This document shows positions 1-46,098 of a DNA stretch of 46,098 bases, in pieces (the first letter of the stretch is position 1; each line of letters opens with the position of its first letter). The DNA comes from Candidatus Poribacteria bacterium (GTDB lineage: Bacteria; Poribacteria; WGA-4E; WGA-3G): contig VXPE01000080.1 of NCBI GenBank assembly GCA_009839745.1, positions 1 through 46,098 on the forward strand. The letters are read 5' to 3'. The notes under the pieces were generated by a model. It was not told where the DNA came from, did no database searches, and worked only from the letters and a program-made list of their open reading frames with translations. The translations under genes and the position numbers were made by a program.

Positions 1-1082
1 TTTATCAGGGGTTGGAACGCTTTCATGATGCGATACTGATAAATTGGGTTGACAACCTCACACATCCCGTCGGTACCTTCCGCGAGGATACCGTAAGTAG
101 CGAGCTCCGAAATAAATTCGTTATCCAGATTAAAATCCACGCCTCTATCCCGGGAAACAATCCCCATCAGAAGGGTTTCAAAACGTGGATTCCTTCGGAT
201 ATTTGTTATGAGATGTTGAATGTTAACGTTCCGTTCTCTCAATAGCCGTGTGTGTGCCTCTGAAAATTGTGACATGGCAATTGTCTCGGTTTTTAGAATA
301 TTCAGTTCCTCAGTGAGAATCTGTGCAAACCGATTGACAAGAAAGGGTTGACCGGCTGTCTGTGTGTGGAGTGCTTTGATGACTTCAGGAGCAAAGGGTT
401 GACCGACCGCATCGGTATACTGTCCGAGAAGTTCCTGCACCTGTTCAAGTGTAAAGTTAGGTAAGGCGAACTCGTCCTGAATATTGAAAGGTGAGATAGA
501 GCGGTCATAGTTAAGTTGCGTTATACTTTTAACACCGACGATGCCAAGGCTGTAAGGGCAGCGTGCGTCTACACCAGAGAGATAGATGCGGCGGAGCGAA
601 TATAGAAAATCACTGACGGCAGATTCCGGGATACCATCAAACTCGTCAATAATAATGACAACCCGCTGAGGGCTTAGCAGGTTTGCGAGTCCTGTAAAGA
701 ACCGTAGCATTGACAGATGATCGGTTACCTGGGCCCCTTGAAGATATTGATGGAGTGCTTCCGATGGCACGTGTCCGCGTTTTTGGAAAATCTTTTCAAT
801 TTGTTCACGAATATCATGGTAGAGTTCACCGTAAAAAACGGAGACGGTCAGGTTTTTATATGCTTCAAAATCCAGTTGGATAAGGAAGTACGTGATACCT
901 TCGGCGGCAAGGGCATCTAATGCCCATTGGAAGAAGGTTGTTTTTCCTGTCTGTCGAGGTGCAAAGATAACAATGTAGCGCCCCTGTTTGACGCGAGCGA
1001 CGAAATCAGCGAGTTCCGCTGTCCGCTTGACAACATAGTTTCGCGCGGCATTTACAGGGCCTCGAGTCTCAAAAGTTTTCAT
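1..1082 (-). CDS. AAA-family ATPase with probable C-terminal nuclease domain, cut off by the window edge
   Basis: An open frame reads from ATG at 1082 (GGAG Shine-Dalgarno about 8 nt upstream) down to the window start with no stop, giving about 360 residues. It shows Walker A APRQTGKT at residues 41-48, Walker B as VVIIIDEFDG, and the sensor-like GIVGVKS and TGGQPFLVNRFAQ-type segments. The protein aligns along its whole visible length with the complete 536-residue protein at 44338-45948, sharing long identical runs. By analogy the missing C-terminus should hold the PD-(D/E)XK nuclease-like domain. Such AAA-like/PD-(D/E)XK proteins are common, often multicopy, and of unproven function; a defence or mobile-element role is only a guess. 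The truncation is due to the window edge. Confidence 0.85.
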   Translation of the reverse strand, partial: MKTFETRGPVNAARNYVVKRTAELADFVARVKQGRYIVIFAPRQTGKTTFFQWALDALAAEGITYFLIQLDFEAYKNLTVSVFYGELYHDIREQIEKIFQKRGHVPSEALHQYLQGAQVTDHLSMLRFFTGLANLLSPQRVVIIIDEFDGIPESAVSDFLYSLRRIYLSGVDARCPYSLGIVGVKSITQLNYDRSISPFNIQDEFALPNFTLEQVQELLGQYTDAVGQPFAPEVIKALHTQTAGQPFLVNRFAQILTEELNILKTETIAMSQFSEAHTRLLRERNVNIQHLITNIRRNPRFETLLMGIVSRDRGVDFNLDNEFISELATYGILAEGTDGMCEVVNPIYQYRIMKAFQPLI

Positions 1083-1150
1083 TTTTTTCTCCGATAGCGC
1101 GTATCTTCAATATGCTACAGGAACATCCTTCAAATTGTTTCTGGTGGTTG

Positions 1151-1471
1151 CTATCCAGAATTACCATTTGTCTGCGCCACGGTCTTGTTACGTTTCCGCC
1201 GCGAAAAGGAGATACCCCCGAAACCACTGATAATGGCGATATAAAACCCGAAATCGTAAGCCCATCCTGTGTTATTGGATTCATAGAGACGGATTTCCGG
1301 GTTAAACAGCAATCCCCATATCAGTGAGATTGGCGCGATCCACCCATGCCAGATACCCCAGAAGAATCCTGCGGGCTTCTCGACGGTGTGTTTTCCATCG
1401 CCGGGTATACATCCCGCGAGGGTGATGAGTGTTATCAATAGAAGTATGCAGATTAATTTAGGGATGTTCAT
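1151..1471 (-). CDS. Small lipoprotein/membrane protein, function unknown
   Basis: The 106-residue protein starts with a lipoprotein signal (MNIPKLICILLLITLITLAGC, lipobox LAGC with Cys21). A WHGWIAPISLIWGLLF hydrophobic stretch, a conserved-looking IRLYESNNTGWAYDFGFYI segment and a second hydrophobic helix follow, and the tail is basic (SRRKRNK). Small membrane proteins with a WHG..AP and YE.NN.G..Y.FGF pattern occur in many bacteria without a known function. The start lies 4 nt after the stop of the methyltransferase gene (1476-2531), so the two are probably cotranscribed. A GAGTAGA sequence precedes the ATG as a weak ribosome-binding site. Confidence 0.7.
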   Translation of the reverse strand: MNIPKLICILLLITLITLAGCIPGDGKHTVEKPAGFFWGIWHGWIAPISLIWGLLFNPEIRLYESNNTGWAYDFGFYIAIISGFGGISFSRRKRNKTVAQTNGNSG

Positions 1472-1475
1472 TTTT

Positions 1476-2531
1476 CTACTCTACGTTTATTGCAGGTTGT
1501 AGACGCTGTGTGTCAACTATTGCCCGCGTCAATGCCCAATCTAACCGGCGCCGGTAGTGTCCATCGCGGCGCATGCCCTTGAACGCCGTCAGAAAAACAT
1601 CGTGGGTTTTCTCTCGGATTGTTGCCAGACGGGTGTTGAGCATATCAATGTCCACACGCCACGGCACGCCAATTTTCGTAATGGAACGGCACTGGACGCG
1701 AATCGGATAGTCTTTGAGTTCCTCCGGTGGACAGAAGCGGATCGAGGCGGAAACAGTATTGTCTATAGCGATGAGTCCGAGATTTCCCTTTGGGTCGTTG
1801 AACACAATACTACGATTGGAAGAGGGTTGCGGAAGATGTTCACGTAGTTCACGCATGGTGCCCAGAAACCGATTGTTTTGCCAGATTCTAACGTCCGATG
1901 TCGCATCGGGTGCAAACAGTGCGAGCCCGACAGGGTGCTCCGTGTCCTCGAACATAACCGAAACCCCCCTGTCCCCTTTATCAGAGGGGTAATTTGTCTC
2001 ATCAACCCCCCTGCCCCCCTTATCAGAGGGGTAATTTGTCGTATCTTGCTTTTGTGGGACTAAAGAGATGAAATCGTGTAACCTTTTCAGGAACAGACCG
2101 CTCCGAATGAACGCCTCTGGGATAATTGCCGCGACCCACCGACAATGTGTCAGACACTGCTCAAGTGCGTATTTGTAGAGGTCATCGTAACGGGTCGCCT
2201 CCGGAAAAGGTAGGCCGCGTCTTGTTGCCGAGTTGCGCGCCAGCCACGGTGGATTGGTAATGCAGACATCGAACCCTTCAGGGAAATCGGCGAGTGTGTC
2301 GCGTTGCACAATTCCTTTCGCTCCGGGTTCAATGTCAAAAAATGCCCAATCTCGGCACTGCAGACGCGCTGCATCAATCAACCGTGGAATGTCTTTAGCA
2401 CCCGCAAAGGGTTCTAAGACTGACTGTTGTTCTAAATTGGAGGCAATTGCCCACGTCTGGAACGGTTCCAACTGAAACGGATTTCCGCGTGTGTAGTAGC
2501 GTCCACTCGCTCGTTTTTCGTCCATTTTCAT
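1476..2531 (-). CDS. Orphan adenine-specific DNA methyltransferase
   Basis: The 351-residue protein has a class I SAM-methyltransferase layout: motif I VLEPFAGAKD (residues 38-47), an acidic FFDIEPG strand, and the catalytic NPPW tetrapeptide at 93-96 within DVCITNPPW, as in N6-adenine DNA methyltransferases. The N-terminus (GRYYTRGNPFQLEPF) resembles solitary type II-like adenine methylases that begin with a YYTP.N-like segment. No restriction endonuclease gene lies beside it, so it may be an orphan epigenetic or protective methylase. Residues about 164-190 are encoded by two near-identical 37 bp repeat units (1962-1998 and 2004-2040) and read as two PSDKG-R-GV peptides, an in-frame insertion between the catalytic region and the C-terminal, probably target-recognising, half. 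Two Met codons (residues 1 and 3) are possible starts. Confidence 0.75.
   Translation of the reverse strand: MKMDEKRASGRYYTRGNPFQLEPFQTWAIASNLEQQSVLEPFAGAKDIPRLIDAARLQCRDWAFFDIEPGAKGIVQRDTLADFPEGFDVCITNPPWLARNSATRRGLPFPEATRYDDLYKYALEQCLTHCRWVAAIIPEAFIRSGLFLKRLHDFISLVPQKQDTTNYPSDKGGRGVDETNYPSDKGDRGVSVMFEDTEHPVGLALFAPDATSDVRIWQNNRFLGTMRELREHLPQPSSNRSIVFNDPKGNLGLIAIDNTVSASIRFCPPEELKDYPIRVQCRSITKIGVPWRVDIDMLNTRLATIREKTHDVFLTAFKGMRRDGHYRRRLDWALTRAIVDTQRLQPAINVE
1962..2040. repeat. Two tandem 37 bp repeat units inside the methyltransferase gene
   Basis: Units 1962-1998 and 2004-2040 match at 35 of 37 positions and are separated by 5 bp. Each holds an internal near-palindrome in which a CCCCT run pairs with AGAGGGG around TTATC. 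They stay in the gene's reading frame and encode TNYPSDKG(G/D)RGV twice. Short repeats reading as DKGGRGV- or PLIRGV-type peptides are known as dispersed elements in cyanobacteria and other phyla. The insertion is therefore likely a small mobile repeat tolerated in a surface loop. Confidence 0.8.
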
Positions 2532-2780
2532 CGTGTTTTTCTAATAGGTAGGTCTTTGTAGGAATGTTTGTTCTTTTCTTAAAAGTTTAGGTGAATATAG
2601 GATAACATCACAAAGTTTAGTGTTGCATGCTATCATAAATTCCCTTTTATGTCAAGTTTTTAGGAACTTGGGCACGGAATTTAGTTTTTGATGTTTTCCT
2701 TGGTTTGCGGATGGAACGTCGGAATTCGGAGAGCCCTCCTACAGAAAAACTAAATGACTTCACTTTTCCACAGGTTTAAC

Positions 2781-2808
2781 TTGACCTATTCGTTAACATA
2801 GATATAAT
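2781..2808 (+). promoter_or_regulatory. Sigma70-type promoter for the 2879 gene
   Basis: TTGACC at 2781-2786 and TATAAT at 2803-2808 are separated by 16 bp, about 70 nt ahead of the start codon at 2879. The rest of the 2532-2780 gap is AT-rich with no gene visible, and presumably also carries the divergent promoter of the methyltransferase gene. Confidence 0.6.
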
Positions 2809-2878
2809 TATAGGTGGTCGCGTTTAGTTGTCTGAATCAGGATTTGCAGGATTACGATCCCACAGACTGGAGGAACCG

Positions 2879-3538
2879 ATGCGCTATTCATATATCGTAT
2901 TCGTGATATTCATGGTCACCATATTAACTGCTACGGCTCCGGCAGGGGTATGGCAGGAAAATTTCGATAATGGACTCCCTGATGGCTGGAACGATGTCAG
3001 TGGCAAATGGAAAATTGTGAAGGATGCCTATGCCGAGACCTCCGGCGCACAATACGCCAAGACGATGTTCGGTGATGAAGATTGGACGGATTACACGGTT
3101 GAGGTAGATTTAACACTGGTGAAAGATGTTGGCGTGAACGCCGCGGGTTTGTTAATCCGCGCGGATGCAGATGGCGATAACGGCATGCGCTTCTGGATTC
3201 GCACCGATCAGCACAAATGCCAATTTTCCCGATGGAGAGAGAATCAATGGGATCACATTGCTACCCCTCTACCCCTTGAACCAGAAGTTGGCGAGACCTA
3301 TCGTCTTAAGGTCATTTCAGAGGGACAGAATTACGAATGTTATGTCGATGATGAGCTCCTATTTGAGGGCGACGACGATGCGAAATTTCGTGACAGCGGA
3401 CGCATAGGCTTCATTACATACGAGGCAAACGCCCATTACGACAATCTGATTATCGACGGAGAAGAGATCCCCGCCTTCGCTGTGGATCCGAATGGCAAAC
3501 TCGCCACTCATTGGGGACAGTTGAAAACAGATATATAG
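2879..3538 (+). CDS. Secreted lectin/LamG-like (3-keto-disaccharide hydrolase-fold) domain protein
   Basis: The ATG at 2879 is chosen because GGAGG precedes it by 5 nt and a classical signal peptide starts there (MRYSYIVFVIFMVTILTATAPAG). A TTG 51 nt upstream is in frame but would bury the signal. The mature part is one concanavalin-like beta-sandwich of about 195 residues: WQENFDNGLPDGWNDVSGKW, then W-DYTVEVDLTL, AGLLIRAD, Y.LKVISEGQ and a C-terminal GRIGFITYEANAHYDNLII. This pattern is typical of DUF1080/LamG-like domains that bind or cleave glycans. No catalytic residues can be assigned, so carbohydrate binding is the safer reading. The downstream PhyH gene begins about 47 nt later on the same strand. 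Confidence 0.7.
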   Translation: MRYSYIVFVIFMVTILTATAPAGVWQENFDNGLPDGWNDVSGKWKIVKDAYAETSGAQYAKTMFGDEDWTDYTVEVDLTLVKDVGVNAAGLLIRADADGDNGMRFWIRTDQHKCQFSRWRENQWDHIATPLPLEPEVGETYRLKVISEGQNYECYVDDELLFEGDDDAKFRDSGRIGFITYEANAHYDNLIIDGEEIPAFAVDPNGKLATHWGQLKTDI

Positions 3539-3585
3539 CACACACTACAAACTTCTAACCTATGTGGAGAAGAAAGGACGCTTCG

Positions 3586-4413
3586 ATGCCAATTACGGAT
3601 GCAATGCCGGAACTCAATCGAACACTTCAGTTTTTTTCCGTTGAAAACGAGAATCCATCGACCCTAACGCAAGCCCAAATCGAACACTTTAATGAACGAG
3701 GTTTCATCTCTCCGTTGGATGTCTTTTCTGAGGCGGAGATGGAGGATCACCGTGCCTATTTCGATCAGCTCATGGAGAAGGCATTGGCGGCAGGAATGAA
3801 TAGTTATTCCATCAACGGATGGCATACCACCTGCCCCGGTATCCACGATCTGATTACTGAAGGCAGAATTCTCGATTACGTGCAAGATCTACTCGGTGAA
3901 ACGCTCATCTGTTGGGGAACGCACTACTTCTGCAAGCTACCGGGCGATGTAAAGCAGGTGAGTTGGCATCAGGATGCTTCCTATTGGCCCCTCTCCCCAA
4001 GCAAAACCGTCACCGTATGGCTCGCGATTGACGATGCCTCAATCGAGAACGGTGCAATGACCGTTATCCCAAAATCGCACCTGCACGGGCAGATCGCATT
4101 CGAGCCGAGCACTGTTGAGGAAAAAAATGTGTTAGGTCAGACGGTGCATGGGGCAACACAATACGGCGACTCGCCTTTTCCATTCGAGATGAAAGCCGGG
4201 CAGATGTCGTTGCATTCGGACCTGCTATTGCACGGCTCCGAACCGAACACCTCAGATCGAAGGCGTTGTGGACTGACGATGCGGTTCGTGCCGCCTGAAG
4301 TCCGCGCCGCAAACGACTGGAATCAACGCGCGATTGTCGCCAGAGGTAACGATCCGAGCGGGCATTGGGTCCATAATCCGCGTCCAGCTGAGGATAGTAT
4401 CCCAGAGCGGTAA
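3586..4413 (+). CDS. Phytanoyl-CoA dioxygenase (PhyH) family protein
   Basis: Non-haem Fe(II)/2-oxoglutarate oxygenase of about 275 residues. The iron-binding facial triad is visible: His128 and Asp130 in SWHQDASYWPL and His216 in LLLHGSEPN. RRCGLTMRFVP supplies the arginine expected to bind 2-oxoglutarate. The N-terminal TQAQIEHFNERGFISPLDVFS segment is the usual PhyH opening. The ATG at 3586 has AGAAAGGA about 7 nt upstream; an in-frame ATG eight codons earlier has no comparable site. PhyH proteins are strongly expanded in marine Poribacteria-like genomes and hydroxylate varied small molecules, so the substrate is unknown. The transporter gene at 4441 follows after 27 nt. Confidence 0.88.
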   Translation: MPITDAMPELNRTLQFFSVENENPSTLTQAQIEHFNERGFISPLDVFSEAEMEDHRAYFDQLMEKALAAGMNSYSINGWHTTCPGIHDLITEGRILDYVQDLLGETLICWGTHYFCKLPGDVKQVSWHQDASYWPLSPSKTVTVWLAIDDASIENGAMTVIPKSHLHGQIAFEPSTVEEKNVLGQTVHGATQYGDSPFPFEMKAGQMSLHSDLLLHGSEPNTSDRRRCGLTMRFVPPEVRAANDWNQRAIVARGNDPSGHWVHNPRPAEDSIPER

Positions 4414-4440
4414 AAATTTTTTGAAGGACACCCCTATATA

Positions 4441-5697
4441 ATGTTTCCACGACGACTTATCTATGCTGCGGTTTCAATCAGTGGTGCCGCCTGTTTTGTG
4501 CTATTCGGTTATGAATTTATCCGTTCCGTGTCCTCCTCCCTGTTTATTGAAGCGTATGGTGCCGAGAACCTTCCGCGGGGTATGGTAGCGATCCCACCGA
4601 GTATGATCGTGATGCTATACTGCTACGGTCGCCTGCTCTCGTGGTTGGGAGCGACCCGTGCTTTGGCAATAACCTCACTCTTTTCTGCCATTCTAATTCT
4701 CGGATGTTACGCTGCGCTTTCCCGCGGTATGAGTTTCGCTGCAGCGATCATCTACGTGTTCCGTGAAGCGTATATCGTGATAGTCATCGAACAGTTCTGG
4801 TCGTTTGTGAACAGTGTGCTGACAACTGAACAGGCGAAGCGCATTAATGGACCCTTCTGTGCCGTTGCCTCCGTTGGCTCATTTCTCGGTGGCACACTTG
4901 TGAGCAAATTGGCAACTGTGTTAGGTACTGAAGCGTTACTGCTGTTCACAGCAGGTTCCCTTGTCCCCACGGCGGCTCTTGGGGTGCTTGCCTACAAATT
5001 TGGCGGTGAACCCAAACCCAGTGCAGAAGAAACGGGTGGCAGACTCGGACACATCGGCATAAGAACACTTCTCCGTTCCAGATACCTGATTTTCATTGGG
5101 GTATTAATCATTAGCACACAGATAGTGTCCACCGTGTTGGATCTGCGGTTCAATGCATTGGCGGAAATGGAGAGACCTGATACGGATATGCGGACTGCCT
5201 TTTTCGGGTCGGTCTATGGCAACCTCGGATTGGCGGCGGGTATTTTGCAACTGGTGGCTGTGCCACTCGCCCTCAGATTCATCGCACTCCGTTATATTCA
5301 TCTCACGATTCCGATAGTCCACTTCGTCAGTAGTCTCATATTGACGGTTTCTCCCTCACTCCGAACCGGGACAGCGGCATACGTGACGTTTAAAGCCTTA
5401 GACTACTCGCTTTTTCGGGCGGGTAAGGAATTGTTCTATATGCCGCTCTCTTACGATTCTCGCTATCGTGCGAAGCAGGTTATCGATTCGTTTGGATACC
5501 GTTTCTCGAAAGGTGGGAGTGCAGGTGTGCTTGAATTGGTGAGATTCGGCGTTGGAGCGATTGCGGGTGTTGCCTATTCCATCACGGCTATGGTGGTAGC
5601 GATGTTGTGGGGACCGATCGCTTTCGGTTTGACGCGGATGTATCAGAAGTTGGAGAAGGTTGAAAAATCAGGAGGCACAACGTCCGAAACACTGTAG
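4441..5697 (+). CDS. ATP/ADP translocase (Tlc/Npt)-like or related MFS membrane transporter
   Basis: The protein has 418 residues with about 11-12 hydrophobic helices. Family-like features are the FREAYIVIVIEQFWSFVNS helix, a QAKRINGPFCAVASVGSFLGG segment, and near the C-terminus KELFYMPLSYDSRYRAKQVI followed by DSFGYRFSKGGSAG. This last pattern is characteristic of bacterial nucleotide-transporter (Npt1/Npt2, TLC) homologues. Classical TLC proteins of obligate intracellular bacteria have about 500 residues; shorter homologues occur in free-living bacteria, where the substrate is unproven. The stop codon TAG lies within the left end of the repeat element at 5693. Confidence 0.65.
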   Translation: MFPRRLIYAAVSISGAACFVLFGYEFIRSVSSSLFIEAYGAENLPRGMVAIPPSMIVMLYCYGRLLSWLGATRALAITSLFSAILILGCYAALSRGMSFAAAIIYVFREAYIVIVIEQFWSFVNSVLTTEQAKRINGPFCAVASVGSFLGGTLVSKLATVLGTEALLLFTAGSLVPTAALGVLAYKFGGEPKPSAEETGGRLGHIGIRTLLRSRYLIFIGVLIISTQIVSTVLDLRFNALAEMERPDTDMRTAFFGSVYGNLGLAAGILQLVAVPLALRFIALRYIHLTIPIVHFVSSLILTVSPSLRTGTAAYVTFKALDYSLFRAGKELFYMPLSYDSRYRAKQVIDSFGYRFSKGGSAGVLELVRFGVGAIAGVAYSITAMVVAMLWGPIAFGLTRMYQKLEKVEKSGGTTSETL

Positions 5698-5930
5698 GTT
5701 GGGTTGAACGGAACTGACAATCCCAATGTTAATATCCCAGATACATGTCAAATCCAATACACCATCATATACACGCAAGCACAGAGTGAAACCCAACGCA
5801 TTCTTACACCTATAGTTTAAATTGTTGGGTTTCGCTATAGTCCATCCATACCAACGGGACATGGAAAAGCGGAATCCTCCATGTAAACGAGATAGATGCT
5901 TGTCTTTTACCGCTCAATCCAACCTACGAA
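5693..5930. repeat. MITE-like intergenic repeat with imperfect terminal inverted repeats
   Basis: The left end (5693-5711, TGTAGGTTGGGTTGAACGG) is an inverted, imperfect copy of the right end (5910-5930). Internally, GAAACCCAAC near 5789 and GTTGGGTTTC near 5824 form a second inverted pair. GTAGGTTGGGTTGA-type repeats are widespread bacterial intergenic elements. The left end supplies the TAG stop of the transporter gene, so insertion may have trimmed that gene. No protein is encoded. Confidence 0.7.
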
Positions 5931-5949
5931 CTCCCTAAATTGAAATTAT

Positions 5950-6103
5950 TTAAATTTCATAACGCACAAGTTTTCGTGCTGCATCTGCAATCTGTTCTGC
6001 ATCGGGAATAACGAAATTTTCCATCACTGGTGCGAAGGGGACAGGTACCGGGACCGCCGCGACCCGCTCAATCGGTGCATCGAGATTATCAAACGCCTCC
6101 CGC
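5950..6103 (-). pseudogene. Stranded duplicate of the pdhB 3' end (last about 50 codons)
   Basis: Read on the minus strand, this segment encodes REAFDNLDAPIERVAAVPVP and continues to KLVRYEI and a TAA stop. It matches the C-terminus of the intact E1-beta gene at 6975-7958 except for two residues (Tyr to Asn, Asn to Asp). Most of the remaining nucleotide differences are synonymous. Homology ends abruptly at 6103, where CGCCTCCCGC continues with unrelated sequence. The fragment lies directly downstream of the Uma2 gene, so a Uma2 gene is bracketed by two copies of the pdhB tail. Confidence 0.85.
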
Positions 6104-6122
6104 TACTTACCCTCTATGCACA

Positions 6123-6953
6123 TTAGGAGGTGTCCCGTAGGCGGGCGAGTTCGGCGCGCAGCGCTGCGACTTCCGCCTCGGCTGCCTCGGCGCGCGCAGA
6201 CGCTTGCTGGCGTGTGACCGCTTCTCGGTCGGCTCGTGCAGATTCCTGGTCGGCTCGTGCAGATTCCTGGTCCGCCCGTGCGGACTCCCGGTCCGCCCGT
6301 GCGGATGCCTGTTGGCGGGCACTCGCTTCTTGGTCGGCACGCGCTTCAGCGGCCGCTTCAGGTGTCAGAACCCATTGCTGTGTGACAGGATTATAAAGTC
6401 GTAAATCGTCAAGATGCAGGTGAAAATCCAAACCGAGAATAGAAGAATGAACACTCCCACCTGACGAGGCACGAATCGGTTGATAAACGCCATCTACTAA
6501 CGTAAAACCCATCAGCGGGGACGGTAAGTATAAACCCTCTATATCACACAAGAAATACTCCGGTATCCCTAAATCGGCATAAAGTGACATCTTCGCTGTC
6601 AAGTCATTCTGATAAGTCGTTTCACTCGCCATCTCCATCACAAAATCGGGCGTTTTCCCCTCCTCCCAGACGAGATACGTCCGCCGCCGCTTCTGTCCAA
6701 TGCCGAAAGAGACGAGAACATCGGGGGCAACGACTTTGCGGGGGTCGTCCTGAAGATAATACATCAGTAGATCCCCAGAGACATACACTTCTGGAGTCTC
6801 ACGAAAAAACTGCTCAAGTAACTGAAGGATCCGCGTCAGGACGCGTCTGTGATCGTCACTTACTGCCATAGGTTTGCCATCCGTATCTGGATACAGTTGA
6901 CTTTCTTGGGTCGGTGCGGAACCGAGGCTCCCCCGATTTTCAGACCTTGTCAT
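6123..6953 (-). CDS. Uma2-family (DUF820) putative PD-(D/E)XK endonuclease with repetitive coiled-coil tail
   Basis: 276 residues. The N-terminal 195 residues form a Uma2/DUF820 domain with a restriction-endonuclease-like core: VAPDVLVSFG, then TPDFVMEMASETT, followed by LTAKMSLYADLGIPEYFLCD (acidic residues, then Lys). The C-terminal 80 residues are Ala/Arg/Glu-rich and built from SARADQE/SARADRE heptad-like repeats, predicted to be a coiled coil. The start at 6953 has AAGGAGG 6 nt upstream. Uma2 proteins are multicopy in cyanobacteria and Poribacteria and their biology is unresolved. The gene lies between pdhB (21 nt away) and a copy of the pdhB 3' end, indicating insertion or recombination here. 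Confidence 0.85.
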   Translation of the reverse strand: MTRSENRGSLGSAPTQESQLYPDTDGKPMAVSDDHRRVLTRILQLLEQFFRETPEVYVSGDLLMYYLQDDPRKVVAPDVLVSFGIGQKRRRTYLVWEEGKTPDFVMEMASETTYQNDLTAKMSLYADLGIPEYFLCDIEGLYLPSPLMGFTLVDGVYQPIRASSGGSVHSSILGLDFHLHLDDLRLYNPVTQQWVLTPEAAAEARADQEASARQQASARADRESARADQESARADQESARADREAVTRQQASARAEAAEAEVAALRAELARLRDTS

Positions 6954-6974
6954 CTGTGTCCTCCTTGTTGTGGT

Positions 6975-7958
6975 TTAGATTTCATAACGCACAAGTTTCC
7001 GTGCTGCATCCGCAATCTGCTCTGCATTCGGGATGACGAAATTTTCCATGACCGGTGCGAAGGGGACAGGTACCGGGACCGCCGCGACCCGCTCAATCGG
7101 CGCATCGAGATAGTCAAACGCCTCCCGCACGACCAGCGCGGCGATCTCTGCCCCGAATCCTGCTCTACCGACCGCTTCGTGTGCGATAAGCAACCGATTC
7201 GTTTTCTTCACAGAGTCCAGAATACTGTCCTTGTCAAGTGGCATCAACGTCCTCGGATCGATGATTTCAGCAGAGATACCCTCAGCAGCAAGTGTATCGG
7301 CGGCAATAAGTGCGTTCAAGACCATCCGTGATGTCGCAAGAATCGTAATATCTTCACCCTCACGTTTGACATCCGCGACACCCAACGGAATTGTGTATTC
7401 CTCGTCAGGGATCTCCCCCTCCTCTGTATAGAGGAGTTTGTGCTCAATAAACATAATCGGATTGTCGTCTCGGATGGCTGTTTTCAGCAAACCTTTCGCA
7501 TCGTAGGGTGTAGAGGGCATGACGACGAGTAGTCCGGGAATATGCACGAACCACGCTTCAAGACTCTGGGCGTGTTGCGCTGCGGAGGATCGCCCCGCAC
7601 CGCCCTGCGTCCGAATCACGAGCGGCACATCTAACTGACCGCCCACCATATAACGGATTTTTGCCACTTGGTTCACGATCTGGTCCATGCCTACCGCTGT
7701 GAAGTCGATATACATCAACTCCGCAACGGGACGCATTCCTGTAACCGCGGCACCGAGTGCAGTTCCGATGATAGCGGCTTCCGAGATCGGTGTGTTTCGG
7801 ATTCGGTCTTTCCCAAAGTCTTGGAACAGTCCGTCCGTCACTTTGTAGGCACCGCCGTATTCAGCGATATCCTCACCCATCAAAAAGACGGCATCATCGC
7901 GTTCCATCTCCTCTACGAGTGCTTCCTTGAGCGCGTCGCGATACGTAATTGTCCTCAT
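6975..7958 (-). CDS. pdhB: Pyruvate/2-oxoacid dehydrogenase E1 component, beta subunit
   Basis: 327 residues, the normal length for a separate E1-beta subunit. Hallmarks are the N-terminal ITYRDALKEALVEEM, the thiamine-diphosphate pocket segment FLMGEDIAEYGGAYKVTDGL, RIRNTPISEAAIIGTALGAA, and the C-terminal transketolase domain with IDPRTLMPLD and HEAVGRAGFGAEIAA. With an alpha subunit, E2 and E3 it oxidatively decarboxylates a 2-oxoacid to acyl-CoA in the cytoplasm. No alpha-subunit gene is in the window; the next upstream gene on this strand is an aminotransferase. AGGAG lies about 5 nt before the ATG. Pyruvate specificity versus branched-chain or acetoin substrates cannot be read from sequence alone. 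Confidence 0.9.
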   Translation of the reverse strand: MRTITYRDALKEALVEEMERDDAVFLMGEDIAEYGGAYKVTDGLFQDFGKDRIRNTPISEAAIIGTALGAAVTGMRPVAELMYIDFTAVGMDQIVNQVAKIRYMVGGQLDVPLVIRTQGGAGRSSAAQHAQSLEAWFVHIPGLLVVMPSTPYDAKGLLKTAIRDDNPIMFIEHKLLYTEEGEIPDEEYTIPLGVADVKREGEDITILATSRMVLNALIAADTLAAEGISAEIIDPRTLMPLDKDSILDSVKKTNRLLIAHEAVGRAGFGAEIAALVVREAFDYLDAPIERVAAVPVPVPFAPVMENFVIPNAEQIADAARKLVRYEI

Positions 7959-7991
7959 TCATACTCCTATGTGTAAAATATAGTGATCGAC

Positions 7992-8049
7992 GGGCAATGA
8001 ATTGCCCTACTACAAACGAGACTGATCGTAGTAGTGCGATTTATCGCAC
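7992..8049. repeat. Two short palindromes in the pdhB upstream region
   Basis: GGGCAATGAATTGCCC (7992-8007) and GTGCGATTTATCGCAC (8034-8049) are perfect inverted repeats with 2-nt centres between two genes of the same strand. The second recurs with a compensatory end change at 10934-10949 (ATGCGATAAATCGCAT). Both sit beside a GTAGT motif, so they look like members of one REP-type family. Confidence 0.7.
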
Positions 8050-8116
8050 GTTCGGAAACCATCGAATTAAATGAAACTGCACCTACCAGCGTTAGAAATC
8101 CGGTTGTAGACGTATC

Positions 8117-9463
8117 TTACAACGCTTTCTCCGCCTTCAGCCATTCAAGCGTCTGCGCAAACGCCGCAACCGTTTCTGTAACGTCTTCCTCTGTGTGTGC
8201 TGCGGTCGTCATTCCACCGTTACTGGCGAGATCAATCCCGTTGAGCAGTAGACCACACCGGAGACGGATCAGCAGGTCGGCGTCGCTACTCCCTTTCAGT
8301 TTCCGATACTCCCAGGTGTATGGATCGAAATCTGACGTGCGCATCCCCTTTTCACCGTGTCCAACGAGCAGTTTAATTCCCGAAAATTCGCCGTAAACCA
8401 CCCAGTCGAGTTCATAGTCATCAATGACACCGTTCAGTTCGGTTCGGAGACGAGCTGCGGTGTGATTCGCCTGTTTATGCGGTTCGCCTGTCTTGATAAT
8501 GTTGAGCATAGCAATGCCCGCGGCGGCGGAGAGCGGATTTGCATTAAAGGTGCCAGGATGCGGCATTTTCAAGCCGTCGCGTTCCGACTTCATCGAAATG
8601 AGTTCAAGAACTTCGGTTTTACCGGCAAGCGCGCCACCGGGGAGCCCACCCGCCAAAATCTTTGCGAGTGTTGTCATATCCGGCGTGACGTTGTAATGTG
8701 CCTGTGCACCACCGGGTGCGACCCGAAATCCTGTGATAACCTCGTCGAAAATCAGCAGCACACCGTGTGCCTCTGTCACCTCACGAAGTTGCTTCAAAAA
8801 TGTGCCGTTCGTAGGGACAATACCGAAGGATGCCCCTGTTGGTTCAAGGATGATACAGGCGATGTCTTTGTCCGTTTTTAACAGCGTCTCAACAGCATCA
8901 ATGTCGTTCGGTGGACATAATAGCGTTGTATTACGCACCTCTTCTGGGATACCCGGGACGTTCATATCGAAAGGCGGGTATGCCCCTAAGATGACACTGT
9001 CGTGCCAACCGTGGAAATGTCCGGCAAATTTCAGCACCTTATTCTTACCGGTATACGTGCGTGCAAGTCGGATCGCCATCAGCGTCGCCTCCGTCCCGGA
9101 ACTAACGAACCGGACGCGTTCCGCTGAAGGTATCAGTTGTGTGACGAGCGAACCCCATTCCATCTCCAGCGGATGGCATGCGCCGTAGTGGGTTCCGCGA
9201 TGCATCTGTGTCGTCACTGCTTCCACAACTTCCGGTGGATTATGTCCAAGGAGTAGGGCACCGTGTCCCGCCCAATAATCAATAAACTGTTTGTCTTCAA
9301 GTCCCCATTTTTTCGAGCCATCGGCACGCGTGATATAAACCGGAAAGGGCGACATATAACGTCCATCGTGCGTTACACCATCCGGGAACAGATGATTTGC
9401 GGCATCGGACATTTCTCGATCTTTTGCAAAAGTTTTTTGGTAGCGTTCTAAAATAGTGTGCAT
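8117..9463 (-). CDS. Class III PLP aminotransferase, glutamate-1-semialdehyde aminomutase-like
   Basis: 448 residues. Class III fold motifs are present: FVSSGTEATLMAIRLAR (phosphate-binding region), HFHGWHDSV, IILEPTGAS, LIFDEVITGFR with the PLP-binding Asp, and TTLAKILAGGLPGGALAG with the Schiff-base lysine. PHPGTFNANPLSAAAG follows. The pattern is closest to the HemL/GSA-aminomutase subgroup, but the opening RADGSKKWGLEDKQFIDYWAGHG matches the numerous HemL-like proteins outside tetrapyrrole synthesis. No other haem gene is nearby, so hemL is not assigned. GAGG lies about 9 nt upstream of the start. The gene is divergent from argJ. Confidence 0.8.
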   Translation of the reverse strand: MHTILERYQKTFAKDREMSDAANHLFPDGVTHDGRYMSPFPVYITRADGSKKWGLEDKQFIDYWAGHGALLLGHNPPEVVEAVTTQMHRGTHYGACHPLEMEWGSLVTQLIPSAERVRFVSSGTEATLMAIRLARTYTGKNKVLKFAGHFHGWHDSVILGAYPPFDMNVPGIPEEVRNTTLLCPPNDIDAVETLLKTDKDIACIILEPTGASFGIVPTNGTFLKQLREVTEAHGVLLIFDEVITGFRVAPGGAQAHYNVTPDMTTLAKILAGGLPGGALAGKTEVLELISMKSERDGLKMPHPGTFNANPLSAAAGIAMLNIIKTGEPHKQANHTAARLRTELNGVIDDYELDWVVYGEFSGIKLLVGHGEKGMRTSDFDPYTWEYRKLKGSSDADLLIRLRCGLLLNGIDLASNGGMTTAAHTEEDVTETVAAFAQTLEWLKAEKAL

Positions 9464-9526
9464 CTTTTTCGCCTCGCTTTTTTCGGTGTTTGCGAATAAT
9501 TATATCATATACCCATTTTATTTGCC

Positions 9527-9650
9527 TTTTAATTTTACCTTGCGGAGAAGTAAGTGTCTTCGTCCTTTTACGATTTTCGTGTTCAGGTCGCCCGCGCCGT
9601 TGTTGCGGGCTTGGTTTTCGTTTTTATTTTCTTATTTAATTTTACCTTTT
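9527..9650. repeat. Partial copy of the modular intergenic repeat
   Basis: TTTTAATTTTACCTTGCGG at 9527-9545 is the left-arm motif found at 15850, 21471 and 22836. A GCCCGCGCCGTTGTTGCGGGC hairpin-like module follows (about 9589-9609), then a second AT-rich TTTAATTTTACC at about 9637-9648. It lies in the 247 bp gap between the divergent aminotransferase and argJ genes, just upstream of the argJ promoter. Confidence 0.65.
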
Positions 9651-9677
9651 GACATTTCCTTCAAGACATAGTATAAT
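9650..9677 (+). promoter_or_regulatory. Sigma70-type promoter of argJ
   Basis: TTGACA (9650-9655) and TATAAT (9672-9677) are both perfect consensus boxes with 16 bp between them. The argJ ATG is 33 nt downstream, with AAGGAG at 9699-9704 as Shine-Dalgarno. Confidence 0.85.
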
Positions 9678-9710
9678 ATTTCCTCTACATTATTCCCCAA
9701 GGAGCAGTTC

Positions 9711-10916
9711 ATGAAACAGATAGATGGCGGAATCACCGCAGTTGCTGGGATTCGCGCAGCAGGTCTTCATGCAGGCATTAAAGCCGCAGACGCAAAGGAC
9801 GTGGCACTCATCGTTACCGATGCACCCGCGCCTGCCGCTGGCGTCTTCACAAAAAATAGCGTCACCGCAGCCCCCGTGATTGTCTGCCGCGAGCATCTCA
9901 GCGACGGGTGCGCACAAGCCGTTATTGTCAATAGCGGCAACGCCAACGCCTGCACCGGCGAAGTTGGCATGGCAAACGCACGACGGATGGCGACTGCAAC
10001 CGCTGAACAACTCGGTATAGATGCAAACCTTGTTCTCGTCTCTTCTACAGGTGTTATTGGACAGCAATTGCCGATGGACACAATCGAAAACGGCATCCAA
10101 GCCGTTGCAAGCGCACTGAGTAGTGAAGGCGGTGCTGATGCCGCTGAAGCGATTATGACAACGGATACACATCCGAAATCTGTCGCCGTGGAGATCGAAG
10201 TCGGCGATACACCCGTGAGGATCGGCGGGATTGCAAAAGGTTCTGGGATGATTGCGCCCAATATGGCGACGATGCTCTCCTATCTGACAACAGATGCCCG
10301 AATCAACACCGAAACGCTCCAAACCGCCTTAAATCGTGTCGTAGACGACACCTACAACCTCTTAACCGTTGACACCGATCGCAGCACAAACGATACGGTG
10401 CTGATCCTCGCGACCGGACACGCTGAAAACGCCGAGATTGTTAAAGCAGATGGGAAAGATTACGAAGCGTTTTGTGAAGGACTCCTGTTCGTCTGCACTG
10501 AATTGGTGAAGATGCTCGCCCGTGATGGTGAGGGTGCGACGAAACTCGTTGAAGTGATCGTCAAACACGCCAAAAATCGGGACGACGCTGAAAAAGCGGC
10601 GCGTGCCGTTGCGGAATCACCGCTTGTCAAGACCGCGGTTTTCGCCAACGACGCAAATTGGGGACGGATTATGATGGCGATCGGGAAATCGGGTGCGGAA
10701 TTCGACCCGTATCAGGTGGATGTCTATCTTGCGGATTATCGACTCGTCAAAAATGGGATGGACGCTGGCTACGATGAAGACAAAGCCACGGCTCTATTCG
10801 CACAAGACCCCGTGCGTATCACGATTGATCTCCGTGCCGGTGATACAGAGATAACCATGTGGACGTGCGATTATTCCTACGACTATATCCGAATCAACGC
10901 CGATTATCGGACATAA
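9711..10916 (+). CDS. argJ: Bifunctional glutamate N-acetyltransferase / N-acetylglutamate synthase
   Basis: 401 residues, standard ArgJ length. It transfers the acetyl group from N-acetylornithine to glutamate (and in many species uses acetyl-CoA), recycling acetate in the arginine pathway. The autoprocessing site is visible in KGSGMIAPNMATML, where cleavage should occur before Thr187 to give alpha and beta chains. Other signatures are PAAGVFTKNSVTAAPV, VNSGNANACTG, SSTGVIGQ and TVDTDRSTNDTV, and the C-terminal NDANWGRI with DLRAGD. A consensus promoter and strong Shine-Dalgarno precede it. No other arg gene is adjacent. Confidence 0.96.
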   Translation: MKQIDGGITAVAGIRAAGLHAGIKAADAKDVALIVTDAPAPAAGVFTKNSVTAAPVIVCREHLSDGCAQAVIVNSGNANACTGEVGMANARRMATATAEQLGIDANLVLVSSTGVIGQQLPMDTIENGIQAVASALSSEGGADAAEAIMTTDTHPKSVAVEIEVGDTPVRIGGIAKGSGMIAPNMATMLSYLTTDARINTETLQTALNRVVDDTYNLLTVDTDRSTNDTVLILATGHAENAEIVKADGKDYEAFCEGLLFVCTELVKMLARDGEGATKLVEVIVKHAKNRDDAEKAARAVAESPLVKTAVFANDANWGRIMMAIGKSGAEFDPYQVDVYLADYRLVKNGMDAGYDEDKATALFAQDPVRITIDLRAGDTEITMWTCDYSYDYIRINADYRT

Positions 10917-10933
10917 GTAGGACTTACGCAGAA

Positions 10934-10949
10934 ATGCGATAAATCGCAT
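10934..10949. repeat. Short palindromic repeat
   Basis: ATGCGATAAATCGCAT is a perfect palindrome with a 2-nt centre, followed by CACTACGAAC. It is an inverted relative of the palindrome at 8034-8049 with its flanking GTAGT. It lies 18 bp after argJ and ahead of the decayed protease gene. Confidence 0.65.
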
Positions 10950-11024
10950 CACTACGAACAGATATACCTTGACAGGACACAGATTTTTCAAAAGTCGTCG
11001 GGTTTGTAGTAGCGCACGTCGCGT

Positions 11025-11312
11025 ATGGATTTACGGGACAATGGGCATCGCGTAGAGCACCTCGGTCTCACACCTGTCGACACGCGGAGTGCCCGAACAG
11101 CTACTGGTATTGTGGATCGGACGCTCTATTCCGAGGTTGAATATACCCTGTTAGAACGAAGCAGCACCATTCGAGTAACCGATTTACCTGAAGGTTCACC
11201 AGTACTCATCGGACACATGCTCTTGGAAGAACTTGACCTTTGCGTTGATATGAAAAGAGGACTCATCTACAATCCTGCCCACGGTGATGATTGGATTGAA
11301 GAACAACTCTGA
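11025..11312 (+). pseudogene. Clan AA retropepsin-like aspartic protease, N-terminally truncated
   Basis: 95 residues. The C-terminal part matches small bacterial retropepsin-like proteins: HLGLTPVDTRSARTATG, a beta-hairpin segment, then LPEGSPVLIGHMLLEELDLCVDM and LIYNPAHGDDW. Family members carry a catalytic D-T-G-A motif near the N-terminus just before the [RHK].LGL segment. Here the corresponding place reads MDLRDNGHRVEHLGL and the motif is missing. The gene has therefore probably lost its 5' end, perhaps through the REP-like sequence upstream (10917-11020). Expression as a short protein cannot be excluded. Confidence 0.6.
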
Positions 11313-11406
11313 ACAGAAACCCGAACACAAAACTTGGGACGTTTCAATGTTGCGGCGAATTTTTTGACAAAAATCCACACTTTTGCTACTTTAATCAAAA
11401 ATTAAC

Positions 11407-11435
11407 TTGACATTCAAAAACAAATATATTAAACT
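11407..11435 (+). promoter_or_regulatory. Promoter of the tRNA cluster
   Basis: TTGACA at 11407-11412 and TAAACT at 11430-11435 with 17 bp spacing, about 52 nt before the first mature tRNA base. The remainder of the 11313-11487 gap is AT-rich and shows no gene. Confidence 0.6.
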
Positions 11436-11487
11436 ATATATGCTTTCGGGACGCGCAAACTTCTTCTGCGCGAATTGCCAAAATGAT

Positions 11488-11562
11488 GCGGGAGTAGCTC
11501 AGTGGTAGAGCTCCACCTTGCCAAGGTGGAGGTCGCGAGTTCAAATCTCGTCTCCCGCTCCA
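11488..11562 (+). tRNA. tRNA-Gly (anticodon GCC)
   Basis: Cloverleaf reads directly: acceptor GCGGGAG pairs with CTCCCGC, D-arm GCTC/GAGC with AGTGGTA loop, anticodon stem CCACC/GGTGG around TTGCCAA, and T-arm GCGAG/CTCGT-type stem with TTCAAAT loop. The discriminator T is followed by an encoded CCA. Confidence 0.97.
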
Positions 11563-11568
11563 TCTTAA

Positions 11569-11643
11569 GGTGGCGTAGCCAAGTGGTAAGGCCAGAGTCT
11601 GCAAAACTCTTATTCGTCGGTTCGATTCCGACCGCCACCTCCA
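11569..11643 (+). tRNA. tRNA-Cys (anticodon GCA)
   Basis: Acceptor GGTGGCG pairs with CGCCACC, D-arm GCC/GGC around AAGTGGTAA, anticodon loop CTGCAAA on an AGAGT/ACTCT stem, and T-arm GTCGG/CCGAC around TTCGATT. CCA is encoded. It begins 6 nt after tRNA-Gly, so the two are cotranscribed. Confidence 0.97.
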
Positions 11644-11657
11644 TTCTTTTTTCAAAC

Positions 11658-11731
11658 GGGCGATTAGCTCAGGTGGCTAGAGCGTTTGCTTGACATGCAA
11701 GAGGTCGCTGGTTCAAGTCCAGCATCGCCCA
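11658..11731 (+). tRNA. tRNA-Val (anticodon GAC)
   Basis: Acceptor GGGCGAT pairs with ATCGCCC, D-arm GCTC/GAGC with AGGTGGCTA, anticodon loop TTGACAT on a TTTGC/GCAAG stem, and T-arm GCTGG/CCAGC around TTCAAGT. The bases after discriminator A are TCC, so CCA is not encoded, unlike in the two tRNAs before it. CCA must be added after transcription. Confidence 0.96.
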
Positions 11732-11830
11732 TCCTTCCAAAACCTTTATATCGACGCATCTGAATGTGGACAATATTTTCCCGAAATAATACCCTCCTAA
11801 AACGGAACACTTCCATCCTCACGTTTTTTG

Positions 11831-11860
11831 TTGGCATTCCCCGTTCAAATCGTGTAAAAT
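11831..11860 (+). promoter_or_regulatory. Possible promoter of thrS
   Basis: TTGGCA (11831-11836) and TAAAAT (11855-11860) with 18 bp spacing, leaving a leader of about 85 nt before the thrS ATG at 11952. No T-box-like specifier/antiterminator arrangement was recognised in the leader. Confidence 0.4.
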
Positions 11861-11951
11861 TATTTGGTAAACAGGTTATGAAAAAAGACGTTAAGTCTAT
11901 TGAGAACAATTTTGAAATCTACACAAATCCACATATTGAGAGTGAACCGCA

Positions 11952-13739
11952 ATGCGTGAACCCAATCAACCTGAAGATTATCTACAACGCTTACGTCATT
12001 CGACCGCGCACATCATGGCGTATGCTGTCCAACAACTATTCCCTGATGGCGAACGGACCGTTAAACTCGCAATCGGACCCCCGATAGAGAACGAGTTCTA
12101 TTACGATATGGAGGTGCCGCGCCCCATCACACCCGAAGATTTCCCCGAAATCGAAAAGCACATGAAGGCGATGATTAAATCCAATGTGCCGTTCCAGCAA
12201 GAGACGTGGGCTTATGACGATGCCCGCCAGTGGTTCGGCGAACGCGATCAGAAATTCAAACTCGAATTAATCGACGGGATTTCGGATCGTGAAGTGAGCG
12301 CTACCGATGAGGGTGTTGATGAAGCAGGCGTTTCCATTTACCACAACGGTGATTTCACAGACCTTTGCAAGGGTCCACATGTTGAAAAAACAAGCGAATG
12401 CCGGTATTTCAAACTGCTCCGTGTTTCAGGAGCCTATTGGCGCGGTGATAGCAACCGTGAGCAGTTGCAACGAATTTACGGCACTGCATGGGAGACCAAA
12501 GCCGACCTTCAGGCATACTTGACACAACGCGAAGAAGCCGCTAAACGCGACCATCGTAAACTCGGACGCGAACTGGAACTTTTCCAAATGCATCCCGAAG
12601 CCCCGGGCAGTGCGTTTTGGCTTCCCAAAGGCGCGCTCATTTATAATATCCTCTCGGAAAAGGTGCGGAAACTCTATCTCAGTGAAGGCTATCAGGAGGT
12701 GCGGACACCGCTCATCTACGATAGCAGTCTCTGGCAAACCTCTGGACATTGGGAACATTTTAAAGAAGATATGTTCCTCGTCGAAAATGAAGAGGGTGAG
12801 GCAACAAGCGCGCTCAAACCGATGAACTGTCCGGCACACATGTTAATCTATAAAAGTGTCCGCCACAGTTATCGCGATCTACCTTATCGCCTGTTCGATC
12901 AAGGGGTGCTGCATCGCAACGAAGCCACCGGGACGTTGACCGGCTTGTCGCGGGTTCGTCAACTCTGTCAAGATGACGGACACATCTTCGTTGAGGAGAA
13001 GGACATCGCTAATGAATACGAGCGGATCCTCGGGCTCTTCCAACGTATCTACGGCACTTTCGATCTGCCGTTCCGATGCGATTTTAGTACACGTAACCCT
13101 GAGAAATTCATGGGCGATATAGAGGTCTGGAATCGCGCCGAAACCCTACTTGAAGATGTGTTGAAAAACAACCAGATCGAGTATAGTCTCGATCCTGGGG
13201 AAGCGGCATTCTACGGTCCTAAACTCGATTTTCAGGTCCGGGATTCACTCAACCGAGATGTCCAGTGCGCTACTGTGCAACTCGATTTCCAACTACCTGA
13301 ACGATTTGACCTCACCTATATCGCACCAGATGGGTCTGAAAAGCGTCCTGTGGTCATCCATCGCGCAATTTGTGGGAGTTTTGAACGCTTTATCGCGATG
13401 CTGATTGAGCATTACGCCGGCGCATTTCCGACATGGCTCTCCCCTGTCCAGTGTGTTGTGATGACAATCAGTCAACGCTTCGTTGATTACGGCACAGAGG
13501 TCGAACAACTTCTGTCACAAAAAGGCTGTCGTGTCGTATTGGACAATAGCGATGATAAGATTGGCGCGAAGATCCGTCAAGCCCGCTTGCAACGTGTGCC
13601 TTACATGTTAATTATCGGTGGACGTGAACAGGAAAACCGCACGGTCAGCGTCCGCAGCCGAGAGGAAGGCAACATCGGTGCAATGGCACTTGATACTTTC
13701 GTCGATAAAATTGTTAAAGAAGCCGACCTTGATTTTTAA
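11952..13739 (+). CDS. thrS: Threonyl-tRNA synthetase lacking the N-terminal TGS domain
   Basis: 595 residues; typical bacterial ThrS has about 640. The protein starts almost directly at the editing domain (LRHSTAHIMAYAVQQLFPDG) with the second editing motif FTDLCKGPHVEKT. It therefore lacks the roughly 60-residue TGS domain. The class II catalytic core is complete: motif 2 region NCPAHMLIYK and DQGVLHRNEATGTLTGL, RVRQLCQDDGHIF, and motif 3 HRAICGSFERFIAML. A C-terminal anticodon-binding domain (FPTWLSPVQ to the end) follows. No upstream frame encodes a TGS-like segment between the tRNA cluster and the start. It charges tRNA-Thr in the cytoplasm. The terminal residues are Phe-stop (TTTTTAA). 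Confidence 0.95.
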   Translation: MREPNQPEDYLQRLRHSTAHIMAYAVQQLFPDGERTVKLAIGPPIENEFYYDMEVPRPITPEDFPEIEKHMKAMIKSNVPFQQETWAYDDARQWFGERDQKFKLELIDGISDREVSATDEGVDEAGVSIYHNGDFTDLCKGPHVEKTSECRYFKLLRVSGAYWRGDSNREQLQRIYGTAWETKADLQAYLTQREEAAKRDHRKLGRELELFQMHPEAPGSAFWLPKGALIYNILSEKVRKLYLSEGYQEVRTPLIYDSSLWQTSGHWEHFKEDMFLVENEEGEATSALKPMNCPAHMLIYKSVRHSYRDLPYRLFDQGVLHRNEATGTLTGLSRVRQLCQDDGHIFVEEKDIANEYERILGLFQRIYGTFDLPFRCDFSTRNPEKFMGDIEVWNRAETLLEDVLKNNQIEYSLDPGEAAFYGPKLDFQVRDSLNRDVQCATVQLDFQLPERFDLTYIAPDGSEKRPVVIHRAICGSFERFIAMLIEHYAGAFPTWLSPVQCVVMTISQRFVDYGTEVEQLLSQKGCRVVLDNSDDKIGAKIRQARLQRVPYMLIIGGREQENRTVSVRSREEGNIGAMALDTFVDKIVKEADLDF

Positions 13740-13741
13740 AT

Positions 13742-13793
13742 GGTTGTCGGTTATCGGTTACAAGAGTTTCCTCTTTAACCAATAACCGACACC
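13742..13793. terminator. Long imperfect hairpin between thrS and the lipoprotein operon
   Basis: 13742-13766 and 13771-13793 are inverted copies (GGTTGTCGGTTATCGGTTA against TAACCAATAACCGACACC) with a 4-nt loop and a few mismatches. It starts 3 nt after the thrS stop. There is no T-run, so it may stabilise mRNA ends or be a REP-like repeat rather than an intrinsic terminator. Confidence 0.55.
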
Positions 13794-13815
13794 TATTAAA
13801 ACAGGAGCAAACCAA

Positions 13816-14448
13816 ATGCCTAAAATTTTGACAGTCAAACCTTTCAGATATAGCCTTATAATTTTTACGCTTTTCGCTGGGATCACAATTTTCAGCAGCT
13901 GTAGCACATCCAAACAGGTCACTCGTGTTGATGCCGATACCACAATCGATCTCTCTGGACGCTGGAACGATACCGATTCGCGTATGGTCGCCGATGACAT
14001 CATTCAGGACTGCTTAACACACCCTTGGATTAATGATCACGGTATAAACAGCGGTGCGAAACCGGTTGTAATTGTTGGGGGTATCCGCAACAAGAGCATG
14101 GAACACATCCCTGTCGCTACGTTTATAACCGATATTGAGCGGGCTTTCATCAACTCCGGAAAAGTGCGGACTGTCTCAAGCGCAAGTGAACGGGGTGAAA
14201 TTCGCGAAGAGCGCGCCGATCAAGGCGAATTCTCTGCAATCGAAACCGTTAAAAGGATGGGACGCGAACTCGGCGCTGATTACATGATGACTGGTGAAAT
14301 CAATACCATCGAAGACCGTGAAGGGGGAGACCAAGTCATCTTCTATCAAACAGATCTGACGTTGACGAACATTGAGACTAACGAAAAGATTTGGATCGGC
14401 AATAAGAAAATCAAAAAGTTTGTCGGACGCGACAAGTTTAAAATGTAA
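13816..14448 (+). CDS. LpoB-like penicillin-binding-protein activator lipoprotein
   Basis: 210 residues with a lipoprotein signal ending FAGITIFSSC (Cys near residue 32). The mature domain opens with TIDLSGRWNDTDSRMVADDII and continues with KPVVIVGGIRNKSMEHIPV, DIERAFINSGKVR, ELGADYMMTGEIN and IETNEKIWIGNKKIKK. This is the recognisable LpoB/YcfM (COG3417) pattern. In enterobacteria LpoB is an outer-membrane lipoprotein that stimulates PBP1b; that role here is inferred by family. AGGAG precedes the ATG. The COG3014-like lipoprotein gene follows after 73 nt; this pairing recurs in other Gram-negative bacteria. Confidence 0.8.
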   Translation: MPKILTVKPFRYSLIIFTLFAGITIFSSCSTSKQVTRVDADTTIDLSGRWNDTDSRMVADDIIQDCLTHPWINDHGINSGAKPVVIVGGIRNKSMEHIPVATFITDIERAFINSGKVRTVSSASERGEIREERADQGEFSAIETVKRMGRELGADYMMTGEINTIEDREGGDQVIFYQTDLTLTNIETNEKIWIGNKKIKKFVGRDKFKM

Positions 14449-14521
14449 GAAGTTCGCGAGGCCTCTGTTTGAGCGGGTCCCGTGCCCGTCCACCACAATA
14501 TTTTAAAATCTACGAAAACTG

Positions 14522-15856
14522 ATGATCAAAATACTCACTTTTCTGCTTGCTATCTCCCTGATGATAGGGTGTGGTGGCTATAAGTTTCAAGAAGTCATAG
14601 AATCACTGGAAAGCGGACAACCAGAAAATGCTTATACCTACCTTCAGAAAAATGCACCGAAAAAGTCTGATATCCCTTTTCTCTTTGAATTAGGGTTGGT
14701 TGCCCATTATGCCAACCACTTCCAAGAAAGCAACGCGGCGTTCGATCAGGCGGGGGATATCGCTGAGGACCGTTATACCAAAAGCGTTTCAAAAGAGGCT
14801 GTTTCGCTCGTCACCTCTGAGCAGATGCGTCCATATCCGGGCAGTCGTTATGAAAGGCTTTTGAGCCACTATTACCGGGCACTCAACTACGTCTATCTGA
14901 ATCAGTTAGACGGTGCCTTAGTAGAATGTCGCCGTGCCACGGCTCTCATCAACTATTTCAAGGGTGAGAACGAGGATTACGATTTCTTCGGAGCAGGACT
15001 TCTCGCGCACCTCTCCGGTGTCCTCTTTGAAGCCACTGGTGAATGGAATGATGCCTACATCTCTTACAAACAAGCTGCAGAATACTATAGAAACGCAGCG
15101 GAAAAAACCGGTGTAGAGATGCCAGCGGACATCGGTCGTTTACTGGTCGGGTTGGCGCGTAAACTCGGTTTCGCTGACGAACTGGAGCGTTATCAGGAAC
15201 AGTATGGGAAGTTTTCGCCGCGTCCTGAAAACACCGGCGAACTGATTCTTTTTTATGAAAGCGGTTACGTCCCCGCGAAAGGTGAGGACGCTTTGACCTT
15301 CCCGATCCTCAAAACAGACGATGTGGACGATGAAAAGTTTGTGCCGACGCTTATGGGGCGTGAGGGAAGGGTGTATAAAGAGATTGAGTTGGAATATCTC
15401 CTACGCGTTGCAATTCCGACACTTGACTCCCGCCGCCCACTCCTCTCAGGAATCGAAGTTGCTGTTGGAGATATGAAAACGCGCGGTGTGCTTGTAGAAG
15501 ATGTCGAGAACATCGCCATAGAAACTTTTAATACACAACGCCCTATCATTCTCTTCCGGACCTTAGGACGCGTCTTGCTGAAATACTTGGCGTATCGAAA
15601 AGCAAACAAAGAAAATGAAGCTTTAGGGCTGCTTGTAAATCTTGCTGGTGCTGTGACGGAACAGGCGGATACACGTTCTTGGCAAACACTTCCGAATCAG
15701 ATTTTTATGGTGCGAATGCCACTCCCTGCAGGCACGCATACACTCAATCTCTCATTTTTAGATGAGAACGGGCAAGTCCGAGGACGCGATTCAGCACCAA
15801 ATATTAAGATCAACCCGAATCGGATAACTTTTTGGAATCACCGAACTTATTTTTAA
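14522..15856 (+). CDS. COG3014-like TPR lipoprotein
   Basis: 444 residues. The signal peptide ends in LMIGCGGYKF (lipobox, Cys17). Residues about 30-215 contain TPR-like helical pairs (LESGQPENAYTYLQKNAP, HFQESNAAFDQAGD, HYYRALNYVYLNQLDGALVE, EWNDAYISYKQAAEYYRNA). The C-terminal half (ELILFYESGYVPAKGEDAL, YLLRVAIPTLDSRRP, FRTLGRVLLKYLAYR, MPLPAGTHTLNLSF) matches the uncharacterised COG3014 group. It is usually found beside LpoB-like lipoproteins, as here, suggesting a joint envelope function. No good Shine-Dalgarno is visible. The last codons, Phe-TAA, are supplied by the left end of the repeat element at 15850. Confidence 0.7.
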   Translation: MIKILTFLLAISLMIGCGGYKFQEVIESLESGQPENAYTYLQKNAPKKSDIPFLFELGLVAHYANHFQESNAAFDQAGDIAEDRYTKSVSKEAVSLVTSEQMRPYPGSRYERLLSHYYRALNYVYLNQLDGALVECRRATALINYFKGENEDYDFFGAGLLAHLSGVLFEATGEWNDAYISYKQAAEYYRNAAEKTGVEMPADIGRLLVGLARKLGFADELERYQEQYGKFSPRPENTGELILFYESGYVPAKGEDALTFPILKTDDVDDEKFVPTLMGREGRVYKEIELEYLLRVAIPTLDSRRPLLSGIEVAVGDMKTRGVLVEDVENIAIETFNTQRPIILFRTLGRVLLKYLAYRKANKENEALGLLVNLAGAVTEQADTRSWQTLPNQIFMVRMPLPAGTHTLNLSFLDENGQVRGRDSAPNIKINPNRITFWNHRTYF

Positions 15857-16174
15857 TTTTACCTTGCGGAGAAACGACGTGGGTTTCATGTATGAAGTGG
15901 CTTGCTTAAATCTGAGGAAACGCCCAAGCAAAAACCCCCTCCACTTCGTTACGGGCTATGGTTTTGGTAAAGGATCGCAAGCACTGCCCTGCTGTTTCCT
16001 TTGAATCAACTATAAGGTAAATTAAAAAATCTGTGAGATTGCCCAATTCCAACGAAACCGTTAGCCTGCAACAATACGCAGAAATGCCCAAGCAAAAACA
16101 CGCAGGCGGATATACGGAGGTAACCGTAAATGCACAAATCCACCTCACCGAACCGCAAGGTAAAATTAAAAAAA
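15850..16174. repeat. Modular intergenic repeat, full-length copy (type A arms)
   Basis: The left arm TTTTTAATTTTACCTTGCGG (15850-15869) is the exact reverse complement of CCGCAAGGTAAAATTAAAAA at the right end (16153-16172). Between them lie a CTCCACTTCGTTACGG hairpin-type module, an internal AAGGTAAATTAAAAAA (about 16014-16029) and an AGCCTGCAACAATACGCAG module (16062-16081). The left arm provides the stop codon of the COG3014-like gene. The right end contains GGAGG, the ATG and the first 15 codons of the cysteine desulfurase. Confidence 0.8.
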
Positions 16175-17329
16175 CGCATCTATTTAGATTACAACGCCAC
16201 AACACCCCTCCGTTCGGAAGTCATGGACGCAATGATGCCGTATCTCACCGAGGCATTCGGTAACGGTTCCAGCATTCACGCGTATGGACGTGAAGCACGC
16301 ACTGCTATCGACACCGCCCGTGAGCAGGTCGCCGATCTCATCGGTGCCAAAAGTCCGAGTGAGATCGTTTTCACCGGCAGCGGCACTGAAGCAGATAACC
16401 ACGCCATTAAAGGGCTGACCGAACTACAAAAGAGCCGCGGTAAGGGAAACCATATCATCACCTCCTCTGTGGAGCATCACGCCGTCTTGCATACCTGTCA
16501 ATATCTGGAGCAACGCGGTTTCGAGGTAACCTATCTCCCCGTAGACAGATACGGACGGATTCGTATTGAGCAACTTTGTGAGGCAATCCGCGACACAACA
16601 GTCTTAATCTCCATCATGCACGTTAACAACGAGAACGGCACCGTCCAACCGCTTGAAGAGATATGCGAGATCGCACAGGAACACGAGATACCGCTCCATA
16701 CCGATGCCGTGCAATCGGTCGGTAAACTGGAAATGAACGTTCAAGACCTCGGTGTGAACCTCCTGGCGTTTTCTGGACATAAGATTTACGCCCCCAAAGG
16801 CATTGGTGTCCTCTACATCCGCCGTGGTACACGACTGGCAACCCTCGTTCACGGGGGATCGCATGAACGCAACCGACGCGCCGGTTCTGAAAACGTCCCC
16901 GCCATTGTCGGCTTAGGTGCCGCTGCCGACCTTGCGAAACAGGAGCAGCACACCTATGCGCAGCACCTCGACGCTTTAACCCAAAGACTCCGCGAAGGTC
17001 TGGATGCCCACATCGATCGCCTGCACTACAACGGACACCCCGACCACTGTGCGCCCGGTACACTCAACGTTTCGTTTGAATCGGTGGAGGGTGAAAGTCT
17101 TATCTTACGCTTGGACATGGAGGGTATCTGTGTCTCGACGGGTTCCGCGTGTACCTCCGGCTCTATGGAACCCTCGCACGTCCTCGCCGCGCTCGGTTTA
17201 CCCCCGCGTTTGGCACAAGGCACCGTCCGTTTTTCCTTGGGTAGGAACACAACCGAAACCGAGATCGATGATGTCATTGCCAAATTACCGAAAGTTATCC
17301 AGCAAATGCGCACTCTGTATAGAGGATAG
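16130..17329 (+). CDS. Cysteine desulfurase, NifS/IscS family
   Basis: 399 residues. This PLP enzyme converts cysteine to alanine plus enzyme-bound persulfide for Fe-S cluster and tRNA thiolation. Visible motifs are IYLDYNATTPLRSEV, FTGSGTEADNHAIKG, SSVEHHAVLH, HTDAVQSVGK, the Schiff-base Lys218 in SGHKIYAPKG, RAGSENV, and the active-site Cys341 in STGSACTSGSMEPSHVL. The family normally starts at or just before RIYLDYN. No start codon exists between that point and the repeat, so translation must begin at the ATG 16130 inside the repeat (GGAGG about 9 nt upstream). This adds a lysine-rich 15-residue tail. No iscU or other isc/suf gene is adjacent. Confidence 0.92.
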   Translation: MHKSTSPNRKVKLKKRIYLDYNATTPLRSEVMDAMMPYLTEAFGNGSSIHAYGREARTAIDTAREQVADLIGAKSPSEIVFTGSGTEADNHAIKGLTELQKSRGKGNHIITSSVEHHAVLHTCQYLEQRGFEVTYLPVDRYGRIRIEQLCEAIRDTTVLISIMHVNNENGTVQPLEEICEIAQEHEIPLHTDAVQSVGKLEMNVQDLGVNLLAFSGHKIYAPKGIGVLYIRRGTRLATLVHGGSHERNRRAGSENVPAIVGLGAAADLAKQEQHTYAQHLDALTQRLREGLDAHIDRLHYNGHPDHCAPGTLNVSFESVEGESLILRLDMEGICVSTGSACTSGSMEPSHVLAALGLPPRLAQGTVRFSLGRNTTETEIDDVIAKLPKVIQQMRTLYRG

Positions 17330-17357
17330 ACTCTCCATGTTCACCCAACCGAGGTAG

Positions 17358-17376
17358 GTGCGGTTTCCAACCGCAC
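17358..17376. repeat. Palindrome in the gap between the desulfurase and DUF4159 genes
   Basis: GTGCGGTTTCCAACCGCAC forms an 8-bp stem with a 3-nt loop, preceded by GAGGTAG. It resembles REP-type intergenic hairpins. The rest of the 17330-17610 gap holds no recognisable gene. Confidence 0.6.
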
Positions 17377-17610
17377 TGAATCCCATCTACCAGTATCTTC
17401 GCCCTTCGGTCCATCCATAACGATAGTATATCTGCAGAAACCCTGAAAATAGCCCGTTTTTGTGCAACTTAAAATGACAAGTGTCCTTTTTCGTGCAGCT
17501 CACCCCGTATAACGACACGACTTACCGCAAATTCAGCACTTCTTTATATTGGCACAGGAATTGCTTCTACCTCCATATCAGTAATTTTAGTTGTTTGGAG
17601 GTAAGGACGC

Positions 17611-19080
17611 ATGCGCGGAAAAATAACATCGTCCGCTCTTATGAGTTCATTGGTGCTTCACATCGTCATCACGATTGTTGCTGGACTCTATCTGATCGCA
17701 CAAACCGATCAGTTTAAAGATTTGATGGGCATCGAAATTCTCTATCCCAAAGAACCACCGAAACCTAAAGTGGAAAGAAAATTCGTCGTGAAACCTATTA
17801 TTAAGCCAACGGTTCCAAGACAAAACATTGTTGTCGGACAGATTCAAGTGCAACCCCGCGTAACGACTATATTTCCTCGTGAGTCAAATTTCCAACCGCA
17901 GACAGTCCTCGAATTTTCAATCCAAACTGTTAAAGTCCAACCGCCAACAGATCCGAATGTCCGCACAGCGATCGTCCTAAATCCAACAGTGCAGACAGAT
18001 GTGATACACGGTGATTTGTTGGTATCAGATGCTCCTGATGCTCTGGCATTCTCTGCCCCTATAGTAAAAGTTCCGTCCGCTCAAGTGAGAAACGTCAGTC
18101 GCGGTATCGCAGGACGGTTGAAAGTCACGCTTGAACGCTCACCGGGGCTTTCAATGGTTGAAAACGTCGGTGCCGCACGCGATGCCCTCAGCGATGTCGT
18201 CGAAAACATCACACTTTCCAGTTACGTCGTCCCGCCCCTTCCGAAAGGTGAACCGGGTGGGCGCGTCATCGGTAAAGGCAAGGACATCCGAGGTGTCCTC
18301 CGTTTTGCACGCGTCCGGCACGATCTTTCTGACTGGTGGGCGGATGCCTCCGCGCTCAACGCATTGACCCAATGGCTCAACGAGCGGACCAAAATCAAAA
18401 CCGATATGAGCGTTGAGGGAGGTGCGGTGAAACTTAACGATGCCAACCTTTTCAAAACACCGCTCGCCTTTATGACAGGACACGACCCAGGACTCGTCCG
18501 TTCTCGGGAAATATTTGGATGGAAACACGGAACCGGTAGAATAGATGGTCGCCTCAGCCAGTCTGAAGCCGCTGGCATGCGTCGCTATCTCGTCGAGAAA
18601 GGTGGCTTCCTCGTCTTTGATGACTGCGGCGTGAACGCGCCTGCCCAGGCGATGGTTCGTCTCTTCCTCTCACAGATGCGCTACGTCATGCCTGAATATC
18701 ACGTCGAGCGGATCTCTAACAATCACGAAATCTACAACAACTTCTATGCGATGGGGGGTCCGCCTGTCGGATACGACATCTTCTGGTGGGGCACACGTCC
18801 CCCGAAACGGAACTTCCTTGAAGGTATCTCTGTCGGTGAGAAACTATCGGTTATCGTTGTCCGTCGTGATTACATGTGCGCGATGGAGACCGTCAGCTAT
18901 CCGACGCGGAGTGTCCACTATTCCCCAGGGGTCTACCGGTTTATGACGAACGTTGTGGTGTATGCGCTGACACACGGCTCGATTTCCGATTACTCGGGTT
19001 ATGTTCCTGAGTCCGTGCTCACTGAAAAAGAGCTTCCGACGCGTCCACCTGCCGCTGCGAAGGTCGGTGGTTTCGAGTAG
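17611..19080 (+). CDS. Membrane-anchored DUF4159 protein
   Basis: 489 residues. An N-terminal transmembrane helix (SSLVLHIVITIVAGLYLIA) is followed by a Pro/Lys/Val-rich stretch to about residue 200, reminiscent of TonB-type periplasmic linkers. The C-terminal half is DUF4159: FARVRHDLSDWWADASALNA, LNERTKIKTDMS, PLAFMTGHDPG, MRRYLVEKGGFLVFDDCG, RYVMPEYHVERISNNHEIY, and EGISVGEKLSVIVVRRDYMCA. DUF4159 proteins are often encoded near MoxR/BatA-type genes and their biochemical role is unknown; none of those partners is here. GGAGG lies 10 nt before the ATG. Confidence 0.8.
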   Translation: MRGKITSSALMSSLVLHIVITIVAGLYLIAQTDQFKDLMGIEILYPKEPPKPKVERKFVVKPIIKPTVPRQNIVVGQIQVQPRVTTIFPRESNFQPQTVLEFSIQTVKVQPPTDPNVRTAIVLNPTVQTDVIHGDLLVSDAPDALAFSAPIVKVPSAQVRNVSRGIAGRLKVTLERSPGLSMVENVGAARDALSDVVENITLSSYVVPPLPKGEPGGRVIGKGKDIRGVLRFARVRHDLSDWWADASALNALTQWLNERTKIKTDMSVEGGAVKLNDANLFKTPLAFMTGHDPGLVRSREIFGWKHGTGRIDGRLSQSEAAGMRRYLVEKGGFLVFDDCGVNAPAQAMVRLFLSQMRYVMPEYHVERISNNHEIYNNFYAMGGPPVGYDIFWWGTRPPKRNFLEGISVGEKLSVIVVRRDYMCAMETVSYPTRSVHYSPGVYRFMTNVVVYALTHGSISDYSGYVPESVLTEKELPTRPPAAAKVGGFE

Positions 19081-19089
19081 TATCTTCCC

Positions 19090-19118
19090 TTGACGGTTTT
19101 TGTCAATCATGTTATTAT
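19090..19118 (+). promoter_or_regulatory. Promoter ahead of the enolase-superfamily gene cluster
   Basis: TTGACG (19090-19095) and TATTAT (19113-19118) with 17 bp spacing, about 120 nt upstream of the start at 19245. The remaining leader holds CAACAACGGCGC and GGCGGACAATTAAAAAC, degenerate versions of the right-end repeat modules seen elsewhere. Confidence 0.55.
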
Positions 19119-19244
19119 CAATATTCAATCTATAGAAAACTTAGTGGGATGCCGTGAGCAAGCAACAACGGCGCTTGCGGACCTTAAGCAATAACCATTA
19201 AGTCATCAACCGCGTTATTTCGCGCTTGGCGGACAATTAAAAAC

Positions 19245-20348
19245 ATGAAAATTCGATGTATTAATGCCTATCAAGTTGACCTTCCACTCTATGAAGGGAG
19301 CTACAATTGGTCAGGCGGGAAATCTGTATCCGTATTTGACAGCACCATCGTCTCAATTGAAACGGACGAAAGCATCACCGGCTACGGCGAGGTGTGTCCA
19401 CTTGGACCCTTTTATCTCCCCGCCTATGCGTCGGGGACCCGCACTGGAATCGCCGAACTCGCACCGCATCTCATCGGTGAAGATCCAACACAACTGCTCC
19501 CACTCAACCACCGCATGGACACCGCACTCAAGGGGCATCCGTATGTGAAATCAGCAATCGACATGGCGTGTTGGGATATTCTCGGCAAGGTTTCAAACCA
19601 ATCGGTCTGCACCCTTCTCGGCGGACGGTATGGGTCAGATTTCATGCTGTATCGCGCGATTTCGCAACAATCTCCCGACGAGATGGCGGCAAAGGTCGCC
19701 ACCTATCGTGCGGAAGGATACCGCAAATTCCAGTTGAAAGTCGGCAGCGATCCGAACACCGATATCGAACGTATCCGAGCGGTTGCCGAACTGATGCAAC
19801 CCGGAGATGTCCTCATCGCGGATGCGAATACGGGTTGGTTGATGCACGAAGCCGCTCGTGTCGTCCAAGGCGTGCGCGATGTAGATGTCTATATCGAACA
19901 ACCCTGTCTCTCCTACGAAGAATGCCTTGCTATCCGTCAGCGGACAGGTCACCCCTTTGTGCTTGACGAGACGATAGACAGTATTCACGCCCTGTTACGC
20001 GGTCATGCCGATCGGGGGATGGATGTCGTCAACATTAAGATTAGCAAATTCGGCGGACTGACCAAAGCGAAACTCGCCAGAGACCTATGCGTTGAACTCG
20101 GCATTGCGATGACAATTGAGGATAGCTGGGGGGGCGACATTACAACCGCCGCCATTGCACATCTTGCACACAGTACACCGACAGCGTTTCTCTTCACGGC
20201 GACAGATTTCAACAGTTACGTCACCGTCAGTACGGCGGAAGGTGCACCGCAACGCACCAACGGCAGGATGGCAGCCTCAACACAACCCGGCTTAGGCATT
20301 ATTCCTGATATGGATATATTAGGCGAAGCGGTGGTTCACACAGAGTAA
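19245..20348 (+). CDS. Enolase-superfamily (mandelate racemase/muconate lactonizing) enzyme, probable cis-3-hydroxy-L-proline dehydratase
   Basis: 367 residues. Superfamily signatures are present: the capping-domain opening [31 protein letters not shown], the base lysine in FQLKVGSDP, metal ligands in [15 protein letters not shown] and VLDETID, and the second base lysine in [14 protein letters not shown]. Characterised cis-3-hydroxy-L-proline dehydratases of this superfamily use a lysine on each barrel face and are encoded near ornithine cyclodeaminase-type pyrroline-2-carboxylate reductases, exactly the next gene here. The product would be delta1-pyrroline-2-carboxylate. Other MR-family substrates (proline betaine epimerisation, sugar acids) remain possible. 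A GGCGG-type site in repeat-derived sequence precedes the ATG. Confidence 0.65.
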
Positions 20349-20514
20349 AGGAGGGTTTTCGTAGCTCCATATCCGCCCTTATCAGACAGCAGCGCGTGAT
20401 TATCTCGTTCCTACGGAAAGGATAGCACGTAATGTAATGGAGTGCGGGTCTAAGAAACGCACGCAAAAGTCTTAACGCACGTTGTTTAACCGCAAGGAAT
20501 AATTAAAAAATTGT

Positions 20515-21477
20515 ATGCAGATCAGAATTTTATCCGCCGCAGATGTCCGAACAGCCTTGCCGATGCCCAAAGCAATTGATGCGATGCGGCACGCCTACGG
20601 TCAACTTTCAGCAGGCAAAGTGACCGCGCCCCCACGACAGCACATCTCCACTGACAAAGGCGTTACCCTCTTAATGCCTGCCCATCTCCCCGAACGCCGT
20701 GAGTTCGGCATCAAAGTTGTCTCGGTTTACGACGACAATCCGAACCTCGACTTGCCCCGTATCACGGCGACAGTCTTAGTGCTTGACCCAGCGACAGGAC
20801 TCCCAAAAGCATTCATGGACGGTAGCAGTCTCACCGCTATCCGAACGGGAGCTGGGGGTGGCGTAGCAGCGGACCTGCTTGCTCGACCGGACGCGAAAAC
20901 GGTTGGCTTATTCGGAGCAGGTGTCCAAGCGCGGGCGCAATTGCAGGCAGTGATGGCGGTCAGAGACATCGCGAGCGTCAATCTCATCAGTCGAACAGAA
21001 GCCGCCGCGCAACAACTCGCCACTGAAATCACAGCGTGGAAGGATGCCCCGAAAGTCAACCGCGTATCAAATCCTCAACAGGTCGTAGAGGACGCTGACA
21101 TCGTTATTTGTGCGACGACCTCGGCAACCCCACTTTTTGACGGCAATGCCCTGCGACCGGGGACACACATCACAGCCGTTGGCACGTTTGTGCCAGAAAA
21201 ACGGGAGGTTGATACAACGACCCTAAGGAGGTCAAACCGAATCGTCGTCGATTCGCGGGAAGCCTGTTTGGAAGAGGCGGGAGACCTGATTATTCCGAAC
21301 GCTACAATTGACGCGGAAATCGGTGAAATCGTCAACGGCAACAAGTGGGGACGCCAATCAGACGACGAAATCACGTTTTTCAAATCGGTAGGTGTGGCGG
21401 TGCAAGATGCAGTCGCAGGATCCGTAATCCTTGCAGAAGCAGAAGCCAAAGGACTGGGCACCCTCGTTGCTTTTTAA
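20515..21477 (+). CDS. Ornithine cyclodeaminase/mu-crystallin family, probable pyrroline-2-carboxylate (ketimine) reductase
   Basis: 320 residues, typical length. It has an N-terminal substrate domain (MPKAIDAMRHAYGQLSAGKV, PPRQHI, FGIKVVSVYDDNP) and SLTAIRTGAGGGVAADLLA. The Rossmann motif VGLFGAGVQARAQLQA follows, then DIVICATTSATPLFDG and VDSREACLEEAGDLIIP. Family members act as ornithine cyclodeaminase, alanine dehydrogenase or ketimine reductase. Beside a putative 3-hydroxyproline dehydratase, NAD(P)H reduction of pyrroline-2-carboxylate to L-proline is the best-fitting role. The leader (20349-20514) contains GCACGTAATGTAATGGAGTGC, a hairpin module of the repeat family, and ACCGCAAGGAATAATTAAAA. 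The final Phe-TAA lies in the next repeat. Confidence 0.72.
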   Translation: MQIRILSAADVRTALPMPKAIDAMRHAYGQLSAGKVTAPPRQHISTDKGVTLLMPAHLPERREFGIKVVSVYDDNPNLDLPRITATVLVLDPATGLPKAFMDGSSLTAIRTGAGGGVAADLLARPDAKTVGLFGAGVQARAQLQAVMAVRDIASVNLISRTEAAAQQLATEITAWKDAPKVNRVSNPQQVVEDADIVICATTSATPLFDGNALRPGTHITAVGTFVPEKREVDTTTLRRSNRIVVDSREACLEEAGDLIIPNATIDAEIGEIVNGNKWGRQSDDEITFFKSVGVAVQDAVAGSVILAEAEAKGLGTLVAF

Positions 21478-21768
21478 TTTTACCTTGCGGTTCGGTCAAG
21501 TGGGTTGTGTGTTGGAAGTGCCTTTGCGTAGACCTAGGGGAAACACCCAAGCAAAAAACCCTGCGTGTTTTTGATAGGGTATTTCTGCGTATTGTTGCAG
21601 GCTACGGATTGGAGGCATAATTCAATTGACAAAAAAAAGCGGATCGTATAAAATGCAAAAAATAAAAAAGCCAGAAATCGCAAGCCCGTAATGAAATGGA
21701 GGGCGACTCTACGGAGATCAACCTGAACGACCAACCCATCTCAACGAACCGCAAGGAAAATTAAAAAC
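21471..21768. repeat. Modular intergenic repeat, full-length copy (type A arms)
   Basis: The left arm starts TTTTTAATTTTACCTTGCGG and continues TTCGGTCAAGTGGGTTG (to about 21507). The right arm (21731-21768) is its imperfect reverse complement, ending ACCGCAAGGAAAATTAAAAAC, so the terminal inverted repeats extend about 37 bp. Inside are a TGCGTATTGTTGCAGGCTAC module (about 21587-21606) and a GCCCGTAATGAAATGGAGGGC hairpin (about 21683-21703). The element fills the whole space between the reductase stop, which it supplies, and the ATG at 21769. Confidence 0.85.
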
Positions 21769-22842
21769 ATGGAAAAAACGCATCTACTTCAGGCACCACA
21801 CCTGCACGCAATCGCACGCAACCTCTTCGTCGCCGCCGGTGCATCGCGACACATTGCAGAGGATGTCTCCGAAATCCTCGTCAACGCCAACCTCGCGGGT
21901 CACGACTCACACGGCGTGCTCCGCGTTCCGGCGTATCTACGTGGCATTGATGCCGGACAATTGGACCCCACTGCGGAACCCGAAGTCCTCGCAGAGACTC
22001 CGAATACCTTACGTGTTGATGGGCAACGCAGCTTCGGACACTACGTCTCACGCTGGTCAATTAGCAAAGCGATAGAGAAGGCAAAAACCGCTGTCTCCTG
22101 CTCTGTCAGCATCAGCAATACTGGGCATATCGGACGCTTGGGTGAGTATGCAGAAGCGGCGGCAAAAGCCGGATGCATCGGACTCATCAGCGTTGGCTCA
22201 GGCGGCAAAGGCGGAGGTCCGACAGTCCCTTACGGCGGTGCACAAGGCACTTTCAGCACAAATCCTATCGCTTTAGGGGTGCCAACCGGCGATGACGGTC
22301 CCTTTATCGTTGACTACGCAACAAGCGTGATTGCCGAGGGAAAGATACAGGTCGCCCGGAGCAAAGGCATCGACTTACCGGAGGGGTGTATTCTCGACAA
22401 AAACGGGATGCCGAGTGTCAAACCTGCTGACTTCTACGATGGTGGCGCACTTCTCGCATTCGGAAAACACAAAGGCTACGCCCTCGCGATGTTCACCTGC
22501 CTCCTCGGGGGATTGGCGGGGACTTATGACACAGAAAGCGGCAGGATGGGCGGCATTTTCATGCAAGCCATAGATGTCAACGCCTTCACACCGGTTGCGG
22601 AATACCAGAAAGGCGTGCGCGCCTTCTTAGATAGCATTAAGTCTACCCCCCCAGCACAAGGTTTCGATGAAGTCCTCGTCCCCGGTGATTTTGAACACCG
22701 ATTCCGCACACAGCGGTTAGTAGAAGGGGTTGAAATACCCGATACCATCTACAACCAACTTCAAGCGTGTGCAGACAAACTCGGCGTTTCCATCGGCGAG
22801 GACACTGTTGAGGAAGACGACAAGGCACACTACGGTTTTTAA
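21769..22842 (+). CDS. Ldh-family (malate/L-lactate/sulfolactate dehydrogenase-like) oxidoreductase, copy 1
   Basis: 357 residues. Signatures: ANLAGHDSHGVLRVPAYLRGI with the conserved His pair, ISNTGHIGRLGEYAE, GTFSTNPIALGVPTGDDGPF, FGKHKGYALAMFTCLLGGLAG and VPGDFEHRFR. The family uses NAD(P)H and includes 2-oxoacid dehydrogenases and pyrroline/piperideine-2-carboxylate reductases. Next to the enolase-family and cyclodeaminase-family genes, a role in reducing pyrroline-2-carboxylate or a related 2-keto/imino acid is plausible. AAGGA lies 11 nt before the ATG, inside the repeat arm. A paralogue follows at 23049. Confidence 0.85.
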   Translation: MEKTHLLQAPHLHAIARNLFVAAGASRHIAEDVSEILVNANLAGHDSHGVLRVPAYLRGIDAGQLDPTAEPEVLAETPNTLRVDGQRSFGHYVSRWSISKAIEKAKTAVSCSVSISNTGHIGRLGEYAEAAAKAGCIGLISVGSGGKGGGPTVPYGGAQGTFSTNPIALGVPTGDDGPFIVDYATSVIAEGKIQVARSKGIDLPEGCILDKNGMPSVKPADFYDGGALLAFGKHKGYALAMFTCLLGGLAGTYDTESGRMGGIFMQAIDVNAFTPVAEYQKGVRAFLDSIKSTPPAQGFDEVLVPGDFEHRFRTQRLVEGVEIPDTIYNQLQACADKLGVSIGEDTVEEDDKAHYGF

Positions 22843-23048
22843 TTATACCTTGCGGAGTAACGAGGGACGTTTGGACTTTGACGGGCGTTTCTCAAATCCG
22901 CCTGCGTGTTTTTGCGAATCAGAATCAACGGTATGAAGCCCGTGTGGGCTTCCCCGGGTATGAATGCCGTGTGGCATTCCCCGGGGTATTTCTGCGTATT
23001 GTTGCAGGCTACGGGTTTGTTTAAAGAGCGCAAAGGAAAATGTAAAAT
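22836..23048. repeat. Modular intergenic repeat with two tandem hairpins
   Basis: The left arm TTTTTAATTATACCTTGCGG (22836-22855) supplies the Phe-TAA end of Ldh copy 1. The degenerate right arm GCAAAGGAAAATGTAAAAT (23030-23048) supplies the Shine-Dalgarno for copy 2. Between them lie the tandem GTGT-loop hairpins (22935-22979) and TTTCTGCGTATTGTTGCAGG (22989-23008), which is shared with copies near 21581, 16065 and 40412. Confidence 0.8.
22935..22979. repeat. Two tandem hairpins with covarying stems and identical GTGT loops
   Basis: GAAGCCC-GTGT-GGGCTTC (22935-22952) and GAATGCC-GTGT-GGCATTC (22962-22979) are perfect 7-bp stems with the same tetraloop and the same flanks (TAT before, CCCCGGG after). 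The stems differ at two positions each side, and both changes are compensated. Confidence 0.85.
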
Positions 23049-24086
23049 ATGCAAAGACATATATTTGAAGTCGCACACCTTCAGGCATTCACAAGCAACC
23101 TATTTGTAGCGGCAGGCGCACCACAGCACATCGCTGATAACGTTGCCGAGATTCTGATAAAAGCGAATCTCGCTGGACACGATTCACACGGCGTGCTTCG
23201 GATTCCCTCCTATCTCGACGGGATTGAGGGCGGCGGGATCCGTCCCGATGCTGAGCCAGATGTGTTACAGGAAACCGACAATACACTCCATATTGACGGT
23301 AGGAACGGCTTCGGACACTATACTGCTCGTTCTGCGATCCGACGCGCAATCGAAAAAGCGAAAATCGGTCGGACCTGTTTTGCGACGCTCACCCGGACGG
23401 GACATATCGGTAGAGTCGGGGAATACGCACAAGAAGCCGCTGAAGCCGGATATATTGGAATCGTCACTGTCGGTGGCGGTTCAAAAGGTGGCGGACGCAT
23501 TCTCCCTTTCGGTGGCGCGGTTGGCGCGCTCGGCACGAACCCGATCGCCATCGGTGTCCCTACAGGGGATGATGTCCCCTTCCTGATCGACTTCGCAACC
23601 AGCATGATCGCAAACGGTAAAACCTACGTTGCTGACAGCGAAAACCGGGATCTCCCGGAAGGATGCGTTGTTGACAAACACGGAAATCCTACCATCAAAA
23701 CCGATGAATACCGCGATGGTGGACATCTCCTCGCTTTTGGGAGACATAAAGGGTATGCCCTTTCTCTTTTTGTGGCACTGCTCGGGGGATTGGGAGGCGT
23801 GTTCAATACTGAAGCCGGACAGATGGGGGGTCTTTACATGCAAGTGATTGATGTCAACGCGTTTACACCCCTTGAAGAATATCAAAAAGGGGTGCGTGCG
23901 TTTTTAGATACAATCAAGGCGACACCGCCTGCATCCGGTTTCGATGAGGTATTCGTCCCGGGGGACTTTGAAGCGAATACTCGAGCACATCGTCTCGCAA
24001 ACGGCATTGATATACCCGATACCATCTATCAGCAACTCCGAGAATGTGCCGAAAAATGGGATGTTCCGATGGTACAAACCCGGTAG
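23049..24086 (+). CDS. Ldh-family oxidoreductase, copy 2
   Basis: 345 residues, clearly paralogous to copy 1 along its full length. Shared features include ANLAGHDSHGVLRIPSYLDGI, LTRTGHIGRVGEYAQEAAEAG, ALGTNPIAIGVPTGDD, FGRHKGYALSLFVALLGGLGG, MGGLYMQVIDVNAFTPLEEYQKGVRAF and VPGDFEANTR. Divergence is high enough that the duplication is not recent. The copies could act on different 2-keto or cyclic imino acids. AAAGGA lies 11 nt before the ATG. The WD40-metzincin gene follows after 46 nt. Confidence 0.85.
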   Translation: MQRHIFEVAHLQAFTSNLFVAAGAPQHIADNVAEILIKANLAGHDSHGVLRIPSYLDGIEGGGIRPDAEPDVLQETDNTLHIDGRNGFGHYTARSAIRRAIEKAKIGRTCFATLTRTGHIGRVGEYAQEAAEAGYIGIVTVGGGSKGGGRILPFGGAVGALGTNPIAIGVPTGDDVPFLIDFATSMIANGKTYVADSENRDLPEGCVVDKHGNPTIKTDEYRDGGHLLAFGRHKGYALSLFVALLGGLGGVFNTEAGQMGGLYMQVIDVNAFTPLEEYQKGVRAFLDTIKATPPASGFDEVFVPGDFEANTRAHRLANGIDIPDTIYQQLRECAEKWDVPMVQTR

Positions 24087-24132
24087 TTTCAGCTCGTGAT
24101 GGAGCGGTGCCGAGAGGTCAATCGTTAGAAAT

Positions 24133-26382
24133 ATGCAACTCAAGCATCTGTTTCTCATCATCACTGCGTTGCTAACGCTGCCACTTACTGCCATCGCCCA
24201 AACAGAACACACCGTATTTAGGCACGGTGGTAGCGTTGAAACGGTTGCATACTCCCCCGTGAATGCTTCTCTGTTTGCGAGTGCGGGGGATAGGGGTGCG
24301 ATTAAGGTATGGAACCTGCACAATGATACCGTGACAACGTTGGGCCGCCATGCGGATACCGTTAACTCCGTCGCCTTCTCCCCAGATGGTAATTTTCTCG
24401 CCAGTGGGGGTGACGATTACGTCCTCAAAGTGTGGAATGTTCACCATAAACACCACATCGCAACCTGTGAGCAGATTACCGACCGGACCCGTTCACAAGT
24501 CAAGGCGGTTACCTTCTCTCCAAACGGCAGCACGATAGCAACTGGCGGTAGACATGCGAAACTCTGGGATGCACGCACCTACAACGAGATCGTTACGTTC
24601 AGGCATACCGACTGGGTCTGGGCGGTTGCGTTTTCCAACGATGGCAGGCTACTCGCCACGGGAGATAATAGCGGCCAGGTGACTGTCTGGGACCTTCAAA
24701 CACAACGGTCTGTTACACGGATCCTTGCTGATTCGAATGCTGTCTATACTGTTCAGTTTTCTCCGGATGCCCAAATCCTTGCGGGTGCGGGATACGAAGG
24801 GAAAGTGAAGTTATGGAAAGCACCGAATTGGATACCGTATGGCACGCTTACCACCAACGGCACAATCTCCAACATGAGTTTCTCACCTGATAGCAGCACA
24901 CTTGCCACCACAGGCTACACATCTGTCAATCTGTGGGGGGTTAACATCGGCGAGAATATGGGCACGCTCACGGGACACACAGATTGGGTCAGGGGTACTG
25001 CCTTTTCTCCGGACGGAAGTTCGCTGATCAGCGGTGGCACGGACACCACGCTCCGACTCTGGGATGTCACGTCCTACCGCTCCACAACGCCAGATATGGT
25101 GCGGATTCTCTATTTCCTCCCGCGCGATCGGAGCCTGCAACCCAACATCTGGACGAAGATGGATACACTCATAAGGCGCGTCCAACGCTTTTATGCAGAC
25201 CAGATGGCCCTTAACGGATTCGGTCGGAAAACCTTCACGTTTGAAACCGATGCAAATGGTCGGATGCTTGCATACCGAGTTGAGGGGCAGTTTAGAGACC
25301 AATATTACCATACGGATACGGCAAATAAGGTCTACGATGAAGTCGCGGCTCTGTTTGACACGGAAAAACACGTTTATCTCATCGTCGCAGACATCAGTAG
25401 TGAGTTCATTGGGGGAAAAGACAAATGCGGGGTTGGTGGCGGCAATTGGTTTGAAAATGAACTCTTGGTCAGGGCTCGAGGGGGGCGCGCGGTGATCCCT
25501 GCCTCGGGGGTGTGTTTCGAGGGGGCGTATGGGGTCGTTGTAACAGCGCACGAACTTGGACACGCGTTCGGCTTAGAGCACGACTTTCGCAATCCGGCGT
25601 ATCTTATGTCCTATGGCGCAGCACCCGACCGATTGTCGAAGTGTGCCGCCAGTTGGCTGAATGCCAATCGCTTTTTTAACACCGATCAAACCGCCTTCAA
25701 CGAACCGACAACGATTCAGATGCTCACGCCTTCACGGTACTCCCGAAACGCGAGAAATTTTACGCTCCAATTTGCCGTCAGTGACGTAGACGGTATCCAC
25801 CAAGCGCAGTTACTGGTGCCGACGACCGTGTTGGACCCAGCGCCCGGTATCAAGTTACACAGCTGTAAGGACTTACACACGCAAAGCAGTCTCCTTGAAT
25901 TCAGCACGCCGACCTTAACGGTACAGCACATCAACAATGTCGTTCTTCAAGTGATTGACATCCGCGGAAATATTACACGGCGGGATTACACACTCAGAGC
26001 CGTGAACGCCTTAGTGTCTGGCAGCGCCGATGTTAACAGAGATGGAATTGCCGCGCCTGAACAACTTCTCGCAACCATAGCGATTCCAACAGAAACCCGT
26101 ATCTTCGCAAACTACCCGAACCCGTTTAACCCAGAGACGTGGATACCCTATCAGTTATCTGAACCTGCGGAAGTGACGTTGCACCTCTCTTGTGTGGATG
26201 GGACACTGGTGCGGACGTTAGCGTTGGGACATCGAGCTGCGGGAACATATCACAGCAAAAGCCGTGCGGCGTATTGGGATGGAAGAAATGAACACGGAGA
26301 ACGCGTGGCGAGCGGTGTCTATTTCTATACACTGTCAGCAGGGGATTTTACAGCGACACGGAAGATGTTCATCAGGAAGTAG
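24133..26382 (+). CDS. Secreted WD40 propeller - metzincin metalloprotease - FlgD-like domain protein
   Basis: 749 residues. The signal peptide is MQLKHLFLIITALLTLPLTAIAQ. Residues about 25-320 hold seven WD40 repeats (for example VNSVAFSPDGNFLASGG..LKVWNV, WAVAFSNDGRLLATG..VTVWDL, RGTAFSPDGSSLISGG..LRLWDV), a complete propeller. A zinc-protease domain follows with HELGHAFGLEHD at residues 473-484 and a Met-turn candidate YLMSYG, a metzincin pattern. After a beta-rich linker the C-terminus is FlgD Ig-like: FANYPNPFNPETWIPYQL, AAYWDGRNEHGERVASGVYFYTL, ATRKMFIRK, a common terminal domain of exported proteins in such genomes. It probably cleaves proteins outside the cell, with the propeller as binding platform. 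Substrate and inhibitor are unknown. Confidence 0.82.
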   Translation: MQLKHLFLIITALLTLPLTAIAQTEHTVFRHGGSVETVAYSPVNASLFASAGDRGAIKVWNLHNDTVTTLGRHADTVNSVAFSPDGNFLASGGDDYVLKVWNVHHKHHIATCEQITDRTRSQVKAVTFSPNGSTIATGGRHAKLWDARTYNEIVTFRHTDWVWAVAFSNDGRLLATGDNSGQVTVWDLQTQRSVTRILADSNAVYTVQFSPDAQILAGAGYEGKVKLWKAPNWIPYGTLTTNGTISNMSFSPDSSTLATTGYTSVNLWGVNIGENMGTLTGHTDWVRGTAFSPDGSSLISGGTDTTLRLWDVTSYRSTTPDMVRILYFLPRDRSLQPNIWTKMDTLIRRVQRFYADQMALNGFGRKTFTFETDANGRMLAYRVEGQFRDQYYHTDTANKVYDEVAALFDTEKHVYLIVADISSEFIGGKDKCGVGGGNWFENELLVRARGGRAVIPASGVCFEGAYGVVVTAHELGHAFGLEHDFRNPAYLMSYGAAPDRLSKCAASWLNANRFFNTDQTAFNEPTTIQMLTPSRYSRNARNFTLQFAVSDVDGIHQAQLLVPTTVLDPAPGIKLHSCKDLHTQSSLLEFSTPTLTVQHINNVVLQVIDIRGNITRRDYTLRAVNALVSGSADVNRDGIAAPEQLLATIAIPTETRIFANYPNPFNPETWIPYQLSEPAEVTLHLSCVDGTLVRTLALGHRAAGTYHSKSRAAYWDGRNEHGERVASGVYFYTLSAGDFTATRKMFIRK

Positions 26383-26392
26383 GCAATTGTGC

Positions 26393-26421
26393 TTGACATC
26401 GTACGCCGAGAGTGTTATACT
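26393..26421 (+). promoter_or_regulatory. Strong sigma70-type promoter ahead of a structured leader/RNA
   Basis: TTGACA (26393-26398), 17 bp spacer, TATACT (26416-26421). It lies only 10 nt after the metzincin stop and about 240 nt before the next start codon, so it drives either a long leader for the SDR gene or a separate small RNA. Confidence 0.75.
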
Positions 26422-26427
26422 TAACCT

Positions 26428-26562
26428 CGTAAAGTCAACCCACTTTCTGAAAGGATGTAGGGCCTTGTAGCGGTGGCTAAAATTAGGATGCGTCGGATTC
26501 AGCGAAGACGTGCGATATTAACGAAGATACGTTAGGTACAAATCCTCAATCCCTGCCGTGAA
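26428..26562 (+). ncRNA. Candidate structured non-coding RNA or 5' leader
   Basis: Hand folding finds nested complementarity. GTAGGG (26457-26462) pairs with CCCTGC (26551-26556), with one G-U. TTG (26465-26467) pairs with CAA (26547-26549), and AGGAT (26485-26489) with ATCCT (26542-26546). The enclosed regions form hairpins TAGC-GGTG-GCTA (26468-26479), CGTC/GACG (26491-26510) and TAACG/CGTTA (26519-26534). There is no credible ORF. It does not match a riboswitch, 6S, SRP, tmRNA or RNase P pattern that I know. A downstream AAATTATGCC/GGCATAATTT hairpin in the repeat at 26577 could end the transcript. Confidence 0.4.
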
Positions 26563-26576
26563 TTAACCGGAAACCC

Positions 26577-26662
26577 GCTCGTAATGAAATTATGCCTCAA
26601 ATGGCATAATTTGTCTTTGCTTTACATTTGGAGAGCGGTCCCAGGGGCCCATAGTTTAAAAA
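26577..26662. repeat. Half copy of the modular repeat (type B arm) before the SDR gene
   Basis: CGCTCGTAATGAAATTATG opens a 10-bp-stem hairpin (AAATTATGCC/GGCATAATTT). The tail TTTGTCTTTGCTTTACATTT follows, then GGAGAGCGGTCCCAGGGGCC and a CATAGTTTAAAAA end immediately before ATG 26663. The end is the inverted form of the left arms at 40299 and 41968 (TTTTTAATTATGGGCCCCTG). The same central module is present at 31722-31790, and inverted at about 38360-38403. Confidence 0.75.
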
Positions 26663-27454
26663 ATGGATCTTGGACTTATAGACAAAATTGCAGTCGTAGG
26701 TGCCTCAAGCAAAGGACTTGGGCGCGCAATTGCACTCGGTTTAGCACACGAGGGAGCGAAGGTCACTATTTGCGCGAGAGACAGAGCTGCTCTGGAAGCA
26801 ACGGCAGATGACATTCGCAATCAGACCGACACCGAAGTTTTAGCGGTACCAACCGATGTCAGTCAACCCGATCAGGTTGAAAATCTCATTCGGACAGCGA
26901 TTGGGCACTTCGGTGGTATCGATATTCTGGTTAACAACGCAGGTGGTCCCAGAGCCGGACGGTTTGATGACTTGGGAGCCCAGGATTATCAAGATGCCGT
27001 CCATTTGAACCTAATGAGCACGATAAACCTTTGCCGCGCCGTTGTTCCGACAATGCGGGCACGTGGTGGGGGACGGATTATCAACCTCACTTCTGTCTCT
27101 GTCAAGCAACCCGTCGATGGACTGATGCTATCCAATATGGCACGGACAGGGGTCATTGGATTCGCAAAAACCCTCGCGACGGAGTTAGCACCCGATAAAA
27201 TCCTTGTTAACAATGTCTGCCCCGGTATCATCTTTACAGATCGCATTCGACAACTGGCGACCGTCCGTGCCGAAGAGGGGGGTATTACATTTGATGAGGC
27301 ACTCGAAAATATGACCGCCGATATCCCGATCGGTAGAATCGGGGACCCAGACGAATTTGCAACCTTAGTCGTTTTTCTTGCATCAGAACGCGCAAGTTAC
27401 ATCACCGGAACGACAATTCAGGTAGACGGCGGCATGGTAAAATCATTACTCTAA
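26663..27454 (+). CDS. Short-chain dehydrogenase/reductase with atypical active site
   Basis: 263 residues. The Rossmann cofactor motif is GASSKGLGRAIA (SDR TGxxxGxG type). ICARDR suggests NADP preference, and NNAGGPRAG, NLTSVSVKQPV and the C-terminal ITGTTIQVDGGM are standard. The usual catalytic YxxxK is absent: after the catalytic Ser the sequence reads DGLMLSNMARTGVIGFAK, with Leu/Ser/Asn and Arg in the expected places. A divergent SDR subgroup with similar replacements exists, so the loss may define a subfamily rather than decay. The substrate is unknown. The start abuts the repeat arm and has no clear Shine-Dalgarno. Confidence 0.85.
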   Translation: MDLGLIDKIAVVGASSKGLGRAIALGLAHEGAKVTICARDRAALEATADDIRNQTDTEVLAVPTDVSQPDQVENLIRTAIGHFGGIDILVNNAGGPRAGRFDDLGAQDYQDAVHLNLMSTINLCRAVVPTMRARGGGRIINLTSVSVKQPVDGLMLSNMARTGVIGFAKTLATELAPDKILVNNVCPGIIFTDRIRQLATVRAEEGGITFDEALENMTADIPIGRIGDPDEFATLVVFLASERASYITGTTIQVDGGMVKSLL

Positions 27455-27481
27455 TACACTTGAACGGAGGCATGATGAACG

Positions 27482-28195
27482 ATGTTAATATCCGTAATCA
27501 TTCCTGCGTTCAACGAAGATCAGACAATCGGACAGGTGCTGGCGGTCCTCTGTGCCCTGCCCCTTGAGAAACAGATTATTGTTGTCAACGACGGCTCCAC
27601 CGACGGAACTTACACGGTACTTGAGGAATTGCGAGCGACTCATGAACTGACCGTCGTGCATTGCCAAGAGAACAGAGGTAAAGGATTCGCAATTCAGAGT
27701 GGACTCCCGCATGTGAAAGGGGAAGTGGTCGTTATTCAAGATGCAGATATGGAATTGGATCCAGCGGATATCCCTGAACTTGTGAAACCGCTTGAAAAGG
27801 AGAACGTTCAAGTAGTTTACGGATCACGGTTTCTGAACGGACGCGGAAACGCCAGTCTCCAGAACTTCATCGCGAACCGTATTCTTGCTACCTATACAAA
27901 TCTCCTTTACGGATGCCGCATTACCGATGAATCGACAGGCTACAAAGCCTTCTCAACAGAATTGATCACACGTTTAGAGTTAACCTGTGAGGGATTTGAA
28001 TTCTGTCCGGAGGTCACAGCGAAGATTTTACGGGCAGGCTATCGTATCCATGAGGTGCCGGTCTCCTATGTTCCGCGCACAAAAAAGCAGGGAAAGAAAC
28101 TCCGATTCTGGTTGGATGGACTTTTTGCCGTATGGACACTCTTAAAATACCGTTTCATTTCAGAAACAGAAATTTTCAAAACATCTGGAGGTTAA
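27482..28195 (+). CDS. Family 2 glycosyltransferase, polyprenol-phosphate mannosyl/glucosyltransferase-like
   Basis: 237 residues: VIIPAFNEDQTIGQVL, nucleotide-binding VVNDGSTDGTY, ENRGKGFAIQSGL, the metal-binding DxD-type QDADMELDP, VYGSRFLNGRGN, DESTGYKAFSTELI and FCPEVTAKILRAGYRIHEVP. This is the DPM1-like GT-A layout without C-terminal membrane helices, so it probably transfers a sugar to a lipid carrier at the inner membrane face. GGAGG lies 11 nt upstream of the chosen ATG. Two earlier ATG codons (27472, 27475) are out of frame. The next gene starts 1 nt after its stop, so the genes are probably coupled. Confidence 0.85.
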   Translation: MLISVIIPAFNEDQTIGQVLAVLCALPLEKQIIVVNDGSTDGTYTVLEELRATHELTVVHCQENRGKGFAIQSGLPHVKGEVVVIQDADMELDPADIPELVKPLEKENVQVVYGSRFLNGRGNASLQNFIANRILATYTNLLYGCRITDESTGYKAFSTELITRLELTCEGFEFCPEVTAKILRAGYRIHEVPVSYVPRTKKQGKKLRFWLDGLFAVWTLLKYRFISETEIFKTSGG

Positions 28196-28196
28196 A

Positions 28197-29822
28197 TTGC
28201 TAATTATGTTTAAAAAAATAGTTTATCCCATACTCATCTTCTTACTGATAGGCGGCGTGTCCCTCTTGGTATTTGGACACAGTAATCTCCCTACCTTGTT
28301 AGAAGATGTTAACAAAGACGGTGTCGTGAACATCCAAGACCTGGTACTTGTCGCGGGTTCCTTCGGACAACCCAGGGATCGCAATGCGGAACAGGATCCT
28401 GATGTCAATCGCGACGGGATTGTCAATGTTTTAGACCTCGTTCGCGTGAGCAGCAGTTTCGGACAAACCGCCCCGGATGAAAACTCGGCGTATCACGACA
28501 TTCAGGAATATGTCTTTGACAAGAGTTGTGCGAACAGTGCTTGCCACGCTGCGCCCGCGAATGCTTTTAATTTGAATCTTAGCTACGGATTCTCCTACGA
28601 AAATTTAGTTGGTGCTGTGCCACAGAATCCTGCGGCGGCAGCAGCCGGTATGAAACTCGTTGATCCGGGGAATCCAGAGAACAGTTTCCTTTTAACGAAA
28701 CTGATGGGACCGACAGTCCCGGAACAGGGCGCACGGATGCCGTTCCTTGGTGGCATGCTTCACACGGGTAAAATAGATGCGGTTCGGATGTGGATTGAGG
28801 CAGGGGCACCACAGACCGGTAAAATAGCAGGTATCGGGGACCTCGGCGTGCTGCGCGATCCTGACGAGAAATTTGAAGCACCTGCGCCGCCTGCCCCCGG
28901 TGAAGGGTATCAACTCCGTTTGCCACCGTTCAAAATTGAACCCGGCACTGAACGGGAAATTTACTACGCTACCCAAATCAGTGATGAAAACGGAAATTCA
29001 GTAGACAGAGACATCTTCATTAATAGAGTGGAGATTTTCTATCCTGCTGGGAGCCATCACTTCATCATATATCGGATCACAGAGGATGGGATGGCAAAAG
29101 GTCTCTTAGAGAATGGGATCATACCCGATATTGCGGTTAATCCTGAAGACACTTTCCGGGAACTTGACACGGACAACCCAGATCCGGTATTCGGCGTTTT
29201 CGGTGCTGATAGACTCTTTGTCGTCGGAACGCAAACCGATGATACGCTGTTTCAGTTTCCTGAGGGGGTTGGCTTGCGAATGCCTGGGGATACCATTTAC
29301 GACCTGAATTCGCACTACATCAATCTGCTCGGTGACGATACATTGATTGGCGAAACCTACGTTAATATCTACACGATTCCGGAAGAGGAAGTTGAGTACG
29401 AAGCTGTTGAAATTTTCGTCAACAATCGGTCTATTAACGTCCCACCCGGAACAACTCGCGTCTCTAAAATGACGTGGCTTGTTGAAGATGAACTTTTTAA
29501 ACGAGGGCACGATTCGGAGACATCATTGAATGTCTTTTTGCTGACATCTCACATGCATCGGCACGGTGAATTGTTTGAAATTTTTCAGGAATCAACTGAC
29601 GATTTGCTGCACCGGAGCGTCGCTTACGACGATGCGCCTATCGACCTGTTTAATCCGGTTCTTCTCTTAGATCCAAATGATGGTCTTCACTTTCGGTGTG
29701 TCCATAACAACTACGACACGGACGAACCTCTCATTTTCGGACTCACATCTGAAGACGAGATGTGCATTATCTTCGGCTATTACTACATCCCGACCGAAAG
29801 TGCGGGAGATATAATTGAATAG
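28197..29822 (+). CDS. Secreted protein with dockerin-like repeats, haem-binding motif and copper type II monooxygenase-like domain
   Basis: 541 residues. An N-terminal signal/anchor (MFKKIVYPILIFLLIGGVSLLVF) is followed by two dockerin-like calcium loops, DVNKDGVVNIQDLV and DVNRDGIVNVLDLV. Next comes a CANSACH motif at residues 111-117, a CX4CH candidate haem site. The large C-terminal part resembles copper type II, ascorbate-dependent monooxygenases (PHM fold): an HH pair in PAGSHHFIIYR, an HxH pair in LLTSHMHRHGELFEI, and a Met candidate in SEDEMCIIFGYYY. Such domains hydroxylate peptides or small molecules, or serve in electron transfer. The TTG start has GGAGG 5 nt upstream; ATG 28206 is an alternative. 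It is probably cotranscribed with 27482 and 29826. Confidence 0.7.
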   Translation: MLIMFKKIVYPILIFLLIGGVSLLVFGHSNLPTLLEDVNKDGVVNIQDLVLVAGSFGQPRDRNAEQDPDVNRDGIVNVLDLVRVSSSFGQTAPDENSAYHDIQEYVFDKSCANSACHAAPANAFNLNLSYGFSYENLVGAVPQNPAAAAAGMKLVDPGNPENSFLLTKLMGPTVPEQGARMPFLGGMLHTGKIDAVRMWIEAGAPQTGKIAGIGDLGVLRDPDEKFEAPAPPAPGEGYQLRLPPFKIEPGTEREIYYATQISDENGNSVDRDIFINRVEIFYPAGSHHFIIYRITEDGMAKGLLENGIIPDIAVNPEDTFRELDTDNPDPVFGVFGADRLFVVGTQTDDTLFQFPEGVGLRMPGDTIYDLNSHYINLLGDDTLIGETYVNIYTIPEEEVEYEAVEIFVNNRSINVPPGTTRVSKMTWLVEDELFKRGHDSETSLNVFLLTSHMHRHGELFEIFQESTDDLLHRSVAYDDAPIDLFNPVLLLDPNDGLHFRCVHNNYDTDEPLIFGLTSEDEMCIIFGYYYIPTESAGDIIE

Positions 29823-29825
29823 TTA

Positions 29826-31700
29826 ATGGCAAGAAAAAATAACTTCATCGAAGCCCTCGCACACCAAATTTTGGTGTGCGACGGTGCTATCGGAACCGAA
29901 CTCCGCAAACGGATTCCTTCATATTTACAGTGCATCGATGCCTGCAATATTTCTACAGAACATGCCGAGAAAATTGTAGCGGTTCATCGGGCCTATGTCG
30001 ACGCGGGTGCTGACGTTATTCAGACGAACACCTATCAAGCAAACAAGCAAGCATTAGCAGTCCACGGCTTAGCTGAACAGGTTGAAGAAATTAACAGAAC
30101 AGGTGTATCTCTGGCACGAGCAGCAGCACAGGAGCACGCCTATGTTGCTGGCTCTGTCGGTCAAATTCCGCTTCAAACCTTAGATACGGCGGTCCCATCC
30201 AAGAAGACGATCCGACGGCTTTTCAAGGAACAGATGGACGCTCTTGTGGATGCGGGGATAGACCTTCTCGTCCTCGAAACCTTTGCCTCTCCCAAACAGG
30301 CAGAAATCGCTACAAAGCAAGCCCTCACATACAATGTTCCTGTCATCGTTGAAATCAGTGGCGTTTCAGGTGGAACTGTAGGCACTGGGTTAGATGTTCG
30401 CGTCTTTGCGCAAGAGCTGGAACAACTCGGCGCGCATGCAGTCGGCATCAATTGTAGAGGCCCCCACGATCTCGTTGAGGCAATGGAGTTACTCGCGCCT
30501 GTCATCAAAGCCCCTATTGTCGTGCAACCGAACGCTGGTAATCCGAGAGTAGAACAGGGTGAAATTGCCGTCTCTTACACAGTCGAGGCTGAGGTTTTCA
30601 GGGACTACGTTAGTAAGTTAATCGATCTTGGCGCGAACATGATCGGCGGCTGTTGCGGCACAACCCCGACCTACACGGCAAAAATCCGACAGGCTGTCAC
30701 AGGGCGAAAACCTGTCCAACGAGAGCAGCGTATTTTCGTGCTTCCACAGACGACATCAACGTCCAAATCACCAACCGATAATCCTATCCAGCAAGTCTTT
30801 GAAACGCGCGAACGCATCGTAAGTGTAGAGATGCGCGCCAATACTTTTCCGCAATTGCGAGCGATGCTGAGCGAAGCAAAAAACCTCGCTGCAATCGGTG
30901 TAGACCTATTTGATGTAACCGACAATTCCGGTGCCGCCGTGAACATCGGGGCTATCGCGACAGCCTATCAACTCCAGCAGGCGACCCAGATTCCGACGCT
31001 TATCCATTGGACGACCCGATCCCGTAATCTCATCAGTATGCAATCACATTTACTGGAAGCGGAGACATTGGGGATCCGAGGCATTGTCGCCTTATCCGGC
31101 GACCATCCGAAAGCCGGTCCCTATGAGACCGCCAGTCTCGTGCCGGACGTTCGCGGGGCAGTTCAATTGATGCGACTCATCAACCGACTCAATCACGGGG
31201 AACTCGCCGACGGCTCGTCAATCGGTAAACCGTGCGGTTTCTACTACGGCGGCGGCTTCACAATCGCTGAGAATCTACAACCACACGTCAAGCATCTCGC
31301 CAATAAAATCGCACAAGGGGCGAAGTTTGCTTACACACAACCGGTTTGGACATACCAGGATATTATCCGCGCGCAGCAGGCAACGGAACATCTCGATATA
31401 AAGATTCTCTACGGTATCCTACCTCTCACGAGTTTCCGAAGCGCGTCCTATCTACGCGACAATTTGGGACTTTACATCCCGCAGTTTATTGTCGACAAAT
31501 TCCGAGACCTCGGAGACACCGCTGGACATGAACTCGGTATGCAACTGAGCTTAGAATTGGTTCAGGAAATCCGTAACCAAGATGACACCGCAATCGACGG
31601 TATCTACCTGATCCCGCCTGCTCGCATGAATTGGAAAAATAGAGCCAGGGTCATCTCAGAAATCGTTAAAACCTATAGAGATGCCCCCCTACGGGGTTGA
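29826..31700 (+). CDS. Bifunctional homocysteine S-methyltransferase / methylenetetrahydrofolate reductase
   Basis: 624 residues, a fusion as in YitJ-type proteins. Residues 1-295 are the homocysteine methyltransferase barrel: VCDGAIGTELRKR, DVIQTNTYQANK, LVLETFASPKQAE, a zinc cysteine in GINCRGP, and the Cys pair in GGCCGT. A linker to about residue 330 leads to a MetF-like barrel (SVEMRANTFPQLRAML, FDVTDNSGAAVNIGAIATAY, RGIVALSGDHPKAG, AKFAYTQPVWTYQ, YGILPLTSFRSASYLRDNLG). It would provide methyl groups for methionine synthesis from folate. The ATG is 3 nt after the previous stop with no clear Shine-Dalgarno, suggesting translational coupling. Confidence 0.9.
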   Translation: MARKNNFIEALAHQILVCDGAIGTELRKRIPSYLQCIDACNISTEHAEKIVAVHRAYVDAGADVIQTNTYQANKQALAVHGLAEQVEEINRTGVSLARAAAQEHAYVAGSVGQIPLQTLDTAVPSKKTIRRLFKEQMDALVDAGIDLLVLETFASPKQAEIATKQALTYNVPVIVEISGVSGGTVGTGLDVRVFAQELEQLGAHAVGINCRGPHDLVEAMELLAPVIKAPIVVQPNAGNPRVEQGEIAVSYTVEAEVFRDYVSKLIDLGANMIGGCCGTTPTYTAKIRQAVTGRKPVQREQRIFVLPQTTSTSKSPTDNPIQQVFETRERIVSVEMRANTFPQLRAMLSEAKNLAAIGVDLFDVTDNSGAAVNIGAIATAYQLQQATQIPTLIHWTTRSRNLISMQSHLLEAETLGIRGIVALSGDHPKAGPYETASLVPDVRGAVQLMRLINRLNHGELADGSSIGKPCGFYYGGGFTIAENLQPHVKHLANKIAQGAKFAYTQPVWTYQDIIRAQQATEHLDIKILYGILPLTSFRSASYLRDNLGLYIPQFIVDKFRDLGDTAGHELGMQLSLELVQEIRNQDDTAIDGIYLIPPARMNWKNRARVISEIVKTYRDAPLRG

Positions 31701-31721
31701 AGATTAAACAGTTCCCGAAAC

Positions 31722-31852
31722 CGTAGCTCGTAATGAAATTAGGTCCTCCTTAAATGGCATGATTTGTCTCTGCTTTACATTTGGAGAGCGGATACCCGGA
31801 GAGACATTTGAAACCCCTAACCCATCTCACCGAACCGCAAGGAAAAATCAAA
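31722..31852. repeat. Modular intergenic repeat, right-half copy (type A arm)
   Basis: GTAGCTCGTAATGAAATTAG, a degenerate hairpin, and TTTGTCTCTGCTTTACATTT match the half copy at 26577. The sequence then has CGGAGAGACATTTG and the type A right arm CATCTCACCGAACCGCAAGG followed by AAAAATCAAAAC. The arm is translated as the N-terminus of the next protein. Confidence 0.75.
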
Positions 31853-33751
31853 ACACGCATTACAGGGCGCTCGCTTCTCTTAGGCGTCCTCCTCATCCCA
31901 GTCAATGTCTATTGGATGACGCTTGTGGAGGTGAAGTATTACTCCCTCGACGGTTCGTGCCTCCCGCTATTTATCCAACCCGTTTTCATCATGTTCGTCT
32001 GTGTTGTCGCCAACCTTGTGTTGAAACGCATCGCACCGCGTCAGATGCTGCAGCAAGGAGAACTGCTTGCTATCTACATTATGGTCGCGATTTCCTGCAC
32101 GTTTGCGGGGCACGACACGATGCAAAATATGTTCGGCAGCATCGCGCATCCGTTTCGATTTGCGACTGAAGAAAACGAGTGGCAGACGCTCTTTTTTCGG
32201 TATCTACCCGCGTGGCTCACCGTTTCCGACGCGCAAAGTTTGCAAGGGTTTTACGAAGGAGAAGCCACCTTCTATACAAACCACAACTTTACCGTTTGGA
32301 CCAAACCGTTGCTCTTCTGGGGACTCTTTTTCCTGATTATGATGTTCATGATGCTCTGCATCAACACACTCGTTCGGAAGCGGTGGGCAGAGCAGGAAAA
32401 GTTGGCGTATCCGATTATCCAACTCCCGCTCGGGCTTTCGGAAGATGGGGGCATCAGCCTCCTCAAAAATCGGATGATGTGGATTGGATTCAGCATCGCC
32501 GTCGTCATCGGCGTGATTAACGGGATTCACTATCTCTTTCCACAGTTCCCAGAGATCCCTTATATCAAACGGACAGCCGTCTTCCGAGACATCTTCACCG
32601 ACCGTCCATGGAACGTTATTCGCGGCACTCGAATCTCCGTTTACCCCTTCGCAGTAGGATTGGCGTTTTTTCTACCACTGGATCTCTCGTTTTCGTGCTG
32701 GTTTTTCTTTGTTGTTCGCTTAGCGGAATTTGTTATCGGTGCCGCACTCGGCACCCGCTATTTCCCTGCGCTCAATGAGCAGGCGTATGGTGCCTGGATC
32801 TCGCTTTTCCTACTCGCTGTCTGGGTCACGCGGCGTCACTTGACTGAGGTCATGAAAAAGGTGTTTGGGTTTAACTCGCGCCTCGATGATTCCGACGAAC
32901 CGATGCCTTACCGCGCCGCTTTCCTCGGCATACTCGGCTCGCTCATCGCTCTCGGTATCTTTTCCTCTATAGCCGGAATGTCTTTATGGGTGGCAGGCAT
33001 CTTCTTTGGTATCTATTTTCTGCTCTCCTTTGCGATTACCCGTGTGCGCGCAGAACTCGGGACCCCTCATGAAATTTACTACGTCAATCCACACGACATG
33101 CTGGCGACAGTCGGCGGCACTCGGCAGTTTGACACAAGCAGCCTCACCATCATGTCCCTTTTCTACTGGTTCAATCGCGGCTACCGCAATCACCCGATGC
33201 CGAATCAGATTGAGGCGTTTAAACTTGCAGAATCAACGGGAATGGGTAACCGACGTTTGTGGATGGCGATGCTAATCGCGATTGTCGTCGGTATTCTGGT
33301 GACCTTCTGGGCAAACCTTGACATCACCTTCCGTAACGGTGCGGTTGCAAAAGCAGGCGGTTTCAAAGGATGGGTCGGTAGAGAATCGTTCAGTAGACTG
33401 CAACGCTGGTTACATAATCCGACAGAACCGAATGTAATCGGCATCGGTTTCATGGGCATCGGCGCGCTCCTGACGTTCGTGATGATGTATATGCGGATGC
33501 ATTTCTTGTGGTGGCCCTTCCACCCCGCGGGCTATGCCCTTGCGATTAGTTTCGCAATGGATTACTTCTGGTTCGCCTTCTTCGTGGCGTGGTTCCTGAA
33601 GTTGATGATTTTACGGCACGGGGGTTTACGGTTGCACCGCAAAGTCGCACCGCTCTTTTTAGGACTCATCTTAGGCGATTACGTCATCGGTAGCATCTGG
33701 GCAATTATCGGACCCTCATTCGGTTTGCGGACCTATAAAATTTTTATTTGA
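31808..33751 (+). CDS. Polytopic membrane protein, DUF6785/DUF6784 (OPT-like) family
   Basis: About 647 residues with roughly 14 hydrophobic helices. Distinctive segments are VNVYWMTLVEVKYYSLDGSC, LLAIYIMVAISCTFAGHDTM, KRWAEQEKLAYPIIQLPLGL and YFPALNEQAYGAWISLFLL, plus ITRVRAELGTPHE and FHPAGYALAISFAMDYFW near the C-terminus. These match a large membrane family distantly related to oligopeptide transporters. The transported substrate is unknown. The TTG at 31808 is preferred because GGAG lies 8 nt before it; a TTG 27 nt upstream is also in frame. Residues 6-13 (LTEPQGKI) come from the repeat arm, and the family domain begins at TGRSLLLG. Confidence 0.7.
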   Translation: MKPLTHLTEPQGKIKTRITGRSLLLGVLLIPVNVYWMTLVEVKYYSLDGSCLPLFIQPVFIMFVCVVANLVLKRIAPRQMLQQGELLAIYIMVAISCTFAGHDTMQNMFGSIAHPFRFATEENEWQTLFFRYLPAWLTVSDAQSLQGFYEGEATFYTNHNFTVWTKPLLFWGLFFLIMMFMMLCINTLVRKRWAEQEKLAYPIIQLPLGLSEDGGISLLKNRMMWIGFSIAVVIGVINGIHYLFPQFPEIPYIKRTAVFRDIFTDRPWNVIRGTRISVYPFAVGLAFFLPLDLSFSCWFFFVVRLAEFVIGAALGTRYFPALNEQAYGAWISLFLLAVWVTRRHLTEVMKKVFGFNSRLDDSDEPMPYRAAFLGILGSLIALGIFSSIAGMSLWVAGIFFGIYFLLSFAITRVRAELGTPHEIYYVNPHDMLATVGGTRQFDTSSLTIMSLFYWFNRGYRNHPMPNQIEAFKLAESTGMGNRRLWMAMLIAIVVGILVTFWANLDITFRNGAVAKAGGFKGWVGRESFSRLQRWLHNPTEPNVIGIGFMGIGALLTFVMMYMRMHFLWWPFHPAGYALAISFAMDYFWFAFFVAWFLKLMILRHGGLRLHRKVAPLFLGLILGDYVIGSIWAIIGPSFGLRTYKIFI

Positions 33752-33762
33752 GAGCGAAAGAC

Positions 33763-34797
33763 ATGAACCTACCCCTCGGGAAACTGAAACCCGATTTTTT
33801 AAAAGAACTGCTGCCCACGCCCGATAGAGATACAAGCGTGGTCGTCGGTCCACAACTCGGTGAAGATGCTGCAGTGATGGCGTTAGGGGACACCTATCTC
33901 GTTGCCACCAGCGATCCGATTACCTTTGCGACTGAAGATATTGGATGGTACGTGGTATGCGTCAATAGCAATGACATCGCTGCGATGGGTGCGGTGCCGA
34001 AATGGTTGCTGGTAACCCTGTTGTTACCCGAAGATACAACGACACCGACAACGGTTCGCGACATCATGTCGCAAATCACGCGGGCATGTGCGGCGTTTGA
34101 CATCTCGCTCTGCGGTGGACATACCGAAGTCACACCAGCCGTAACACAACCCGTTGTCATCGGGCAGATGATGGGGGTTACCGACAAAAATACCCTGTTC
34201 ACTTCGGCGGATGCCCGCGCAGGGGATGTCCTGATTCTCACAAAAGGCCTCGGTATTGAAGCGATGGCAATCATCGCACGCGAGCGTGAAGAGCAGTTGC
34301 GTGAAAGATACGATGCCCAATTCCTGGAGCAGGCGAAGAACTATCTCACGGATCCCGGAATTTCAGTGCTAAAAGATGCCCAAATTGCAATCGCTACAGG
34401 CGGCGTGCACGCCATGCACGATGTCACAGAGGGGGGTGTCACGACTGCCGTTTATGAATTGGCAACTGCGGCTGGGTTAGGGGTGACCGTCTATTCGGAT
34501 AAACTGCTCGGCTCCTCCATCCTATACGGAAACATAACACGGACACTGTGTGAGTTGTTTGGACTCAACCCACTCGGTGTCATTTCATCTGGTGCCATGT
34601 TAATCGCCTCGGAACCTGAAAAAGGCGAAACAATTTGTCAAGCCCTCCGTATGGCCGGTATCAACGCGGACATTATCGGAAAGTTTTCGCCACCTGAGCA
34701 CGGATTGTGGTTGGAAGATGCCACCGGCACACAACAACGACTCCCTATTTTTGAGACGGACGAAATCGCCAAACTTTTTAGTAGCAATACCCCTTAA
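33763..34797 (+). CDS. AIR synthase (PurM)-superfamily protein, HypE-like
   Basis: About 344 residues with the two-domain AIR synthase fold: VVVGPQLGEDAAVMALGDTYLVATSDP (ATP/metal-binding loop), NSNDIAAMGAVPKWLLVTLLLPE, CGGHTEVTPAVTQPVVIGQMMG, GDVLILTKGLGIEA, HDVTEGGVTTAVYELA and SGAMLIAS. HypE, ThiL, SelD and PurM share these motifs. This protein lacks the C-terminal cysteine of true HypE (it ends LFSSNTP) and no hydrogenase genes are nearby, so function is open. ATG 33763 follows GAGAGCGAAAG. A TTG at 33748, overlapping the previous stop by 4 nt, is an alternative start. Either way it is tightly linked to the membrane-protein gene. Confidence 0.75.
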   Translation: MNLPLGKLKPDFLKELLPTPDRDTSVVVGPQLGEDAAVMALGDTYLVATSDPITFATEDIGWYVVCVNSNDIAAMGAVPKWLLVTLLLPEDTTTPTTVRDIMSQITRACAAFDISLCGGHTEVTPAVTQPVVIGQMMGVTDKNTLFTSADARAGDVLILTKGLGIEAMAIIAREREEQLRERYDAQFLEQAKNYLTDPGISVLKDAQIAIATGGVHAMHDVTEGGVTTAVYELATAAGLGVTVYSDKLLGSSILYGNITRTLCELFGLNPLGVISSGAMLIASEPEKGETICQALRMAGINADIIGKFSPPEHGLWLEDATGTQQRLPIFETDEIAKLFSSNTP

Positions 34798-34931
34798 ACA
34801 CCACATCCCTATCCACGCACATTACAGGTAGTAGGCTTTTCGCTGTAGGATTGACCTCCGAGTCGGCAAGGTTTCCCAAGAATCGGCAAAAAATCGAAAA
34901 CTGCATAGTTCTGAAAATGCTCCTGTCCCCC

Positions 34932-34960
34932 TTGACATCCCCTCGGAATTACGCTATAAT
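34932..34960 (+). promoter_or_regulatory. Consensus sigma70 promoter of the Uma2 gene
   Basis: TTGACA (34932-34937) and TATAAT (34955-34960), both perfect, with a 17 bp spacer. The start codon lies 43 nt after the -10 box and is preceded by GGAGG. The rest of 34798-34931 has no gene. Confidence 0.9.
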
Positions 34961-35002
34961 GCAAACTATCAGTCTATTACCGATTACCGGAGGAAATAAA
35001 GC

Positions 35003-35593
35003 ATGGCAACCCCCGCAGCACAAACATACCTCACCCCTGAAGAATACATCGCTTTTGAACGCAAATTCCTTCCAGATTCGGAAATAATCAGGCATGAGTA
35101 CTTAAACGGTGAGTTGATCGCGATGTCCGGGGCGAGCCGCGAGCATAATCTCATTACTATCAATGTATCTACTGCCCTCCATACCCGTTTGAGAGGCAGC
35201 AGATGTGAGACCTACGCGAACGATATGCGCGTGAGCACGCCTACGACAACATCCTATTTCTATCCAGATGTCGTTGTCGTTTGTGAAGAACCCCGCTTTG
35301 AAGATGATGTTTTCGATACACTCCTTAACCCTATCCTTTTGGTAGAAGTGCTTTCACCCTCAACCAAAGCGTATGACCGCGGTGAAAAATTCGCGCACTA
35401 CCGACACCTCTCATCGTTGCAGGAATATCTCCTCGTCGCGCAAGATGAGGTTTGTGTGGAGCATTACCGCCGCCAAAAAAAACAGTGGATCTTCACCGAA
35501 TTCCAAGATATTGAGGAAAGCCTACCACTCGCCTCCATCCAATGCGAATTGCCTTTGCAGGAAATCTATGAACGCATCATATTTCCTGATTAA
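35003..35593 (+). CDS. Uma2-family (DUF820) putative endonuclease
   Basis: 196 residues, standard stand-alone Uma2 length, without the coiled-coil tail of the copy at 6123. Motifs: YLTPEEYIAFERK, RHEYLNGELIAMSGASREHNLI, YANDMRVSTPTTTSYFYPDVVVVC, NPILLVEVLSPSTKAYDRGEKFAHYRHLSSLQEYLLV (the D...E...K core of the restriction-endonuclease-like fold) and VEHYRRQKKQW. GGAGG lies about 8 nt before the ATG and the promoter is near-perfect, so it is well expressed in principle. Uma2 proteins are often multicopy; function is not established. Confidence 0.9.
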   Translation: MATPAAQTYLTPEEYIAFERKFLPDSEIIRHEYLNGELIAMSGASREHNLITINVSTALHTRLRGSRCETYANDMRVSTPTTTSYFYPDVVVVCEEPRFEDDVFDTLLNPILLVEVLSPSTKAYDRGEKFAHYRHLSSLQEYLLVAQDEVCVEHYRRQKKQWIFTEFQDIEESLPLASIQCELPLQEIYERIIFPD

Positions 35594-35700
35594 TGTTGGA
35601 ACAACCCTGCGATGCTAAACAGCACAAACGGATACTTACAAAGTTTCACATTTGCAATTTTGACAACATAGTGGGAAGGGTGTAATTATGAAATACCCAC

Positions 35701-35901
35701 TTGATAAATCTGAAAACAGGCGAATCCCAGGAATCTCGAGAGGACATAAGGATATGGACAGGAGGGACAACACTACTGATGTTTGGTACCGGTGCACTTA
35801 CATTGATGATACATGATCCAAACTCTATTGCTGATATCACCCATCTGCTCGGATTCGTGGCTGTTGTTTTTTACTCTATGTTTTTACGGAAGTCTCGATA
35901 A
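35701..35901 (+). CDS. Possible small two-helix membrane protein
   Basis: A 66-codon frame (TTG start) ends in two hydrophobic segments, TTLLMFGTGALTLMI and HLLGFVAVVFYSMFL, then RKSR. A different frame from ATG 35688 (MKYPLDKSENRRIPGISRGH) runs only 42 codons. Joining the two with one frameshift near 35750 would give a more natural soluble-then-membrane protein, so this may be a frameshifted gene. No homologue was recognised and no Shine-Dalgarno is obvious. Confidence 0.3.
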   Translation: MINLKTGESQESREDIRIWTGGTTLLMFGTGALTLMIHDPNSIADITHLLGFVAVVFYSMFLRKSR

Positions 35902-35919
35902 CCCAGGACTATTTACACA

Positions 35920-36091
35920 ATAGTTTGGACAATTTTTAGACATAGCACTCCGCTGGAGTGCGGGATCGCTATGATTGGTTCCTATAGACATATTGCTCCG
36001 CTGGAGCAAGGTTTCCGACATCCAAAACTCATAGAAAAACAGAACACCTTTGAAAACACGACACAAAACCGATAGAAACTGTCCAAACTAT
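35920..36091. repeat. 172 bp element with exact 12 bp terminal inverted repeats and two covarying palindromes
   Basis: ATAGTTTGGACA (35920-35931) is exactly repeated in inverse at 36080-36091. Inside, GCACTCCGCTGGAGTGC (35945-35961) and TTGCTCCGCTGGAGCAA (35993-36009) share the CTCC-GCT-GGAG core but have different, compensated outer pairs, each preceded by TAGACATA. There is no coding capacity, consistent with a MITE or an RNA-hairpin repeat. Confidence 0.8.
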
Positions 36092-36142
36092 AGTTATATT
36101 TAATAGAACTTAACAAATCACTCTTTGTATGGAGGTATTTCA

Positions 36143-36361
36143 ATGACAACGCGACTTGAACAAGCTTTTACAGAAGCATCAAAACTCTCACCGAAGGAAC
36201 AAGATGCCCTGGCAGATTGGGTACTTGCTGAACTCCGGTCTGAAAAAAAATGGGATCAATTATTCGCCAGTTCTCAAAAGGTATTATCTAAACTGGCTTC
36301 TGAAGCACTCAGCGAACATCGTAGTGGTCAAACACAGGAATTAGATCCAGACCGACTATGA
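36143..36361 (+). CDS. Probable antitoxin of a toxin-antitoxin pair
   Basis: 72 residues: MTTRLEQAFTEASKLSPKEQ, then a helical DALADWVLAELRSEKKWDQLF segment and an acidic, flexible tail. This pattern is common in small antitoxin-like proteins encoded directly before RelE/HigB-type toxins. GGAGG (36131-36135) is 7 nt before the ATG. The stop codon overlaps the next start by 4 nt (ATGA), the classical toxin-antitoxin arrangement. Confidence 0.7.
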   Translation: MTTRLEQAFTEASKLSPKEQDALADWVLAELRSEKKWDQLFASSQKVLSKLASEALSEHRSGQTQELDPDRL

Positions 36362-36540
36362 ATTCAAAAACGACGAAACGCTTCCGTCAGATGCTCTCGA
36401 GATTATCGCGTGACATTCGACAGCAAGCAAGAGAAGCTTACCGACTCTTCAGCAAGGATCCACGCCAACCACGGGCCAAATGGATATGTCCCTTCGTGAT
36501 GTTTTCTAACACCATGACGCGTCCCTTGAATACCACCTAA
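36358..36540 (+). pseudogene. Truncated RelE/HigB-type toxin
   Basis: 60 codons. The N-terminal 42 residues fit the family start: KTTKRFRQMLSRLSRDIRQQ, then AREAYRLFSKDPRQPRAKW. Full-length toxins have about 85-95 residues and continue with a beta-sheet core of the form F..V....YSVRI..YRA. Here the sequence changes to ICPFVMFSNTMTRPLNTT and stops, so the catalytic sheet is missing. A deletion or insertion junction near 36480 is likely, and the toxin should be inactive. Confidence 0.65.
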
Positions 36541-36554
36541 TTTTAGGGTATTAT
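36526..36554 (+). promoter_or_regulatory. Promoter giving an apparently leaderless mRNA
   Basis: TTGAAT (36526-36531), 17 bp spacer, TATTAT (36549-36554). The ATG of the methyltransferase gene is at 36562, only 7 nt after the -10 box, so transcription should begin at or next to the start codon. No Shine-Dalgarno is present. Confidence 0.55.
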
Positions 36555-36561
36555 ACAAGCA

Positions 36562-37230
36562 ATGAACACCGAATTGCGAGACTATCCGCTGACAAGCAGC
36601 ATCATTAAGTTAAAAACCGGTCGGGTCCAACTCACAATCGTAAAGGACCCCGATTGGTTTCTCGAACAACTCAGTCGAGAGGACGCCCAAGGCAAGCTCT
36701 ACCTCCCCTATTGGACCTATCTCTGGGAGTCTTCGATCGGTCTCGCCCGCCATATAGAAAAAATCGGCACTCGCCTAAAAGATGCACATATCTTAGAAAT
36801 CGGATGCGGATTCGGGTTGGCAGGAATTGTCGCCTGCCAGATGGGGGGGCGCGTGATTTTCACGGATGCGGAACAAGAGGCACTCCGCTTCGCATGCCAC
36901 AACGCCGAGCAGAACGGTGTGAGCCAACGTGCCGATTTCGTCCAAATGGATTGGAACACCCCCTGTTTCAATCGCAAATTTCTGTTCATTCTCGCCGCCG
37001 ATGTCATTTATGAAGAACCGCATTGGATACCGATCGTGACGCTACTCCAAGCGTATCTCGCCCACAACGGGGTCGCCCTCTTTTCTGAACCGAATCGTAG
37101 CAACGCGTCCGGTTTTTTCAAACGGCTCACCGACAACGGCTTTGTCTATCAAAAAACCTCCTACCCTGTCACATTAGACGGACAAACCTCTCAAGTTTCT
37201 ATCTATACTGTCCGACGCGCGAGCGCATGA
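36562..37230 (+). CDS. Class I SAM-dependent methyltransferase, METTL21/NNMT-like (protein lysine methyltransferase-type)
   Basis: 222 residues. Core motifs: LPYWTYLWESSIGLARHI, motif I HILEIGCGFGLAGIVACQMGG, VIFTDAEQEALRFACHNAEQN (adenosine-binding acidic residue), FVQMDWN, and LFILAADVIYEEPHWIPIV in the post-II position. The P-W-x-LW-x-SS-LA block plus GCGxGLxGI is typical of the Methyltransf_16 group, which methylates lysines in proteins. The target is unknown. The gene seems to have its own promoter inside the toxin remnant. Confidence 0.8.
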   Translation: MNTELRDYPLTSSIIKLKTGRVQLTIVKDPDWFLEQLSREDAQGKLYLPYWTYLWESSIGLARHIEKIGTRLKDAHILEIGCGFGLAGIVACQMGGRVIFTDAEQEALRFACHNAEQNGVSQRADFVQMDWNTPCFNRKFLFILAADVIYEEPHWIPIVTLLQAYLAHNGVALFSEPNRSNASGFFKRLTDNGFVYQKTSYPVTLDGQTSQVSIYTVRRASA

Positions 37231-37401
37231 ATGGCGTTGTCCTTGTAATATCTCTTCCAATCTTCCCTTCTTCCAGCCTTCCAATCTTCTTTTTCCATAT
37301 TGCCCAAAAAACAGGAAAAAAGGCGAGTCCTCTGCTAAAAAAATAGGCAAAAATTCGCGTCCCATGGACTTTCTGTGCAGTTTCCGTTTTGAAGGAGCCT
37401 T

Positions 37402-37452
37402 ATGAACCCTAAAGAAATCAGGAATCCGATCTTTTGGCAAGGTTTTTGCTAA
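37402..37452 (+). other. Very short ORF with good Shine-Dalgarno, leader peptide or gene remnant
   Basis: GAAGGAG followed 6 nt later by ATG opens MNPKEIRNPIFWQGFC and a TAA stop (16 codons). It lies in the 382 bp gap between the methyltransferase and nasT genes, whose remaining sequence is low-complexity pyrimidine-rich (37245-37300) and purine-rich. A truncated gene start is as likely as a functional leader peptide. Confidence 0.25.
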
Positions 37453-37509
37453 TGGTGTATTGAGGTTAATATTCCTCGTTGTCTCAGCATAGCAGATCGC
37501 GAACCCCAA

Positions 37510-37598
37510 GCTTGAAACGAAGTGGAAAGCGACTCGAGCACGAAAAACGTCAAAGCACAAACCCTGTCGTTTATCCGCAAGGTAAATTTAAAAAATTG
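37510..37598. repeat. Short modular-repeat copy upstream of nasT
   Basis: GCTTGAAACGAAGTGGAAAGC (37510-37530) is the AACGAAGTGGA hairpin module, and TTATCCGCAAGGTAAATTTAAAAAATT (about 37571-37597) is a right arm. The arm stops 15 nt before the ATG of nasT; AAAGGG and CGAGG lie between. Confidence 0.6.
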
Positions 37599-37612
37599 GG
37601 AAAGGGTCGAGG

Positions 37613-38263
37613 ATGGAAGCAGCTACCTCAACGCCGGGGACCCCACCTGCGTACGGGACGGGTAATCCGTCCTCTACAAAGGGACGAATCTTAATCATTG
37701 ATAACAATCCAGAGCGCGCACACGCGTTAATCCAGATACTGGAAGCGAGCCTTTACAAAGTCGCTGTCCCTGTGCGTCTACAGGAAGGTTTGACTGGGCA
37801 GGTTACACGGATAAAACCAGACATCATATTGATCGGCGTTGACTTCCCAGGGCAAACGGTTCTCGGTTGGGTTGCATCCCTCCATGAAAGTTATCCGTGT
37901 CCGACAGTCATGTTTTCACGTGATGAACGATCGGAAACAATTCAAGCGGCAACGCGTGCGGGTGTTTCCGCGTATGCTGTCGGGAAACTTACGGGTGCCC
38001 GAGTAAAAACCATTATTGAGGCAGCTGTCGCCCGGTTCTATGAGTATCGGGCATTGCAAGAAGAACTTGAAAAAACGAAAATAAACCTTGCCGAACGTAA
38101 AATCATTGAACGTGCAAAGGAAGTGGTCGCACAGCAACGTGGCTGCAACGAATCACAAGCGTATCAAATTTTGCGGAAGATGGCGATGAATCGTAGAAAA
38201 CGGCTCGCAGAAATTTCACAAGACGTGCTATCTGTCGCGGATGTATTGACGAACAAATTGTAG
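37613..38263 (+). CDS. nasT: NasT/AmiR-type antitermination regulator (pseudo-receiver plus ANTAR domain)
   Basis: 216 residues. Residues about 24-140 form a receiver-like domain (GRILIIDNNPERAHALIQIL, IKPDIILIGVDFPG, CPTVMFSRDE, AGVSAYAVGKL). The phosphorylation region reads IGVD and is degenerate. After a coiled coil (YRALQEELEKTKINLAERKIIERAK) the ANTAR domain follows: EVVAQQRGCNESQAYQILRKMAMNRRKRLAEISQDVL, with the conserved A..L...M..M.....A pattern. ANTAR proteins bind paired hexaloop hairpins in nascent RNA and prevent termination; NasT controls nitrate assimilation genes. The next genes are exactly nirA, a nitrate transporter and nasA. No NasS-like nitrate sensor is encoded here. Confidence 0.88.
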   Translation: MEAATSTPGTPPAYGTGNPSSTKGRILIIDNNPERAHALIQILEASLYKVAVPVRLQEGLTGQVTRIKPDIILIGVDFPGQTVLGWVASLHESYPCPTVMFSRDERSETIQAATRAGVSAYAVGKLTGARVKTIIEAAVARFYEYRALQEELEKTKINLAERKIIERAKEVVAQQRGCNESQAYQILRKMAMNRRKRLAEISQDVLSVADVLTNKL

Positions 38264-38330
38264 AGTAGTGCCTGTTCAAAGGTGAACAAAGTATTCACAT
38301 CAGCATACGACCGATGTGTTCCGCACTACT
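38264..38330 (+). promoter_or_regulatory. Structured RNA segment after nasT, possible ANTAR target
   Basis: AGTAGTGC (38264-38271) pairs exactly with GCACTACT (38323-38330) and encloses two hairpins. GTTC-AAAGGT-GAAC (38274-38287) has a six-base loop with A at position 1 and G at position 4, as in ANTAR-binding loops. CACATC/GATGTG (38296-38318) has a larger loop that does not fit that rule. The region lies 380 nt before nirA. It could equally be a REP-type repeat. Confidence 0.35.
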
Positions 38331-38378
38331 GTGATGATAACGATAAACCTAACCGAAGGTGGCATATAAAATAAAGAC

Positions 38379-38451
38379 AAATTGCGCCGCGACGGCACAA
38401 TTTAGGTCTGGACACAGGTGTCCATTCAGTTTTACGGACGAGGTGACCTCG
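38379..38451. repeat. Cluster of three palindromes in the nirA leader
   Basis: AAATTG/CAATTT with inner GCC/GGC (38379-38403), GGACACAGGTGTCC (38410-38423) and CGAGGTGACCTCG (38439-38451) follow each other. The first is an inverted copy of the hairpin module at 26585-26615, including its adjacent GTCTTTATTTTATAT-like tail on the other strand. No ORF is present in 38264-38709. Confidence 0.65.
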
Positions 38452-38480
38452 CCCCTACGGCTGATGGATGCCTTTTTTAA

Positions 38481-38684
38481 TTTTTAATTATACCTGGCGG
38501 TTCGGTAAGGGGAATTAGCAACTTCACGTGGTTTTCCGTATACCCGCCTGCGCCGTTGTTGCAGGCTGCTGATATTGATTATTTCCTTTTTTGAAGTGTA
38601 GTCCGTAACGAAGTGGAGGACGGATAGAAGAAAAAGCACTTCAAAGTCAAGTCCATGTTATTCCTCCACAAGGTAAAATTAAAA
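38481..38684. repeat. Modular intergenic repeat upstream of nirA
   Basis: Left arm TTTTTAATTATACCTGGCGG followed by TTCGGTAAG (38481-38509), internal CGCCGTTGTTGCAGG module and GTCCGTAACGAAGTGGAGGAC hairpin (about 38600-38620), right arm CACAAGGTAAAATTAAAA (38667-38684). Here the left arm is not at a gene end, and the nirA start has its own GAAGGAG downstream of the right arm. Confidence 0.75.
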
Positions 38685-38709
38685 GATCGGTTTTGAAGGA
38701 GATTCAAAA

Positions 38710-40305
38710 GTGAACCAATTGAAAAAGAAAACGATTTCGAGAAGTCGAGGGGTGCGTTCAGCACCGAGTTTGAAAAGCGAGAGGGTTTCCAAAAAAGCAA
38801 GGTCCAAGATAAACGCTGCGGAAACCCTGAAGCGAGACAAAAACGGACTTGAGGTCATTAATGACATTCCCAACTACATTCGGGAGGGTTGGGAATCTAT
38901 TCCCCCGAACGAACGGGATCGGCTTAAGTGGGTAGGTGTCTTTTTCCGAAAGCAAACCCCCGGCGAATTCATGATGCGTCTCCGTATGTCAAGTGGTTTC
39001 AGCAATTCCGATCAACTTCGCGCTATTGCTGAAATCAGTGAAGCACACGGACCCGGGTTTGTCGATCTCACGACGCGCCAGCAGATCCAACTTCGAGGTT
39101 TCACGATCAAGAATGTCCAACATATCTGGAATCGGCTTGAAGAGGTCGGTTTAGGTTCACTCCAAACGGGTTTCGATAATATTCGCGGTGTCATCGGATG
39201 TCCCGTTGCGGGATTGACACCGAACGAACTCTTTGATGCATCGCAGGTCGGCAGGGAATTCACAAAACTCTTTGTCGGGAATAAGGAATTCACCGATATT
39301 CCGCGGAAGTTTAACGTCGGTATCACAGGCTGCTTGGATAACTGCACGCATACCGCCTCACAGGATATCGCCCTCACACCCGCGGTCAAAGAGATTGACG
39401 GTGAAAAAACAAACGGCTTTAATGTCGCAGTCGGTGGAAAGATGGGCTCCGGTGGCTACACGCCAGCGCAACCCCTTGACGTGTTTATTACGCCGAAAGA
39501 AGCCTCAGTTTTGTGTGCGGATATTACGTTAATTTTTCGAGAGCACGGACCTCGGATAGCTCGCAATAAATCCCGCCTTGCTTTTCTGATTGCAGATTGG
39601 GGGGCAGGAAAATTCCGAGAAGAATTAGAAAGACGTCGGCACAGAAAGCAGCCGCTCCTGACTGCGGGGAAAGACGCACGCGGTAAGAAAAAGACGGATC
39701 ACACCGGTATCTTCTCACAGAAACAGCCGGGGCTCAACTACGTCGGGCTTGTTGTCCCAGTCGGACGGATTACAACAACGCCCCTTTTTGAGGTCGCACG
39801 GATCGCAGATAAATACGGCAACGGCAACATCCGTCTCACACAAGGACAGAATTTAATTATCACCAACGTGCCAGATGCAAAAATCGGAGACCTCACCGCA
39901 GAACCGCTCCTACAAGAACTCCGCTATGATCCTTCGGAAGTCATGCGCGGCATGGTAAGTTGCACAGGCATTGACTACTGCCACTTCTCGCTGATTGAAA
40001 CCAAAGAACGCGCCATGGAAGCGATCCGGCATCTGGAGGCGAAACTCGGCAATACGAAACCGCTTACGATACATTGGTCAGGATGTCCAAACGGATGCGG
40101 CAACCACGCCGCTGCAGACATCGGACTCCTCGGTAAGAAAACCAAAATTGACGGGGTCGTCACGGATGCAGTGGACGTATTTCTTAAAGGAGATGCCGGG
40201 GCGAATCCGAAAATCGCGCCGAAGTTATTAGAAAACGTGCCTTGCGATGAACTACCGCAAGTGCTTGAGGGACTCATTCCTTACCTTTCACGTAGATCTT
40301 TTTAA
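38710..40305 (+). CDS. nirA: Ferredoxin-dependent assimilatory nitrite reductase
   Basis: 531 residues, a sirohaem and [4Fe-4S] enzyme of the nitrite/sulfite reductase superfamily that reduces nitrite to ammonium in six electrons. Both halves of the duplicated fold are present: FFRKQTPGEFMMRLRMSSG and DLTTRQQIQLRGFTI early, and VGRITTTPLFEVARIADKYG with IRLTQGQNLIITNV later. The cluster/sirohaem cysteines are in SCTGIDYCHFSLIETK and HWSGCPNGCGNH. The N-terminal 45 residues are Lys/Arg/Ser-rich and unusual. The GTG start at 38710 has GAAGGAG 9 nt upstream. The terminal Phe-TAA falls in the repeat at 40299. nirA leads the nitrate assimilation cluster. Confidence 0.93.
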   Translation: MNQLKKKTISRSRGVRSAPSLKSERVSKKARSKINAAETLKRDKNGLEVINDIPNYIREGWESIPPNERDRLKWVGVFFRKQTPGEFMMRLRMSSGFSNSDQLRAIAEISEAHGPGFVDLTTRQQIQLRGFTIKNVQHIWNRLEEVGLGSLQTGFDNIRGVIGCPVAGLTPNELFDASQVGREFTKLFVGNKEFTDIPRKFNVGITGCLDNCTHTASQDIALTPAVKEIDGEKTNGFNVAVGGKMGSGGYTPAQPLDVFITPKEASVLCADITLIFREHGPRIARNKSRLAFLIADWGAGKFREELERRRHRKQPLLTAGKDARGKKKTDHTGIFSQKQPGLNYVGLVVPVGRITTTPLFEVARIADKYGNGNIRLTQGQNLIITNVPDAKIGDLTAEPLLQELRYDPSEVMRGMVSCTGIDYCHFSLIETKERAMEAIRHLEAKLGNTKPLTIHWSGCPNGCGNHAAADIGLLGKKTKIDGVVTDAVDVFLKGDAGANPKIAPKLLENVPCDELPQVLEGLIPYLSRRSF

Positions 40306-40630
40306 TTATGGGCCCCTGGGCTGCGCTCCATTACATTACGCGCAGGTTTTTGACAAGTTTCGACTATATTTGTGAATTTTGATATTTCTTTTCTCAAACC
40401 AAAATTGTAGCCTGCAACAATACGCAGAAATACACAGAAATACCCAAGCAAAGCCCCCTGCTGAATGCCACACGCGCAAATGTAATACAAGGAACGGATG
40501 TCGTCTATTCCCAGACGACATCCAGCGTTGATTCGCAAAAACATGCAGGCGGATATACGGAAAGGAGATAGAAACCTCCAATCCACCTGACCGAACCGCA
40601 AGGAAAATTTAAAAAAGGAAAATTTAAAAA
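40299..40630. repeat. Modular intergenic repeat with mixed arms (type B left, type A right)
   Basis: Left arm TTTTTAATTATGGGCCCCTG supplies the nirA stop and is followed by a CTGCGCTCCATTACATTACG hairpin. Further in are TAGCCTGCAACAATACGCAG (40410-40429) and GCAGGCGGATATACGGAAAG. The type A right arm ACCGAACCGCAAGGAAAATT (40590 on) ends in a duplicated AAGGAAAATTTAAAAA unit directly before the ATG at 40631. The element fills the 325 bp gap. Confidence 0.8.
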
Positions 40631-41974
40631 ATGGACATAAAAAACAAAGCAACACAGATAAAACTTTTCAGTTTAAAAACCGTTCAGATGCGCACGTTCC
40701 ATACAACATGGTTTGCATTCTTTCTCGCCTTTTTTGGGTGGTTTGGCATTGCACCGCTAATGGCGATTGTGCGTGAAGACCTGATGCTAACAAAAGCAGA
40801 AATTGGGAACACGATTATCGCCTCCGTTGCAATCACAGTTATCGTGCGAATCTTAATCGGACCGCTGTGCGACCGGATCGGCTCTCGAAAGGCATACACG
40901 TGGCTGTTGATCCTCGGCTCACTGCCGGTCATGGGTATCGGTCTCGCTCAGAGCTACGAAACGTTTCTGCTATTCCGCTTGGCGATCGGTGCCATCGGTG
41001 CTGCGTTCGTCATCACACAGTATCATACATCAACGATGTTCGCCCCGAACTGTGTCGGGACAGCGAATGCGACAACGGCAGGCTGGGGGAACCTCGGCGG
41101 CGGTGTTACGCAGATGGTGATGCCTCTCATCTTTACCGCCGTGCTCAGTGTCGGTGTGGACAAATTCCTCGGATGGCGGTTGGCAATGATTATTCCTGGG
41201 ATCGCTCTGTTTATCACGGGTTTCGCGTATTACTTTCTTACCCAAGACGCACCCGATGGAAACTATAAAGAGCTCCGTGACCGAGGTGACCTCGAACCCG
41301 CAAAAGGCAAGGGCATGGAGTCTTTCATGCTGGCGATTAAAGACTATCGCGTCTGGGCACTCTTTGTCATTTACGCTGCCTGTTTCGGGATAGAACTCAC
41401 CATCAACAACGTCGCTGCCCTCTATTATCACGACCAGTTCCAGTTAGATGTCAAAACTGCTGGACTCATCGCGGGGTTGTTCGGTCTGATGAACATCTTT
41501 GCGCGGACAGTCGGTGGTGCTTTTTCCGATTTCTTTGCGAAAAAGATGGGACTTCGCGGACGCGTCATGTTCCTCTTCGTTGTCCTGTTAGGCGAAGGGA
41601 TCATGCTGATGGTGTTCTCGCAGATGGCAGTCCTTGTGCTCGCTGTCGGAGCGATGATTGTTTTCAGTCTCTTTGTGCAGATGTCCGAGGGGGCAACATA
41701 CGGAATCGTTCCCTTCATCAATCGAAAGGCGTTAGGAGCGGTTGCCGGTATTGTGGGTGCGGGTGGAAACGCTGGCGCAGTCGCCGCGGGTTTCCTGTTC
41801 CGTTCTGAGAGCATCACGATGCAGCAAGGTTTGTTATATCTCGGCATAACGGTCGCAGTCGCCTCCGTTGCGACAGCGTTGGTGAGATTCTCACCCGCAG
41901 TCCAAAACGCGGAGAAGAAAGCATTTGATGCCGCACTTGCTGAGAGACAACGCCTGAAAGCGGAAGCTTTTTAA
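40631..41974 (+). CDS. Nitrate/nitrite transporter, MFS NNP family
   Basis: 447 residues, 12 predicted transmembrane helices. NNP-family signatures are visible: AFFGWFGIAPLMAIVREDL in the first helix, RILIGPLCDRIGSRKAY (MFS loop 2-3), the nitrate signature AGWGNLGGGVTQ and its second copy GIVGAGGNAGAVAAGFLF. It imports nitrate (possibly nitrite) across the inner membrane. It sits between nirA and nasA, as in many assimilation operons. AAGGA is 11 nt upstream of the ATG, inside the repeat arm; the Phe-TAA end is in the next repeat. Confidence 0.93.
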   Translation: MDIKNKATQIKLFSLKTVQMRTFHTTWFAFFLAFFGWFGIAPLMAIVREDLMLTKAEIGNTIIASVAITVIVRILIGPLCDRIGSRKAYTWLLILGSLPVMGIGLAQSYETFLLFRLAIGAIGAAFVITQYHTSTMFAPNCVGTANATTAGWGNLGGGVTQMVMPLIFTAVLSVGVDKFLGWRLAMIIPGIALFITGFAYYFLTQDAPDGNYKELRDRGDLEPAKGKGMESFMLAIKDYRVWALFVIYAACFGIELTINNVAALYYHDQFQLDVKTAGLIAGLFGLMNIFARTVGGAFSDFFAKKMGLRGRVMFLFVVLLGEGIMLMVFSQMAVLVLAVGAMIVFSLFVQMSEGATYGIVPFINRKALGAVAGIVGAGGNAGAVAAGFLFRSESITMQQGLLYLGITVAVASVATALVRFSPAVQNAEKKAFDAALAERQRLKAEAF

Positions 41975-42218
41975 TTTATGGGTCCCTGGGCCGCTCTCCA
42001 CTTCGTTGCGAGCGGGTTTTTGTTAAAATTCATGCTCGTCTCTAAAAAGGAATACAGGATACACTGAAAACCTGCCTGTAATGAAATGGAAAGCAGGGTA
42101 GAAACTTAATAATTGGAAAAACGAAACTGTAGCCTGCAACAACGGCGCAGGCAACTCTACGGAGAGGCACTTCATGTATCAAACCCACCTCACCGAACCG
42201 CAAGGAAAAATTAAAACA
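41968..42218. repeat. Modular intergenic repeat (type B left, type A right) before nasA
   Basis: Left arm TTTTTAATTTATGGGTCCCT supplies the transporter stop. It is followed by a CGCTCTCCACTTCGTTGCGAG hairpin, CCTGTAATGAAATGGAAAGCAGG (about 42070-42092), TAGCCTGCAACAACGGCGCAGG (42131-42152), and the right arm CACCTCACCGAACCGCAAGG then AAAAATTAAAAC. The last part is translated as residues 4-15 of the nitrate reductase frame. Confidence 0.8.
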
Positions 42219-44330
42219 GGAAAAGCGGTGTGTCCGTATTGCGGAGTCGGTTGCGTCATCCGCGCAACCGTGCGTGATAACAAAATCACGAGAATTTCAG
42301 CGGACGACGACATCGCGCCGAACCACGGAATGCTCTGTCCAAAAGGTGCCCACCTCAAACAAGTCTTTCAACACCACGATGGCAGACTCGCGTATCCCAT
42401 GATTCGTGATCGCCGGAATGAACCGCCACATCGGGTTTCGTGGGACGAAGCCATCGCCTTCACAGCAAATCGACTTCACGAAATCCAATTGGAACACGGC
42501 AAAGATTCTATCGGTCTCTACGGCTCCGGACAATTGGACACAGAGGCGTCCTACGTTTTCAATAAACTGTTCAAAGGCTTCCTCCGGACAAATAACGTAG
42601 ACACGAACAGTCGGCTCTGTATGTCTTCGGCGGTAGTCGGTTACATGCAGTCGTTCGGTTCCGATGGACCCCCGACCTGTTACGACGATATTCAGCATGC
42701 CGATGTTTTTCTGATTATCGGCGCGAATATGGCGGTAAACCATCCCGTCCTCTTCCAGATGATTCGGAAACGGCGGGCAGTTGAACCGAATACCCGAATT
42801 ATTACTGTAGATCCGAGACGCAGCAAGACAGCCGAATTTTCAGACATCCATGTGCCGCTCGCTCCCGGAAGCGATGTCGCCTTCCTCCAACTCATCGCCA
42901 AGCGCCTCCTCGCGATAGGACGGGTCAATCGACGGTTCGTCCGAAGGAGCACCGAAAACTTCAGCGCTTACGAAAACCATTTGGATAGCTTAGACGAAGA
43001 CGCACTTCTCACTGCCTGCGATATTCACCCAGCACGTATTGATGAGATCGTCGAATACCTCTCTAAACCGAGCCGTTTGCTCAGTTTCTACTGCCAAGGC
43101 ACCAATCAAAGCACAAGCGGTGTTGACAAAAATGTCGCTATCATCAACCTACACCTCCAGTTAGGTGAAGTCGGTATTAGAGGTGCCGGTCCGTTTTCAC
43201 TCACAGGACAACCGAACGCGATGGGGGGTAGAGAGGTCGGCTATCTATCACACCAGCTGCCCGGCTACCGCGTCGTCACGAACGAGATGCATCGTGCGTA
43301 TCTGGAAGGGTCATGGCGTGTTCCACCCGGCAGCCTCGACCCGAATCCCGGTCTAACAGCGGTCCCGATGTTTGAGGCGGCGGCTGAGGGTAAAGTTCGC
43401 GCACTTTGGATCGCTTGCACGAACCCGGCGGTGAGTATGCCCGACACAAAGGTGTCACAAGCAGGACTCCGCCGTGCCGATTTGGTTATCGTTCAGGATT
43501 GTTATTACCCCACAGAGACATCGGAATACGCCGATGTGATACTTCCCGCAGCGCAGTGGGGTGAAAAGCAAGGCACCATGACGAACAGTGAACGGCTTGT
43601 CGTCCGAAGTGAGCAGTTCCTCACGCCTCCCGGTGAAGCAAAACCGGATTGGTGGATATTCACGCAAGTCGCAAAAGCGATGGGATTTAAGCGGAATTTC
43701 GACTTCTACACCCCCGAAGAGGTATGGGATGAATATCGGCTTTTGACAGCAGGCACACCGTGCGATCAGATGGGGATGACGAATGAACGACTCGCGAAAA
43801 CTTCACTTCGCTGGCCCTGTCCTTACCCGCGACACCCTGGGACCCCCCGCCGGTATACGCGTAGGAAGTTTTTAACCGAGTCCGAGAAGGCACAATTCCA
43901 TACGCCTGTCTATCAACCTCCCGATGAAAACACCGATGAGGAGTTCCCCCTCGGTTTAACGACAGGGCGGGTTGAGAGCCAGTGGCATACCCGCACTCGA
44001 ACGGGCAAGGTGCCGCAGCTGGTGCGCAAAGACCCGGACCCCTTTGTGGAAATCCATCCAGATGATGCGATAGAGAACGATGTACAGGACGGTGAATGGG
44101 TGTATCTCGTCGGGCGACGCGGACGGTGTTATGCGAAGGCACGTGTCACAGAGACAATTCGACGCGGATTGCTTTTCACGCCGTTCCATTGGGGGGATCT
44201 CTTCCACCCAGAAACCAATTCAAATTATGTAACGAACCCTGCGTTTGATCCGGTATCCAAGCAACCGGAATTAAAATTCTGCGCCGTGCGGATTGAACCT
44301 GATAATTCGGAGGCGGGACCCCCTATTTAA
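42174..44330 (+). CDS. nasA: Assimilatory nitrate reductase, molybdopterin catalytic subunit
   Basis: 718 residues, the usual length without extra C-terminal domains. The [4Fe-4S] site is CPYCGVGC (Cys20, 23, 27) plus Cys55 in GMLCPKG. Molybdopterin-binding segments include GLYGSGQLDTEASYVFNKLFKG, NSRLCMSSAVVGYMQSFGSDGPP, PRRSKTAEFSD, GPFSLTGQPNAMGGREVGYL, LPAAQWGEKQGTMTNSER and the C-terminal LTTGRVESQWHTRTRTGKV. The electron donor is probably ferredoxin or flavodoxin, since no NADH subunit is present. ATG 42174 has GGAGAGG upstream and makes a repeat-encoded HLTEPQGKIK tail; a GTG at the valine of VCPYCG is an alternative start. The last codons lie in the hairpin at 44315. Confidence 0.94.
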   Translation: MYQTHLTEPQGKIKTGKAVCPYCGVGCVIRATVRDNKITRISADDDIAPNHGMLCPKGAHLKQVFQHHDGRLAYPMIRDRRNEPPHRVSWDEAIAFTANRLHEIQLEHGKDSIGLYGSGQLDTEASYVFNKLFKGFLRTNNVDTNSRLCMSSAVVGYMQSFGSDGPPTCYDDIQHADVFLIIGANMAVNHPVLFQMIRKRRAVEPNTRIITVDPRRSKTAEFSDIHVPLAPGSDVAFLQLIAKRLLAIGRVNRRFVRRSTENFSAYENHLDSLDEDALLTACDIHPARIDEIVEYLSKPSRLLSFYCQGTNQSTSGVDKNVAIINLHLQLGEVGIRGAGPFSLTGQPNAMGGREVGYLSHQLPGYRVVTNEMHRAYLEGSWRVPPGSLDPNPGLTAVPMFEAAAEGKVRALWIACTNPAVSMPDTKVSQAGLRRADLVIVQDCYYPTETSEYADVILPAAQWGEKQGTMTNSERLVVRSEQFLTPPGEAKPDWWIFTQVAKAMGFKRNFDFYTPEEVWDEYRLLTAGTPCDQMGMTNERLAKTSLRWPCPYPRHPGTPRRYTRRKFLTESEKAQFHTPVYQPPDENTDEEFPLGLTTGRVESQWHTRTRTGKVPQLVRKDPDPFVEIHPDDAIENDVQDGEWVYLVGRRGRCYAKARVTETIRRGLLFTPFHWGDLFHPETNSNYVTNPAFDPVSKQPELKFCAVRIEPDNSEAGPPI

Positions 44331-44338
44331 GGGGTCCC
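44315..44338. terminator. Hairpin at the convergent ends of nasA and the AAA ATPase gene
   Basis: GGGACCCC (44315-44322) pairs perfectly with GGGGTCCC (44331-44338) around an 8-nt loop that contains the nasA stop codon. It could end transcripts from both sides, although only short T/A runs flank it. Confidence 0.65.
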
Positions 44339-45948
44339 TATCTAAAATTTTCCCGTGAAGGACGTTCTTGCACCACAGGTATCACGTAACTCCGAATCGT
44401 CAATCCATCTATCGTCTCTGTCTCAGTGTGCGGTTTCGGCACCTCGCGGTGATCGAACACCACGTAGTAGCCTTCTGTTACATCTTCCGTTGACAGATAC
44501 GCCGCGAGTTGTTGCTTCCCTTCGGTATAACCTCTTTCGCTTCTCCAAATCTTTGTTTCAACGATGTATTTTTTTTCGTTGTGAAGAATGAGCAGGTCCA
44601 TCCTGCCGCGACCGGTTGGGACTTCCATATACATCGCCCCGTTCACGCTGTTAACGAACTGATCAAGGTAGGCAAAGAGGAGATGCTGTCCGATGAATTC
44701 TTGAGGGGTTTCGGGGACTTGTAGGATCCTAAACCCAGCGCGAGCAATAAAGTCACGGAAGTTGTCTAAGAGCCGTTCCATCTGAATCTCCCCAGTGGAC
44801 GTGAGATACTGAAATCCATCGGTATCTTCAGGGAAATAGTCGCGTTCCAACCCGTTGACTATCGGCTTGAATGCTTGTATGATTCGGTAGAGATAAATCG
44901 GGTTAGTAATTTCACACTTTCTGTCAGTGCCTTTCGTGATGACCCCATACGTGGCGAGTTCATTGATAATGTCATTATCAGGGTTAAATGGCACGCTGTT
45001 CTCATAAGAAACGATTCGCATCAGTATGGTTTGAAAGCGCGGGTCTTTGCGGATATTGGTCAGGAGATGTTCAATGTTGGTGTTCCGTTCATCTAAGAGT
45101 TGACTGTGTGCCTCTGCAAAGTGGGTCATTGTCAGCGTTTCAGTTTTGGCGATGTCCATCTCCTCGGTAAGTATCTGTGCGAACCGATTAACAAGGAAAG
45201 GCTGTCCCCCTGTCTGTCTGTGAACGGACTCAATCACTTCTGAGACGAAGGCTTGCCCGGTATCGTCGGTGTATTGCCAAAGGAGTTCTTGCACCTGAGC
45301 CAGCGTAAAATTGGGCAAAGCAAAATCGTCATGGATATTGAAGGGGGAGACAGAGCGATCATAGTCAAGTTGCGCGATACTTTTGACCCCCACAATGCCA
45401 AGGCTGTGGGGACATTGAAGCGTAGTATGAGTGACGTAAGTATGTCGAAAGGCGTGCAGAAAACCCTTCAGGGCAGATGTGGGGATGCCATCAAACTCGT
45501 CTATAATGAGGACGACTTTCTGCCAATGTTCTCCATCCTTCAAGAAACGCTGAACCTGTTCAAAAAACTCCAGCATTGACAAATGGTTGGTCATCTGGGC
45601 ATTGTCAAGAAAACGCTTTAGGGCTTCGTCAAGTTCCTCTCCGCGACTTTGGAAAACGCGTTCAATTTCTTTGTGAATCTGTTTGGTGAGAGAGTCGTAA
45701 AATTCGGAACGGCTGCAGTCTACATATATTTCAAAATTCAGTTGAATAGGGAAATAGGTTAGGTCTTCAGCAGCGAGTGCTGCAACGGCACGTTGGAAAA
45801 AAGTCGTTTTACCTGTCTGCCGCGGCGCGAAGATGACAATATAACGTCCCTCTTTGACGCGCTTGATGAACTCGGTGAGTTCCTCAGTCCGAGCGACAAC
45901 ATAGTGCTGTTCAGGGTTCACGGGTCCCTGTGTACCGAACCTTCTCAT
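44338..45948 (-). CDS. AAA-family ATPase fused to a PD-(D/E)XK nuclease-like domain
   Basis: 536 residues. The N-terminal ATPase has Walker A APRQTGKT (41-48), Walker B VVLIIDEFDG, GIVGVKS, and a lid region ending TGGQPFLVNRFAQILTEEM. The C-terminal 150 residues hold a restriction-like core: GRMDLLIL (Asp), then KKYIVETKIW (E-x-K) and QLAAYLSTED. This matches AAA-like/PD-(D/E)XK proteins that occur in many copies in some genomes; biological role unproven. It is a full-length paralogue of the truncated gene at 1-1082. It converges with nasA, sharing the terminal hairpin. No clear Shine-Dalgarno was identified. Confidence 0.85.
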   Translation of the reverse strand: MRRFGTQGPVNPEQHYVVARTEELTEFIKRVKEGRYIVIFAPRQTGKTTFFQRAVAALAAEDLTYFPIQLNFEIYVDCSRSEFYDSLTKQIHKEIERVFQSRGEELDEALKRFLDNAQMTNHLSMLEFFEQVQRFLKDGEHWQKVVLIIDEFDGIPTSALKGFLHAFRHTYVTHTTLQCPHSLGIVGVKSIAQLDYDRSVSPFNIHDDFALPNFTLAQVQELLWQYTDDTGQAFVSEVIESVHRQTGGQPFLVNRFAQILTEEMDIAKTETLTMTHFAEAHSQLLDERNTNIEHLLTNIRKDPRFQTILMRIVSYENSVPFNPDNDIINELATYGVITKGTDRKCEITNPIYLYRIIQAFKPIVNGLERDYFPEDTDGFQYLTSTGEIQMERLLDNFRDFIARAGFRILQVPETPQEFIGQHLLFAYLDQFVNSVNGAMYMEVPTGRGRMDLLILHNEKKYIVETKIWRSERGYTEGKQQLAAYLSTEDVTEGYYVVFDHREVPKPHTETETIDGLTIRSYVIPVVQERPSRENFR

Positions 45949-46052
45949 GTCTATTGCTCCTCATTATCTCACCGGGATACGGGTTCATCAAAAAAAAAAA
46001 CGATGAATCCCTTCACAACCATCGTCAAAATAATACGGCATTTGTGATAGCA

Positions 46053-46073
46053 CCCAACGCCTAAAGGCGTGGG
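46053..46073. repeat. Palindromic repeat at the window end
   Basis: CCCAACGCCTAAAGGCGTGGG folds into a stem with one A-T and two flanking G-C blocks and a 2-nt centre. It is followed by GGTTTCGTTGCGACTGCG, similar to the TTCGTTGCGAG hairpin module at about 42003. No gene is visible between 45949 and the window end. Confidence 0.6.
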
Positions 46074-46098
46074 CTTCGGTTTCGTTGCGACTGCGTTC

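Follow-up and report, generated by a model that had tools for sequence, protein, structure and literature searches.

A probable composite operon leader and a genus-wide hairpin element next to predicted start codons in Poribacteria

The segment that follows a strong promoter in this DNA, which comes from a sponge-associated, uncultured Poribacterium, is most likely an ordinary leader of an operon, in which stems can be drawn by chance, and the repeat beside it, here called R2, is the better finding. R2 is a previously undescribed hairpin element, present throughout one genus; in each genome it abuts predicted start codons, at up to a hundred genes or more. All positions refer to the window, the whole stretch of 46,098 nucleotides that was analysed.

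Results

A probable composite leader of the SDR-glycosyltransferase operon

The region comprises the following features:

26393 to 26421, + strand: sigma-70-type promoter with an extended -10 (TTGACA-17-TATACT, TG at 26413-26414)
26439 to 26463, + strand: conserved leader block ..TTTCTGAAAGGATGTAGGGC, from comparison of relatives
26457 to 26537, + strand: R3, a leader block of low copy number (GTAGGGC..TTGTGGCGGTGGCTAAAATTAGGATGCGTCGGATTCAG..) that in relatives also precedes trpE and an ECF sigma gene
26538 to 26662, + strand: R2, a dispersed element with an approximate 5' limit that runs up to the SDR ATG (model match 26561-26667, E 6.8e-9)
26663 to 27454, + strand: SDR-family oxidoreductase, first gene of the operon (Pfam adh_short_C2, E 3e-59)
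27482 to 28195, + strand: family 2 glycosyltransferase, second gene of the operon (Pfam Glycos_transf_2, E 6e-32)

An earlier note on this DNA had placed a near-consensus promoter 10 nt after the stop of a metzincin gene (ORF 24133-26382), and this was borne out: the promoter matches 11 of 12 consensus positions, and a search of 60 relatives recovered it from ~30 species of one Poribacteria genus, where it precedes the orthologous SDR gene along with the initial ~40 nt of the leader. Synteny and promoter conservation across these species likewise support the proposal that the segment is a leader of the SDR-glycosyltransferase genes. The promoter lies about 240 nt from the SDR gene, with transcription predicted to start near 26428. 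The protein predicted from the upstream ORF joins many N-terminal WD40 repeats to a part that bears the metzincin-like motif HELGHAFGLEH, and has a C-terminal sorting-like domain of the YPNPFNPETWIPYQL type.

From these comparisons, 26428-26662 is probably a composite 5' untranslated leader of the operon, made up of a promoter-proximal block, R3 and R2. RNA polymerase would start near 26428 and produce one transcript that runs through the leader into the SDR and glycosyltransferase genes.

About half of the relatives have instead a short leader of 50-60 nt (~95 nt separate the -35 and the ATG), which consists of GAAAGG and a small GGGC/GCCC hairpin just before the ATG (..TGATTCTGTTTTTGAAAGGATGTAGGGC-loop-GCCCACATTGAAACGT-ATG); the window carries a Shine-Dalgarno-like GAAAGGA at 26449-26455. 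Across 18 such sequences the GGG/CCC arms are invariant while the loop ranges from about 5 to 21 nt, and covariation in the small stem is marginal. Since half of the relatives do without the segment and have this short leader, the segment most likely belongs to the SDR-glycosyltransferase leader and not to an independent small RNA. Long leaders come in three types that are scattered over the SDR gene tree and do not follow it, which argues for repeated gains, losses or exchanges; on this tree, species with short leaders alternate with those that have long ones, and clean empty sites were not found. R2 takes the place of the 3' part of the leader rather than splitting it, and would replace the Shine-Dalgarno-hairpin-AUG start region of the short-leader relatives. 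Against this composite leader, half of the orthologues manage without R2, which is therefore dispensable at the SDR locus, and the R2 copy in the leader has its loop interrupted by a 39-nt insert. An upstream ORF at GGATGTAG was considered and rejected, as it is lost in several species.

In phage T4 gene 38 a hairpin bridges the distance from the Shine-Dalgarno sequence to the AUG. The short-leader relatives resemble this arrangement, with GAAAGG, a hairpin and an AUG ~30 nt later, although their hairpin is a prediction with marginal stem covariation.

The stems drawn in the segment would pair across two modules

The earlier note had described the segment as a candidate new structured RNA with nested stems, possibly acting as a small RNA. 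The stems can pair in sequence: 26457-26467 is able to form nine pairs with 26547-26556, with one internal loop, and 26485-26489 can pair with 26542-26546. As structure, they were not confirmed. The minimum free energy of 26428-26565 was -26.6 as compared to a shuffle mean of -31.4 (z +1.41), 187 of 200 shuffles were equally or more stable, and the predicted ensemble was diffuse. The whole segment is kept in only three other species (G008, G023 and G011). When aligned with these sisters, no pair of the named stems showed a both-sided, compensatory change, so that the covariation check proposed for the stems gave a negative answer. The A26459-T26554 pair of the outer stem is lost in all three sisters, inner pairs are also lost in some, and the closing G-C of the hairpin 26519-26523/26530-26534 is gone in all three; the sub-hairpin 26490-26494/26507-26511 is weakly supported (80% paired). 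Conserved secondary structure in the named stems is thus missing.

The 5' arms of these stems fall within R3; the 3' arms, at 26542-26556, are either inside R2 or at its 5' edge. Because the arms belong to different blocks, the pairing crosses a module boundary, and a new structured RNA built on these stems is not supported. As part of the composite-leader explanation, the stems are probably chance pairing across two modules. The statement that the segment matches no recognisable RNA family held: a covariance-model search of Rfam 15 at the gathering threshold, and then at E up to 10, returned no match. A conserved hairpin element does adjoin the segment (26575-26638), in what had been termed only "the adjacent repeat".

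An independent structured small RNA extending from 26428 to about 26615, and ended by a hairpin at 26587-26612, deserves very little credence. Its promoter is its own, strong and isolated, and the hairpin proposed as terminator exists and has some T downstream, but the sequence right after it (GTCTTTGCTT) is a poor T-tract and the hairpin belongs to a repeat insert that G023 and G011 lack, leaving no credible terminator before the next gene. The same hairpin precedes the start codons of other genes, where termination would switch those genes off. In short-leader relatives, moreover, the same promoter leads straight into the SDR gene. A fold no better than that of shuffles and stems broken in the sisters count against the small RNA as well.

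R3 is a low-copy block shared with other leaders

A Pfam scan of the genes downstream of R3 identified trpE and an ECF sigma gene. The block includes CTAAAATTANNANGCNTCGGATTCAG, which is conserved at three kinds of gene, and this conservation, along with the weakly supported hairpin 26490-26511, would fit a cis-regulatory leader (a riboswitch or attenuator) centred on R3 at 26457-26537. We consider such a regulator improbable: R3 is low in copy, occurs in no more than half of the SDR leaders, shows little covariation, has no evident ligand common to the three genes, and is crossed by reading frames that are not conserved. A small ORF through R3 (MAKIRMRRIQRRR..) is open in several species; it is frameshifted in G010 and has no start codon in G008, and was rejected. 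In four trpE leaders (L094, L095, L100 and L101) and an ECF sigma leader (L093), the R3 block is joined to the tail of R1, a sister repeat of R2.

R2 is a hairpin with a covarying stem and a conserved tail

The R2 copy of the window contains the following parts:

26575 to 26638, + strand: R2 hairpin, stem CCGCTC (26575-26580) / GAGCGG (26633-26638), loop GTAATGAAA/TGGA split by an insert
26590 to 26628, + strand: 39-nt insert in the loop, bearing the AAATTATGCC/GGCATAATTT hairpin that had been proposed as terminator; the G023 and G011 leaders lack it
26639 to 26662, + strand: R2 tail TCCCAGGGGCCCATAGTTTAAAAA, directly 5' of the ATG, from sequence comparison

R2 is a 6-bp hairpin, variable in stem sequence and almost strictly Watson-Crick, followed by a conserved tail; its plan is AATTAACCGAAAAC - N6 - GNAA(C/T)G(A/T)A(G/A)TGGA - N6' - (N)CCAGNNNNCCATAGTTAAAAAA - ATG. 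In 28 copies, gathered in a set for which arm pairing was not required, 99.6% of stem cells are paired and 58 are doubly changed, values that were not attained in any of 500 shuffles. In 47 model-aligned copies from other species, the corresponding figures are 99.7% and 91. Over the two sets, 74-76% of cells were paired among shuffled stem pairings (76% beside the 99.7%). An Rfam search of R2 gave no match, and an outer helix between the CCAGGAG tail and upstream sequence was rejected as no better than shuffled pairings.

One-sided changes are nearly absent from the stem (0 of 224 cells in one set, 5 of 367 in the other), as are G-U pairs. RNA helices normally pass through G-U states. The near-absence of G-U therefore points, at least in part, to upkeep of the palindrome at the DNA level, for example by arm-to-arm template-switch copying or as a transposition substrate, and not to RNA selection alone. 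For the same reason, the strong covariation of R2 does not by itself establish a functional RNA.

The 39-nt insert also precedes the start codons of other genes in the genome. With the sequence TTATGCC..GGCATAATTTGTCTTTGCTTTACAT, it occupies the same loop point in many R1 and R2 hairpins, including L002-L020, and is thus an element within an element.

R2 is restricted to one genus and often ends at predicted start codons

BLAST found ~40 occurrences of the R2 region in the source genome. A covariance model gave 2 to at least 106 matches per genome, among the best 107 candidates, in all 29 scored genomes of the genus, and 0 matches in 19 genomes of other genera. In 34 of 40 high-scoring loci picked from other species, R2 runs exactly up to the start codon of an ORF of at least 80 aa (starts taken from a crude ORF caller), and in three more the start codon lies slightly downstream; the association is somewhat inflated by a seed alignment gathered partly with an ATG-ending pattern and by ATG columns in the model. 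In 0.85 Mb sampled regardless of elements, with the same crude starts, 6 of the 10 best matches end at a start codon and one ends 9 nt before. R2 thus keeps a fixed distance to the start codon in those 34 loci, as a translation-start element would.

Judging by their N-terminal sequences, the genes downstream of R2 appear to be housekeeping genes unrelated to one another, with candidates such as dihydrodipicolinate reductase, lumazine synthase, UvrA and prolyl-tRNA synthetase. At three genes (MKIATIEQF.., MKTKQLL.. and FDKIVPRSEDY..), R2 is kept across species with a different, fully paired stem.

Discussion

Possible roles of R2 and R1

R1 has the same type of hairpin as R2 with a different tail (..CCGCAAGGNANAATTAAAAA). 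This tail has 243 exact matches in the source genome as compared to 0 for the reversed control, and is expanded in only one clade of the genus (68-265 copies, few elsewhere). A sense start codon lies within 45 nt of the R1 tail in 34 of 55 cases, as against 16% of random intergenic points. The end of R1 reads GG[TA]A[TA]AAT-TAAAAA-ATG, in which a hexamer resembling a -10 stands 6 nt ahead of the ATG.

In the composite-leader explanation, the ribosome would load at the R2 tail, where the order is hairpin, CCAG-purine stretch, A-rich spacer and AUG. The element may spread or be homogenised as a DNA palindrome, and would persist where its tail provides a working start site. Tentatively, R2 and R1 could together form a portable start-site module whose stem stays almost strictly Watson-Crick as its sequence drifts gene by gene. 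Such a module might, with the same reserve, set the starts of translation (or of leaderless transcription) in each genome at a hundred or more genes that are unrelated to one another.

We hold it just as possible that both repeats are purely selfish palindromes of the REP or MITE kind, without gain to the host, and we give the same weight to the corollary that what places them at start codons is either the choice of target or their removal from other sites. R1 and R2 are dispersed, modular, non-coding and lineage-restricted, as BOX or MITE-like repeats are; their confinement to the genus, the clade-specific expansion of the R1 tail, the nested insertions and the rarity of G-U pairs, expected where arms are copied at the DNA level rather than selected as RNA, all fit selfish repeats. 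Less easily reconciled with them are the repeated, exact abutment of the ATG in sense orientation, the several species that retain R2 at the same gene with changed yet paired stems, and the four inspected Y1 transposase genes without a nearby palindrome.

The -10-like hexamer of R1 could also mean that the tails of both repeats are -10 promoter elements for leaderless mRNAs that start at the AUG. This is unlikely, as a -35 is missing, R2 offers no more than CATAGT or CATAAT, less strictly placed, and the SDR gene already has a strong promoter ~240 nt upstream.

Relation to known repeats

REP and BIME palindromes, which are associated with RAYT transposases, are short, high-copy and intergenic. 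R1 and R2 share with them the high-copy intergenic palindrome, and R1 hairpins often start with GTAG; unlike REP and BIME, their stems vary freely with compensation, and R2 stays at start codons. Of seven Y1_Tnp matches in the genome, four were inspected as possible cognate transposases, and their ~1.5 kb flanks held no hairpin of the R1 or R2 type; a Y1 transposase as the carrier was rejected on the basis of these four genes.

BOX elements of Streptococcus pneumoniae are described as short, modular, intergenic palindromic repeats that are predicted to fold if transcribed; in the parts of that account drawn on here, they are reported within 5' leaders of operons, the trp operon included, and are judged probably parasitic (PMC3049150). 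They thus resemble R2 as short modular palindromic intergenic repeats within 5' leaders. R2 differs in having one hairpin with a variable stem; there is no evident sequence relation, and exact abutment of a start codon does not figure in those parts of the BOX account (PMC3049150). Open-access literature on Poribacteria yielded no description of repeats of the R1 or R2 type, and that on repeats at start codons in general yielded pneumococcal work alone or nothing relevant.

If R2 works as a start module, one mobile sequence would have rewired the start regions of ~100 genes in a single genus, a natural experiment on the spread of promoters or ribosome sites. If it is selfish, survival of the repeat would hinge on an exact fit to start codons. 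Either way, a strongly covarying stem with almost no G-U could help to tell palindrome correction at the DNA level apart from selection on RNA; covariation tests for new RNAs depend on that distinction.

Other copies in the window

Further copies of the R2 type lie at 40293-40359 (-), 41963-42029 (-) and 42058-42125 (+). The first two have perfect six-base-pair stems, and none of the three has a clear start codon at its end. The R1 tail CGCAAGGNNNNATTNAAA occurs seven times in the window, at 9544 (-), 15868 (-), 16153 (+), 20490 (+), 21489 (-), 22854 (-) and 42198 (+).
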